Shown: piece by piece, positions 1 through 64,000 of the stretch
Layout: each line of letters opens with the position of its first letter
Numbering within the stretch: the stretch's first letter is position 1
NCBI GenBank assembly: GCA_947568835.1
Contig: OX387602.1
Coordinates: forward strand, 26,463,021-26,527,020
Direction: 5' to 3'
Length of the DNA: 64,000 nucleotides
DNA from: Protonemura montana
Lineage: Eukaryota > Arthropoda > Insecta > Plecoptera > Nemouridae
Notes under the pieces: model-generated
What the model saw: the letters and a program-made list of their open reading frames with translations, nothing else
Database searches by the model: none
Told to the model about the DNA's origin: nothing
Program-made: the position numbers and the translations under genes

Positions 1-1
1 T

Positions 2-3000
2 GCTAAGAGTATCGTTGAGGCGACTGTAAATGGTTTCAATGGGACTGTCTTTGCTTATGGGCAAACATCATCAGGTAGAGCAATCAAAAGTAAAAACTTT
101 TCTGTAATTTGGATTTGATTTGGTGGTTTATGTCTGAATTTTTATTACGTTTTCCAGGCAAGACGCATACAATGCGAGGTTCCGCTGATGACCCTGGAAT
201 CATGCAGCTTGCAGTTGAATATTTATTTCAATTGATGGGGCAGAAACTAGATAGGGAGTTCTTACTCAGGTTTGTACCTACCATTTGTTATTTATTTTTA
301 GCTTGGTACTGCTAAATGTATCCAAAGTAAAATAAAGAAATAATATGTAGGCATGTAATTCAGGTAGCTAGGTTGTACCGTTGAGTGTTGTACATAGTTG
401 TACAAACTTCTTCTAACTTTGGTAAAGACGAGATTTTTCTGTCGCCCCGGTCCGAGCCCGAAACACTGGAATTTGTTAAGGTCCTACCCAGCCTGGAAAG
501 TTTCTCAGAAAGAGTCCTCCCGTGTTAGCCGAAAAATGCCTGCAAGCCTGCAGCCCTCAATTATATATTTGTAAATTTTGGACCATGCCTGACAAACGTC
601 TTATCATTTAACTTCGTACATTTAGAACACCTCTTTTAACAAATTCCTAAGACTACATTCTTCATTACTTGTTCATTCATCACATAAATCTCCCTTCTTT
701 TCTTTCACTCCTCTTTCTATTATTCCAGTCCATTTATTTCCCAATTTTCCTCCTATTTCCATATTATTCATGTCATTATTGATATTATTCATGTTCATTT
801 TACCTATAAACTTTGCCTTGTTCAATGTGTCGTCAAGCTTGACCATGTTTTGAACAAAGTTTTGTGGTTTTTGGTAAATGTGTTATTGACTAGATTCCTG
901 AGAAATTGTTTCGTTTTGAACACAAGAAATTACCTCCTTAGTTTACACTGAAGAAAGAAAATAAAAGATCAGAAATATTTCATCAAAACTTCTGGAAATA
1001 TTTTGGATTATGCCTTTTACAGCCATGGTTCCTTTCAAACTCACCACCCAGCTACCTTCCTATAGCATTACATGCTCCTTAGGTGCCATTTTTCATCAGT
1101 TTTACCTGTTTACATTTATTGAGTGCCAGTGATTTCCATTTCAGAATTTCTTATATTGAAATTTACAACGAGACAATAAATGACTTGCTGAACAGAGACA
1201 ATGTTAACCTCAAGGTCAAGGAAGAGAATGGTCAAGTAATAATACCAAGTGCAACAGAAGAAACTGCTGTCTCGATTCCAAGCATCTTTGCCCTCTTGGA
1301 GAAGGGCGAGCAAAATCGGCGTATAGCAGAGACTTGCATGAACGATCGTAGTTCTCGTTCGCATGCTATTTTCCGGCTGGTAAGAGCAGGAATAAGGAAA
1401 CTTGTTCAACCTCCCAAACAAATCAACACAAGCTTTTTTTTAATTTTTTTTAAAGAAAAAATTGATAGTTCACAGTATATCAGTACAGTATCACTTTCAT
1501 TGTTGTTAATACTCATGGATATATATGTTAGATTAAGATTTAAGTAGCTATTTAACAAATAATAAAACCTTCCTTTTTTGGCCATATGAAACAACATATC
1601 ACATTGCCTGTGGTACATTTTAACTGTGCATAGCATGCTTGCCAGGGCAGGTGCTAACCCACGTTCTTATCTTCAATTTCAGTTGATTGAAAGCAAAGGC
1701 ATTGATGATGCAGTCCAGGTGTCCCAACTGAACCTAGTTGATTTAGCTGGTTCAGAGAAGACTGGACAGAGTGGTTTGACTGGAAGCACTTTTAAAGAAG
1801 GGTGCCACATCAACAAGTCTCTCACTGTGCTTGGGAAGGTTATCAAGGACCTGAGTGAAAATCCTGAAGGGTATTGAAGCTCTTTTGGATCGCAAAATAA
1901 AATTACCAAATATATTTAAGTTTTCACATGTAAAATGATAACAAGGTATCAGGAATCAGTAAATATTTTTTTTGCAGCTTGCAATGAGTAGTGTTTGTTG
2001 CAGATTCATAAACTATCGCGACAGCAAACTGACGAGAATATTGCAGTCAGCGTTGGGTGGCAATGCATTGACGGCGATTGTATGCACTGTCGCGCCAGGC
2101 TCTGCCGATCACACTACAAGCACTTTAGGGTGAGTTAGCATCTGCATCATTCTTGCACACCTTCTATTCTAAAAACCGTCTCCCGTCCCAGGCTGGTTTC
2201 ACCTCAGGTGTATTTGTAAAATCACTGTCCATGTAAAGAAGACACATTGAAATGTATGTCATAAAGCAAAATATTTTTGGAAGGAACCATGTTAAAATAA
2301 ATCTAGAAATTAGTGATAGGTACATTAAAAAAAATGTGTAATTGATATATATCTTACTTTCAATAAATCCAAGCAAGGCTTGCTCCCTTTTAATAAATAC
2401 ATGCTAAATGTTTCAAGTTCTATGTTTCAGCTTTGCCCAGCGTGCAAAAAAGATAAAAAACAAGCCTAAGAAAAATGAAGTGCTTTCAAAAGATGCTCAT
2501 ATCAAGCGGCTCCATCTACAAATGGCTGAACTGTTAGCTGAGCTAGAGGTAATTAAACAATAGACTATAAATTATCACGAGATAATTCTAGAGATGGTGC
2601 AAACATATTATGGTCTTATACATATATTCACTCAGTAGGTTGTAGTAACTAAATGCAAGAGCTCAGGCTTGCTAGGAAGGTCTCTGTCACTTGTTTTAAC
2701 AACTCTGTTCAAGTAGATTTTCTGTCCACTTTTTTACCCAAATATACAAAAAAACTAGACTTAAAGTCCTTTAAAATATACTTTCCAGACCTTCAAAGGA
2801 CACAGGACCAAGGAAAATGAAGTTTTTAATTCTGAAAAGTTGGATAATCTGAAAAAACTTCAAGACATGTTGATAAATGGAACAATAGCAAGCAATCAAA
2901 ATGACTCTGAGATGGTAAGCCTAAAATATTAGTTGCTTTATATCAAAAGGTTCATCTAAAACTTCCTGACTATTCATTAAAATTGTTGAGGTAAAAAACT

Positions 3001-6000
3001 TAACAAGGCAAACTTGGTATTGCAGAAACAGAAAGCCAAACGGCGACAGACGTGGTGTGACACTAAGTCGTTTAAGCAAGCACGCAAGTCTGCTGGCTCG
3101 CTGGGACCCACTCAGCTTTGGGCGCTGCAATCTATACAAGAACAAGACAGCATTGGTAGCGGCAGCACGGAAGACAACGTGGATTGGTTATCACCATCCA
3201 ACAGTGATAATTTCCAGGGTAAATTCACTTCTGTCTACCGTAGAACTCAGACCCTTGAACTTCCGTAACTAACTATAGTGGCAGAATTTCTTGCTAGTCT
3301 GTTTGATTCCATTTAATCTTCACATTCTATGTTTTTAGACGAATTTCTGACATCACCAGTGAATTTTGCAACTCCACACTGTGCATCTGATTTTGTGACC
3401 ACACGGCGTGGTACTGGTAAGAATTTTGAAATGATTGAATTAGATTATTTTGTACCTATTCTGAGATTATCGCAATTAGTACCAGACTATTCTAGGTTGA
3501 TTTGGTATACTTTAGTTAGCCAATCAACATTTCTCATATCACATGTTCTTTTATCAGAAATCTTAATTAAATTTAGTAGACTTGTGTGGAATTAAATGAA
3601 TATTTATTATCCACAGGCTCTTGTTTGTTAAGTGTTCATGTGGAGACTCCTCCTACCCTGCTGAGAGAGAAAGCCAACACTTACTTTCAGGATCTGAAAA
3701 GTCTCCAAGAGCTAACCGTACATGAAAAACAAATCAACCAAGAAACTTTGCTTGAGGTAATTGTGACATAAAACTTACCAAGGTTATCATAGGCTCCTCG
3801 TTACAATTATACCTCCTTGAGGGAACTAATAGCATTAGTGTTTCAAGCATGATAGGATTCCAAAATTTCTAGAACAACTGCCCTCAAATTTTGGTACGAG
3901 ATGCTTGAGTTCATTATTATAGTTGCTGATTTTGTTATTTCTAGAAATTAAAACAGGCTGAAGCTGACAACGCAAAATTAAAATTGGAGTTGTCACAGTT
4001 GGAAACATCAAGATTTGAAGTTGAATACGAACAAGCAAAAAAATTGGAAAAGTCCCAGCAACGAGTAATCGAGCTGCAAAGCAGCCTTGAGGTAAATCAG
4101 GGATTCTAGATGGAAATTTTGTTTTTTTCTGCCCGTTGAGAAATGTGTACACGGATATTTTAATTTCTTACATTATTCCTCCTCCAGCAATTTATTTATA
4201 ATAAATAATATTACACTTGTCTGTGAGTATGTTTCCCAAAAAACTGCATCCTATTGTTTCTACAGTTTTAAAGATTTTCTTTCAAAACTTTTTGGAATGT
4301 TCAAAAAAATGTGTATATACCAGAATCTTCCTTTTAATTCTTGATAATTTGTGTATATTATCATGAATTCAAAAAAAGATAGGGCAGATCTGGCATTTGG
4401 GGCTCCAGTGGAGGGGAAATCCAAAACCTTGTTTAGTGCAAAACATGATGCGAGAGCAATGCTTTTCGTGCGTGACACTTCACATGGAGTGTGCAAGAGA
4501 CGGGGGGTTGACAAAGGCACTAGGGGCAAGCCCCTGGTATTAAATGGTACCTTTCACCTGCATTATTAGGCACCTGCTTATGGTAATGTCCTAATTCTGT
4601 ATGTACTTGGGTGTGGTGCAATCCAGTAATTGTTTGTGTACCGACTAGTAATGGCTGTTTTTTTTTTTTTTTTTCAGAGTGCTTGGTCTTCTCAATCTGG
4701 TATAGAAAATCAGTCTAGGCTCTTGGAAACGGAAAATAAGGCGTTACTCTGTAAAATGGAACTTATGGACCAGGTTGAACAGAATAGCTTCGGAAAGGCC
4801 ATAACAACAACTCATGGTGATCACTGCAAGGTGGATGCACGTCCAGATATGTTGGATCGTCACAAACAGTCATTGCTAAATGAAATTGTAGCCCTGAACC
4901 CAAAATTTGAAATGGCTGATGCAGCCAATGCTGACGTAGAGGAATTATTGAAGTTACTGCTTTCTACAGTCACAGAGAAGGAATACAGTTTTTTCACAAA
5001 TTTGACTGAAACATACGATTCTAAGGAAAAAATATGCAGCAATGAAGTAAATTCGTTGAAGCAGAAAATAGCCGAACTGGAAAAATTACTTGTGAATTTA
5101 CCAGAATGTGGAGAAATGGGCGACTCAGAATTATCCGACAATTTCAAGTCGCAGCTTGCAGTGTACGATAAACAGCTTGAAGAGAAACAAATAACAATTT
5201 CAGAGCTGGAACTGAAACTCATCGATGCCCAGAAACATGTTTTGCAAAATTCTAAGCAGATTGAAAGTCCCTCAAGCAAGGAACTGTTGAAAGACAAAGA
5301 TAATCAAATCCTGGAAATGCAAGCAAAGCTGCAGGAAAAGATGGTGTCTATCTCAGAGCTGGAATCAAAGCTTTCCAAAGCTGATGCTTATGGTTGCTCA
5401 CGTTGCTTTAGTCCAGAGATAACCTTAAAGGTAAAAGATTGTCTGGAAAATTCAGAAACTAATCAGGAAGAAAAGTCATCATTTGCGCAACTGTCTCCCA
5501 CCTTTCATGAAGTAAGAGAGAAATTTACAGAACTGCATTCTCAAGTCGGTCCTCTTCATATAAGTTTTACTCCTAATGTGTCAGTTAGTGTTGAACATGA
5601 ATCTGTTTCTGCCAGTACCCTAAGATTGAGCTATGAAAAGATCATCTCTGAACTGCAGGCAAAGGTTGAGAGAGCTGAAGCACAGGTAGAGACATGTGCA
5701 ATTGAGACTCAGACTGAAATCATCACGGTAGAGCAGAGCATTTCCACGGAAGTTTGTGATCCGTCCCATGACGACAAAAATATTATTCAAGAGCTAGAAA
5801 TTCAGTTGGAAAAAACTTGCCATGAGTTAATCTGTAAACAAGATGAAATTCAAAGCATGCAGGCATCCTTGACTGACAAGTGCCTGATCAATGAGTCTCT
5901 GAGAGACAAGTTCACTAAAATTGATACTGAATTTAAATCGTTGGTAGAAAACCATGAAGCTGTTGCTAACAAACTTCGTGATACTGAATCAGAATTGAAT

Positions 6001-9000
6001 GCTAAAAATCAATCCATTGCGTTCCTCGAAACTAAACTTCAAGAAAACTGTGTTGCTACTGATGATCTGATAGATAATCTAAGCAGTTCCAATAAAAATT
6101 TAATTACAAATTCAGAAGCAAGAACATTTTTAGAAGATCAGCTGATTACAGTAAGGGCAAGTTTAAAAGCCAATTTGGAAGATAATGAAAAATTGCAGAA
6201 GACCCTGTTTGAAAAAGCACTGATGGTTGAAGTACTAGAGAGCAAGTGCATTGAACAAGAAGCCCGTTACCAAGAGCAATCTGCACGTTTTCAATTGCTA
6301 GAAGACCAACTACACAGGGTCGAGACTGACTTGAAAGCCAGTTTGAATGAAGTCTTCTCTCTTCAGAATGATCTGAAGGACAAGAGTAAGCTTGTTGACG
6401 AGCTTCAGAGTCGAGCAAGCGAGAAGCAAACCATCATCGACGCACTTGAAACGAAACAAAAATATTTTGATGTTGAATTAAATAAGAGCTTAGAAATTAT
6501 AAGAAACTTTGGAGAGGATCGTAAAAAACATACGACTGAGATCCACAGTATGCAAGAAAAATTAGAGAAGCTGGAAAGTATGGAAATGAATATGAAAATG
6601 GCCGAAGAGATTGACCAGGCTGCTACACAACACCAAAGGGAAACGAAAGATTCTATCGAGAGTGTTTTGAATGAGAAATTAGACATTATTGAAGAGATTA
6701 CCAATAGAATGGAAAAGCAGCAGATGTCTATAGAAGAAAACAAAGCTGTTGTTCAATGTATAAAAGAGCAAAATGATCGTTTTGAGAAAGAATTGGCTGT
6801 AAAATTAAATGAAATAAAGACAATGAACACTCTTATTGCCGAGCAGAGTAAGTGTTTGTCAGAAAATGCCCTAACAATTCGACTTTTGGAAGAGAAGACA
6901 AGTTTGGAAGGATTGAGCCATGAAAAGATCATCTCTGAACTGCAGGCAAAGGTTGAGAGAGCTGGAGCACAGGTAGAGACATGTGCAATTGAGACTCAGA
7001 CTGAAATCATCACGGTAGAGCAGAGCATTTCCACGGAAGTTTGTGATCCGTCCCATGACGACAAAAATATTATTCAAGAGCTAGAAATTCAGTTGGAAAA
7101 AACTTGCCATGAGTTAATCTGTAAACAAGATGAAATTCAAAGCATGCAGGCATCCTTGACTGACAAGTGCCTGATCAATGAGTCTCTGAGAGACAAGTTC
7201 ACTAAAATTGATACTGAATTTAAATCGTTGGTAGAAAACCATGAAGCTGTTGCTAACAAACTTCGTGATACTGAATCAGAATTGAATGCTAAAAATCAAT
7301 CCATTGCGTTCCTCGAAACTAAACTTCAAGAAAACTGTGTTGCTACTGATGATCTGATAGATAATCTAAGCAGTTCCAATAAAAATTTAATTACAAATTC
7401 AGAAGCAAGAACATTTTTAGAAGATCAGCTGATTACAGTAAGGGCAAGTTTAAAAGCCAATTTGGAAGATAATGAAAAATTGCAGAAGACCCTGTTTGAA
7501 AAAGCACTGATGGTTGAAGTACTAGAGAGCAAGTGCATTGAACAAGAAGCCCGTTACCAAGAGCAATCTGCACGTTTTCAATTGCTAGAAGACCAACTAC
7601 ACAGGGTCGAGACTGACTTGAAAGCCAGTTTGAATGAAGTCTTCTCTCTTCAGAATGATCTGAAGGACAAGAGTAAGCTTGTTGACGAGCTTCAGAGTCG
7701 AGCAAGCGAGAAGCAAACCATCATCGACGCACTTGAAACAAAACAAAAATATTTTGATGTTGAATTAAATAAGAGCTTAGAAATTATAAGAAACTTTGGA
7801 GAGGATTGTAAAAAACATACGACTGAGATCCACAGTATGCAAGAAAAATTAGAGAAGCTGGAAAGTATGGAAATGAATATGAAAATGGCCCAAGAGACTG
7901 ACCAGGCTGCTACACAACACCAAAGGGAAATGAAAGATTCTATCGAGAGTGTTTTGAATGAGAAATTGGACATTATTGAAGAGATTACCAATAGAATGGA
8001 AAAGCAGCAGATGTCTATAGAAGAAAACAAAGCTGTTGTTCAATGTATAAAAGAGCAAAATGATCGTTTTGAGAAAGAATTGGCTATAAAATTAAATGAA
8101 ATAAAGACAATGAACACTCTTATTGCCGAGCAGAGTAAGTGTTTGTCAGAAAATGCCCTAACAATTCGACTTTTGGAAGAGAAGTCAAATTGCTATGAAA
8201 AGGACCTAAAGAATAACTTGGAAAAAATAAATGAAGCCACTTGTCAATTGGAACTACAAGGGAAGTTGTTGGAAGACAGAGCAAACGCTATTCTAACACT
8301 AACTGAACAACTTGAAGAGGCAAAACAAGATGCTAAAGACATGGATAAAGAAAATGATTATTTAGAAGCTCTATTTAGAGAGGCAGAGGCTAGAGAAAGA
8401 GTGCTTGAAACTGACATGGAAACGCTTCACGCAGAATTGGAAGAGAAGTCAAATTGCTATGAAAAGGACCTAAAGAATAAATTGGAAAAAATAAATGAAG
8501 CCACTGGTAAATTGGAACTGCAAGGGAAGTTGTTGGAAGACAGAGCAAACGCTATTCTAACACTAACTGAACAACTTGAAGAGGCAAAACAAGATGCTAA
8601 AGACATGGATAAAGAAAATGCTTATAAAGAAGCTCTATTTAGAGAGGCAGAGGCCAGAGCTTCGTTAGCCGCTGCAAGGGCTGATACGGATAATCTCAAA
8701 GCCGAGATCACCAAATATCAAACCTTAGAAAAGAACCTTTCCGACGGAGAAAAACAGCTCGCCGCTTTGCAACAGGAAAATAAATTCCTAAAAGAAATCA
8801 TTGAGACGACAAAGTGTGAAAAGAGAGAGTTACTTAAAGAACTCCAGAGTTTGAAACGATCTCCTTGTGAATGTAAAAACCTCAAAGCTCAAGTAAAAAC
8901 ACTCTTGAAAGATGTTGAAAGAACAAACCTAGAATTGGTCCAACGTAATGGAGAGTATGCCCAACTGGAAATACAGATAATAAAAGAGGAATTCCCGCAA

Positions 9001-10557
9001 AAGGCTATAGCAGACAAATTAAGGAAAGAAAATGAAGAAATGAAGATCAAGATCAAGACACTTAAAGCTGAACTGCACAGAATTCAGGTAAAGGTTTTAT
9101 TTTAAACTACTATTCACAAGTACTTATGCGCTTGTTTTCAAAAATTTATTCCAATTGAAGAATGTTAGCTGAGTCATGGCAAGAATACATTTGTAAATGG
9201 CTGTAATGGCTGTTGTTTTGCTGGCATTGAAATAATGCAACCTAGAAATGTCTTTTGGTGCTTATTGGAATTACCTTTTGAACTACCATATCTCCTATCT
9301 CCTAAGATAACTATTTTTACTTGTAGGCACAGATGCCAGACGAAACAATGAGCTTTTGCCCGAGCTGTCTTGCAAAACCTAGGACCGCTGCAAAATTTGT
9401 ACAGACAGAACTTCCGTTGAAAATTGTAACTGCTGATGCTGCCAAATTACCGGTAAGAGCACGTTATTCTGCATTCGGCATACTTATTTTTATTTATTTA
9501 TTTATTTTTTGTACTAATATGTTGTATTTACCTTCATTTGTTCCTGGTTCCTTATTGTACCATATTTAAACCAATAACCATCTTAGCTATTTACCATACG
9601 TGGCTCCTATTTCTGAAATTTTGATAAGGTGCCAAGAGGCTAGATATTTGCTGTAGCTAAGAAGGAAAGAGATAGGAAGCGTAACTTACTGGAGAAGAAA
9701 ATTGGCTACGCGTGGTGCACTTGTCGAAAAATTTCTAAAGTTTCTGAGAATAATTGCAATTTGGTGTAAAAATTCTTGGAAATACTAGAAATTTCTCGAG
9801 AAGTGCATCATGCGATGCCGATTTTCTTTTCCACCACGTTGTCTCCCTCTCTTTTCTGCTTCACTGCAACAAATTTTTCTGAAATTGTACAAACTCGTGG
9901 TATTTTTATCTTAATTGGTTGATCCCATTGACTTTTTTCCATTGGGTCCATTTGTTTTGTTGTGGAAATATGAAGTTCCCTTTCATTGAGTGCACTTGGT
10001 GCTTGCTGGCTCTAACGTGAACAAATAATCAGTTTATTTTTATGAACATTAACCATCACAGATGAGTGATAAGCATAGCAAGCTAGAAGCTTAGAAAAAC
10101 CTTCAAATCACTAGCTCCAAAAAATAACTCGTGTATATATATTTATTTTTGATGATTTTAAAATCTGAGACTGACTGCTAATAGGCTCATAGATACCATG
10201 CATCTTTAAATATTTATTGGCCTTAGCCCTTATTGTTTAGTCTTGGGTTTACTTTTCGAATTTTACATTATTATTCTATATGTTCAAGTCTGTTGTCACT
10301 GTCAAACATACTTTCAACTCATCTTTAAATGGGATCAAGAAATGCACAACTTTTCTGGAAAAATATTAAAAAAAAATGTCTTTCTCTAGGAAAATAGATC
10401 CGAAGAAATGCAGCGTCTGCTAGGAAAAAATCAGCTGTACAAAAGGATAGCTCATGATCGCATGCGGTATATTATAGAGCTGGAAAAAGAGAAAGAATCG
10501 TTGGTGCCAGGTTTTGTATCGAGGTACGTTGTGGGCGAGAACAAAGAGAACAAGTGA
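2..10557 (+). CDS. CENPE: Kinesin-7 motor, CENP-E-like (5' partial)
   Basis: Kinetochore-associated plus-end-directed kinesin that moves and holds chromosomes on spindle microtubules. Exons read: 2-74, 158-269, 1145-1379, 1683-1870, 2004-2129, 2431-2548, 2789-2914, 3026-3218, 3339-3416, 3617-3756, 3945-4091, 4678-9087, 9327-9452, 10390-10557. They give 2079 codons in one open frame; the first motor residues lie outside the window. Motor signatures: P-loop GQTSSGKTHTM (split by the first intron), switch I NDRSSRSH, switch [10 protein letters not shown], and [12 protein letters not shown]. The [10 protein letters not shown] neck leads into a very long coiled coil, almost all in one 4.4 kb exon. 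CENP-E is favoured over other kinesins by the motor motifs and by the length (human protein about 2700 residues). The last exon is read through to TGA at 10555-10557; a GT at 10524 could instead be a donor. AATAAA at 10638 may be the poly(A) signal. Confidence 0.9.
270..1144 (+). other. CENP-E intron, 875 bp
   Basis: This intron lies between the LDREFLLR and ISYIEIYNE motor exons. The join is directly collinear with kinesin motors, so no missing exon is expected. It is AT-rich and I saw no repeat or coding signal. Confidence 0.7.
5624..8184 (+). repeat. 1274-bp in-frame tandem duplication inside CENP-E exon
   Basis: Copy 1 is 5624-6897 and copy 2 is 6911-8184, separated by 13 bp, so the period is 1287 bp (429 codons, in frame). 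By eye I count about nine base differences between the copies, giving more than 99% identity. Both copies stay open in the coiled-coil frame. Each begins near GATTGAGC and ends with TTGGAAGAGAAG. The near-identity points to a recent duplication, gene conversion, or possibly an assembly error. Confidence 0.95.
8173..8659 (+). repeat. 264-bp tandem duplication (88 codons) in CENP-E coiled coil
   Basis: A second in-frame duplication directly follows the large one. Copy 1 is 8173-8436 and copy 2 is 8437 to about 8659. Both start with TTGGAAGAGAAGTCAAATTG and encode a segment around [10 protein letters not shown] and [14 protein letters not shown]. The copies differ more than those of the 1.27 kb repeat (for example CQ versus GK and DYL versus AYK), so this event looks older. 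Confidence 0.9.
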
Positions 10558-13015
10558 CATTTTAGTATTTTATAACTTTTTTAATTATTCCTTTAAGACT
10601 AATCTTATGTTATCATAATATTTTCTTTCAAATACAAAATAAAATTTTAATAAATTCAAATAAAACAAATTTTAGAATATTTGTATTTTTTATTGTTATT
10701 TATTTGTATCATATTTATCTTAGTTATTTTTTCAGTACTACTGGAAGAAAAAAATGTGTGTTCATTTTTGTTAGTTTGCCTAAATTTAATGGCGTTTTTT
10801 TGGAATTTCTTTCAATACTGCAAAATCAGACAATTTATTTTTATAATGTCAATATTTTACTATTTACATAAATTCCAACCCCGATCCGCACCCGTTGCGG
10901 GTCTTGCCCTAACCATTTGAGCTAATTTAACAGATTTAATTTTTCCAACATTCACTCTTGAACTGCTTGAGCTCAAAGACACTTAAACACTTGCTATTGG
11001 GCCATCTAGATATTGCATCATTTTTGCACTCTTGGCAGGATTCTTTCCTATATTAAATTAGAAGAAAGATTCTACTCTCACAAAGGATAGTTTGCTGAAA
11101 TGTTGCCGGCTATCACGTAGGTACTCTGCACAACTCTAACTTTAATTTCTTCGGTATGTTGTGCACATTCTTTTGTTCCCTTCTGTAACTTTACACTTAT
11201 CCTGTTCCTTAGACACACTTTTTAATGAGCGAAGCGAAATCTTCACTTTCACTTATCCCAGAAAAAAATCACTTGTGTGTGAAATCTGATTTTAATGCGT
11301 GGGGGTTTAATTGTTAGGAACACTACTATTGTTATTATTATTTACAATGATTATTGTTATTTATTTTTTATGAAAATGAATAACAATAATAATGTTAATA
11401 ATAATAATTATTATTGTTGATTATTCGTGGAGCAGCCAAATGCCTTATCCGATTTAAGAGAAATTTGCAAAGCACTTTTTTTTGCAAAACACCCATGAAT
11501 CAGTCAAAAGTTCAGTCAAAAAGTTTTAAAACACTTCAAAATGTACAACATTTTCCTGATTTTTATAAATGTTTTAGAGTTGTGCAATTTCACCAAACTT
11601 TTCAAAGATTGGAAATACACCAAAATTAAGTAGTTGTGGAGTTTTTGAGCCTGTTTGTTTTTTCTTTCTCCTTTTGTTGACAAATTTGACTTAATTTTGT
11701 GGATTTTGGCTGTTTCCTTTGATCTATGCAATGGATCAGCTACACATTTTGTAAACCTCTAAAAAAAAAATAACGCTATGGTCATCTAACAACACAACTT
11801 AAAGTGCGTTAGCAAAATAATCATAATACATTTTACTGTCCAGCGATAAAGTTTGATATAAGACAATGATATATCAATACAGCACACATTTGCAGCATCA
11901 GATAGTACACGTTTTAAAATACATTTTAAGAATACGACAAGTATGTCGATCCTTTCCGGCCTTTGCCAAGTAATCGTCAATAGAATAAAAATATTTATCT
12001 ACCACCTATTTTCGTAAATGAGATTTAAATGCTGGTAGATTCTGGAGCCTAATTTGTTTCTAATAACCCTAGTTGCTAATGCAGCCAAAAAGCCGGTACC
12101 AGATGAGGATTTCTGGACCTTAAATACTGCTTTCGTGAATTTTTATCATAATTTTATCAGCATACACAAATACTTGTGATCTGTTTGTATGACACATGAT
12201 GAAACAATACAAGACAATACTTTAGTCTCACAAAGAGACTAAGAATCAATAAACTAAGATCTTAAGAAAACTTGCCAATGAGCATTTAGTGAAGAAATAA
12301 CATTTTATATTTTTTACCGTACCTAGTTTTTATCATGCTCTGATCCTATGCTGGTCCATCATAAGTTTGTCCCTTGGCGGTTTCTGGAGCACAAAGGCCG
12401 CTCTGTGTGTTGACTTAATAATAATAATTGCTTTATTGTTTTAGGCAATGCTGCCTGGTTACAATACACACATCACACTTATTATCTAAATACAATTATT
12501 ACAAGCATTTCTTTTATTAGTTTACTAGTTAGTAACATTTATTTACTTAGTTAGTCTTAAGAAATAGTTTGAACTCTTCTACTTTTTTGTGTAGTAGCGT
12601 TTGGTCCTGTGTAGTGTGATTCCCAATAAACGGACTTTCGTCTGTTTATAAAAGTATGTAATTATGATTATGTTATACGTTAGAGACCAAATCCTTGTAG
12701 ATAATTAAAAATGCAATTTAGTAAATCACTCGTGTGTATTATTTTGTTTATCGTGTTTATTGAGATTAACGCAAGTGAAATTTCACGATAAATTCCAACA
12801 TTAGCTGGTAGGGTTTGAGGCTAAAAAACACTCGCTGTGATTGGCTGATATTTGAAATGCTCGTGTTGATTAGCATTTACGCCATTTGTGAGTTGTGAGG
12901 GACTGCTGTTTTGGGTTGTGACGTTCAAGATCTGTTAGAGCAATTCCTGATTTCTCTCGTGGTATTTTGTGGACTGATCATTACCTCTGCCATAAAATAA
13001 TAAGTGAAAGAAGAA
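10558..13015. other. Intergenic stretch, CENP-E to UBE2S
   Basis: No gene recognised. Several AATAAA motifs lie at 10638-10670, in the presumed CENP-E 3' UTR. An AT-rich, partly palindromic TTATTATT/AATAATAA tract spans about 11325-11430. A retroelement-like tail occurs at 12407-12470. The last 150 bp before 13016 are probably UBE2S promoter and 5' UTR. Confidence 0.6.
12407..12475 (-). mobile_element. Possible 3' tail of a truncated non-LTR retroelement
   Basis: Read on the minus strand, an AATAAA-type poly(A) signal (CAATAAAG, 12431-12438) is followed directly by a short (TTA)n run (12416-12429). That resembles the 3' end of some non-LTR elements with simple-repeat tails. No reverse-transcriptase coding was found beside it, so this may be a fragment or a coincidence. 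Confidence 0.25.
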
Positions 13016-14677
13016 ATGAGTTCTGTAAGTAAGCTTTGGTTACATTTATCTTAAGAACGACTGCTTTTACAATCATTCAGGCTGGGAGTGATTTTAGGCC
13101 TATTCCTCAGCCTTGTGATCAACACAGCAACAAATCACAAAAATCTCGTCTTTAAACTCTCCAATTTGTTCGAGTGAAATTATAACGCAATTAAGCTGAA
13201 ATGTTTTCCAGATGACCGATTGCATATATTTTCTGTGTGCCCCTTGATTCCACTCATCTTGTGCATGGGGCAAAGAGCTAGGTAGTTGCAATCTTACTAT
13301 ACACTAGCATAGTTGCCTAGGAACTAACTTTACACGTTTTAATTTGCTACCAATGCTCCCTCGAGTTCACCTATTTACATGTGATAAACTAGTCTCGTTC
13401 ACAGCATTGAGGAACTGTGCTTCACAGCGTAGCTCATTATATGTTGCAAGTAATGGAATGGAAGTGGCGGAGCTTTTGTCATTGTTTAAAAAACCACACT
13501 GTGCTCCAAAACTTCACCCCTTTTGTTAACTAACTCGTAGGTTTTTTTTCCCCAGATATCCAACGTTGAGAATTTGTCCCCTCAAATAATTCGCAGAATT
13601 GTAAAAGAAATGAGCGAGCTGGCGACAAAACCCCCGGAGGGGATTAAAGTTTCCATAAACGATGAAGACGTCACAGATATACAGGCGTCAATTGATGGGC
13701 CTGCAGGCACTCCCTACACTGGGGGAGTTTTCCGAGTGAAACTAGCCCTAGGCAAAGATTTTCCGCAAGCACCACCCAAAGCCTTCTTTTTAACTAAAAT
13801 TTTTCATCCTAATGTGGCTAAGAATGGTGAAATATGCGTAAATACATTAAAAAAAGATTGGAAACCTGACCTTGGTATCAAGCACATACTTCTCGTAAGT
13901 AACCAATGTTGACATTTTACCTTGTGTGTTGCATTTCTTTATCCAAATAACGTTTACGTTTTGTTGATTGTAGACTTGCTTGCTAAAATATCCTTTTTTC
14001 AATAATTCCAGACTGTGAAGTGTTTGCTGATTGTGCCAAATGCCGAGTCGGCCCTAAATGAAGAAGCCGGGAAACTTTTGTTAGATCAATACGAGTGTTA
14101 CTCTCAAAGAGCGAGAATGATGACTGAGATTCACGCAGCGGTAAGTTCCTACTGAACCTCCTTTTCTTGTTCCTATATGAGGGGTTCTGATCATTTCTTA
14201 TTTTCAGTCCCATGGTTGCATTTAGTTATGTCCCCTGCTTTGATTTACAGTATTCGAATTTGAATCTGACTAAAATCATGCCTCCTCATAATAACGTCTC
14301 CTACCAATGGCTAGTACTGCACTCATAAATTGGAAATCATGTAACATGACATTTTTCAAAAATGTTACTGTTTTTAGGATAACTACAGCATATAACTTTC
14401 AAAAGTTTTTTAACCACTCCCCTCTTTATCCCCCCCCCCTCCCCCCTCCCCACCCAATTATTGGGGACAAAAATATTATTATCAAGTTTATGTGGGATTA
14501 TTTTTGTTTGTTTTTTCCTTACAGGCTTCCAAAGTCACCAAATCATGTTCTGCAGATCTTGGGTCAACGTCGTCAGCGGAAGGGCCCCTGGCAAAGAAGC
14601 ACGCGGGAGACAAGAAAATCGCGGCTGATAGGAAAAAGCTAATTAAAGAAAAGAAGCGAACGTTAAAAAGACTATGA
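13016..14677 (+). CDS. UBE2S: Ubiquitin-conjugating enzyme E2 S
   Basis: The E2 that extends Lys11-linked ubiquitin chains on substrates of the APC/C during mitotic exit. Exons: 13016-13024 (only ATGAGTTCT), 13556-13894, 14012-14140, 14525-14677, giving 209 residues (human protein 222). The predicted start MSSISNVENL matches the family start MNSNVENL, which supports the 9-bp first coding exon. The UBC fold shows [13 protein letters not shown] with the catalytic Cys after the HPN motif, and [13 protein letters not shown] as in other UBE2S. The C-terminal tail is Lys-rich and ends KRTLKRL*, close to the Leu-Arg tail that docks UBE2S on the APC/C. The extension after the UBC fold separates it from short E2s. 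The gene follows CENP-E on the same strand, 2.5 kb downstream. Confidence 0.95.
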
Positions 14678-16245
14678 AACATAAATGCACTGCAATTCTT
14701 TAAGTAATAAGAGAGGTCTAGAACTAAAAAAGAAACAAATCAGGTGTGTGCCTAAAATATCAAGAATAGTGTACATACTTTTTCTCTACAATTTACATCA
14801 GATATCAATATATATTCAGTATATGTTACGTACATAATGAATGATTTCTGTATATTTACTTGCTATTCTTTTGAAACCACCTATACCTATTTGTTATTTA
14901 TTTTACTTTACTTGTCAGTCTGAATTTTCTACTTCTTGATTAAGCAAATTACTAATAATATATATATTATATAAGCTATTGTTCATGCTTCATGGAACAC
15001 TTACGTGAAGTTAATATACAAATATGACAATGAGACTCATTTTCAATAATTCTTAGTTGTTATTTAATTTTCTTTTTATGAGTGTTGAATCCCTCGTAAC
15101 TTATACTCAAATCCAACAGCATGACATCCTTTTTATGTATAGGCTACATGCCGATATTTTTCTAAGAACCTTTTTCCATTGCCAACATGGAAAGCATGAA
15201 ATACTGTTGAGCAGAATAGATATTACGGTAAGATTAACTTTTGGTGAGAGTCTGACGGCTCATCTCAATGCTGCTAATGTTACTGCAGGTTTTCTATGGG
15301 ATTTTAAAATTTCCTTCCCAATCTATTAAATAAGGCTTTTTATGCACTACATTTGTGTCCATGACCGAATATTGACAAGATCTTACTCATTGGCATTATG
15401 CATGGCAGCAAACTTAAAAAACTCTATGCTCTGAACTAATTTCAAAGCTAGATATCTTGGGACTTAAAATATATGCTCTTGGTAAGATATGTGTTTGTAA
15501 TGCCACTCTTGGAACACCAAGATCAATTACATCTCAAGTTTTTCGTTCTGTGTGGAGACCATTTTAACTCATTTGAACAAAACATGTTTATGCAGTGTAC
15601 TAGCTGTTTTTTAAGATGGTATCTATTGCAAAAATGGACGTGATCATGTCCATCTGTAAACACAGCATACAACTCGCTGACGAACAACTTGCTGAGAGCT
15701 TGTTATAAAGGTTAAAAAACAATATACAGTTGCCTGGCATCGGGCGGCTCAATGTACTGTAAATGGTGGGTAAAACAAGAGCTCTCGATGTAATTTAAAA
15801 AATAGCATTCTGTCAACATTCAAACCTGGGCTGCAGTATAATACCATCATTATAGATAAAGGAAAGATTTGGTTACTAATCTTACCTTTCTTCTATGGTA
15901 CTACACTACCGTATCGTATCTAAAGTCTATGTCCTCAACCATACTATTCTGCTCCTTTGCAGGAGAAGAGATGCACAATAACAAGGTAGCTGGATTCCAT
16001 CTCTTGGTTCTGGCTTTCAGATGTGTTTAAAAGGAAATCAAATTAACTTTGCCTAAAAATTGTTCAGAGCTTTCCTTGCCTTTTCACAACAACATCAATT
16101 GAAGGTGTAGTTGTCTTCAAGCAACAAGTCAGGGCTTCTTAGAAAGTCTTGTTTCATTTGTACACAAGTTTCTGCCCCATCCCATTTTGACACATCTTTT
16201 TAAAAAAAATTGGCAGTTCATTAGTAAAATTGTATCAAATTTAAA
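14678..16245. other. UBE2S 3' UTR and intergenic region
   Basis: AT-rich with no recognised coding. A donor-like site (ACGgtaaga at 15225-15232) follows a short open frame beginning at 15057. Joining it to the next gene's first coding exon breaks the frame, so at most it is a non-coding 5' exon. An A-rich and pyrimidine-rich stretch precedes 16246. Confidence 0.5.
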
Positions 16246-19200
16246 ATGTTTAAATCTTTCAGCGAGATCCGAGATGTAGTGTCTGTTATTGTTCATTGTC
16301 CAGAAGAAAATTCATACTTACTCGTTCAAGACGGGACTTCTTCAGAACTTTGGATTTTATCTACAGTGTTGCAGTCAAACTCAAATTGGCGGGCTGCGGC
16401 TAGAAAGCTTTTAAAAGAGGTAAACCTGGCTATTATGTGTAATTGAGCGTAATTATTTAGCATTGACCTAAAACCATTTAAGCTGCTGCATATTCCTGAA
16501 ATGGCATTCACTCACTTTTTCGTCCAATGCAAAATGTCAAGTGTGACAGCAAGATTTCATTTCATGCCTTAGATTCTGACACTGGAAACAACTTCCGAAA
16601 ACACGGTAAAGCTGTATAGATTGTGGCTGCCGGATAATGGCCAATTTGTATTACACATTGTTTTCTCTGCATCAGTTTCAGTAGAAGACAAGAGGAAGGT
16701 CAAAGTATCAAATACTTTCAAGGTACCCTTGTTCGTCATTATATTATTTGGCATAATAATTTGGCATTAAATATTTTGTGGTACAATATAACAATTACTC
16801 TGCAAAAATAAAATTTTAAAATAACGATAGTAAAAGAAAATATTTTGACGGATCATTAAAATTTAAATTGATATTTAACAAACTTTCAACACTCTTTACG
16901 TTGTCTTGCAAATTTAGGCTCGGTATAAATTACGATGGGTGACAAACCGCGAGTTGCCTCGTTTGGGTAATACAGAAAGTCTCAAGTCCCAAGAAATTGT
17001 GCACATAATTGCATCGATAAGCGGCGCTGTGTTAGAAATTCCTCGGTCAAAAGGCTACCACCGCAGCTCTCTGCCCCAACCTTCTCAGTCGTGGACTGAC
17101 ATCATTGAGCACGATATGAGGGAAGTCTTGGTGGAGGTTACAGACAAACACTTGTTTGTTCTCGACAAACCTGGCGATAAACTGGCAATTGTTGCTGCAC
17201 GGTCACCGTTTGATCAGCTCATTTCAGGGGCTGGGTTCACTTTGATAGGTATGATTTTCATTTTGTCTACAAAAATTGTTACCTTTCTATTTATTATGTT
17301 TCAAAGACTAAGGTAGCCTAAAGTCGTTTATATTTCTGTTGCCAATTCATGATTGTACCTTCCCCAAGGATAAAATGTGGCCCAAGCATCTGCAAGCGTA
17401 ATCTATGGTAATATGTTGATTCTCTTTTTTGACTATTTTTTCAGACCAAATATCTCTTTACAAAGAGTTCTTATACCGATCTTTTCCAAGCATGTATATG
17501 AGCAAAGAGTGTTTTGCCGAGTTTTGTGCAAGAATAAGTTGGCCAAAAGAAGGAATACCAAATGCATTTCGGTAAGGTGAATATTCCAAAAAGACAAAAT
17601 AATTGCGTCTGCGATCGTGATGTCAAGTCGGGAGTAACTATAACTCGTTTTCACCTCAATGGGTTCATGCCACAGCTATGTGAAAATTACACATTCCAGG
17701 GCAGCAGACATTTTTGACAGAGGCTGTTTATCGTTTCGAGATCTCCTCTACTTCGTAGCTGCCATTGAGCCGAGCACTCCGCACGGAGGGGTCACAGCGG
17801 AACTCAGGTGCCGATACATTTTCCGCTACTTCGACAAAGATTACGATGGTAAACTAGATTCCAAAGAGTTGCGAGAGCTAATTGCACAAGTAAAGAAAAC
17901 AAAGGACGAACCAACTGACGCTGCCGCTGTTAACAAAGAGACTGAATCGCAACTGAAGTGAGGATGAGTACATGAAAAAGTACCCACTGTTATTTATAAA
18001 AAGTGATTAGCAATACATTTTAAACCGTATTATAGGAGTATTGGACTTCAGGCGGATGCACAATTAGCATTGACAGACTTCCTTCATGCAGTCGGAGAGT
18101 TAAAATTTCGTGGCACCTCTCTTGTGTTGAGAGCTCCTACAAGCATGAAGACGCTGTTTAAAGATGCAAAGTATGTGTCGTTATATTTGGAAGCGAAGAC
18201 CTGGGGGTTACATTAGGGTTGACCAATTAACCTCGTTGTAGAGAGGAGGGTGGCAAAGGCGATCTGTCCCGGGCAGCTCCAAAGCAAGCGACCGTAGGAA
18301 GCAAACCATCTAGTGCGGCTGCCTCATCTGCACCAGCAGCAACTGCACCTGCCGCAGCTCCTGCCAGCGCAGCGGGCATGCAACGTTCGTGCTCTGCTTT
18401 CACGCACTTCTTGCCAATTATCCACCCTTTTCTGACTTAGATTTATTTGCCTTTTTTTGCCTGCCTCTTTGCCCATTATGGGTGGAACGTTACATCCCTT
18501 TCTTGCCACAATTCGGGAATGACACGGGCAATGTCCAGTTCTTGCCACATAATGGCGAGGTCAAGAATGGTTCTTGAGTTTGGCTTCTATGGAAGGGGAA
18601 GCAACTATTTTATTTGGCGTAACAGGGTCTTTACGTTGAACCTGAAATACAAAAAATGGTCTATTAAGGTGTTAAGTTGAACTCCAAAAAAGCAGCATAT
18701 TTCTCCCAGGGAAGAACACAGGAGTGCAGCCTGCTGCTGTGGCGGCCGCGGTTACGGCGGCGGCGGCTGCACCAACAGCCTCTATCAAAGTTGACAACGC
18801 AGCCGACTTCACTTTGGCGGCTCACTGTGTCAAGCTAAAAAAGAGTGGCACCTTCATCGACATTGACCAGCTCTACGACATGTCAGGTAAGATTCACAAA
18901 AGTTTTCAGGAAAAATTAGTTGTTTGAATATATTCAATTGGTTTTGCTGATTTTGTTGGAGTTGACCAACAATCGAAATGCAGCGGCTGTGTCCAAGTCT
19001 ACGACCGACATCGAGAAGACGCAGCGCGCGATGCGACTGCTTTCGGATGTAACCTTTGACCCCAAGTCTCCAGCCAACGAGCTGCTGACCGGACTTAAGT
19101 ACTTTGGCCAGGCAATACCGGCATCTACCAAACTCGGTGCCAAGAAGCCCAAGGAAGCCTATACCTGGGGCCAAGTCGACAAGAACGGCTTTGCCAAGTG

Positions 19201-20817
19201 CTTGATTACAGTTTGCAACAATGCCAAGACCTTGCTGAAAGCAGAGCCAAGACTTTTGGAAATACCCACTCCAGCATATATATTAGGTGGGCCAGGTTGC
19301 ATGCAAGAACTTATCTTTTACTGAATAATGTTAACTTTCTAGGAAAGTCACAATTTTCATGAAAAGTTGAGTGTCAGTAAACTTTCCACAGAAAACGTAT
19401 GCTGTTTTTGATGTCTTTTAAAATATTTTGTTTTCGTCTTTTCAAATACACATACCTGAGACAAAATAGATGGAATGGAAAATCAATATGAGTTTATTTA
19501 ATCCCTATAGTATAAATATACAAAGACGGTATTTTCTCTGGCCGGGTCTTGACAAATGTTTCGCAATCATTGGACGGCTCGGTAGGCGACTTCCACGGCA
19601 ACTTCCCTGATCTGATGAACTTTGAGCGGATCCTGTGGCGTTTCGGTCCGTCACTGTCTCCCGGCACCCTGCTCTTCCTGGGGGATTATGTCGACCGTGG
19701 GCCGCACGGCATCGAAGTCATCAGCTACTTGCTGGCGCACAAGGTCCAGTGTCCACGCAAAGTCAAGCTCTTACGAGGAAACCATGAGACACGGGACGTG
19801 CAGAAAATGTTCACTTTCCACACGTACGAGCAGCTTTTATTTCACTGCCTTTTATCGTTAAAAATCTGTGTGGTTCACAGTGACTATATTTATGCCCCTA
19901 ATCTAAACAATGTAATTTTGAAAGATTTTTGCCATCAGCAATATTGGGCAGTAGCTTGCATTGGGGTGAGAACGTGGGTATGCTCGAACACAATTTGGTA
20001 AACGTAATTTTTAGATTATGTCTGAAGTTGACCAACTAAACCACTCGTAGTTGAATTATATCCTCCAGCTTTGTTTTGGAAACACCTTGCTAACATTTGA
20101 ATGAGTATGCACCACATACCCATCATACCCTGGCTGCACACCCCTGGTATTGGGTATCCTACCCTTCCTCACAACCAACCCCACCGAATTTCTCCAGGGA
20201 ATGCATCACAAAGTTTGGCGAGGAGAAAGGCCTGGAGGTTTGGGAAGCGGTAAACGATGTCTTTGATGTGATGCCGATCGCCGCAACAGTCGCAGACAAG
20301 GTGACTAAGCCCTTCACAAATGTCCCAGCCACTTGATCAAACCCACAATCCCTCCTGTCCCCTTGTTGCATTTCAGGTATTCTGCTGCCATGGTGGCATC
20401 CCCCCTCCATGGCTGTGCCCGGTTATTGCGGCTATCAACTCTATCCCAACGCCGTTGCCGAACCCAGACTCTCAGAGTGCCCTGGCATGGGAGCTGCTCT
20501 GGAACGACCCGGTTCGCGCAAAAATGACCGACAATATGGCCATGGAGTTGCTAGCCAACGAGGGTTTTGCAGTTAATGCACGTCGTGGCACTGCCCACGT
20601 CTTCAGCGGGGACGCGCTTGAACGCTTCCTGCGCATTAACAATCTGGCCTACGTTATTCGCGCTCATGAGGTGGCGCAGATTGGGTTCCAGATCCAGCAG
20701 AAGGGAAGGCTGCTGACCGTGTTTTCGTCATCACGCTACTGCGGGGGCAACAACGAGGCGGCTTGTGTCTTGGCTGACCAGAACAAGCTGCGGTTCTTCC
20801 GGCTCGAGCAACAGTGA
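16246..20817 (+). CDS. Composite protein: Nudix-like, EF-hand and PPP phosphatase
   Basis: Exons: 16246-16419, 16573-16722, 16918-17248, 17445-17571, 17700-17957, 18036-18170, 18242-18384 (end uncertain), 18710-18886, 18984-19286, 19586-19823, 20198-20300, 20377-20817, giving 859 residues in one frame. Residues ~6-150 look like a Nudix fold (strand YLLVQD, helix WRAAARKLLKE, then YKLRWVTNRELPRL) but lack the Glu-rich Nudix box. Residues ~220-335 resemble recoverin-like calcium sensors, with one canonical EF loop, DKDYDGKLDSKE (306-317), and a degenerate hand before it. An Ala-rich linker spans ~405-470. The C-terminal third is a PPP Ser/Thr phosphatase with all metal and catalytic motifs: GDFHG (600-604), GDYVDRG (632-638), RGNHE (663-667), CHGG, RAHE and YCGG. 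Calcium-regulated dephosphorylation is an inference. PPEF/rdgC phosphatases carry EF hands C-terminally, so this order differs. The start at 16246 is the first in-frame ATG; a 3' splice site at 16262 would offer an alternative. Confidence 0.8.
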
Positions 20818-21005
20818 TGGGACAACGACTTGACCATCTAGTCACATAGTCTAAATTACATCAGCATAAAGAAGTTCTTGTAAATCTTACCTGCATTTGA
20901 GCCAGTTGCTAAATTCTTGTTTAAAATATATTACCTATCATTGATTTTTTTTTCCAAAGTTAGTATTTTTCTGGAGCTTTCTTTCACTTCTCCAGGGCCA
21001 GTTTG

Positions 21006-21049
21006 TATTACCGTTGAGTGTGTAGCCTATATACTCAATGGTATTACCT
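21006..21049. other. Imperfect inverted repeat (stem-loop)
   Basis: GTATTACCGTTGAGTG and TACTCAATGGTATTAC face each other across about 10 bases. The stem has about 16 pairs, including two G-U type pairs and one mismatch. It lies about 190 bp beyond the phosphatase stop, possibly in the 3' UTR. Function unknown. Confidence 0.5.
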
Positions 21050-21159
21050 ATCCTTGTCACTAACAAATCTGCCGCTTCTCTAGGGCCTTGACAGTTGCAT
21101 TTGCTGACAGGAAAGATGCCTCAAACACTAACTCCAAGGCAAAATTTGACACTCATTTT

Positions 21160-21217
21160 GATCTCATGTTTATTGCAAGAATGCAGCTGATCTCATGTTT
21201 ATTGCAAGAATGCAGCT
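21160..21217. repeat. 29-bp perfect tandem duplication
   Basis: Two adjacent identical copies (21160-21188 and 21189-21217) beginning GATCTCATGTTTATTGCAAG. It is non-coding and looks like a recent slippage-type event. Confidence 0.95.
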
Positions 21218-21632
21218 CATGATCCATTGCGAGCAAGCTATTTTTGACTTTATAATTCAATTAAAGATATTCTGTTAGCTTTCACCATGTAGATATATAC
21301 AGAACAAGTTAATATTTTGATTTGATAAATGAGCTAACATCATAAATAATTCATAGACACCCATTCAAATATTTATGTTGTAAGACGAATGTATTTATAT
21401 TAACTTCGCACCAGCCAAGCATTCGCCAAGCAATGTATTGCACCCCAACCCTCACCAAAAGTGAAATCAATTTTACATTCATCAATATTGTTCACATGCA
21501 GCCATGAAATCCTGTCCAATGCCTCAGGCACTACAGCTTTGTCTGCTATGTATAGTGATATTTTTTATTTATCGCGATAATAAACAGTGTAAAGGTGAAA
21601 AATTAAAAATGTCCAAGCATTGACATGACAAA

Positions 21633-21660
21633 CCCCCCCCCCCCCCCCCCCCCCCCCCCC
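21633..21660. repeat. Homopolymer run of 28 C
   Basis: Twenty-eight consecutive C residues, followed by ACCCTCCC. Its true length is uncertain because such runs are poorly resolved by sequencing. Confidence 0.9.
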
Positions 21661-24600
21661 ACCCTCCCGTCATTGATAATTTAACACATTCCAAGGGTAT
21701 GGTTCATTAAAGTGGTCGTGAATATTTCACCCTCCGTCATTTACGTCAAAGAAGGAACACTTGTGGTCAATTCACGAAAAATTCTACCTCCTACACACCT
21801 GACGCCACGGCTGCATGTAGCCAACCCAAAAGCCGATAACTTTGCTTTCACTCTCCAATTTTTTTCACTGAAGACATTAAAATTTTTTCTAACACATTTC
21901 TTTTTAACACTGTTTAGGTGTCATCAGGACGCCTTTTCACACAAAACGTTCATTGCTTCTTTAATCTAGGGGTTTCCCGACTTCTGTCGCGTCTTCCTCC
22001 TGCGTGGGCTAGCCTAAAAAATGTCTGTGCAGTACAACGCTTTGTTATGTCAAAGCCTTAGCCTTTTATTCAATATTCAAATTTTATACTTGTGTCATAT
22101 GCGTAATCTCGATTACTTCAATTATTTCACGCCCAGGCCAGCACTTGAGCCTCGTCATGAATGAATATGGTGAATGAAAAGTATGTCACCACCGACAGCT
22201 TATTTCAGGAGCATCCGGAATACAATACTTTCTCAAGTGCGAGCCCGGCCGCCCGGCCCTACCGGCTGGTTTCCAAATAACTCGACAGCTTCTTTTCCTG
22301 AGCGATCCAACCCAATCTCTCTGATCTTGTCTCACTCGACTATCTCTGCTCGGCTGCTAATTGCTTCCACTTTGAGACCCATTCATAAAACCTTTGCGAT
22401 GACTTGCACAGACAAATTAATGCACCTTCCAGCACAAGTGGGTCACATTCTAACTTGCCTGCAATAAAAACGCACAACGAAAAGACATTTGGTCTGCACT
22501 CCTACCTGAAAATTGCAGTACTGGAAACCAAAGAGTGCATGATGGTTTTTTACCGGTATCGATTAACATTCCTCTAGCATTTCTTTGCAGACTACCGTTT
22601 CCAGAGATCATTTAAAGAATAAAAATTCTTGTCAGCCGCGTGTCCGCTAATGCACCATCCGACCACCACATGGCATCTACTAGGTATGGGTATGGGTACA
22701 GATTTCTCCCACCTTTTCGGTGCAAGCGCCCTCATAATTCCCGTCGCCCCCGAGGCAAGGTCGTTGTATCCTATCGCCGACGACATTCAGTTCCGGCTGG
22801 CACATTTCTGGGCCAGTATCAAGCGGCTTGTCGAAAAGAGATAGCATGTTTCGATGAAGAGTTGGAGACTAGAGAGCTGGATTGACCAAGCCGCGCTCAT
22901 CGTGGTGGGAATCGAATCCGCTTCCGTGGTGCTGCTTGAGCTCGCGGGGTGACCCCACAAGGCTGACCTGACTCAAGCGAGCCAGAAAGGTCGACGACTC
23001 CAGGCAACTACGCATGCTACGAGGCAGTGGCAGTGTCTGCAAGGAGCTATCGTAGAAATAATTCTTTCGAACGTGGAATACCATCAACATGCAGACTGCC
23101 TGCATGCATGTTGCTTTAATGTAATGATGATGATAAAATCATGCTCGTTTTATAGAATGGCGCATTTGCATCTTGATTCATGTTGGTGTCCTACTTGGCT
23201 GATTGTTGCCGCCGCTCGCATCACGACATCGCTCAATACCTTCGTGCATTAAAGGAGCTTCCGAGTTCCGGTTATAGACCAGATACACCCACGTATGTGG
23301 GAGCGTAGGTATACCTATGCCTACGCTTAGCCAGAGAGATTGCGAACTGGAGTACATCATACAGAAAGCGTGTTCGCGCTAGCGGCCTGACGGAAGGAAT
23401 GCAGACGAAATTAAAATACGTGCCATGACTGTAGAAGTTCAAGTTTGTGAAGAAAACGACAGCCTCTTGCAGCGCAGTGCATTTTGGACGTTTTGCCTAG
23501 CGTCAACGGAATGAATTCGTGATCACGGTTTTCGCAAGTCATTATGTTCGAAAGACGAGGTCTTTGAAAGCCTCCAGACATCCCTTGACGCCTCGACGTC
23601 GTGGTCCTCGGCACCCTTAACATCGCTCTCCCCTGGTTGACGTTGTCGTGTCAATCACCCCTTCCGCCACTCCAGAAGACGGTTTCTCTCATTTGCGTTC
23701 TCGGCTGGTTATATTTAGCTCGAAATCCGGCTATTGGGGTTACGTCACGTAGTTTTTCGTGAAAGTGGGTATGCCATTGGCAAGCAGCAACGACGGCGAC
23801 GGCTGTCTCGGACCCGCCGTACGCAGGGGCGGCACGCAGCGTAAGGTTGGTGGCCGAGATTGCAGACGGATGTGCCAGTGAGCCGCCGCTAGCGGCCTTG
23901 GCTTCGACGTGCAAGATCTAGGTCAGGGTCTTGCCTAGTGTCTCGTTCCCCACGTGCTGCCGGCGACTCTGGCCGGACCCCCGGTTGGGATCCAGCTACG
24001 CAGACTTGTGCTACAAGATCGATGAACTCGGAGGAAATCAGGAATTCTATCGCGCGGCCTCCACTCCCCCACAAGCAAGGCAATGTGCTAAGACGAGTCC
24101 TTAGTAGTCTTGCTGGGAAATCTGGTCTTAGAGTAATATCTGGAACCGAGTAAAGGTGGTTGCTACAGACTTCGCGTAGTTAATTCCCGTGTAAAAAGTC
24201 CTTAGCTGCCCGGATATTCCAATCCGTCACAGATAGGCTACCGGATTCATCATATAGGCGTACAGTACGAGAGAAATTCTCTATATCCTTGTCGAGTTTG
24301 GATTGGTCGATGAGACCAGGTGAAGATGTTACATGATTGGTGCAATTAGAAAGTGTTAGTGTCGCGAGCGGATATCGGCAATGGTTAGTACGGTGCGAGC
24401 TTTGCGTACGGAGGCATCGCGCCGCACGGGACACTGAAAACTGCATAGCCACGCACGGATAATCTCTAAAAAATTGTGCGCACAAGTTTTACACGAGTGA
24501 ACACAGTGCGATTTTCAGTGGGCATTTCGACATTCCACGGACGTCGTGCATTTGTTTTGTTAGGCAAAGGAGTTCGGAGGTATTCGGATGACATCAGACG

Positions 24601-26660
24601 AGACGGAGGAGTGGTGTGCCGGCCAGCGAGTGAATCATTTACGTGAACTTGCCGGTGGAAATTCCGGGTTCTGCGATGACTCGAGCGCGAGCAGTGAGCA
24701 GGGCAAGACTTGCATCTGTCTAGTGCAGCGGAGACTTCGAAGTACAAATTCTCAGTCACACTCACAATCCGTAAGCAAATCGCAGGCGCATGGTTGTACA
24801 ATTTATTGAAATGGTAATGGATCGGCAAAGCTGACGACGGGCGACGGATTGTCACTAGGCAGCCAATGGCTGGCAAATGGAATACAGCTGTTATTCCGTC
24901 CGTATTCTGATGTAACACGTGCTAAAGGTCAAAGCAAAACTAGGATATGTTTTGAAAAATTTAATGTTAATTATCAATCTATTATAATGCAATAGTTTAA
25001 GAAGTAGGTCAATAAAGTTCGATGTTTAAACAGCGAAGAAACCGTTCTTCCGGGAGAATTCACTAAAAATATGCTCGAAATCGTCACACGATTGTCTTGT
25101 GAACATAAATTTTGTGTGCAGCGTTTGACCCTACGACCGCGACAACGAAGTGAGTGCCGTGCGTACACACACCCGTTCTTCGGGAAGATCCGACAAGAAC
25201 CGGCGTCTTCACGTTCCGCGATAAACACCCGCGGACGGCGATGCGCAACCCCTAAGAACCGACCACAACAAGTCATCAGTTTTATCTCGAATTGTGTGCG
25301 ACAACAATTGGCATTGAGTAAAGAGTGTGTTTTCCATGTAATTTTGTTCGTATCATACTCTCCCACGTGAAAGACATATAGAAGTTTGTTATTTGTGACC
25401 TATGCTGGCAATTGCAGGCAGCCAGTCATTCATCGAGTTAAAACATACAGCGATAGTGACCCACATAAAGCCGTGGCTAGCAAGCCAGCACAGTCCACGT
25501 GAACACATACCAATAGACACACATTTGCAGTCTTGGGAACCGAAAACCCTTTCAGCCGCGCGGCCCCGTCCAAGTGATAAACCTACAGAACTGAAGACCC
25601 TTAGGAATACGATGGGAAGATAAAGAACGCCAAATATGACTCCGCGTGTTGCCAGTGTCAAGTGGGGATTTCTTTGCCGCGTTTTGTTTGTTAAGCTGGG
25701 CACCCAAATGTGAGTTCCGAAGCCTTGGTGCCCAAGAACTTGTCTGCCAGGGTGGCTCTAGGTTCCTTGTGTGCTTGCTTGCTTGATAAAATGACAAAAT
25801 AAACGCGATATGTGCTTTTAGTGTGATAAACCCTACACACAAAACGACTCTATCAAGTTGTGGAAAATCGCAGACACTGACCAGATGGGGTACCTCCTTC
25901 GGTTTGGGCACGGGCTGAGGGAAGTTGATTTACGCATCCAGCGGTCGCTTGCGACTCTAGCAACACGTTTCTGATTATTGTCGCTGCTGACGGTGTGCAG
26001 AAGACGCCAGGATTCGATGGTTATGCATACGGGAGATAGTCCTTCGCCGGCCGATTGATTAACGGGTCGGTGGGACTTTCGTCCGTTTGCATCCCCTGCA
26101 CGACGCCGACCCCGACAGGATGCAAACTTGTTGCTGGGCTACATGAACGTTTCATATTTGCCTTGTTAGTTGCTGCCTGACCAGCCACGTAATATGTGAA
26201 TGAATACTGCAAAATCCTCTGCCTGAGCAAGAGTTAATAAAATGTTTAATTGTGTGATAATAACATAAAGATAAATATTATCACGCCAAGGGCACACGTG
26301 GAAGGTTGGACAAAAAAAATTACACGTGATTTTTTAAACATTGACATGATACACAATATATACACTTGCAAATTCTTGCCCACATACCTAAATACCCAAA
26401 ATATGCTATAAGGCAGTCGTGTTTAAAGTAACTAGAGTACCCCTCCTTCCATTTTTTTTATGATGATATAACTTTTGATCAGAAAGTAAAAAACATTTTT
26501 GTAACAGTTTATTTATTACTCATAAAATTGCAGTATCTTTTAAAAATAGCAGCACTAAAAGAGTAATAACCACACAGACTATAGCAACTAGAAAGATATG
26601 GGTTCTGTGGATATGAAAACTTAACAACTCTGCAACTTTCACTTCCAGAAGTTACAACAG

Positions 26661-27845
26661 TCATTTGGAAGCATCAGCCGCTGCAGAATGTAGCAAAAGG
26701 TCTTCGATGTGCTCCACTATGGTGTCGACTTCGGCCATGGCCCCGAGCCCCTTGTCCCCACACATGAGGGTCTTGGCGATGCAAGGCACCTCCCGGTAGC
26801 CCCATGCCTTGAGCATCGCCACTTGTGTGCCGGTGATCGGGTGGTCCCACATGCGTGTGTTCATCGCAGGGCAGAACAGGAACGGCTTTTTTGGGTCCCA
26901 TGCGCGAGCCGTGCATGTTAGTAGGTTGTCACAGATGCCCTTAGAAATAGACATATCAGATGGAATCTTGAAGTAGTATCATAGGGCCAGTAGCACCATC
27001 AGCTCAAATATAATTTGCTTAAAACATTGATTGGAAAATCAGATATGATGTAAATTTTCTGCTTCTTTACTAACATGCCCTAAACAGGAAATGGCTTGGA
27101 ATATAGTTAAATTCATTTGCAAATTCTTTCTCTACAGGACCTTATGTGTGTACATTTTCGAAGAGTTGTTCCTTAATTTGACAAAGGCCCTTTGTACCAA
27201 TAATGCTCAACCACTGATTAAATATATCTTTAAGAATATAACTTGGCAATTTGTCACAATCTGCATCTGTGAATTGAACTGGGCTTTGCAAATTTAGCTA
27301 CATGGATTTTTAGCAAATAGATAAAGAGGTTAGTGTTTTTTTTTCATGTTTTGTGCATTAATTGAACTTGATTTTCAAAATTGAAAAAGGGTTCAAGGGA
27401 TTAATTTACCACACATTAACAGTAATAATGCTGCATTTCTTAAAGATTCTGAAGTTCTTCTAAATTTATTCAGTGTTCCAAATTATTATGGATTTTATGC
27501 CAGTCCCATTTGCGCTATAGGCACAATGCAAATTTAAATTACCTGTGACATTTTAGCCAAAGTGTTAGCATCTAGTGGGGCAATCACAAATAGGTCTGCC
27601 CACTTTCCAAGCTCTATGTGAAGAACAGGATCACCTCTGCCTGACCATGCCATCCACTCGTCTTGGTCCACAAAGATTTTAACACCATCTGGTATTTCTT
27701 CAGGAGCAAAAAAATGTCGCGAATGTTCGGTCACAACCACACGAATATTGAAATTTATCTTGTTTGAGAGCAATGCTCTAATAAGTATAGGTAGCTTTAT
27801 AGTGGCAACGCTTCCAGTGCAACCAATTAAAATATTTGTCTCCAT
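26661..27845 (-). CDS. PPCDC: Phosphopantothenoylcysteine decarboxylase
   Basis: Flavoenzyme of coenzyme A synthesis that decarboxylates 4'-phosphopantothenoylcysteine to 4'-phosphopantetheine. Two exons read on the minus strand: 27543-27845 and 26661-26939, joined at a codon boundary to give 193 residues (human about 204). Family motifs: the start METNILIGCTGSVATIK with the FMN-binding GxTGS-like loop, PVLHIELGKWADLFVIAP carrying the conserved His, ANTLAKMSQGICDNLLT, and PAMNTRMWDHP, the substrate-clamp PXMNXXMW motif. An in-frame TAA 15 nt upstream supports the ATG at 27845. It lies 88 bp downstream of COX19 on the same strand. Confidence 0.95.
26940..27542 (-). other. PPCDC intron, 603 bp
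   Basis: Donor CAG|gtaatt at 27543/27542 and acceptor ctaag| at 26940/26939. AT-rich; no other feature seen. Confidence 0.8.
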
Positions 27846-27933
27846 TGTCTTCTCTTGATTTTAACTTCAGAATCCCCTTAAAGTAGTAGAATCTACTAGC
27901 ATTGAATTTAAACTTGTTCCAAATTATATGCAA

Positions 27934-28206
27934 CTAGTCGCTTCCTTTGGGGTTGGATTTAGTATCCAGGTCGGAAAATCCTAATTTTGACCAGTCTTCC
28001 TTAGCCATTAACTCGTTATCCATTCGGCAACCCAAATAAGCCTTGGCTTCCTCTCGACACGCGGAATTATTACTTTTATTTGCAGTCATACACATCATAT
28101 ACTTGATCATAACTTTTTTGCACTGTCCTTCATGATCCAATGGAAAACTTCCTTTATCAGGAGCAGATGGCGTAAAAGTTTTCTGACCAAATGTCATAGA
28201 CGACAT
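27934..28206 (-). CDS. COX19: Cytochrome c oxidase assembly protein COX19
   Basis: Small intermembrane-space and cytosolic protein needed for copper delivery to cytochrome c oxidase. A single exon encodes 90 residues, the same length as human COX19. The ATG at 28206 starts MSSMTFGQKTF, matching the family start; a longer frame begins only at a non-ATG codon (28263), so I reject that start. The twin CX9C helical hairpin is complete: CKKVMIKYMMC and CREEAKAYLGC, oxidised by the MIA40 pathway in this family. PDKGSFPLDHEGQC before it and KLGFSDL after it are COX19 hallmarks. It is divergent from NPRL2, 508 bp away, and 88 bp upstream of PPCDC. Confidence 0.95.
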   Translation of the reverse strand: MSSMTFGQKTFTPSAPDKGSFPLDHEGQCKKVMIKYMMCMTANKSNNSACREEAKAYLGCRMDNELMAKEDWSKLGFSDLDTKSNPKGSD

Positions 28207-28714
28207 GGGTAACTTATATTTTGATGCTTGTATTGGAGAAGACAAATCCGTGGAGGTTTTCAAAAATTTTACAACAAATACAGTTTTTGATCACGAATCA
28301 CACACCGCAGCCATATCACGCATCGCCCTAAAAACAGCTGTCTAGGCTACAACGGCCGTGGGAATAGTTTCATGTGAATTGCCGTGCGAATAGGCCAGGC
28401 TGAGTTGTAAATACGAGCATGCCAGAAACGTCATAGGGAAATAATAGGGATTTGAGGTTAATCGTCAAGATCTAAATTGACGTCAATCAATTGAAATAGA
28501 TTTAAACGAATTTTTAATTATTTTTGCAGTGTTACTAATACAAAAAAATCTTGACGAGTGATTTTAATTTGCTTAAATACTGAGAATCCTCTAAATCGAT
28601 TAGGGCGATTATAACTTTTTTCGATGCAACGCGATCTTAACAAAACTGAGCATTTTGTACAAATTTTAACATTATCATGGAATGGTTCTACAGCGGTAAT
28701 TAGGGGCTCCATTG
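28207..28714. promoter_or_regulatory. Shared divergent promoter region of COX19 and NPRL2
   Basis: The 508 bp between the two divergent ATG codons holds no recognised gene, so both promoters must lie here unless either gene has a distant non-coding first exon. The part near 28290-28420 is less AT-rich and contains CpGs. No TATA box was identified with confidence. Confidence 0.55.
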
Positions 28715-30688
28715 ATGGACGTTCCAGACAGATATTTTGAAGGTTGTGGCCGTGCCGGACCTTTGAGATGCATTTTTATGTGCGAATTCCACCCGATCGT
28801 TGGACCAAAAATAACATGTCAGGTAATAGTCACTTAAAATTGGAAGCATTTGCATCCCACCATATTTGTTGCCCCAATGTCGAATTGAACAAATAATTTT
28901 TTTAAAGGTTCCAGACAACTATATATCAAAGGAAATGTTTGATGCTGTCAGTGTTTATATAATTCCCAAAGCTCAACTACAGCGAAGCATTCTTACTGTG
29001 TAAGCCATACACCCATACACTCTGCAAGTGAATTTGATCTATTATTAAGCAGTTTCACAGTATTTATTACAAATTTTGTTAAAAAGCTTGTTTGCTCTCT
29101 TTCAGGACACTGTCGGAATCAAAAATCATTGGTTTCCCTGTCCGAATAAATGACAAGAAGTATGCTCGCAATGCTTTTCATTTCAACCTGTGCTTTGTTT
29201 GTGATGCCTGGGCTCGAAGTACACAATACGAACCAGTTGTTAAGAAACTCTCTGATTACCTAGTAAGTTATAAACGGCAATTTTTTTTCTTTTTGTATCA
29301 CAATGAAAACACATAGCAACTTACAGATAACCATGGAGCAAGACACAAATTTTCTGTCCAATTCAACTGCAACAAGTGAAAATGCTCGCTTGCCAATAAT
29401 GTTACGCCAAGTGATGCACGAGCTGAATAGCCATAAGATGTGTACGCTTACAGAAGGGACCACTACGACTCACTTGAAAGTTGTTCGGATATCACAAGAT
29501 CCAGAGCCAGTGCAAGATCATCAGGTATTTTTTAATTGTTTTCAGGAGCATCAAGGTAGCCCACATAGATACTGAAATGAGGAAGCAGATTTAATTTGAG
29601 GTGCATTATAATTTTCAGGTGCCAATATTCGTAATAGACCAGTTGATGTTCCGAGCCGAACAGTGGGATTTAACGACCTACCAGGTTTTACCATACATTG
29701 ATGGATTTAACCATGTCGCTAAGATTGCAGCAGAAGCAGACGTTGAGAACAATCTTGTCAAAGCGTGTATTCAGAACCTAGTGTAAGCACCAGATTTTAT
29801 TTTTAGCTTATTGTGTTTGGCATTTGATTAGCTTAAACTTAGTGTTAGGCTTTGAATAGACCACTAAATGATAAAGCAAACATTTTATTTCCAGTTATTA
29901 CGGAGTTGTAATTTTAATACCCATCTTCCAATATTCAAACGTGTATGCCGCAACTCCCAAGTTACGTAACCTGAAGGAAAATCAGGAGTTACAGGATAAA
30001 TGTGTAAAATATGTTGCCAAAACAGGTGAGATTCCATATGCTCTCAAACAACAGCGAAGGCTCTCTTGCAAGGAACAACCAATTTTTATTGTCTTGCAGT
30101 GAGACAGCCGCCCACACTGCGGGACATATTTCGAATGTACTCGAGCATGTCGAGAGGAGCCACTGTACGTGACCTGTGCATCAGGTTCAACCCACACCCA
30201 CTGAGAATCAACGAAAGGAAGCTCATCCAGTTCGGCATCGTCGAGGGCTTGATACGAAGGATTTTTAAGGTACCTACGTTGTTTTAAGTGATTGAACAAA
30301 CATTCAATCTTGTTAGATACTTTCTTACCAGGATACAAAATGTATTAAGCCAAGAAAATAAAGATAACTCATGATAGAGAATTTTCATTTTAGCAAATAA
30401 AACTATTACACAAGAAGAAAATAATAAGAAAATATTTTTTTTTGCCTGACTGAGGAAGCAATCATATGTTCCTGTACAAGAATATTTGGCTGACAGTTGT
30501 GCAATTGGCGGTGTCAACAGTACCCAGTGGCTGTGACCGAGTCGAGCGCGGTGGCGGGCGGCCCTCACTATCGGATGTTCACCGGCCTCTGCTCCATGGA
30601 CGAGATTTGCGTTGCCAGCGGGCTCAGCCACCAGCAGCTGGAAGACCAGATCGAGAAAGATGCAAACGTTACCGTCATATGGAAGTAG
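28715..30688 (+). CDS. NPRL2: GATOR1 complex protein NPRL2
   Basis: Subunit of GATOR1, the GAP complex for RagA/B that restrains TORC1 when amino acids are low. Exons: 28715-28822, 28908-28999, 29106-29262, 29327-29524, 29619-29782, 29895-30025, 30100-30269, 30521-30688, giving 395 residues (human 380). The N-terminal longin-like part shows [17 protein letters not shown] and then [20 protein letters not shown]. The middle has [19 protein letters not shown], and the C-terminal winged-helix part has [17 protein letters not shown] and ends VTVIWK*. The motif order and exon joins match NPRL2 throughout. The start [10 protein letters not shown] is family-variable; the ATG at 28715 is the only one upstream in frame in this exon. 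The last acceptor (30519-30520) has a poor pyrimidine tract. It is tail-to-tail with RBM19. Confidence 0.95.
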
Positions 30689-30727
30689 ACTTTTAAGCAA
30701 ACACTTTGTTAAACTTACCAATTATGA

Positions 30728-30755
30728 TTTATTAAAGGTTAATTTCTCATTTATT
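30728..30755. terminator. Overlapping poly(A) signals of two convergent genes
   Basis: ATTAAA on the plus strand (30731-30736, 43 bp after the NPRL2 stop) overlaps TTTATT at 30728-30733, which is AATAAA on the minus strand. A second minus-strand AATAAA lies at 30750-30755, 50 bp after the RBM19 stop. Confidence 0.5.
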
Positions 30756-30804
30756 TCCAATTTTACTGACCTTATCAATTCTGTTGATGATGAAGAAAAA
30801 TATT

Positions 30805-33800
30805 TCACTCGTCATTTTCCATTTGTGCTTCATCTACAATCATGGTACTGGGGCGCATGGCTTTCGCTTTTGATGGAGCTAAAAATAATTTTCATTAAGC
30901 GATAGTTAACCGCAATCAGTTTGCCTTGCAACCTCAAACAAATTTTAATTAATGTAAGTATGCGGTCAAATTCTCAATGAAGTTGCACGTGTGAGAAGAT
31001 GCGCCCCACTCACCTGCGTAAAACTGATCTGCTGTCCTCTTTCGTAAGTCGCTGACATCATCGTCCTTTGCGGCCCACTCCAGTACCAGCCTCCTACCGT
31101 AAAGATGAGTGCTCTGGCTGAGCGCCTCGAAAGCCCTCTAAAACACGCACAATGCAGATGGTTAGAACGTAAATCAGGCAGCCAATTACAGTTAAAGTGA
31201 TATGCAATTTCTTGACATACGAGCCGAGGGTACTTACTTTGGCGTCATTCTTCGATACATACTCAATGAACACAAAGCCTCTGTGTGGACCTGTCCCAGT
31301 CATCTTCTTTGGAAGTCTGACTGCCTTCAGCTCACCAAATGTTCTGAGAAAGTGTTAAAAGTTGTCTGCATAAAACTACTATACAGGCAATAATAATTGG
31401 TCAATGCATCACAATTAAAACTTTTGACAATGATTTCATTTTGCCAAAAAAATAAGTAATCCTTTTATGTACTTACTTGAATAAATCTTTGATTTCATGA
31501 TAATTGGCTTGGAAAGGAATGTTTCGGACCAGAATCTTTGAACCATTCTGTTCTCCAACGACTGCCGTCTTCCGTGCAGTCGCCACCTCAGTCCTGAACG
31601 ATGAATTATGCATTAATACTTGTATATAAAGATATAAGCAAAGAGAACCGTAAGTTGACTTTCAAAGCATTTTTCAATGCCTCATGAACAATATACAATT
31701 TAGGAATCACCATTACTGTTGAAATTGTGTTACATGATTCTCAAATGATTTATGAAAGTGCAGATTGAGGATTTGGTAGAATCTTGACAACTTGATTGGC
31801 AGGGGTTAACTTACGAAACCGTCCTATGGGATGGTGTTAGCTCCAAATCATGTCCTTGAAAGGGCACTTTATGCAGAGTTTTCAGTGCCAGAGCAGCACC
31901 AGCAAACTTTTTGAATCGGACAAAGCCATAGCCCATGGAAAGACTTTCGGAAAGACTCTTATTACTTTTGCGATACGCTATCGAAATCGAATGAATTGTC
32001 CCACATTTTTTGAAGTACTGTGAAGAGGAATGCATGTAGTTAATCAGACATACTTGGGTTTTCAAAGATCTTCCCAAGTTCAATTGTACACAAATTACTT
32101 CCATATGAACACCTGGCTTTACCTCTTTTAATTCTTGTTCTGTTGTTTTGAAATTGATGTTCTTTACATAAAGTGTGGTATCAGGCTCTGGTGGTTCATT
32201 TTGGTCTTCTGGCTCGGTTTCCGGTTGTCGTGAAAGATGTATTGTAGCTTCCTTGCCATCATTTTTTGTTGCGTCCTCCTCGTTCTCTGCGACAGCTTCA
32301 GCATCTGATACTTTTTTAGATTCGTAGAAAGTGTCAAGAGGTGCCCACTCGAGGTATAGAGGCAGATTTTTGAATTTTGTGTAGGCCAATCGAGTAAACG
32401 TCGTTCTTGCCTCACTAGGTTCCACAAACTCAATTATAGCTACGACAAAACAAAGTTTATTAAAAAATGTAATGTAATCTACATGTATTTGTATCTAAAC
32501 TACCCATACAAACAAGTATCCTACTAACAGAGTATTGATTTTCAACATAAAATATCAATTAAGTCAGGTATACTAGTAAAACATTATAAAATTTGAGCCT
32601 TGGGCTAAAAAGTGTGTGCATTGATATCAAAGGAGCACAATAATTGTGGTGATCACTTCAAGGTAGTCATCCTATTCACTGATTAGCCAGTTTATATATT
32701 TAAATAAGTCTGCATAGCAAGCCTGGGCAGAAGGTATAAACTTAAGTTCTGACCGTTAGTACCCCAGAGACCAACTCACCCGTAACACCACTTGGTGGTA
32801 AAATAACTCGCTGTAACTCTGCATGAGGTGCAAAAAGCTCCAGTATCTCCTTCTCTGTAGTATTTGCAGGTAAATTTTTCACCAGCACTACTCTCTTCGA
32901 CCGCTGTTTTGGCGCCTGATTAAAGGCATCCAGTCTGACTCCATGCTTGGTTAAAAAGTCTTTTGTATTTGTTACAATTTGAGTTTCTCCTAAAGCAAGC
33001 CTGACTGCAAGACTTTCAGTTCCTTTGCCATCCAGCACCTAAACAAATCACATGTGTTAAGTTGCCACTTGCTGCTTTGGAATAAAAGTCTCGATCAATA
33101 CTATGATACCGTCAAGTGTGCAGGTCACAGGTTGAGAGAGAATGTTGTTGAGGTATCTGCGGAGCTAAAGAGCCAGCTACTCGTGGTAACAGAAAAAGAA
33201 TACAGATGCGCCTTGTGGCCATCCTTTTTAACAAACCTTTATCATTAAAGGTTAAGGGTTACATATAATATCAATCGTCGGGGTAAAAATAAATAAAGAT
33301 AATTTGAGTGTCAACAGTCTGAAATGCGGGTAACCTGCGAGAAATAACGAAATGAAATATCGTACGACTGTGACTCCACTTGACGGCATCGTCCGGCTCC
33401 CTACATTTTCGTCGGTTAAGGAGTCATATTGCAGCTATCTTTTGCGCAGAAACTTTAGCAATAGCATTTTCTCTTTATCTATAACCTGCACCCTCAACGA
33501 TGATACTATAATATCTTTACTGGACTGATACACGATGGAGCATTCTTACTTGTTCTTTAGTTGTGTTGTATGTGGCAGCCATAATATCTGCCACAGCATT
33601 TTGTCCAAGAAAGAGTGAATTCCAGTTATGGGATGATCCTGACTGAATCTTCTGTTTCAAATGCTTCTTGGCACTGAACGAGAGGCCGTCTAAAAAACAG
33701 CAATCATTCATCTATTAATGAGTATTAATTTTCTGCCTAACATTACTTGATATTTATTTATGGCAAATAATTGCTAAAATTAAAGATTTCTAAAATCAGA

Positions 33801-36800
33801 ACCCTGAACTTATGGACAGTGGTCACTGAAAAGCGTTAACTACCTTGCATCATTGCTTCTTCCAGTGACACCTTAGCTTTCCCGGGCAGCAGATGCAACA
33901 TTCGACCGTTGAACACTGTCCCGTCCAAATCTTGAAAAGCTTTCATGGCACACTCCGGAATCATGAACGTCACTTGAGCAAATCCTTTGGACATCCTTGT
34001 ATTACGATCGACAGGCATCGACACTTCTGTTGTATCTCCGTACTTATGGAACAATACTTCCAAATCTTCTTCTGTCGTCGCATAGGAGAGATTCCGTACA
34101 AAAATCCTACCCGACTCTGAGATGCCTTCTTCGTCCTGTAAGCTTTTCTCTTGAGCCTGCCATTTAGGTGCATTTATGTCTTCTGTAACACCCGCTTTTT
34201 TAGTGTGAATAGACACCGAAATTCTTTTCCCCCCTAAAGATAGAAATTTTGTTAATCGACATATATTTCTAGGCATTTGCATCTTTACTAAGTAGTAAAA
34301 GGAGAATAAAATGCAAGTTCACCTACAAGGGAACATGTCATGTGAGATGGATTTATTTGGCAAAATCAAATTAATTTTAAATTTTCTAATAGACTTGATG
34401 ACATTCTTAAAATACCTGCCCTGAAATGGCAAAGGTTTGGCCCTACAGGAGAGTGCTTAGGCAGAGTTAAGTCCCAGGAGAATTGAAAAAACATTTGCAT
34501 TCCAAGTCGGGTTTTCTTACCAAGAAAGCTGTGGTCTCGTGACAGGGCTTGCTTCATTTCCTTTTCGGTCTTGAACCCTAAATATGCAATCCCTGCGATC
34601 TTTGATGGAATCCTAACTGCCACTAATTTCAAAGGATGAAAAAATTGTTTTAAGTCCTTCTTTTTTTCTTTAAAGGAGAGTCCGCTTATTTTCACAGTGA
34701 ACAACTCCTTAAATTCTTTTTTTTGCTTGGGCATTTTAATGCGTGGTGGTTTATTGTCAGTAGTCTCAGTCTCACTATTGTCCTCTTCAGCACAACTTGC
34801 ATCTCCATCTGCTGTCTTTGTTGTGTCTGTGCCCGCAGCACCCCTTTCTTTTCGAGATTTTCGAGAATCTTTCCCAGTCTTATTTTTCAAATTATTCTCT
34901 GTGTCACTAGTTTTCTCCTCTGTTTCTCCAAGATTTTTTACTGTCATCCTCTTCAAATACTAAAAAAATTAGAGGACATGTGTTAATATATGTAAGTTAC
35001 AGATCTGAAACTAAAATGTGGTAAGCTTGCTGGAATGATTGTTCAAATTACAACAGCACCTATATTGAAAGAGGTGGAAGCTGCTTTTAAAATCTTTGTT
35101 TCTTATTAAAAGGTTAAAGTGAATGATTAAGAGAATTGAAAAAAAGAAACAGGATCTACGAAGCGAGTTAAAATTGAACCCCAGAGTTTTACGTTGATCA
35201 GCCAATCACAGAAGGCGTTTCCAGGTTGACAGAGGTTGTTACCATGGTCAAATGTATAGGGGTCAAACTTATACTCTGATTTGTGGATCCGGCCTGTAGA
35301 TATGGTCGAATGGGTTTGTTTCAAGATGTTTTGGTTTCAGCCTTCTTCACAAGGGATCTATCTCACGTGAAATAGACTGAAGTCAAAAGGTTGCAGTATT
35401 ACACTTCTCATTACAGTGTTGTAAGTGTTTTGATGAGTTTTTTGGGTTATGCTCTGTTTTGAGGAGGTTTGCGGCCCTAAACTCGACCTGCACTCTCGAC
35501 GTTTCGGCGAGGCACGGCTCGCGATTTTCAGGTGAATGATTTTATATTGCAAGAAAAAGCTTTGCGTAAAAGGGAAGGGGATTGTAAATGTCTTTTTATA
35601 ATGGACCATAAAATGCTGCTGTAAATGGAATTTGTTTTAAATATTGACCAACCTCAAGGTCAGATATTTTTTCTTCTGCCACTTTATTCCGTTCCTCTGG
35701 CACCTCATCTATATTATCACTTTTCTGACCAGAGTCTTCGTCAGCTGGATCCAAGTTCTTTTCGTTTGTTTTTTTCTTCTTGTCTTTTTTCTTTTCCTTT
35801 TTTTCTTCGGCTTCTTTCTTGATCAGGTCGTTGTCCCATATATTCTTGTCACCTCCAGCGTGTACCTCCATAAACTCTCTGAAAAGCGGGTCACCAGCAT
35901 ATTTTTTCAACAATTTTGCAACTTTTGAATTTTCTTTCGGATTTCCAGCTTCCTTTCGATCTTTTTTTACTTTTTGCTTTTCAGCTTCACTCTCCTTCGG
36001 TTCGTCTTTTGTCATTTTAACCGCCTTCTTCAGAGCCTCTCTTTTTTCTACTTTCATACGGACATCTTCGTTAAACTTGCACCAAGCTTTTGGCTTATCA
36101 GGATCACCTAGATAAAAAAACACGTAACAGTTATAGAAGCAGTTTCTTTAAAAAGTACCTAGGGGAAGAGGATCAATAACTCATTAAGATCAATAAAAAT
36201 AAACTTTACCCAGTTGAACACACAACTCCACTCGAATTCTTGCGGCATTGATGAAAGTGTTGTCAAAATATTTCATTGCATTTGAAGCATCTTCGGCGCT
36301 ATTATACCCCACAAACCCAAAATGTCGAAACTTTCCATCTTTTGTATACTTTAGCTGGACATCTGTTACAATCCCTTTTTTGCTAAATGTTTCTTGAAGT
36401 GATTCCTTGGTGATCTGTAAAAAAGTAAACGCTCTATGCAGGATCTAGCAAATTCACAACAGATTCTTGATGTAGGGATACTGGAAGAAAGTAGCCAAAT
36501 AGGATTTTTTTTTTCAGAATGAGGTAGGAATGACTCCATGCATTTTGGAACCAAGAATGGTGTTCAAAAATCATCTAAATATGATAGGTTTTTTAACAAG
36601 TATCATGGTTTCAAACATAAATTGGAAGATATTTAAAAATTTGAATAAACTATCATTATACTAGGGTTTCACAGTTTACTTAACCCAGTTGACATTTTTG
36701 GTGGCTATACCTTTGTCAAACATGTCTGAAATGACAAGAGAAGATGGTAAATAAATAGGAAAACCAGGACAATGGAGATTTGCTGCTATTGGTGGAACGC

Positions 36801-37470
36801 AACGGACTGCAGTTATGTTTGCCACATACTTATATGCTGAACCCCACTAATAAGGAAAATTGTTTATTATTTAGGCATGAGCCCACTAAAGCACATGTCA
36901 GGCCATGCTCCGAATCTACCCGCCTTTTGGTTGGCAATCCAACCCAGACTTTAACCATTTTTGACAGGCCCAATTTATTTCAGTGCCTAGTTTTTGGCAC
37001 AACTTTGACTGGTGAAAATTTCTGGGAAACCAGCCTATGGGTTGGCTACAAAATTAATGTTTTGCTAAGAATACTCAAGAAAACCACGAGGTACATTACA
37101 CTGTGGTGCTACCAAACAACGAGTTTGTTGGTGAGAATTTGGGTAAGTTCTTGCACTAAAATCCAGTAATTGAATAGCTTGTGAAAGCATAATTGGAAAA
37201 AGAAAATCATTAAAAAAAATCAATGATATTAACAATGACATAATTAAGCATAGTATTAGTGTGACCATAAAATTTGGAATAGTATATGTCGAGTTGAATT
37301 GTGTCGACCAGTGGACCATCCTAACCTATTTTTATAATAACTGGTTATTCAAGAAGGAAATACACAAAATAATACCCTATAAATTAAATTCAATTAAATA
37401 GATTAAAATTTTTGAAATTACATATCATTCTTACATTGTTTGGAAGATTTTTGACCACTAAACGAGACAT
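30805..37470 (-). CDS. RBM19: RBM19/Mrd1-type ribosome-biogenesis RNA-binding protein
   Basis: Nucleolar protein with six RRMs, needed for pre-rRNA processing in the small-subunit pathway (yeast Mrd1). Thirteen exons, minus strand: 37435-37470, 36210-36414, 35653-36107, 34521-34959, 33844-34233, 33550-33689, 32780-33038, 32123-32439, 31815-32017, 31477-31593, 31238-31343, 31014-31137, 30805-30878. They total 954 residues in frame (human 960). RRM1 starts MSRLVVKNLPNN (2-77); RRM2 is ~305-375, RRM3 (GRIFVRNLSYATTEEDL) ~408-488, RRM4 (RVVLVKNLPANTTEKEI) ~585-665, RRM5 (TTLYVKNINFKTTEQEL) ~707-810 and RRM6 (SKILVRNIPFQANYHEI) ~828-905. A charged Lys/Glu linker follows RRM1. The small last exon was found by phase: it ends MIVDEAQMENDE*, like the acidic tail of RBM19. 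Confidence 0.95.
35339..35545. mobile_element. Possible relic of a Penelope-like or similar retroelement
   Basis: Inside an RBM19 intron, CAGCCTTCTTCACAAGG (35339-35355) and CGACGTTTCGGCGAGG (35497-35512) occur about 150 bp apart. Motifs of the form GACGTTTCGGC and CTTCTTCA are, as I remember, common in repeated ends of Penelope-like elements in invertebrates. No reverse transcriptase or GIY-YIG coding was seen, so identity is uncertain. Confidence 0.3.
36415..37434 (-). other. RBM19 first coding intron, 1020 bp
   Basis: Separates the 12-codon first exon from the rest of RRM1. It contains an open frame on the plus strand (36780-37169) with no recognisable family and no coding support, so I treat it as intronic. 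Confidence 0.8.
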
Positions 37471-37580
37471 AATTCCGTTATTTGAAACACGTGTAGAGCG
37501 AAACCAAAACACAATCAGCCATTTAACTTGTAGTTTGGCTTCGGTTAACTTCGGCTCACTCCGGCTAGTTCGGTTTCGGG

Positions 37581-37610
37581 AATTCCGAACGCGGTAATTC
37601 CGAACGCGGT
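37581..37610. repeat. 15-bp perfect tandem repeat in the RBM19 promoter region
   Basis: AATTCCGAACGCGGT occurs twice head-to-tail, 110 bp upstream of the RBM19 ATG, within a run of TTCGG/CCGAA motifs (37540-37610). It could be a transcription-factor site cluster; that is inference only. Confidence 0.85.
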
Positions 37611-38460
37611 AATTCAAACTAAAATTTGTGATAGGACGCAATGGTTTGATACTTCCTAATGAAATAGATTGCAACTATGTTAACATTTAATTTAAATTTC
37701 TCCATCAACCATTAAAACTTTCCCGCGGTGTTATAAAATGTGTAGCGTGTTCAAATAAAGGAGCATGTATGATATACTTATGTGATGATGGGGAAAATAT
37801 ATGCAACAGTCATGCGCCTGTTTGAGCAGAGAGTATACTTGTTCGTACAAGCTATTGGCAAATCATCGAAGGTTCTTTACCAGTATCTTGGGTCCCTAGA
37901 ATCGAAACTTCAATAGCTAGGACTTCACTTTCTTTTGTGACTCACCGAACACAGTTTCACAAAAAAATCCAATTACCTATCCTAGTTGTATTTAATAACT
38001 GCAACAATGGATACACTTGCAGGTTCCAATTGAATTAATCATATGTAGCAATGACCAACAATGATACAATCATTGGGTAGAAGAGTAGGTAGTGAGTAGG
38101 AGTTTTGTAGTAGGACCGGACCATCCAACTCCGTGGTAGGACAAATATGAACATAATAGTTACACTCACTGAAACATAGTAGACCGAAATAAGGTATTGG
38201 TAAACCAGCAAATAGTTATTTTTTTATGTTTTATCATTTGCTCGACATTACATTGGCCTTTTTCTACACCAATATCTACTATATCAACAATATCATCCTT
38301 GAGAAGTTGTGACATAAGGTCATCTTTGTGACAATACGAGCTGAAGAAGTGGTTATCCAGCCTAGATCGAATGCCTACTGCCTACTCTGCTCTGAGGCTA
38401 CACAGATCTGTGACGTGAAACATACCTATGTCACTACGAAATTTGTACCTACCTAGTTAT

Positions 38461-38486
38461 ATAAGTATATATAAGTATATATAAGT
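38461..38486. repeat. ATAAGTATAT 10-bp tandem repeat
   Basis: About 2.6 copies of ATAAGTATAT in an intergenic AT-rich stretch. Confidence 0.9.
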
Positions 38487-39602
38487 ACTACAGTAAATAA
38501 ACGTGCTCCTTATGCTATAATTTTTAACAAGGGTAAAATATTGTATCAATATAATAGTATAATTTTCCTATGAACGAGATTTCGCCAATCATTATTTATA
38601 TGCAACACTTCATTCTCATTAGAGTTAATAAAATATAATGAAATTTAAGTTTAAATTTTACACTCTTCTGATCGTTATCACACTTGCTTGCTACATTCTT
38701 CTAAAATGCATCTCGACGCTGGTCATCCGTAAGAGCTGAAAGCAAACACAAATATGTTAGGCTGACAAGAGACATGATGTTCATTTTAATATGCATTTAT
38801 TCTCCATGTCACCCTAGGAAGGAGAGAAAATCCTGGATATGTATCTTATAACAGCAGCATAGTCATCTGCAAAGCTCTTGTACCGATTGGCTTCAAGTCT
38901 TGCCTCAACTGATTTTAATACAGTGGAGCATGCAAATCACATCTCCTTGGGGTACTCGAACGTTATTGGAAAAAGTGAAAAGTTCACTTAAATATACCAT
39001 CACGTATTTGAATATCTTTTCTACTGTACTTAAATAAAGAATATATTCTGCATTGTTACTGGTGCTTGTAAATATCATGTATCAAAGATAAAATATTGCC
39101 AAACTACAAGAGAAGTTTCCAAGTTCGCCATTTACAAGTAAGTTTTAAAATATTCTACATTACAGTGTTTTTAACGAAATTACTGAGATTATAGGCTGTT
39201 CATCAGACTATTCCTACATCATGGTATAGAGAAACGAAGGTGAGATTATATGTGAGTATTGGAAGGAAATTGTGCAATATGATTTGGTAAGGAAAATAAA
39301 CCTACTTGTTACATTACGAACAAAGTACACAACATTCTAGTGGATTACCGAACCTAAATACGTTACAAGAAGCATTGCTGAAAGTAACTTGGAATTAACT
39401 GCAACATCGCAGACTGGAATATCATGCAGCCACGAAACAGACACAAAATCTCACCAGAGCGTTGGTCTCCTGAAACTCATTCAAGGAAGCGTCCGCATAA
39501 AATTGTCGGCACGACACTGTGGTCCGCCAACACAAATCTGCCAATAAACCCCTCTCCAAAGCTCACCGAAATTACGTACACGTTAGAAAATATTCACGAG
39601 TG

Positions 39603-42600
39603 CTATTTTATCTCCTCTTGTAGAGATACTATACTACCAAAAACCTCTTCCTTAGACCGGGAGTTCTTTCGAGAATGATTCGCAAAATTAGTTTGTCTCG
39701 GGATCTCACCGAAGAAACTTGACTCGAACCCGCGTTGGTTATAAACGTCAGCATCTTTGCCCGCAGACAGCGGTATGTATTCTGCCTCTGGAGCAGCTAC
39801 TGGAGCAACGATTTCCTGAGTGACGGGAGCGACTACAGCCTCTTTATTTCGCGACGGAAAAAGCGCGGTTTTCAGGCTCTGAATGATGGTTCTGGCGGTT
39901 CGTTTGGTGGGGGACTCATTGGAGGGCGCGATGGGAGGTAGCGGAGCGGCCGCAATGTCGAGCGAGTTTGGAGGAGGGCCAGTTTTGGTTGTCAGCGGAG
40001 ACAGCGACTTGGGCGTCCCAGAGAGCCTCTCCTCGTCCCCAGACCCGCGGTACAAGTCCTCAATGGACATCGTGCTCTCGAAAGACTCAGAAACCGACGA
40101 CGGGGGCCGGAAGCCGGAGCCCGGCGAGTGGAGCAAGTCTCTCTCCGCTAGAGAGCGCGTCAGGTCGCGTCTATCTGGCAACACGAGAATGTTATCTCGC
40201 TCGAAAGAGGTGTGCAACGAAGAAGTTCTTCGAGTCATGTTTTTAGACGCGGACATTATTGAGGCAAAATCGCCACTAGGCGCCGTCGAGGTCCGCCGCA
40301 GGGATGGCGTTCGCCGGCCGCTGGTTGAACTGTACAAAGCAAAATATACCAATGATGGACGAGGCGGGTCATCGGCAGACTGCCGTAAGGGGCGGACGAT
40401 CACTTACTCGGGAACTTCCTTGAGCTTCGCGTTCCTGCGGCTGGACGTACTCTCAGCCGAGCCCGACCCGGCAGAACCCGGTGCGGTCTTTCCATTGTCC
40501 CAGGAGTTGTTGCGTCGGTGGCTTCTCTCTCGGTACGTGTCGGCTATGTTGTTCAGGCTGAAAGAATTGCAGACGTTCGACTCTGGTCCGACAACAAGCT
40601 GCAGTGCCCCATGAAGTTTGTGTTCCAAAGACATGACATGCGTCATATCCTTTCATATTGCTACCTACCTTGAGCCAATATTTCTTTTATCCATTTCTTT
40701 CTGGATTGAATCTGGTATTCGATGAGGAGGTTTTACGGACATTCTTCCATCCAATATTTCCTGCTAAAAAAACAAAACATCCGTTTTTCAACCAATAGCA
40801 ACACCGTGCTCACGTGCATCATTTGATTGCTTTAAGTCTTATCACACCCTTTCTAAATTTGGGTGATTGCCCAGAGGCAACTCAGTTTTAAAGGCTCTTT
40901 TGAAAACTGAAACCAAACATTGAAACACTTGAAATTAAGCATATGTTAGCTCAAAAGAACAGCAAATTATCCGCTCAATTAAACTTAATGTCAATGTTAT
41001 CTTTTTAAACTGTTCGATATCTGCAAAAATCTTCTTAGTAGTCGGTCGAGCGTCGCGCTCTTGCATTTAGTTACCTTGAACTTGGGTCCCGTTAGCGAGG
41101 AGCCACTGGAGGTGTGGTTGGCACCTGTAACGCTTCCGTTGACGCTGCCGTTGAGAGGGTTTGTCCACACGTTGGTGGAGGAGAATGCGTCCGTGTCGGT
41201 CATCGACATGTTCAGCATCTCCGCGGAGTAGGTGGGCCGCGCGGGGATGATGGGTGACCGGCAGCACACTCTGCTCACACACACACACACACACACGAGG
41301 GGTGGTCATCTTGTAAATTGTGTTGCCACTTATTCGCAACTAATACTCAATTATAAATCGAAAGTGACGAAGTGAGAACGATTTGGATTCAGTAGACTCA
41401 ATGGTTAGATCAGCAGATTGTGATTTTCCGTTATTTCCCAATACCACAGGAAATATATGTTCTGTCATGACAAGGGGCCCAACTAGTTACCTAACAGAAC
41501 TGCCTATTTAATTTCCATCGTAATGATTGACAAGCCCGACCCTGTCAGACAAGCCACGACTTCGGAGTATCTAAATTCTAAAGCATCACTCTTATGGCTT
41601 AGGCAAGAGAAAAAAGTTGATGCTATGTCTAATCTTCTACGGTTAAGCTACTTTGCCCCTGGTACACAGATTAAAGCGATGTGACCACGACTCACGAGTT
41701 GACGTCCTCCAATTTCTTCAGCAGCCTCTCATTCTCTCGGCACACAAGATCTTGGTCCCGAATGAGGAGCTCTCGCGTGGTGAATAGTTCCGAGTTTTCC
41801 CGCCGCAGCGCTTCGTTTTCCGTGAGGTAGTGCCGCACAAGGTCAGTGAGTTCGGGACCTTCGAGTTCTGTCAGTTTGTCCAAGGCCACGCTGGCAGGCG
41901 TCGTCAGGGCTAGGCGACCTGAGTGCACAGTGGTGCATTTCAGATAGTTATTCCTACCCATTCTGTCATCAACCAGCCACTTGGGTGAACGAAAGGGTTA
42001 ATAAACATTTTAGTTTTAGCCTAACCCTGAAAATCTCGCGACTAAAAAAGCGAAAATCTTGACATTCGGAAATGTAGAACGACTAAATTGCTTGTTTGAG
42101 AAAATATAAATTCAAACACAGCTTCCTTTGCGGTTAACATTGGACGGGTGTTGGTGGAAACGAGTGTCATTGGGATTTGAAATCTGATTCATCATGGCGA
42201 CTCTGGAAATCAACGTTTGACGAGGCAGCCATTTCTCACCCAAGTTCTCCATGTTGTTCGCCGGCCGTCCTGCCTTGTCCACGCCCGGTTCGGAGTTAAT
42301 GTGCAGCGCCGAGCGCAGGTGCTCATTCTCGTTCTGCAGCGCGTTCACCTCTCGCTTGAGACTCAGGATGAGCGCCTCGCGAGGGTCCATCACCACGATC
42401 GGCTTGGTGCGGATCTTCTTTGCCCTCGCTGCGTAGCGCAGAGTATTGATGGTCTCTGTCACGTTCGACCGCGCAGGGGAGATACATGCAATCTGCAACG
42501 ACAGAAAGACTTGAGTGACCTTTACCGTGGCAGCCAGACGTTCCCTAACTAACTCGACGAGGAGGCCAGATATTTTATCAAAGTTTCAAACGCTTTGCCA

Positions 42601-45600
42601 ATACCTATACAAACGCATCAATTGGTAAATTACCTGACATCTATTAAGTTGCCCTGAAGCAATCTCATGTCTAAAACTCTAAAAATAAAATGTGGGGTCC
42701 AATGACTACTCTTTTATCTTTGTGTTACGACTTGACAAAACAAACTTCAGGGCATAACATTTTGTTTATACAACCTTCTCTAGCATTATTCCATCCCCAC
42801 TGAGGATTCAAAAAGTGTGTATTGATATAATAAAAGCAAAAATCTCGGTACTTGAGATGGCATACCATGAGCGTAACTCCATTCCCTGCGAGACTGTCTG
42901 CCAGCAGCTTGGTCAGCTTGCTGTCCCGGTACGGTATGTGTCCCCCTTTCTTCTTCTGGTCGCTCAGTGAGGCAATGCAGTACCCTGTCAGAGATCACAC
43001 AAGCCACTTAATCATGGGGATTACGATCACTCACGCGTAGAGGCTCAACGTTGCACTGCCCTGTCACTGAATAATATCGTGGTGTTATCCTCCGAAGGAT
43101 AAAAACACCGCACGTCCTCAAACTTCTTCATTCCGTAACACTGTCCACAACACCACGAGGCCACTAAAACGTATGCTTTGAGGAAAATGAGGCAAGTGAA
43201 GCTGTTACGCAGACTTCACCTAAGCTTATCGCTCGAGCAGATCGCACATACGACGTATCGTCGCAAAAGCGCACGTTTGATGGCTCAAAATCATCTTGTT
43301 TGTCGCGTTGTCGTCCTCGTCGTACGTCGGGGTTGCGTGATATGTCAGAAGAAGCGCGGACTTGTCGAAGCTATTTCCGAGACACCGCACATCACTCTCT
43401 AAGGCTAAACGTCAAGTGAGACTTAAAAGGGCCGCGACTCTAACAAAGTGGTCACGTGAGTTCGTGATAGTAGTGCCTCGAATGAGTTGCATTTTAATTT
43501 GTGTTTTCAATTATTCAGCCCACACACACAAACACACACACACACACACACATATAAAGTTCTTTTTAAACGGTATACACCTACCACCTCAAGACTCGCG
43601 TGGCTTGTCTATTTTTAGGTAAGCAGGAGCAATTAGCTACCGATCTGCAATTCAAAATGGTCAGAGCGTGTGGTAAGGGAGAGCTCAGGAGGCGTTCGTT
43701 AGTAATCGGTTGTCACAACACAAATAATTTTCACCAATTTTCTACAGCAGTTCTCACTTAATATTCGCTCTCAATGCCAAAACGAGGGTCGAACTACAAA
43801 GTTTTTAGTGGAAGAAGAACGTCTTAGAAGCATGTAGTGACGGGGGCTGGAATGAAATGCGCGAAAGCTTCGAAATTCAGAGTCAACTCTTTGTACTAGA
43901 ATGTAACGCTAAAAATCGAACTCGAAATAATCTTTGATTTAAAAGGAATTCACATGAAGCGAACGTATGTAAGTCAAATTCCTCTTGCCCATTATCAGTC
44001 AAAGAGAATGAATCGAGTTTTCAACCATCCTGACAGAGACCTTGACTAGTTCTGATTAATCTACTTTCTGCAAGGCAGCAAACGCACCTTTATTTGGTAC
44101 CACAATGCGATTATTAATATGTTCGCGCACGTTTTCGCAGGAATCAAACGTCGCTGAGACGTAGAAATCGATGGAAGTCATAGTCATTGCTTACCAAGAA
44201 CCATCAAGCTCTTATTGATGTTGTTAGCTTCCTCGAGCGTCTTTCCTTCGCTTTGGGTTTTCTTCGTCATCTCGCTACCGGCCAGGTCGACAAAGTTGAT
44301 CTTCCCCTGTTTTGAGATGAAAACACCATCCTCCCCCATCTGGAAAAACAAAACGGAAGAAAATTAAATTAACACAATTCGTTTTTGAGAAAAACGCACA
44401 GGAAATGTGTTGCTCGAAATAACAGAGAACTATTGACTATTTGGTTTAATATTTAAACTGAATAAGGCTCATTGCATGAAAAATGTTATCTTCCGGCTCA
44501 CCTGTTGTTCGGAGGTGATGTGTACCGTGAGAATCGTGTGACTCCTGCTCGAGTACTCGTTCATGTTGTGTCGTCCTACGGAGCGATTTCTCATTCCTTA
44601 GGAATTGAAACAAACATTAGAATATTCTAGTTTGTTGTGAAACCGTTGCTCAATGGTAGAAACACAATTGAGGCAGTAAGTAGGCAAAGACGACACACGC
44701 GACAAAGATGTGCAGAGTAGTGACAAATGTTAACATTATTTACCACAAGGATTTTTGTTTGTTTTACCGTAAACTATGCACGGAGCAAACAGGGAAATGA
44801 TTAGTACGAGTCTATGTCTATCACAACACAATTTTCGAGTTCCGATTACATTTAGATTATTGGCATACCTTCCTCAAGAACTGCAAGCAGATCGTCCAAT
44901 TCTTCGCAGTCAACCGTGAAGAGATTTTCCACAAAGAACCCTCGGGACTTTTTTGACCAACGCACTGCAAGAGGTTTCCTCACGCTTCCTGGGTTGAGCA
45001 GGTCTATCACCTAAAAAAAGACAGACAATGTCACAACCGTCACAGCTTCTGATTGGTTGGACGAAGGTGTGTAACCATGAAACATAAGATGGACCATAAG
45101 AAGTAAATCAGCAAACGTTAACTTTATTCTGGTTGACACACTCTTGCCGAGAACGGCGTATAAAAACGGAGATCCAGGAATTCCTTGAGTATCTTCTTTT
45201 TTGATCGTTTGCAGCATGGAACACGTATTTGTGGTGGCAGTCCAAAAGTGTAATCACTACCTTCGTCTGTAAGGTTGCTCAGTACGACGCAGGTATTCAG
45301 ATTTATTGATCTGATTCCGCGTTATTGGAAAATATTGTTTTTCCAATTGTCTTTTTTTCACAGTTTCCAGTTGTTTTCGGCGTTCTCTCGCTGGTCATGG
45401 TTTGCTAAACCTAGTTTATCTTGGCACAGTTTTAATTATTTAAGCGCTCAGCGAACGGTTGAGGGAAAACGGTAGAGTAATCAATAACCGAGTGTTGTTT
45501 GTCAAAGAACGATTGTCTTGAAATGTCTCGCAATCCTCGGCGGTGCATAAGTGTGATTCATCGGTAGAATTGATAAACATTCCACATGTAATGATATGAA

Positions 45601-48600
45601 AATCAATTGAAAACTAAACTTCACTGTACAAAACAAGAAAACAAAATGAAATGGAGATAGCATCATTAATAAAACTTTATGGTTGTAATAGTATACCTAC
45701 GAACTCAGACAAGAAATAGCAAGAAATAAACATTGAAATAACAATACAACGGTAACCGCATTCTAATGTCTTTCGATGTCCATTGATTTTATGGTCGATT
45801 TTCGTGTTAAAATGGCCTTGATAAGTTTTTCATCTACGTGTCAATAATTGAAGAAGGCCATTTCATCGGACACGCCTCGACGGGCGTCGTTTACACGTCG
45901 CTCGTCGGCGTCGGATCTGTCATCGCGACGACGCAACCTAAGAAAGGTTTTTTTCTGTTTTCACTTTCCTTACCTTTTCATTGTAGATTTCCAGGAAAGA
46001 GGCTTTCAGCACGAAATGAAAATCGCTTCTCTCTTGCAACAGCTTGAACAAGTACATGAAGGAACGGAAGACCAAGCCGTGGTACTCTGAATAGGGGTCG
46101 GGGTTCTTGCTTCCAAACTGAAACGATCGAAAATAAACATTATATTCTGGAAAAACTGTATCCTGGTTCGGTTGTACATTTCTCCAGTCCAACTCCCCTT
46201 CCATCCATCGCTTGCTGGTTTCAGCTCCATAGCGGAGCCACCAGAAAAACCAAAAACCCTGCAATCATATTCAATATTTTGTAAGACAAACTTTTGTAGA
46301 CAGTGTCCGATACTTTGAAAGGGTTTTTACTTTGATTTAGGAACGAATTTACCCCCCACTCTAAGAATCCCATTTTTTTACTTGGCTGAATTGAGTTTTT
46401 ATCACTTTTTAGAACAGATTTATTGTGCTGAGACAGTAATTGTGTGACAGTCCGTGTGTCCGCTAGGATTATTACTTATTAATATCATGGGGCGAGGTCA
46501 CTAGCACTGTATAGGTAAACCCGCTTGACCTCGATACATATTTCAGGTGTGTAGGGACTTCCAGATATCTCGTCATTGCACCACTATCAAATGTTTATTA
46601 TTTTATCGTATTTTTAGGGGTTGTCCCGAAAGATATTTATTGTGGGAAAGAATGTTAATTGACATTGAGGGAAATGACAACTGTTCCCTACCAGCACCTT
46701 TCTAGGATATGCGTAAAGTACGCGGCCTCAAATCCTGGAGACATCTTGGAGACATTCTGGAGACACCATGGGAATTAAACATGTCGTTTCCTGGTGAATA
46801 ATAAGCTGTAGCATGCTACCCGCAACTAGGAAGTGAGTATCCAATTTATTATGTTAACCATTACACTACTCGTTGATCAATGGAATAGAAGTTAAACTTT
46901 TTTTTACATGGGTAGTTTATTTTACTAGGGTCTTGAAAAGAAGTAACCAGGAAATAATTTTGAATCTGGTAGCTGCCTAATTTATAAATATGTCAACCGG
47001 ATTGAACCAACAAAAAAGTATAATGTTGCTGGTTAGACATGCGTCCGAGTCCGGGAGGTGTAACCTGTAGCGTACAAAGTATGTAGTCTAGGTACGAGAT
47101 ACAATATGTGTTTTTTCCCTTGTAAAACTTCTACCAAATCTTTAATTCTACCAAAATAGCACAATAATTAACGTCACGGAAGTGTGTGCAGGTAATTCAC
47201 GCATACCATATTCTGTTAGGTATTATTTGAAAACGGGTATTTAAAGGCAAACATCCGTGGATTTAAAAACTCATTGCACAAAAATCGCTTACTCTTGTAC
47301 ATTCTATCTGTTTGTTATTTGTGGAAAATTTTGGGTATGGGAGTGTGAAGGCGCTTTGATTGTCTACTCAAATCACATTTCAGAGCGATCTCTTTTGGGT
47401 CCAGCAAAGCCTCGTTAGAGCGTTTTAAGCATCATGACTGCAAGATGCAGAGTTTGTCGTACCGAGTTTGCGCTGGCATCACACCGGTTCACCAATATAA
47501 AAAAAATGCCAGTCATATTCACATTAATTAAATGCTGATGTCTCTGTAGACCCAAAATTCTCCAGGAAAAATCGTTTAGAATCATCTGCTGAAAATCAAG
47601 CTCAATCTCGCCGGTCATACCAAGCTCGGAGGGCCAGTAAGCGTGTGGGTCTTGCCACTGCCGGTCTGTCCGTAGCAAAAGGCGGTAGTGCTGAACCCCT
47701 CCACCGCCATTTCGATGAGTCGCTTGATGCCAGAGAACTGCAAAACGTCTTCCTGCGACGCCCCCGTCTCGAAGACGACATTGTACGAGAAGACACGACG
47801 CTTCTGGTTCGCGGCTCCTCCGCCTTCGCCGTCCAACTGCAGCCGCCGAGGATTTCATGATTTCATCATTAGGTGAATCAAATTCCTATTTTTTGAACGG
47901 CTTGCCATAGAGAAGATATGGTAAGCGCTTTTGTGTGAGGCGATTATTCCTGGATTTCTCTGGGACTCTTTGAGAAATCAAAATTATAACTTAACTTGTC
48001 ACCAAAAACATGCTTGTTACTTCTAAAAGTGAGTCTTCTGTAATATATAAGTAATATGAATAAGATGCTTCTTCTCAGTTATACACTTTCCATGAAATAT
48101 ATCAACATTAGGAAGAAATACATATAATTGTAGCAGACTTACCAGTAACTGTCCGTTTCCGGGAAACTGCACGACGCTGTCATCGCCACATTTGAGCTCT
48201 TTTTTGCTCAACGGACGAACCCTAGAATGAGTTACAACGTCACAGTAAGTCTGCCAGAACACGGCAAGATATGGAAATCAAGGACTTTTCTATTTGCCAC
48301 GAGTAAACGTACCTAACGACCACGTTTATATTATCTTCGACCATCGCTCCAGCGTGAGTTCGGATGGGACCCTCCACGCTCTGGTCCAAACGGTCAAAGC
48401 TTCCACTTCTAAAAAAAAGGGAAAATATCCGTTACTTCAAAGGTTAGTAAGTAGGTGCGGAAAATAAAAGTCAAGTCATAATATCAAAGGTTATAGAGTG
48501 AGAGAAGAGTAAATTATAATTGTAACGATTGTTTTTTTATCAAAATCATCTTAATGGATTTTTGTAATAATCACACCACTATAACATTGGCCTGAATATC

Positions 48601-51600
48601 GATTCACTGTCAACAAACATAAGAGACAACAAAGGCTCGGACGGGCGCTGTAATGCGATGCCAACGCGCGGGCTGCCCGCGTTGCCGCCAACGTGCTAAC
48701 GCTCCAACGCCAACGTGCCCGAGTTCCCCCGAGCTTGCCCGAGTTTCAAGCAATCGGCGACAAATCGTGTGCCAATATTGCGGACAGAAAGTCATAAATT
48801 GTCAGTAACCAAGACTGAATGTGATTTTTCATTGAGCTTTCTGTGGAAGAGTCCTGGTCGGCCGGAAGTTGAGCTTCATAACGGCGAGGAAAGCTCACGG
48901 CACGTAGCCAGAGAAATAAAATACATATTTCAGAAGGTGGGTGTGTTTTATATAACCAATTTTAATAATAACCAATACATTTTCGCTAAATATTTCGTTC
49001 CATGCCCAAACTATTCACGAATCAATCTAGTCCTTTAATTTGCACTCTATTATTGACAATTAAGGACTGTTGCTCTGGTAGCTCGTCATAAGGCAGCTGA
49101 CCCTAAGTAGGGTAATTTTAATATTACAAATTAGGAAAGAACGAATTGCTGAACATTAAAAAACGCAAAACATCAATTTTCTAAACTTCGTAGACGCTTT
49201 ATGGTGACGTCAACAAATTACATCTTGCTGTTGTATGTTGACACATAAAAAGAGGCTTTGCGCAAAGGTTTTTAAAAAAAACGACAAAGCTGTCGCCTAT
49301 TGAATGCTGAAAGGCTGCAAAGCAGTGTGCGAACCTAATGCAATCAATAATATCGCAACTATAGCCCGTCATTTTCACTCAACCATGCGAAGAAATCCGT
49401 GCCACCCTAAGCCTGGTGTCAAAATCAGGCGAGAAACTGTTGTCAAAATGTATTGTTCCGTACTTTGACCTTGCTACCAGACCACACATATAGAAAAATT
49501 CTCATGTAAGGCTCCCCCCCCCCCAACCCCTCCCTCCCGTTTCATTATCATCGAAATATTGCGGGCATTAATATCTCGACAAGGAAAAGATAATACAGCT
49601 GGGTGCAGGGGCAACCTCCGTTCCCGGGCACCCTATCAAGGCCGTTTAGTCGTTCCAAGGCCAACCTGGAATCAAGAATAAATATCGCTCTCTGGAAGGG
49701 CAGACGTGACAAAACGTGCTTGTTAAAGGTATACAATTCAGAACATTAAGGAAAATATATCGATTAAAACTATGAAAAAGACTGACTTTGTTTCTAAGTC
49801 CAATCAAAATTGCAACTACCAAACAAAACTGAGCCCAAATCACCTCGTTGTGGTGAATAACATGTTGCAACGCCTTGCCCACAGACCCCTGTGATTCACT
49901 TTATTTACTACGAATTCCATTTTGATTAATTGCTAGCCGCCCGAGCTCTATCCGATGTTTATCGCGTGGGGTGCTGGCGTGGGCGAGGGTGGGTCTATTC
50001 CACCCCTCCACACTGACCGCTGGGCAAGAGCAGGCGAGCGAAGGTCGGAGGCCCCTCGGCGTCTATGGTATAAAACCCGCTAATGCGCGTTGTATAAAGA
50101 ATGAAACTTACAACAATGTCTGATCATTATGGGATTATCAGAGCGCAATGTGTTTATTTGGTTGATGGACACAATAGGAAAGTTAATAATTGATTATTAA
50201 TTATTGATTTATAATATGGGTTAGACCTATTATGTGTTTAGTAAAAACAGAGTAGGTGTTAGTTAGAAAAAGTTATCCCGGCTAGAATGTGGGTAAATTC
50301 TCTAATAATTTAGCTATCCCGCTCGTGGTCAAAGACACGTTAAAATTACTCTGAACTTAACGGTATTAATTTTATGAAATTATTACATGGCATTAGAAAT
50401 GCGTACGTTAAATCGAATGCATGAAACATTCAGTTACCTATAACCTGCATCATTGCAGTCAGCGTTAAGTTTGCATGTCACCAGTTAACGGTTTCAGGGG
50501 ACAATTTGAATCAAGCGTTGGCATGCTAATTTATAGGGGAATTACATCGTGTTGTTAGAGCAGATAAAGTTTGACACGAATGCACGTTTTATAGAATAAA
50601 ATTGTGTGCTTCACAACATTTTGCGATGTCTACTTGGTTTTATTCAGAATTTAATTCAAATCGCCAATGTTTAAAGAGTTTTTCTTTCATGCATCGACAC
50701 AGAAATGATTGGACTTACGTGATAAACACATGTGTTCATTTGTTGCTAGCCCATAAAGTCCTCGAATCTTTCGTCAATATGCCAAAAGCAGATCATGTCT
50801 TTGCTGTGTTTGTCTTCGCATACATAAATTCAATAAATATGCGGTTTTTTTATTTATAACCATGATGTTCCCAAGGGTTGAGCGTGATGGAGGTCGGTAT
50901 CCATTTCAAAACAAGGAAGTGAGGGCCACTCAAGAGTTCTCAAGTCCGCTTTGCATAAATACGGGAGCACATTGGGTCAACAAACTGTCCGGGGGGCACG
51001 AACCCCGACATGCTCGCGACTCCCCAGGCACCGATTAGCTTCTACACCCTCGGTAGGTAATTGATGATGTTTCTCTGTGCAGGGTGCACGTCATGACATT
51101 TACACAACAGCTAGCGCATTGTGACGGGAAGACCCTGCGATCGAGGGGTCAAGCACTGTCACACTAACTGCATCACAGAAACGCTTTTTTAGCGACGATT
51201 TGATTTAATTTTTATGGGATAGTATTGTGTGTGCTGGCTTTGATTATTAACATTCGTGTTATGATCATGCTTTCCTCACAGAACATGGAAGTCGTGCATT
51301 AAGAAGAGGAAAATTAGTGGCTTAAGGTTCCAAATTGGTGAATTATTGTCTGGAACCTAAAATTTGTAGACGTAGGGAAATCCAGGTGGAAAATGTCTGC
51401 ATAATCAGTAAGTTGCCAGCAAATAGAATTGGCAAGGTTCCTTCAAGGTTCATTCCTCCTTGAGCTTCTTGACTGTATAGTGTATATAGCATCATTAACT
51501 GACAGCTACCTGGAATTGATAATGCCACCCTGCCATATAATAGTTCCCGCAAACACCAAACATAACGGTACTCATTAATCTTGAACTTGGGCACAATTGT

Positions 51601-53323
51601 CTCCTTTTTATGTTACAACAATAAAACTGTATATTTTCAGTAGAATACTTCTTTTTTATCACCTGTATGATGTATCTACACTCCAATCATGAAATTTGAG
51701 TCCAACACAATAATCATCGATCGGAGAAAGGCAAAAATTGATTGGTCGAAATGTAAATGAGCGGGATGTGTAAACATAAGGGTCACTATCAACCGGCCGA
51801 TACCGGCAACAAAAAGCAGCAACAATGCGGCAACCATGCGTGCCTCTTCCAGACATGTATACCATCGAGGTGGGTAATTGGGACACAGGCTCGATCGCCA
51901 TTAAAATTATCTTGATGTGGGACGAACATGACAATACTCAATTGGGTCTAAAAATGAAATGTATACCACTATAGAATACTTTTGTATAAGTGATTTTAGT
52001 TGCGATCGATAAGTCTGCCAGATCTGAAACCCCTTACTAGAGTCTTAAAGAAAGCTTTCTGCGTGTGCTTTGGCTATAAAATAAAGTCATATACAAATAA
52101 ATAATTAATCGTGTGCCTGTCGCTGTTTTGAATGCGAATTTGATGCTAATTGAAGATTTATTTTGTTTTTCTTTCAAATTACGCCACATATCAATGCAAT
52201 TTGGAAAAGGAGGCGACAAGATACCTGTACTTCTGTACAGGTGCGGCCTGCGCAGAGTAAAAAGACAAAACTCTACCTCAGAAAATCAAGGGTTGTTAAT
52301 CGATCTTCAATGGGCATAATTTATTCCATTATAGAATCGCATTACGGGGTTTTGCAAGAACTGGGTACAGAATAATGTCAATGTCATTGTCGAAGCGCTA
52401 AATTATGCACGCACGCTAAAGGGCAGAATGAGGCACAGGTACGCCGTGGAGCTCGAGTGGATTTGAGCAAACACAGATTAGTCTTATAGACCATGCCGCT
52501 ATTGTATGGCGCAGTTCACTCAAAAATAGACAGTCGTTTCCAGCTAGGCCTTTAGTGAGTAAATAATTGACGTCCTTATTGAGAGGTCCCACGATATTGA
52601 TAAAGCTAACAAATTATTCATGGGTATTATTATGAAAACGAGGTTATACCAAAAGGAAATGGGTCCAAACTAGCATGGTTGTTGCTTTTGTTTAGTCCCT
52701 ATTTACTTTTTCTTGCAAGTTTCAACAGATGAAAAAACTAAGCAAAATAAGAAAAAAGCAGTAGAAAAAACTATTTAAATTCTTCAGAAAAGGGCTTTTC
52801 TGTCGAATTGTTTTTCCAACGTTGCAAAATGAGTTCAAAAGAAATAAATTGGTCGCAAATTATAGCCTGTGGTGTTTAACGAGACGCTGTTTCGGATATG
52901 GACCCTCATCATACTGGTCGAAAGAACCTGCACTGAAGGATCATTGGGGCTTGATAACCGAAGATAACTAACTTTTAGGAGAAAATTATGTTTACTCGTT
53001 ACATACATTCAATGAACTTGGTTCCGCTCTTGCTTCTCAGAAAATGCATGCAACTTAAAAGCAACACGACGTCTCAAAGAAAATATGTAGTGCAACTCAA
53101 CTCACTCGCTGCCTCTAGACCTTGGCAAGGTGCTGTTTCCAGTGAACCTGTCCGATCCCGCAGGACTTGAGCCTCGTAGTCGGCCCTGGCGCCCGGTGTT
53201 CCCGGACGGATTCTTTCCGGGACTGGAGCCTCGAGACCGGTTCATGGAGTTACCGCGACCCGGACTGGACCCCCGGGACGAAGCTGGACTCTTCAGCGCC
53301 ATCTCGGGGTGCATCACCATCAT
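39603..53323 (-). CDS. KIF12: KIF12/Klp54D-type kinesin
   Basis: Microtubule motor of the KIF12 family. Exons, minus strand: 53106-53323, 48313-48408, 48143-48221, 47621-47836, 45974-46117, 44869-45010, 44502-44596, 44195-44339, 42866-42984, 42240-42492, 41696-41918, 41075-41270, 40669-40760, 40408-40557, 39603-40329; 964 residues, all phases compatible. The motor (~97-445) shows [14 protein letters not shown]-loop [51 protein letters not shown], switch [10 protein letters not shown], switch II VDLAGSE, and [19 protein letters not shown]. The VRW..RGF.VE stretch and KLLADSL favour KIF12 over other classes. A coiled coil follows (~450-580). The N-terminal exon is basic and Ser/Pro-rich with repeated RGSSPG. 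The C-terminal 240-residue exon is Ser/Thr/Pro-rich without a known domain. The 40408-40557 exon start was chosen by phase and is less certain. Confidence 0.9.
41275..41296. repeat. (AC)n run forming a TG tract before a KIF12 3' splice site
   Basis: About 11 AC units on the plus strand. On the transcribed strand they read (GT)n, ending three bases (GAG) before the CAG acceptor of the exon starting at 41270, in place of a normal pyrimidine tract. Confidence 0.85.
42985..44194 (-). other. KIF12 intron, 1.2 kb
   Basis: Holds the CA microsatellite and short open frames with no family match. The flanking motor exons join directly (SLMVLGYCIASL), so no exon is missing. Confidence 0.7.
43520..43552. 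repeat. (CA)n microsatellite in a KIF12 intron
   Basis: About 16 CA units with one AA interruption, in the intron between the 44195-44339 and 42866-42984 exons. Confidence 0.95.
46118..47620 (-). other. KIF12 intron, 1.5 kb
   Basis: AT-rich with no coding signal seen. The flanking exons join as [18 protein letters not shown], in line with the family. Confidence 0.7.
48409..53105 (-). other. Large KIF12 intron, 4.7 kb
   Basis: Separates the basic N-terminal exon from the motor. It contains a GC-rich patch with direct repeats of CCAACG and GCCCGAG motifs (48655-48750) and a C-rich run (49516-49550). Short open frames (for example 51343-51594 and 50602-50859) show no family match. I see no nested gene. 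Confidence 0.6.
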
Positions 53324-54060
53324 CCCATGCAACGCCCAAGGGACGCAACCTCTGAAACAAACGGGAAACTCGGTGACGACTGGAAAAGACAGGATTTTAG
53401 TCAATTCTCAGACTCATGCTGCTATGAACCAAAATGGAATTCCGTAACTAAATTAGGAATATATATTGATTTATAGGCATATTATTTGAGAAATTGACAG
53501 TGAGTAATGATTTCGCGTGAGCTCTGGCTGAAAACTACTTGCGTGGAGTATAATTTACATCTACATCGGCAAGTTGGTTGATTCAAATAATATAATGTTT
53601 TAGATTACCTGCTAATTGAGGCATGGCAAAATTCGCACGAACGTAGCTGGTAACTTTGGTACAATGTATTACGCTATTAATTAAAACTCAACGCAGATAA
53701 TAATTACCTGAGCTTAAAGGATGCAATGCTTTTTTTTAGACAATCATGTTATACGTACGTCAGTTTTTTTCTTGACAAATTTAATTGTTACTTGAGAAAA
53801 TTCCCATCCAGAAACAAGAACCTCGCAAACTGCAACTGCTCCAAGCGTTTCACACGCTCCTTCAGCTGTCGCAGGGATATTCGACTCACCTAACTCGACG
53901 GCGTCACACGAGGAACCCACGCCGGAACCGACGCTGTGGCACCTGCTCGACGCTGGACGCACTACTCGACTGCGACGCGCGACGCTTCGCAGGGCGCCTT
54001 CCTCAGCGCCAACAGCGCAATTACCGATCGAAGCATTCACACGTGACCGACCAACACAAA
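53324..54060 (-). promoter_or_regulatory. Probable KIF12 5' UTR exons and promoter
   Basis: The exon carrying the KIF12 ATG (53323) begins after the acceptor TTTCAG at 53354-53359. About 530 bp upstream on the transcribed strand a strong donor, TTAG|gtgagt (exon end 53890), closes a GC-rich segment (about 53890-54060) that fits a non-coding first exon. The segment contains ATG CTT CGA, which opens a short upstream frame ending in TAG before the donor. No in-frame coding continues into the ATG exon. Confidence 0.5.
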
Positions 54061-56921
54061 CCTATCTGATATTCCCTCGAGTGACGTCACCGAGCCACAT
54101 ATTTCATGTATTGTTACTTTGGTTATTTGCCTGCCCGCTGTCATGCTGGAGTCGATATACACGCACGTTATTATTGAAATTAGATGCTACGATTTGACGA
54201 CGTGGGTGTTGAAACGTTGACCATCTGCTAAATGGTATCAGGGGAACAAGGCGACTCTTCAGAATGTTTTTTGGGGATTTCTTTGTTGGGCAACTTTAAT
54301 AAGGAAGAATGCCCAGAAGGAATAACGCCACAAAAATGATAGCCTGCGCCCTTTTGGTTGCAAGAGCGATTGAAATTTCGAATTTTGGTTACAACTAAGG
54401 ATGCAACTGCAAAGGGTGCTTATAGGAATTGAGAATAGGAAGTGGAGTGACCACATTTCTTTTGCGGAAACGGCTACATTTGCTTTTAAGTTTTTTACTG
54501 GCACGTAAAAATTTGGCAAGACTCCCTTAAAGAGCTCCAAGGATAAAGACTGCGACTGAGGTGTTACAAAAAATGTTCCTAATAAAGTTTCCTGAACTGT
54601 TATGGTCAGACAATAATTATTCAGATTTATTTTTACCACCTCAAGGTGAAGGTCACAGTCAAAGGGCTTACAACACCGTGCAGTCGTGAACTTATACTCG
54701 TTCTCAAATCTAAATAACGTCAATTCTGCTACCAGATAATTTATTCTGAATCGGCGTGGGCCTCGGTCGCCGCTGCCAACATGACATGCGCTCCATGCGA
54801 GTTGCCTCACGGCAAACGCAGGGGCACGCGACCACTGACCGACGCTTGCAGCGCCATCTATTGGCTAACATTCCAACCGCTTTGCTGGCCAATATCCAAC
54901 GAGGACTTGGGGGAAAACGTCAAAATATACACACATGTTTATTTAAATCACACTCAAGGTATTTTTCTGTTAATCTCAATATGCGCTTGTCAATGACACG
55001 ACTAGAAATATTGGTATTTTCCGTATAAGCGCGGTAGGCTTAAATGATATGATATTGATATCATATGATCCCTGCCAGGTCAGTTGAAATGAGAGAGACG
55101 AAGACTTCAATTTTTCCAGTCATGCCCGTAACAGGCTTACTCTTCAACGCAACCAAAGACGCATGGCAAGGCTATGAGTCTATACTCAGTCTAAATATTG
55201 GTCCCCTTGTGCATTTATTTCATGGCACTCGAATTCCCGAGTAAAACTTTGGCAAAATCTCAGTCACCGTCTCAGTCAAGACCCAGTCTTTGTTTCCAAG
55301 AAGTTATGCACTCGACACATATGTGTAGATAATTTACAACCACCACTGCAAATAGGTATCAAATATGCCTTTGTCACTTTCATATGCCGGAACAAACACA
55401 TGGCGGGGAGCGTAAAACCAAGAACCAAAGCAAGACAGCCTGTCCCTTGTGACCCACGCTCGCAAGAATCTGGTTAAAAGAAGGCGCAGAGTCGTAACGT
55501 GGTGTGATTCACTCAGTTTTCAAACTTTCTGCCTGATTAATAATCAAACTTACCTTGTACTTGTGGCGAATGATTGATAACGATTACGCGATTTAGCGAT
55601 GAATCATGAACTGCAAAGAAGACAGGCCCTTTTCCCTTTCCTGCGTGCTCATTCGTATTTTTAATATTATATTGGGATAGGTTGGGGGTGCTTGGTTAAC
55701 AAAGCTTTGACTTCACGGGTCAGATAATTTGTCCGGTCAGAAGGTGGTAAGTTTGGAGACACCTGTTTGAGTTGACCTTTGTTTCTGGCGAGACGGCACA
55801 ACTTAGAAAGTAAGGTATGGGCAGGTACATGGTACCTATTAACCTACAGTTGATAATTAAAACTCATTCAGCTGAAATGTTAACAGAGACATCACTAAAA
55901 ATTATGCTTATTTCATGATATGTGTCATTCAGTTCCTAGTCGCTCATTTAATGTGGGCTCAAAAATAACTCTCGACATCACAAAAACTGAATACAGTCCA
56001 ATGGTGGCAAAATTATTTCCATTTCATATTTCCGCGTGACTTTGGTGGCATACTAGTATGTGTACGACATACCATCTGGACGTTGTCCTGATTTCGCGGA
56101 ACAGCCGGCACTGGCGAGGACACATGAGGCACCGCTATGACCACGTGGCCCCCGCTCAGGTTTCTGCTGTCACTCAGAGGTGCAGCGCCTCGGATCGTGG
56201 ACGTAGCGCATTCAGATATAAGATACCGAGTCTGCTAGCCCAGGTGGACTCAGCCAGAACACTAAATGTCTACGTGTGTGGAAACGAAAAGAATAAAATA
56301 TAAATGTCACGAAATCAGATTGAAAACAATAGCGACCCTAACTGTTTCAATTCTGATTTAATTTCACAGAAATCCCAGTAACTCATTTGTTATTATCGAG
56401 ACTCAACTGTGGCGTACCTCATAAGTCATGAATCCGTGAGTCATGGTCAAGGCATGACCTCATCCCATCTTGAGCACATTAGAAAACCGTCTCAAAACAC
56501 ACCGTGTTGGATAACATGCAAACGAGGTTCGGCGAGGGCAGGGCACGCCAGGCACCCGCCTCCGACCGGCCGTCTTAGACATGTGCCAGTGGGCAGCCTG
56601 CTAAGCCTGCGTGCCGGTCTCTCGGCCGGCGGTTCCTTGAGCTCTCAGACGGCACCCATGCGTCTTGCCGAGCACACTGCCAGACGAGGACTTCCTTCGA
56701 TGTCTGACTCATGCGGCCAACGGCATTCGCACCTGGTGAGGTGAACGCGTGTGTCAGATTCCTCTCACTGAGTGAGCCCCCTGTGAGGGTGGTGTGAGTT
56801 CGTAAGTGATGATCAAGTACCTCGATGGGATTGTTTGAGAGTGTTATCGAGGTGGTTTGCGTTATACGTGTTGTGTTGTGTATGTGCGGACCAAAGTGTT
56901 TGTAATTAAGTGTTAATTATA
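54061..56921. other. Intergenic stretch between divergent KIF12 and myosin genes
   Basis: No gene recognised. A GC-rich patch at 54740-54870 contains CAGCGCCATCTATTGGC (54849-54865), which resembles a CTCF core. Sequence just upstream of 56922 (about 56560-56921) is GC-richer and is probably promoter and 5' UTR of the first myosin exon. Confidence 0.5.
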
Positions 56922-59900
56922 ATGATGAGCTTCACAGAAAGGTAATTATAATGCTTGGTATCGCTTATTTGCTTTTAATACGGGCTTGATTGGATATTGG
57001 AATGAAACAGGTCGACGCTCTGATGGATTGTTGTCTCGGACGGAACTAGTAGTATGCTGCTCTTTGACAGCCTTTAATAGAGCGGCTCCATTTGACCAGC
57101 CTTTTATTGTTCGTTTCTGGTGTTATTCTACTCTCGTACATCACTTGCCACAGGTAATTGCAAATAGCAATTATTATAATGTTCCGTCATCTTCTTATCA
57201 TATTACATACTTTATCAAACGAATAACAACCGCTTTTAGTACTCGAGTTATATTCTGTAGCTTCTTATTTTAAGTGCATGGGCCGCAAGGGAAAATTATT
57301 TAAAGTAGCGTGCAAAGAATACGAAAAAAACGTCCACTTCACTACTAAAACTTCTTTTTTATTACAAAGAAGAAATTCGTGAAGAAATTCGTGAAGAAAT
57401 TCTCATGACGATTTTCTCAACCTCAAGAAAAACATTGAATTAATGAGTCCATGTCATAAAGTTCACAGTGCATGAGCAAATTGAAATTACCGACCGTGTT
57501 TGTTTTTGACTCACACTCGAATATTAATATACGCGTCACGTTTTTCTCAAAGAAATCTCTGCGGACAAGTATCCGGGGCACGGCATTACTAAATGATAAT
57601 AAAAATCAGAGCTATTGTGATGGGTAACGCGTGAAGTTGAAATTGTCCCTGCCATGCCAACGATTGTTACAGAAATGTCCTCGTGAGAGAATGGCGCACG
57701 AAGAAAAAGCCCCAAACAGTTAGGCTTTGACACACCTTGACTCGGCCCGTGATGAGAAATGAGCCATGCCTTCAATTTTGACAAAGAAATAATTTAGGAG
57801 TGGAGAGGAGCAATAGAAATGCATGAACTTATGCAAATCTTCCCTAATACCCCAACGAACCGCAAATCCGATCGTGAAGTTTCGATTTCTGAATGAACGC
57901 TAGCGAAGAGCAGCAAGAATCTGGTTATAGCTCTGATTAAATCCGTTGTAAAGCCATATCAGCCCACGTTAAAATCATTTATCAGCCCATCATTCAATTC
58001 GATTAATCCATTAACTGAGCTCACATCCAAATACGGATCACAACGAGCTAATGTTTCTATCAATCTTATTTTGATTTAATACGTGCTAATTATACTTTTT
58101 GTCGTTCCCGTCCGTTTTCCCTGTCAGTTACCATATGTGTTTGTGTGTGTGTGTGTGTTAGCACGCCTAAGCGGCTAAAATTGACGTCACTTCTTCCTTC
58201 TGGTAGCAATAATGAAGCTATAAGCGGAGACAGTATTTTATGCAGAACACAACTACTCATCAGCTGCATGCACTAGAACTGCTAACAACAAGTCTCCGCG
58301 TGCAGGGCATGGCCATTTATTTATTGCAACTATTTGATCGTTGTTTTGCTGGGAAGCCAGCCAAACGAGCAAAGTCTGTTACTTTGTGTATCGGCGAGAA
58401 GTTTCCTGTACAACAGATGGATATTTCTAAAATTCATCGTCGTCGGATGCAACTGGTATCCGTGCATCGTCCATTTAATAAACTGACAGATCATGTGACG
58501 GTTATCCCTAGAAATAAATAGCTTATAAATCAACACTTAGAAGTTATAACTGCCCTTTTAAGGCATGAACACTATAATCTCGTGCACAGCGAACCTGGGC
58601 AGTGAACATGTAATCCAGTTTTGTATGGTGTTTAAGAGATGATGTAATGTCTTGTGTCCTAAAATTAAACGCGTACTTATTGGTTATACCGGTAATATTA
58701 GTAGTTTATTAGTGCCATCAATGGTTGCTTCATCGCACGGGCCGCTCATAATCCGAGACGTGAGACGAGATGAATTCAGACCGAATAAAGCAAAAGGAGC
58801 AAGTCGAATGCTGAGGCTGGCTCGCGAGAGATCGGCCATACATGGTAATCTTGGCTGGCTAAACGGGTACCGCCCACGCCTCCACTGTCAGCCGAGCAGG
58901 GCGCAACCCGTCTCGTCGTCAACGCAGTTGGGCGCGTTTCATCTCGATAACTGCATTTAACCCTCGGTATAGGCTCTTTAATTCTCGTCTCTTTCGGGTC
59001 AGTCGACCAGAATCGTCCGAAAGGATGTTCAGTAACTTCGAAGGTGAATGATCGCAGGACCATTGAATAAGTTTAAAAATAAAATCACGAGCAAACGAAT
59101 GGCACAAGTATTTCAAAATTAGTTAATTTGAAACATTTCTTGAAGTTTACGCCAACCGAACAGATTTTTAGTAAATCGCTGCGATGATGAAATTATTACA
59201 ACCCGGGAAATTACTTGATGATACAGGCAATAAATGCAAGTTGTCAATCGAACTAGATAAGAGTGGAAGTGAAGGATGCAGCTGCAAGTGCTCTGTACAT
59301 TTTTCGTACAGACTTAATTGGTTTCCAATTCTAGGCGCTCAATGAATACGAGCCTTTGGTTGAACTTGATTTTCTAAATGCGTCCGACTCGGAACAAGTG
59401 GTGAACTAGCATCCACCACGAATAGCTTCGCTAACATGTTGCCAAAATGGTGAATGGCTATGTCGTGGGTCTACTGGGCTAATCTTATTAGGGGTCGATG
59501 CCATCAACACTCGTTGGGAGGGAATCGAGTGAATACAAATCAATAGTGCGGTCTCTTTTCTGTGTTTCGCTTTCCAATGATAGTGTGCGATATTTTAGAC
59601 CCTCTTACCCTGTGGCACCCTGGAGCACCCTGTTACCCTGTACCAACTCATTATACACCCATAACAAACAACACTTACACCTAGTTTGGTTGTCGATTAA
59701 ACTTCTTCACGGTCACGGCTAAAATTATATTTCGTTTATGTTAAGCTTTTACCTCTTCTAAATCTCTTTAATAAGTCCGCAATCATATGAAACATATTAA
59801 AGACTTTTAAGAGATTACAGTCTATTATTTTATCGAGAAATGTAATCAATTTATATCTCCCGGCTAGCCACTATCTTTCGTCCGTTATCTGGTAGGTCGA

Positions 59901-62900
59901 TTAAATGATTAGACGGTGGGTATGGGCCAATTGGCCGAAGCCAGGCCCGCGCAGTTGCACCTAGCCTCTTGGTGTGGTGTGGACGTAGCGAGCGTCCATC
60001 GTCCTGATCCTTAGCCAGAAGTTTCTGCAGCGCCGCTAGCCACGATGAGCTCTCTACATCCGCCCGATGACAAAAGGTAATTCAATTGCGAGCAATTAGC
60101 ATTTTAAAACGGCCTGGGAGTTGTCGGCAACTTACGGGTTGATTGAATCCGACAAAGGTACTGATATCTAGTGCAAAGATAATATTGAATGCGACCGGCT
60201 TCAGTTTATATTATAACAATACGTTACAGGCGGGTAGGAGGAAGTACGGGAATAGACTAACTTGTTCGCGCGCGGAAGTCTGCAGCGCATTGCGTTTCTG
60301 GATGCATAGATGATACATTTCTGCGGGTAATTTCGGCGAAAATTCACTCATTACACGCAGCCTTAAGTTTGTCGATGGATATATTTCACAATATTTTCAG
60401 CAGACGGTTTCAAAATCAATCTCAAAATCTCAGTCAAATTAAAATTGGGCCATTTCTTCGGTTTTTCAGGTGTGTGTGTGTGTGTGTTTTTTTTTACCTT
60501 TTTGAGCCCTAAAGCACAGGTGTCATTAGCATTTACCATGTGATAATAAACATTGGTATACTTTTTTTCTTATCGATTGCTCGCGACCTTCAGGAATAGC
60601 ATTAATTGCTATCCGCTTATCACCCGAAATATTGGATATGGGACTAAAAAAACATAAAAAAATCATGGCAATGACTAACATTTTTTTAAGGTTATAGCCT
60701 CTTTTGGTGCCCAATTCCAAGACAAAAAAAATCCACAAAGCATATGAGATGCAATTATATTGAGGAGCTGAAATCACCTGTCAGGACTTGTCAATGCGGT
60801 CAATCCTTGGCGCATGGAAAATGAGATGGAAATATCTTTTTGAAACGAAATGGAATATCCTCTCCAAATTTACGGACAAACGTCAGATTACAATTGACTG
60901 TGCACCCGAACGTGCAAATAACAAAATAAAACAGCATTTTCAGTTTTGATATGAACTTGATCTAAAATTGTGACTACTTGCAGTTGAGGAACTTGGTATC
61001 ATACAGCAGCTATCTACTGATATGTTTAGCATTCATCCACAGTAATTACAATATACATTAATATCGTTTAGCTAGCTTTAAGCTGTTGGCCTCTAGCGAT
61101 AAGATTGTCTGATATATATCGCATATCAATAACGATGTAATGCATCCGATAATTTTGTAATCCTTGTCAGTGGAGAAAACTATAATGTTCAACTGAAAGT
61201 GGTACCTCCACTCATTTTTATCCACATCGATAAATTCTGGTTGCACAATTGTTTTTTTATTACGAATTTATTATACGAGTACTCATTACAGGTAGATACG
61301 AGATACGGCACTTATTTAAGAGTTTTCGTTTACGACCCTCCCGGCCTTAACACTTGACATTTCAGTTATATTTTTCGAATAAGATACAACTATCTTATAG
61401 GTAAACTATAAAAAATAGTTTTCTTCTAATCTGTATCAAGCTGATTAAAAATCGACCGCTTCTATTTTCAATTAACATAGAAATACCATTATGGCAAACC
61501 AAATTGGCTTCGATTTCCGAAATGGGTTGAAATTGAATGGATATCAATAAGTAACCCTCGCGAGTCCTCACCAGTGAGTGAAAGTTTTGAGTACTGGCAC
61601 GATTCTTGCAATGCTTTCTTCAGCCATTCAATCGCTTCCTTTTACGAATGATTATTGTGAATGTGATCGCGATCAGACGAATGTGATACGGTCGTAACGC
61701 GGATGGGAAGTAAAGTACCTTCCTGCCTGTGTCTATCCTGGTTCCCTATCATTACCGTGGTGTCGGCGCTCACACAGAACATCCTGGCTTCAAAGTTGAA
61801 TTATTCTTGCGTGAGGTACTTCTTGAAACAATGCTTTGCAACGCGAGCAATGTTCAAATTCAAAAGATTTCCATCGATTGAATTGATCACAGATTCGAAT
61901 TCAAAATTACGATCCGCCATGTTCCATTTGAGAAGCAACGAACTAGAGCACAAATAAAATTACAGTTTATTTGTAGACAGACACACTTCGATGTCGACAT
62001 TCACCTGTTCACGTCACTGCAATCGAAAAGTGTGAAAAGCGGGCTATAAAAGTATCGCGTGGCATCTGGGCAAGTGGTGATGATGCCTTCATGTCATTCT
62101 CATGAGGGTTGATTGCAGTACCGCATCAAATTAATTGACACGCGTGCAATGCATGGAGGTGGCACACAAAAAAACTGCAGAGAAAAGCATTGGCTTGTTA
62201 TCAGCCATTTGTTGAGTGCAGCTGTGAGACGACAGGTGAACTGCTCTCCGCAAGAAACCGTTTCTTGGAGTTATTGTACGCGAAGTGCTTAAAAGAAAGG
62301 GTGAGTCCTCGCGATTATTAGGATGTCACGTGCCTTTTTTTATTGTAATCGACACATTATCATTATTTCTGCACGCATCGCGAAGTAAATTTGACACTGA
62401 ACGCCAAATCTTTGGCTGGAACGAAGCGTACAGAAGCAGTGAGTTGTTAATTTTGGGCTAAATACCTAAACTTACACAGCAATAGACATGAAACGTGCTC
62501 GAACGGAAATGATAGACATGCTCGGCATATAGCTCATAAAGTGTTCCGCTCAGTTATCTCTTGCATTGTTGTAATTGAATTATCACGAATAATGTGCGCC
62601 TGAGATGCAATGACTTAGCGCTAACGCCGTAAGGAACCTCGCTGACTTCGAATCGTAGCCCAGAACTTCGCAGAGCTTCCATGTTCTATGACTGAGGTAA
62701 TTTGTCATTTTGGTTGCGAGCTTTCTTCCAGTGTGTCTTCTGGAAATGTTCTGTCTAGTACGGATGTAGATCGGCGTAGGAGAATATGGTACAAACATAC
62801 AACATCGCTTGTAAAATAGAAACACGTTCGAATATTTCTATGCGGGCTACAGGATTGGTATCATGGGAGTTCTGAGGGCATATGTGCACCACAATTCGGA

Positions 62901-63648
62901 ATTAGATTAGAAAAGTTTTCACTATGTCCGTTGGCATGTGGGTTCCTCCTTCAAAACAAGAGGCAACCTCGTTTAATTTCCACGCAATTCTACCATGTGT
63001 TTTCTGTATAAGCTTTCAAATTATTTATCCAGTGCGTGATACTCGAATTTACTAAATAACCGGCTTGTGCAATGTTCCTCCATCGACGTACTCAAAATAA
63101 AAAGCGTAAAATGTTCATAAAACGTGTTTAATCTAAATCACAGATGAATATCGAGGCGGTCATTTGAATAGTCGACCAGTGATTATCATAATAATGAACA
63201 TAAACAATTCATTCAATTATCAGGGACCGTTCCGGCACCGGCGCGGGGCTCGCCATGGAAGGGCAACTCAGCTCCAGGGACCTGATCGGAGTCCAAGACT
63301 TTGTCCTGCTAGAGGACTTCCGAAGTGAGACCGCCTTCGTCGACAACCTGAAGAAACGCTTCAAAGAGAACTTGATTTACGTAAGTATGACAGGCCCAGA
63401 GCCGAGTGGTGTTAATTTACAAAACAGAGTTGGCTTTGTGAGCATCGTGTGCTTCGCGCGAGCAACTGGCTATTGTTTTCACGGGTCACAACTTGGCTGA
63501 CGTCCTAGGTTGACTTTGAATTGTGTTCGCAGACGTACATCGGTCAGGTGCTGGTGTCGGTGAACCCCTACAAAAATCTGCCGATCTACTCCCAGGAAGC
63601 GTGCAAGCAGTACCGCAAGGCCCACTTCTACGAGGTGCCTCCACACGT
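56922..63648 (+). CDS. MYO1C: Class I myosin, MYO1C/Myo61F type (3' partial), two first exons
   Basis: Single-headed actin motor linking membranes to actin. Coding exons seen: alternative first exons 1a (56922-56941, MMSFTE + AG) and 1b (60045-60076, [10 protein letters not shown] + AG), then 63224-63380 and 63533-63648; the rest lies beyond the window. Both first exons end in AG before GTAATT and rebuild the same Arg codon with the exon at 63224 ([14 protein letters not shown]). An internal ATG at 63255 in the context GCCATGG could also start the protein. The head begins [14 protein letters not shown], then [30 protein letters not shown] and FYEVPPHV, which matches the start of MYO1C/Myo61F heads. 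The P-loop lies in the unseen part. MYO1C rather than MYO1H or another class I member is inferred. Confidence 0.85.
57369..57403. repeat. 12-bp tandem repeat, about 2.9 copies
   Basis: Unit GAAGAAATTCGT, at 57369, 57381 and 57393, the last partial. Non-coding. Confidence 0.9.
60470..60487. repeat. (GT)n microsatellite followed by a T run
   Basis: Nine GT units, then a run of T, in a myosin intron. Confidence 0.9.
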
Positions 63649-64000
63649 GTAAGGAACCATGGACATATATGCTGTAATCACATGCAATCAGGGTAGCTTG
63701 GTGTGACTGTGATCTCATCAAGTATATCATACGAAAAATTCAACAGAAATATGTTTTAAAAGAAAATCTGTCCAAGTTTTGGGGGGCTATTGGACAGATA
63801 GGCATCAATAGTATGCATTCCTTAAAAATACTTCGCGTTTATCTTCGATATCTTCGATATCTTCGATTCGAGGATTTTTTCTTTTCTGAGAATGTCCACA
63901 TAACTCATTACATTATCGCAGGTCTCATAAGAAGCAGCGGTAGGTACTACATGTTTGATGACGGCGTGATTACCTGATACCACTTGGCACGCATTCCCTG
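63649..64000 (+). other. Start of the next myosin intron
   Basis: Begins at the donor GT|gtaagg after CCTCCACACGT. It contains about three copies of a 9-bp unit, ATCTTCGAT (63841-63868), and no further exon before the window ends. Confidence 0.7.

Follow-up and report, generated by a model that had tools for sequence, protein, structure and literature searches.

Twelve exons on the + strand of Protonemura montana contig OX387602.1 (16246-20817 of the window, the whole stretch of 64,000 nucleotides analysed here) form a single 859-residue frame with a stop. We favour, with some reserve, the view that they represent one animal gene for a PPP Ser/Thr phosphatase with an EF-hand module at its front. 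In this view the protein is a new animal form of an EF-hand-bearing phosphatase outside the PPEF group, either related to the Bsu1-type PPPs that carry EF-hands or a counterpart to them in function. The predicted domain order, which runs from an N-terminal domain through EF-hands and an Ala-rich hinge to the phosphatase, is real on paper.

Reading frame and hinge intron

All 11 introns are GT-AG, and none of 5000 exon sets simulated under a Markov-1 model stayed open, bearing out the original prediction of twelve exons in one 859-residue frame. The simulated exons carried a mean of 33.4 stops (300 Markov-1 simulations), and the real joined sequence has 38 and 31 stops in its other two forward frames. 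The start is well bounded, since an in-frame TAA lies 18 bases upstream of the ATG and there is no AG acceptor between the two. The predicted Ala-rich hinge is likewise present in the translated frame; together with the next segment (residues 392-498) it is encoded by exons 7 and 8 (18242-18384 and 18710-18886, + strand), which flank the contested intron 18385-18709.

Exons 1-7 could be the gene for an EF-hand protein and exons 8-12 a neighbouring PPP phosphatase gene, so that the fusion would exist on paper only. The exon 7 donor (AAC/gttcgt) is the weakest of the 11, scoring -3.46 on an ad hoc generic matrix, and a fraction of 0.32 of the GT sites at 16-21 kb (n=274) score at least as high. 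Furthermore, GC3 steps up at this intron, from 0.31-0.48 in exons 1-7 to 0.61-0.73 in exons 8-12, and a second protein might begin at Met 438 (the last part of exon 7) or at Met 497 (exon 8). However, GC climbs across the region as a whole too, the stop-free frame continues through exon 8, the exon 8 frame (open from 18676) has no ATG until Met 497, AATAAA and ATTAAA are absent from 18170-19000, and proteins combining EF-hands with a Bsu1 domain have been published, in the sections of the source drawn on here (PMC8249667). We regard two separate genes as unlikely. The joined frame is independent of the exon 7 donor, since other in-frame donor/acceptor pairs exist and give proteins of 784-870 aa. 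We infer from the sequence that exons 1-12 form one transcript.

Domains of the predicted protein

Exons 9-12 (18984-19286, 19586-19823, 20198-20300 and 20377-20817, + strand) encode the PPP phosphatase and the stop, with matches to Pfam Metallophos (residues 597-812, E = 1.5e-29) and to PDB chains. Alignment to BSU1 (9tp7, E = 7.9e-51) places the catalytic domain at residues 575-846 (19211-20775 including introns, + strand). The motifs GDFHG, GDYVDRG, RGNHE, CHGG and RAHE are all present, at residues 600, 632, 663, 716 and 807, in agreement with the predicted PPP phosphatase with intact motifs; the first three correspond to GDxHG, GDxVDRG and GNHE, by which the PPP family is defined in the part of the source used (PMC2175518). 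Counting single stretches, the catalytic domain matches BSU1 best among PDB chains (175.9 bits, with PP1-beta at 162.6); by total score the calcineurin construct 9b9g exceeds BSU1, through a full-length match of 142.8 bits and a second partial match of 56. A search of the whole protein against its own genome recovered its own 12 exons and 21 matches elsewhere, all confined to residues 574-846 and at best 40% identical; 12 of 19 own-genome regions have a PPP match at E 1e-3 and seven do not.

The EF-hand module (residues 219-391; exons 4-6 at 17445-17571, 17700-17957 and 18036-18170, + strand) has both Pfam and PDB matches. The Pfam EF-hand matches cover residues 297-366; with the module scanned alone, EF-hand_7 gives 5e-8 (33.6 bits) and EF-hand_6 gives 4e-7, and in the whole-protein scan EF-hand_7 gives 27.3 bits, under the 30-bit cut-off. 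A pattern scan found one canonical loop, DKDYDGKLDSKE (residues 306-317; 17833-17868, + strand), the single calcium loop that had been predicted. Among the best 60 of 331 PDB matches, a calmodulin-like chain scores highest, with a match that spans one hand (2.9e-7), the second match is a calmodulin/calcineurin B fusion, and neurocalcin and GCAP1 align with residues 6-147 (8.3e-5) and 38-149 (9.4e-6) of the 180-residue query. The original description of the module as recoverin/NCS-like is thus partly borne out: neurocalcin and GCAP1 align, but the calmodulin-like chain scores highest among these 60. By alignment, the module appears four-hand-like, with one hand carrying a canonical loop.

Exons 1-3 (16246-16419, 16573-16722 and 16918-17248, + strand; GT-AG, one frame) encode residues 1-218, which had been called Nudix-like. 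We found no support in the sequence for this assignment and dropped it: Pfam gives no match up to E = 10, a phmmer search of the PDB gives no credible match, and hhalign against a Nudix profile scores 12.6, as shuffled sequences do (mean 11.3; 50 of 200 equal or higher). The profile was built from 11 Nudix proteins, four of them from the same genome, picked among 10 loci, and in leave-one-out runs nine of the 11 true members reached a probability of at least 93%, L195 80% and L191 2%, so the test is weak for divergent members. By eye, L195 is MRPL46-like and L191 IDI-like. The best Nudix alignment falls in the expected register, with RAAARKLLKEI opposite the Nudix box. A structure predicted for the 110 residues of exon 3 by themselves, with no alignment supplied, came out unusable (pLDDT 33.7). 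Searched against its own genome, the N-terminal half recovered only itself, two candidates at first look yielding no second copy.

From this domain content we infer phosphatase activity and Ca2+ gating, and the protein is probably calcium-regulated in cis. Ca2+ would bind the single canonical hand and reshape the N-terminal half; the change would pass via the flexible Ala-rich hinge and the pre-catalytic segment, and may alter active-site access or substrate choice. Alternatively, the N-terminal half could be a scaffold or targeting module, with an EF-hand that does not gate and an enzyme that is constitutive. This would fit a module with a single canonical loop beside an N-terminal domain that has no assigned family, and in the portion of the source used the EF-hands of Leishmania PPEF do not bind Ca2+ (PMC1885993). 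However, the single loop is fully canonical, and Plasmodium PP7, which carries a calmodulin-binding site as well as EF-hands in cis, is described as Ca2+-dependent in the extract used (PMC11559042), and we consider a scaffold quite unlikely.

Relation to known PPP phosphatases

Single-protein scans of public collections found no relatives. Profile A1 picked out 93 viral and 132 GTDB stretches that encode a relative. From each set we retained the 80 top-ranking ones; of the resulting 160 loci, 20 were translated and eight entered the trees (six archaeal, L081 and L001). The 27-row tree omits the separate calcineurin-like locus of the same genome (L187, part only), which at 95 residues is too short. 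AU and SH tests used 13- and 16-taxon subsets with 20000 RELL replicates; the C20 tree carries no support values, and topologies for the C20 AU test were estimated under LG.

When the tree is rooted on the archaea, the phosphatase domain branches outside the remaining sampled eukaryotic rows, together with a MAG row and a viral row (UFB 97 with 27 rows, 99 with 16), all of which lie on the other side of that split. It carries the archaeal N in WNDP, found in 6/6 archaeal rows, 0/18 other eukaryotic rows and also the viral row, and the archaeal P right after HGG(I/L) or HAGI, found in 6/6 archaeal and 0/18 other eukaryotic rows; these 18 include several near-identical PP1s. It is possible, though doubtful, that the catalytic domain represents an unnamed deep eukaryotic PPP lineage that split before PP1, PP2A, PP2B, PP5, PPEF and BSU1 and was kept in this animal as a single gene with an in-cis calcium sensor and N-terminal domain. 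Long-branch attraction could also produce the outside placement.

Without archaea, the best pairing is with BSU1, represented by one sequence, and is weak (UFB 51, p-AU 0.72). With archaeal rows, the AU test rejects this pairing at the 5% level (p-AU 0.025 under LG, 0.045 under C20), whereas the SH test does not (p-SH 0.26 and 0.27); the position of BSU1 is poorly supported throughout (UFB 51-55). Full length of the insertion GExxGxExW is shared with BSU1 only among the 27 aligned rows; we set it aside as weak evidence of kinship, since it is just one residue shorter in a provisional PPEF1 row and in Lokiarchaeal L082. In BSU1/PPKL a Kelch accessory domain sits before the enzyme, as the accessory domain does here. 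Unlike BSU1/PPKL, the 859-residue protein has no Kelch match, since no such family figures in its six Pfam hits with E values up to 1, and it lies outside BSU1 under archaeal rooting. Calcineurin A/B resembles it in joining a PPP enzyme to a four-EF-hand sensor, in the FTF after the GNHE motif and in a catalytic domain 37% identical, but the calcineurin sensor is a separate subunit, unlike the in-chain module here.

In the parts of their paper drawn on, Kerk et al. (2021, PMC8249667) describe Bsu1-type PPPs with EF-hands from choanoflagellates (Monosiga, Salpingoeca), Thecamonas, a single fungus (Basidiobolus) and a single alga (Nannochloropsis). They share with the 859-residue protein EF-hands as an accessory domain, the absence of Kelch repeats and, less surely, a BSU1-affine PPP domain; the comparison is by description only, and those parts mention neither animals, nor domain order, nor an extra N-terminal domain. 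The earlier statement that no described family has this order was thus too strong, although these parts neither state the order nor name an animal. Neither an animal PPP with EF-hands ahead of the enzyme nor a protein joining Nudix, EF-hand and PPP domains turned up in the portions of the openly licensed literature covered. The 859-residue protein may be kin to the EF-hand-bearing Bsu1s.

In PPEF phosphatases the EF-hands follow the catalytic domain, and an IQ motif is often present at the N terminus, according to the parts of the sources used (PMC1885993, PMC11559042). Like PPEF, RdgC and PP7, the 859-residue protein combines EF-hands and PPP in one chain, but its EF match (297-366) precedes its Metallophos match (597-812), the order that had been proposed, and its catalytic domain lies outside the PPEF clade. 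That it is a rearranged PPEF/RdgC phosphatase is very improbable despite this combination and the nearly equal insertion in PPEF1: the AU test rejects placement with PPEF (p = 2.4e-4 without archaeal rows, 1.4e-4 with, 2.6e-8 under C20; human PPEF1 row provisional and shortened, L184, the other PPEF row, joined from tblastn pieces), the genome carries a separate PPEF-like locus with its EF-hand region downstream of the catalytic part, the protein begins MFKS and so has no Gly at position 2, it ends, at 859, 13 residues past the aligned catalytic domain, and the strict IQ pattern has no match, the one loose match (residue 653) lying within the catalytic domain. With the placement rejected in the trees and a PPEF-like locus present elsewhere in the genome, the predicted protein is, by its sequence, not PPEF/RdgC.

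Implications for calcium-PPP coupling in animals

The closest described relatives, in the parts of the literature drawn on, come from single-celled organisms and a fungus and have received little study. The archaeal-like residues of the 859-residue protein are relevant to where the eukaryotic PPP family is rooted. Two calcium-PPP couplings are generally attributed to animals: one through the separate subunit of calcineurin, the other through the C-terminal EF-hands of PPEF. If our reading is true, a sensor-first gene whose catalytic domain lies outside PPEF and does not group with calcineurin would add a third animal coupling, and would suggest that a phosphatase type known from choanoflagellates persisted into animals.

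Gene model and domain order

The 12 exons of the gene (16246-16419, 16573-16722, 16918-17248, 17445-17571, 17700-17957, 18036-18170, 18242-18384, 18710-18886, 18984-19286, 19586-19823, 20198-20300 and 20377-20817), rebuilt from the window, are joined by GT-AG introns into a single frame of 859 residues plus a stop, the length originally predicted. An in-frame stop lies 18 bases upstream of the ATG at 16246, with no AG in between. None of 5000 simulated sequences of the same dinucleotide make-up was open, and simulated exon sequences carried a mean of 33.4 stops (n = 300 simulations). In this protein, the EF-hands precede an Ala-rich hinge and the phosphatase. Pfam places EF-hand families at residues 297-366 and Metallophos at residues 597-812 (1.5e-29); EF-hand_7 clears its 30-bit cut-off in a scan of the module by itself (33.6 bits) and falls under it in the whole protein (27.3 bits), and there is one canonical loop, at residues 306-317. 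The enzyme contains D601, H603, D633, N665, H666, H718 and H810, which by comparison with PP1 we take to be the metal and catalytic residues, and R637 and R783, presumably the arginine clamp.

The phosphatase could instead be a separate gene, split from the N-terminal half and starting at Met 438 (end of exon 7) or Met 497 (exon 8). The intron 7 donor, AAC/gttcgt, is the lowest-scoring of the eleven against a generic metazoan matrix (among the 274 GT sites between 16 and 21 kb, a fraction of 0.32 scores as well), and third-position GC jumps from 0.31-0.48 in exons 1-7 to 0.61-0.73 in exons 8-12. However, this step need not signal two genes, because overall GC in the window climbs too, from 0.36 up to position 16 kb to a level of 0.50 at 22-24 kb. 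Furthermore, 18170-19000 contains neither AATAAA nor ATTAAA, and several alternative in-frame donor/acceptor pairs also preserve the fusion. We infer a single transcript.

The flanks hold a UQ_con (ubiquitin-conjugating enzyme) gene at 13541-13909 and, on the minus strand, two flavoprotein-family pieces at 26664-27860 and the end of a kinesin motor at 42115-42585 (match below its cut-off). A 1491-codon open frame at 4630-9102, adjoining kinesin-motor-like exons seen by eye at 1083-1874, bears direct repeats: copies 1287 nt (429 codons) apart, reported as 99% identical over 300 nt, with another pair spaced by 264 nt. A C run at 21633-21668 (36 positions, 88% matches), 0.8 kb past the gene, is a possible assembly weak spot.

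The N-terminal domain

Residues 1-218 gave no Pfam match up to E = 10 and no credible PDB match. The domain had been called Nudix-like, a label the sequence does not support: against a profile built from seven Nudix enzymes of E. coli plus four of the ten Nudix loci in the genome that holds the window, residues 1-150 scored 12.63, versus a mean of 11.30 (SD 2.13) for 200 shuffled controls, 50 of which reached the real score. The alignment register is the one we would expect of a Nudix box lacking catalytic glutamates, and a degenerate Nudix fold is possible.

Relatives of the catalytic domain

Among the best 60 of 92 PDB matches, BSU1 gives the catalytic domain its strongest alignment in a single stretch (9tp7; 175.9 bits, 7.9e-51), followed by PP1 (4.5e-47), PP2A (2.1e-42) and calcineurin (1.5e-41). 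The calcineurin construct 9b9g nominally ranks first, on a total made up of a full-length match (142.8 bits) plus another, partial one (56 bits). The catalytic domain is 40% identical to BSU1, 37% to PP1-beta and PP2B, 36% to PP1-alpha, 34% to both PP2A and PP5, and only 27% to a shortened PPEF1 sequence. BSU1 and the window protein share an insertion, GExxGxExW, which is four residues shorter in PP1, PP2B and PP5, lacks three of these four in PP2A and is two short in the Lokiarchaeal L087. It is weak evidence, because PPEF1 and the Lokiarchaeal L082 are only one residue short.

In a 27-row tree including six archaeal PPPs, the window protein branched outside every other eukaryotic row, the MAG row and the viral row (UFB 97). 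It shares the N of WNDP and the P after HGGI with 6/6 archaeal rows and with 0/18 of the remaining eukaryotic ones; in L001, the viral row, the N is present too. This position may reflect either true depth or long-branch attraction with retained ancestral residues. In a 16-row set with archaea, pairing with BSU1 was marginally rejected by p-AU (0.025) and retained by p-SH (0.26), with p-AU of 0.026 for PP2B, 0.026 for PP1, 0.020 for PP2A and 0.013 for PP5+PPEF; under LG+C20, the same topologies gave 0.045 (BSU1), 0.060 (PP2B), 0.074 (PP1), 0.030 (PP2A) and 0.030 (PP5+PPEF). With archaea removed, BSU1 was the best partner (p-AU 0.72, UFB 51) and others were retained (0.13-0.24). Pairing with PPEF was rejected with archaea (1.4e-4), under LG+C20 (2.6e-8) and again without archaea (2.4e-4). 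Six GTDB MAG loci (L083, L088, L108, L127, L149, L150), on contigs labelled Clostridia, Oscillospiraceae and Alphaproteobacteria (L127 is titled roe deer rumen), carry eukaryote-like PPPs behind an apparent signal peptide, judged by eye.

In the window's own genome (258 Mb, 34 contigs), 12 of 19 examined regions with Metallophos matches matched PPPs: six PP1-like, PP2A, two more PP2A-like (tentatively PP4 or PP6), PP5, calcineurin and one PPEF, which keeps the usual order, running on into a match to the C-terminal EF region of PPEF1 (4e-15). Of the 33 matches given by the whole protein, 12 are its own exons; the other 21 lie elsewhere in the genome, are confined to residues 574-846 and are at most 40% identical; the N-terminal half matched only itself, and no second copy of the architecture was seen at the sensitivity of these searches. 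Beside one PP2A-like gene (PP4 or PP6 by guess; L176, G000:C5:18546000-18555900) lie about 16 tandem copies of a 135-bp unit, 97% alike, matching a piece of that phosphatase (PP2A-row residues 206-238); further arrays in the locus overlap matches to 5S rRNA and to a tRNA.

A putative calcium-gated phosphatase

In PPEF proteins, the EF-hands follow the enzyme (PMC1885993, PMC11559042). The original prediction that no described family has the window protein's order was too strong, given the EF-hand-bearing Bsu1-type phosphatases of Kerk et al. 2021 (PMC8249667), whose relevant passages name no animal and give no domain order; the titles and abstract openings covered by literature searches held no closer description. 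Plasmodium PP7, whose EF-hands lie on the opposite side of the enzyme and which has a calmodulin-binding site, has demonstrated Ca2+ dependence (PMC11559042). The window gene probably encodes a Ser/Thr phosphatase with a calcium sensor in front, whose activity and Ca2+ gating are predicted: Ca2+ at the single canonical hand would reshape the N-terminal half, which would then act on the enzyme via the hinge.
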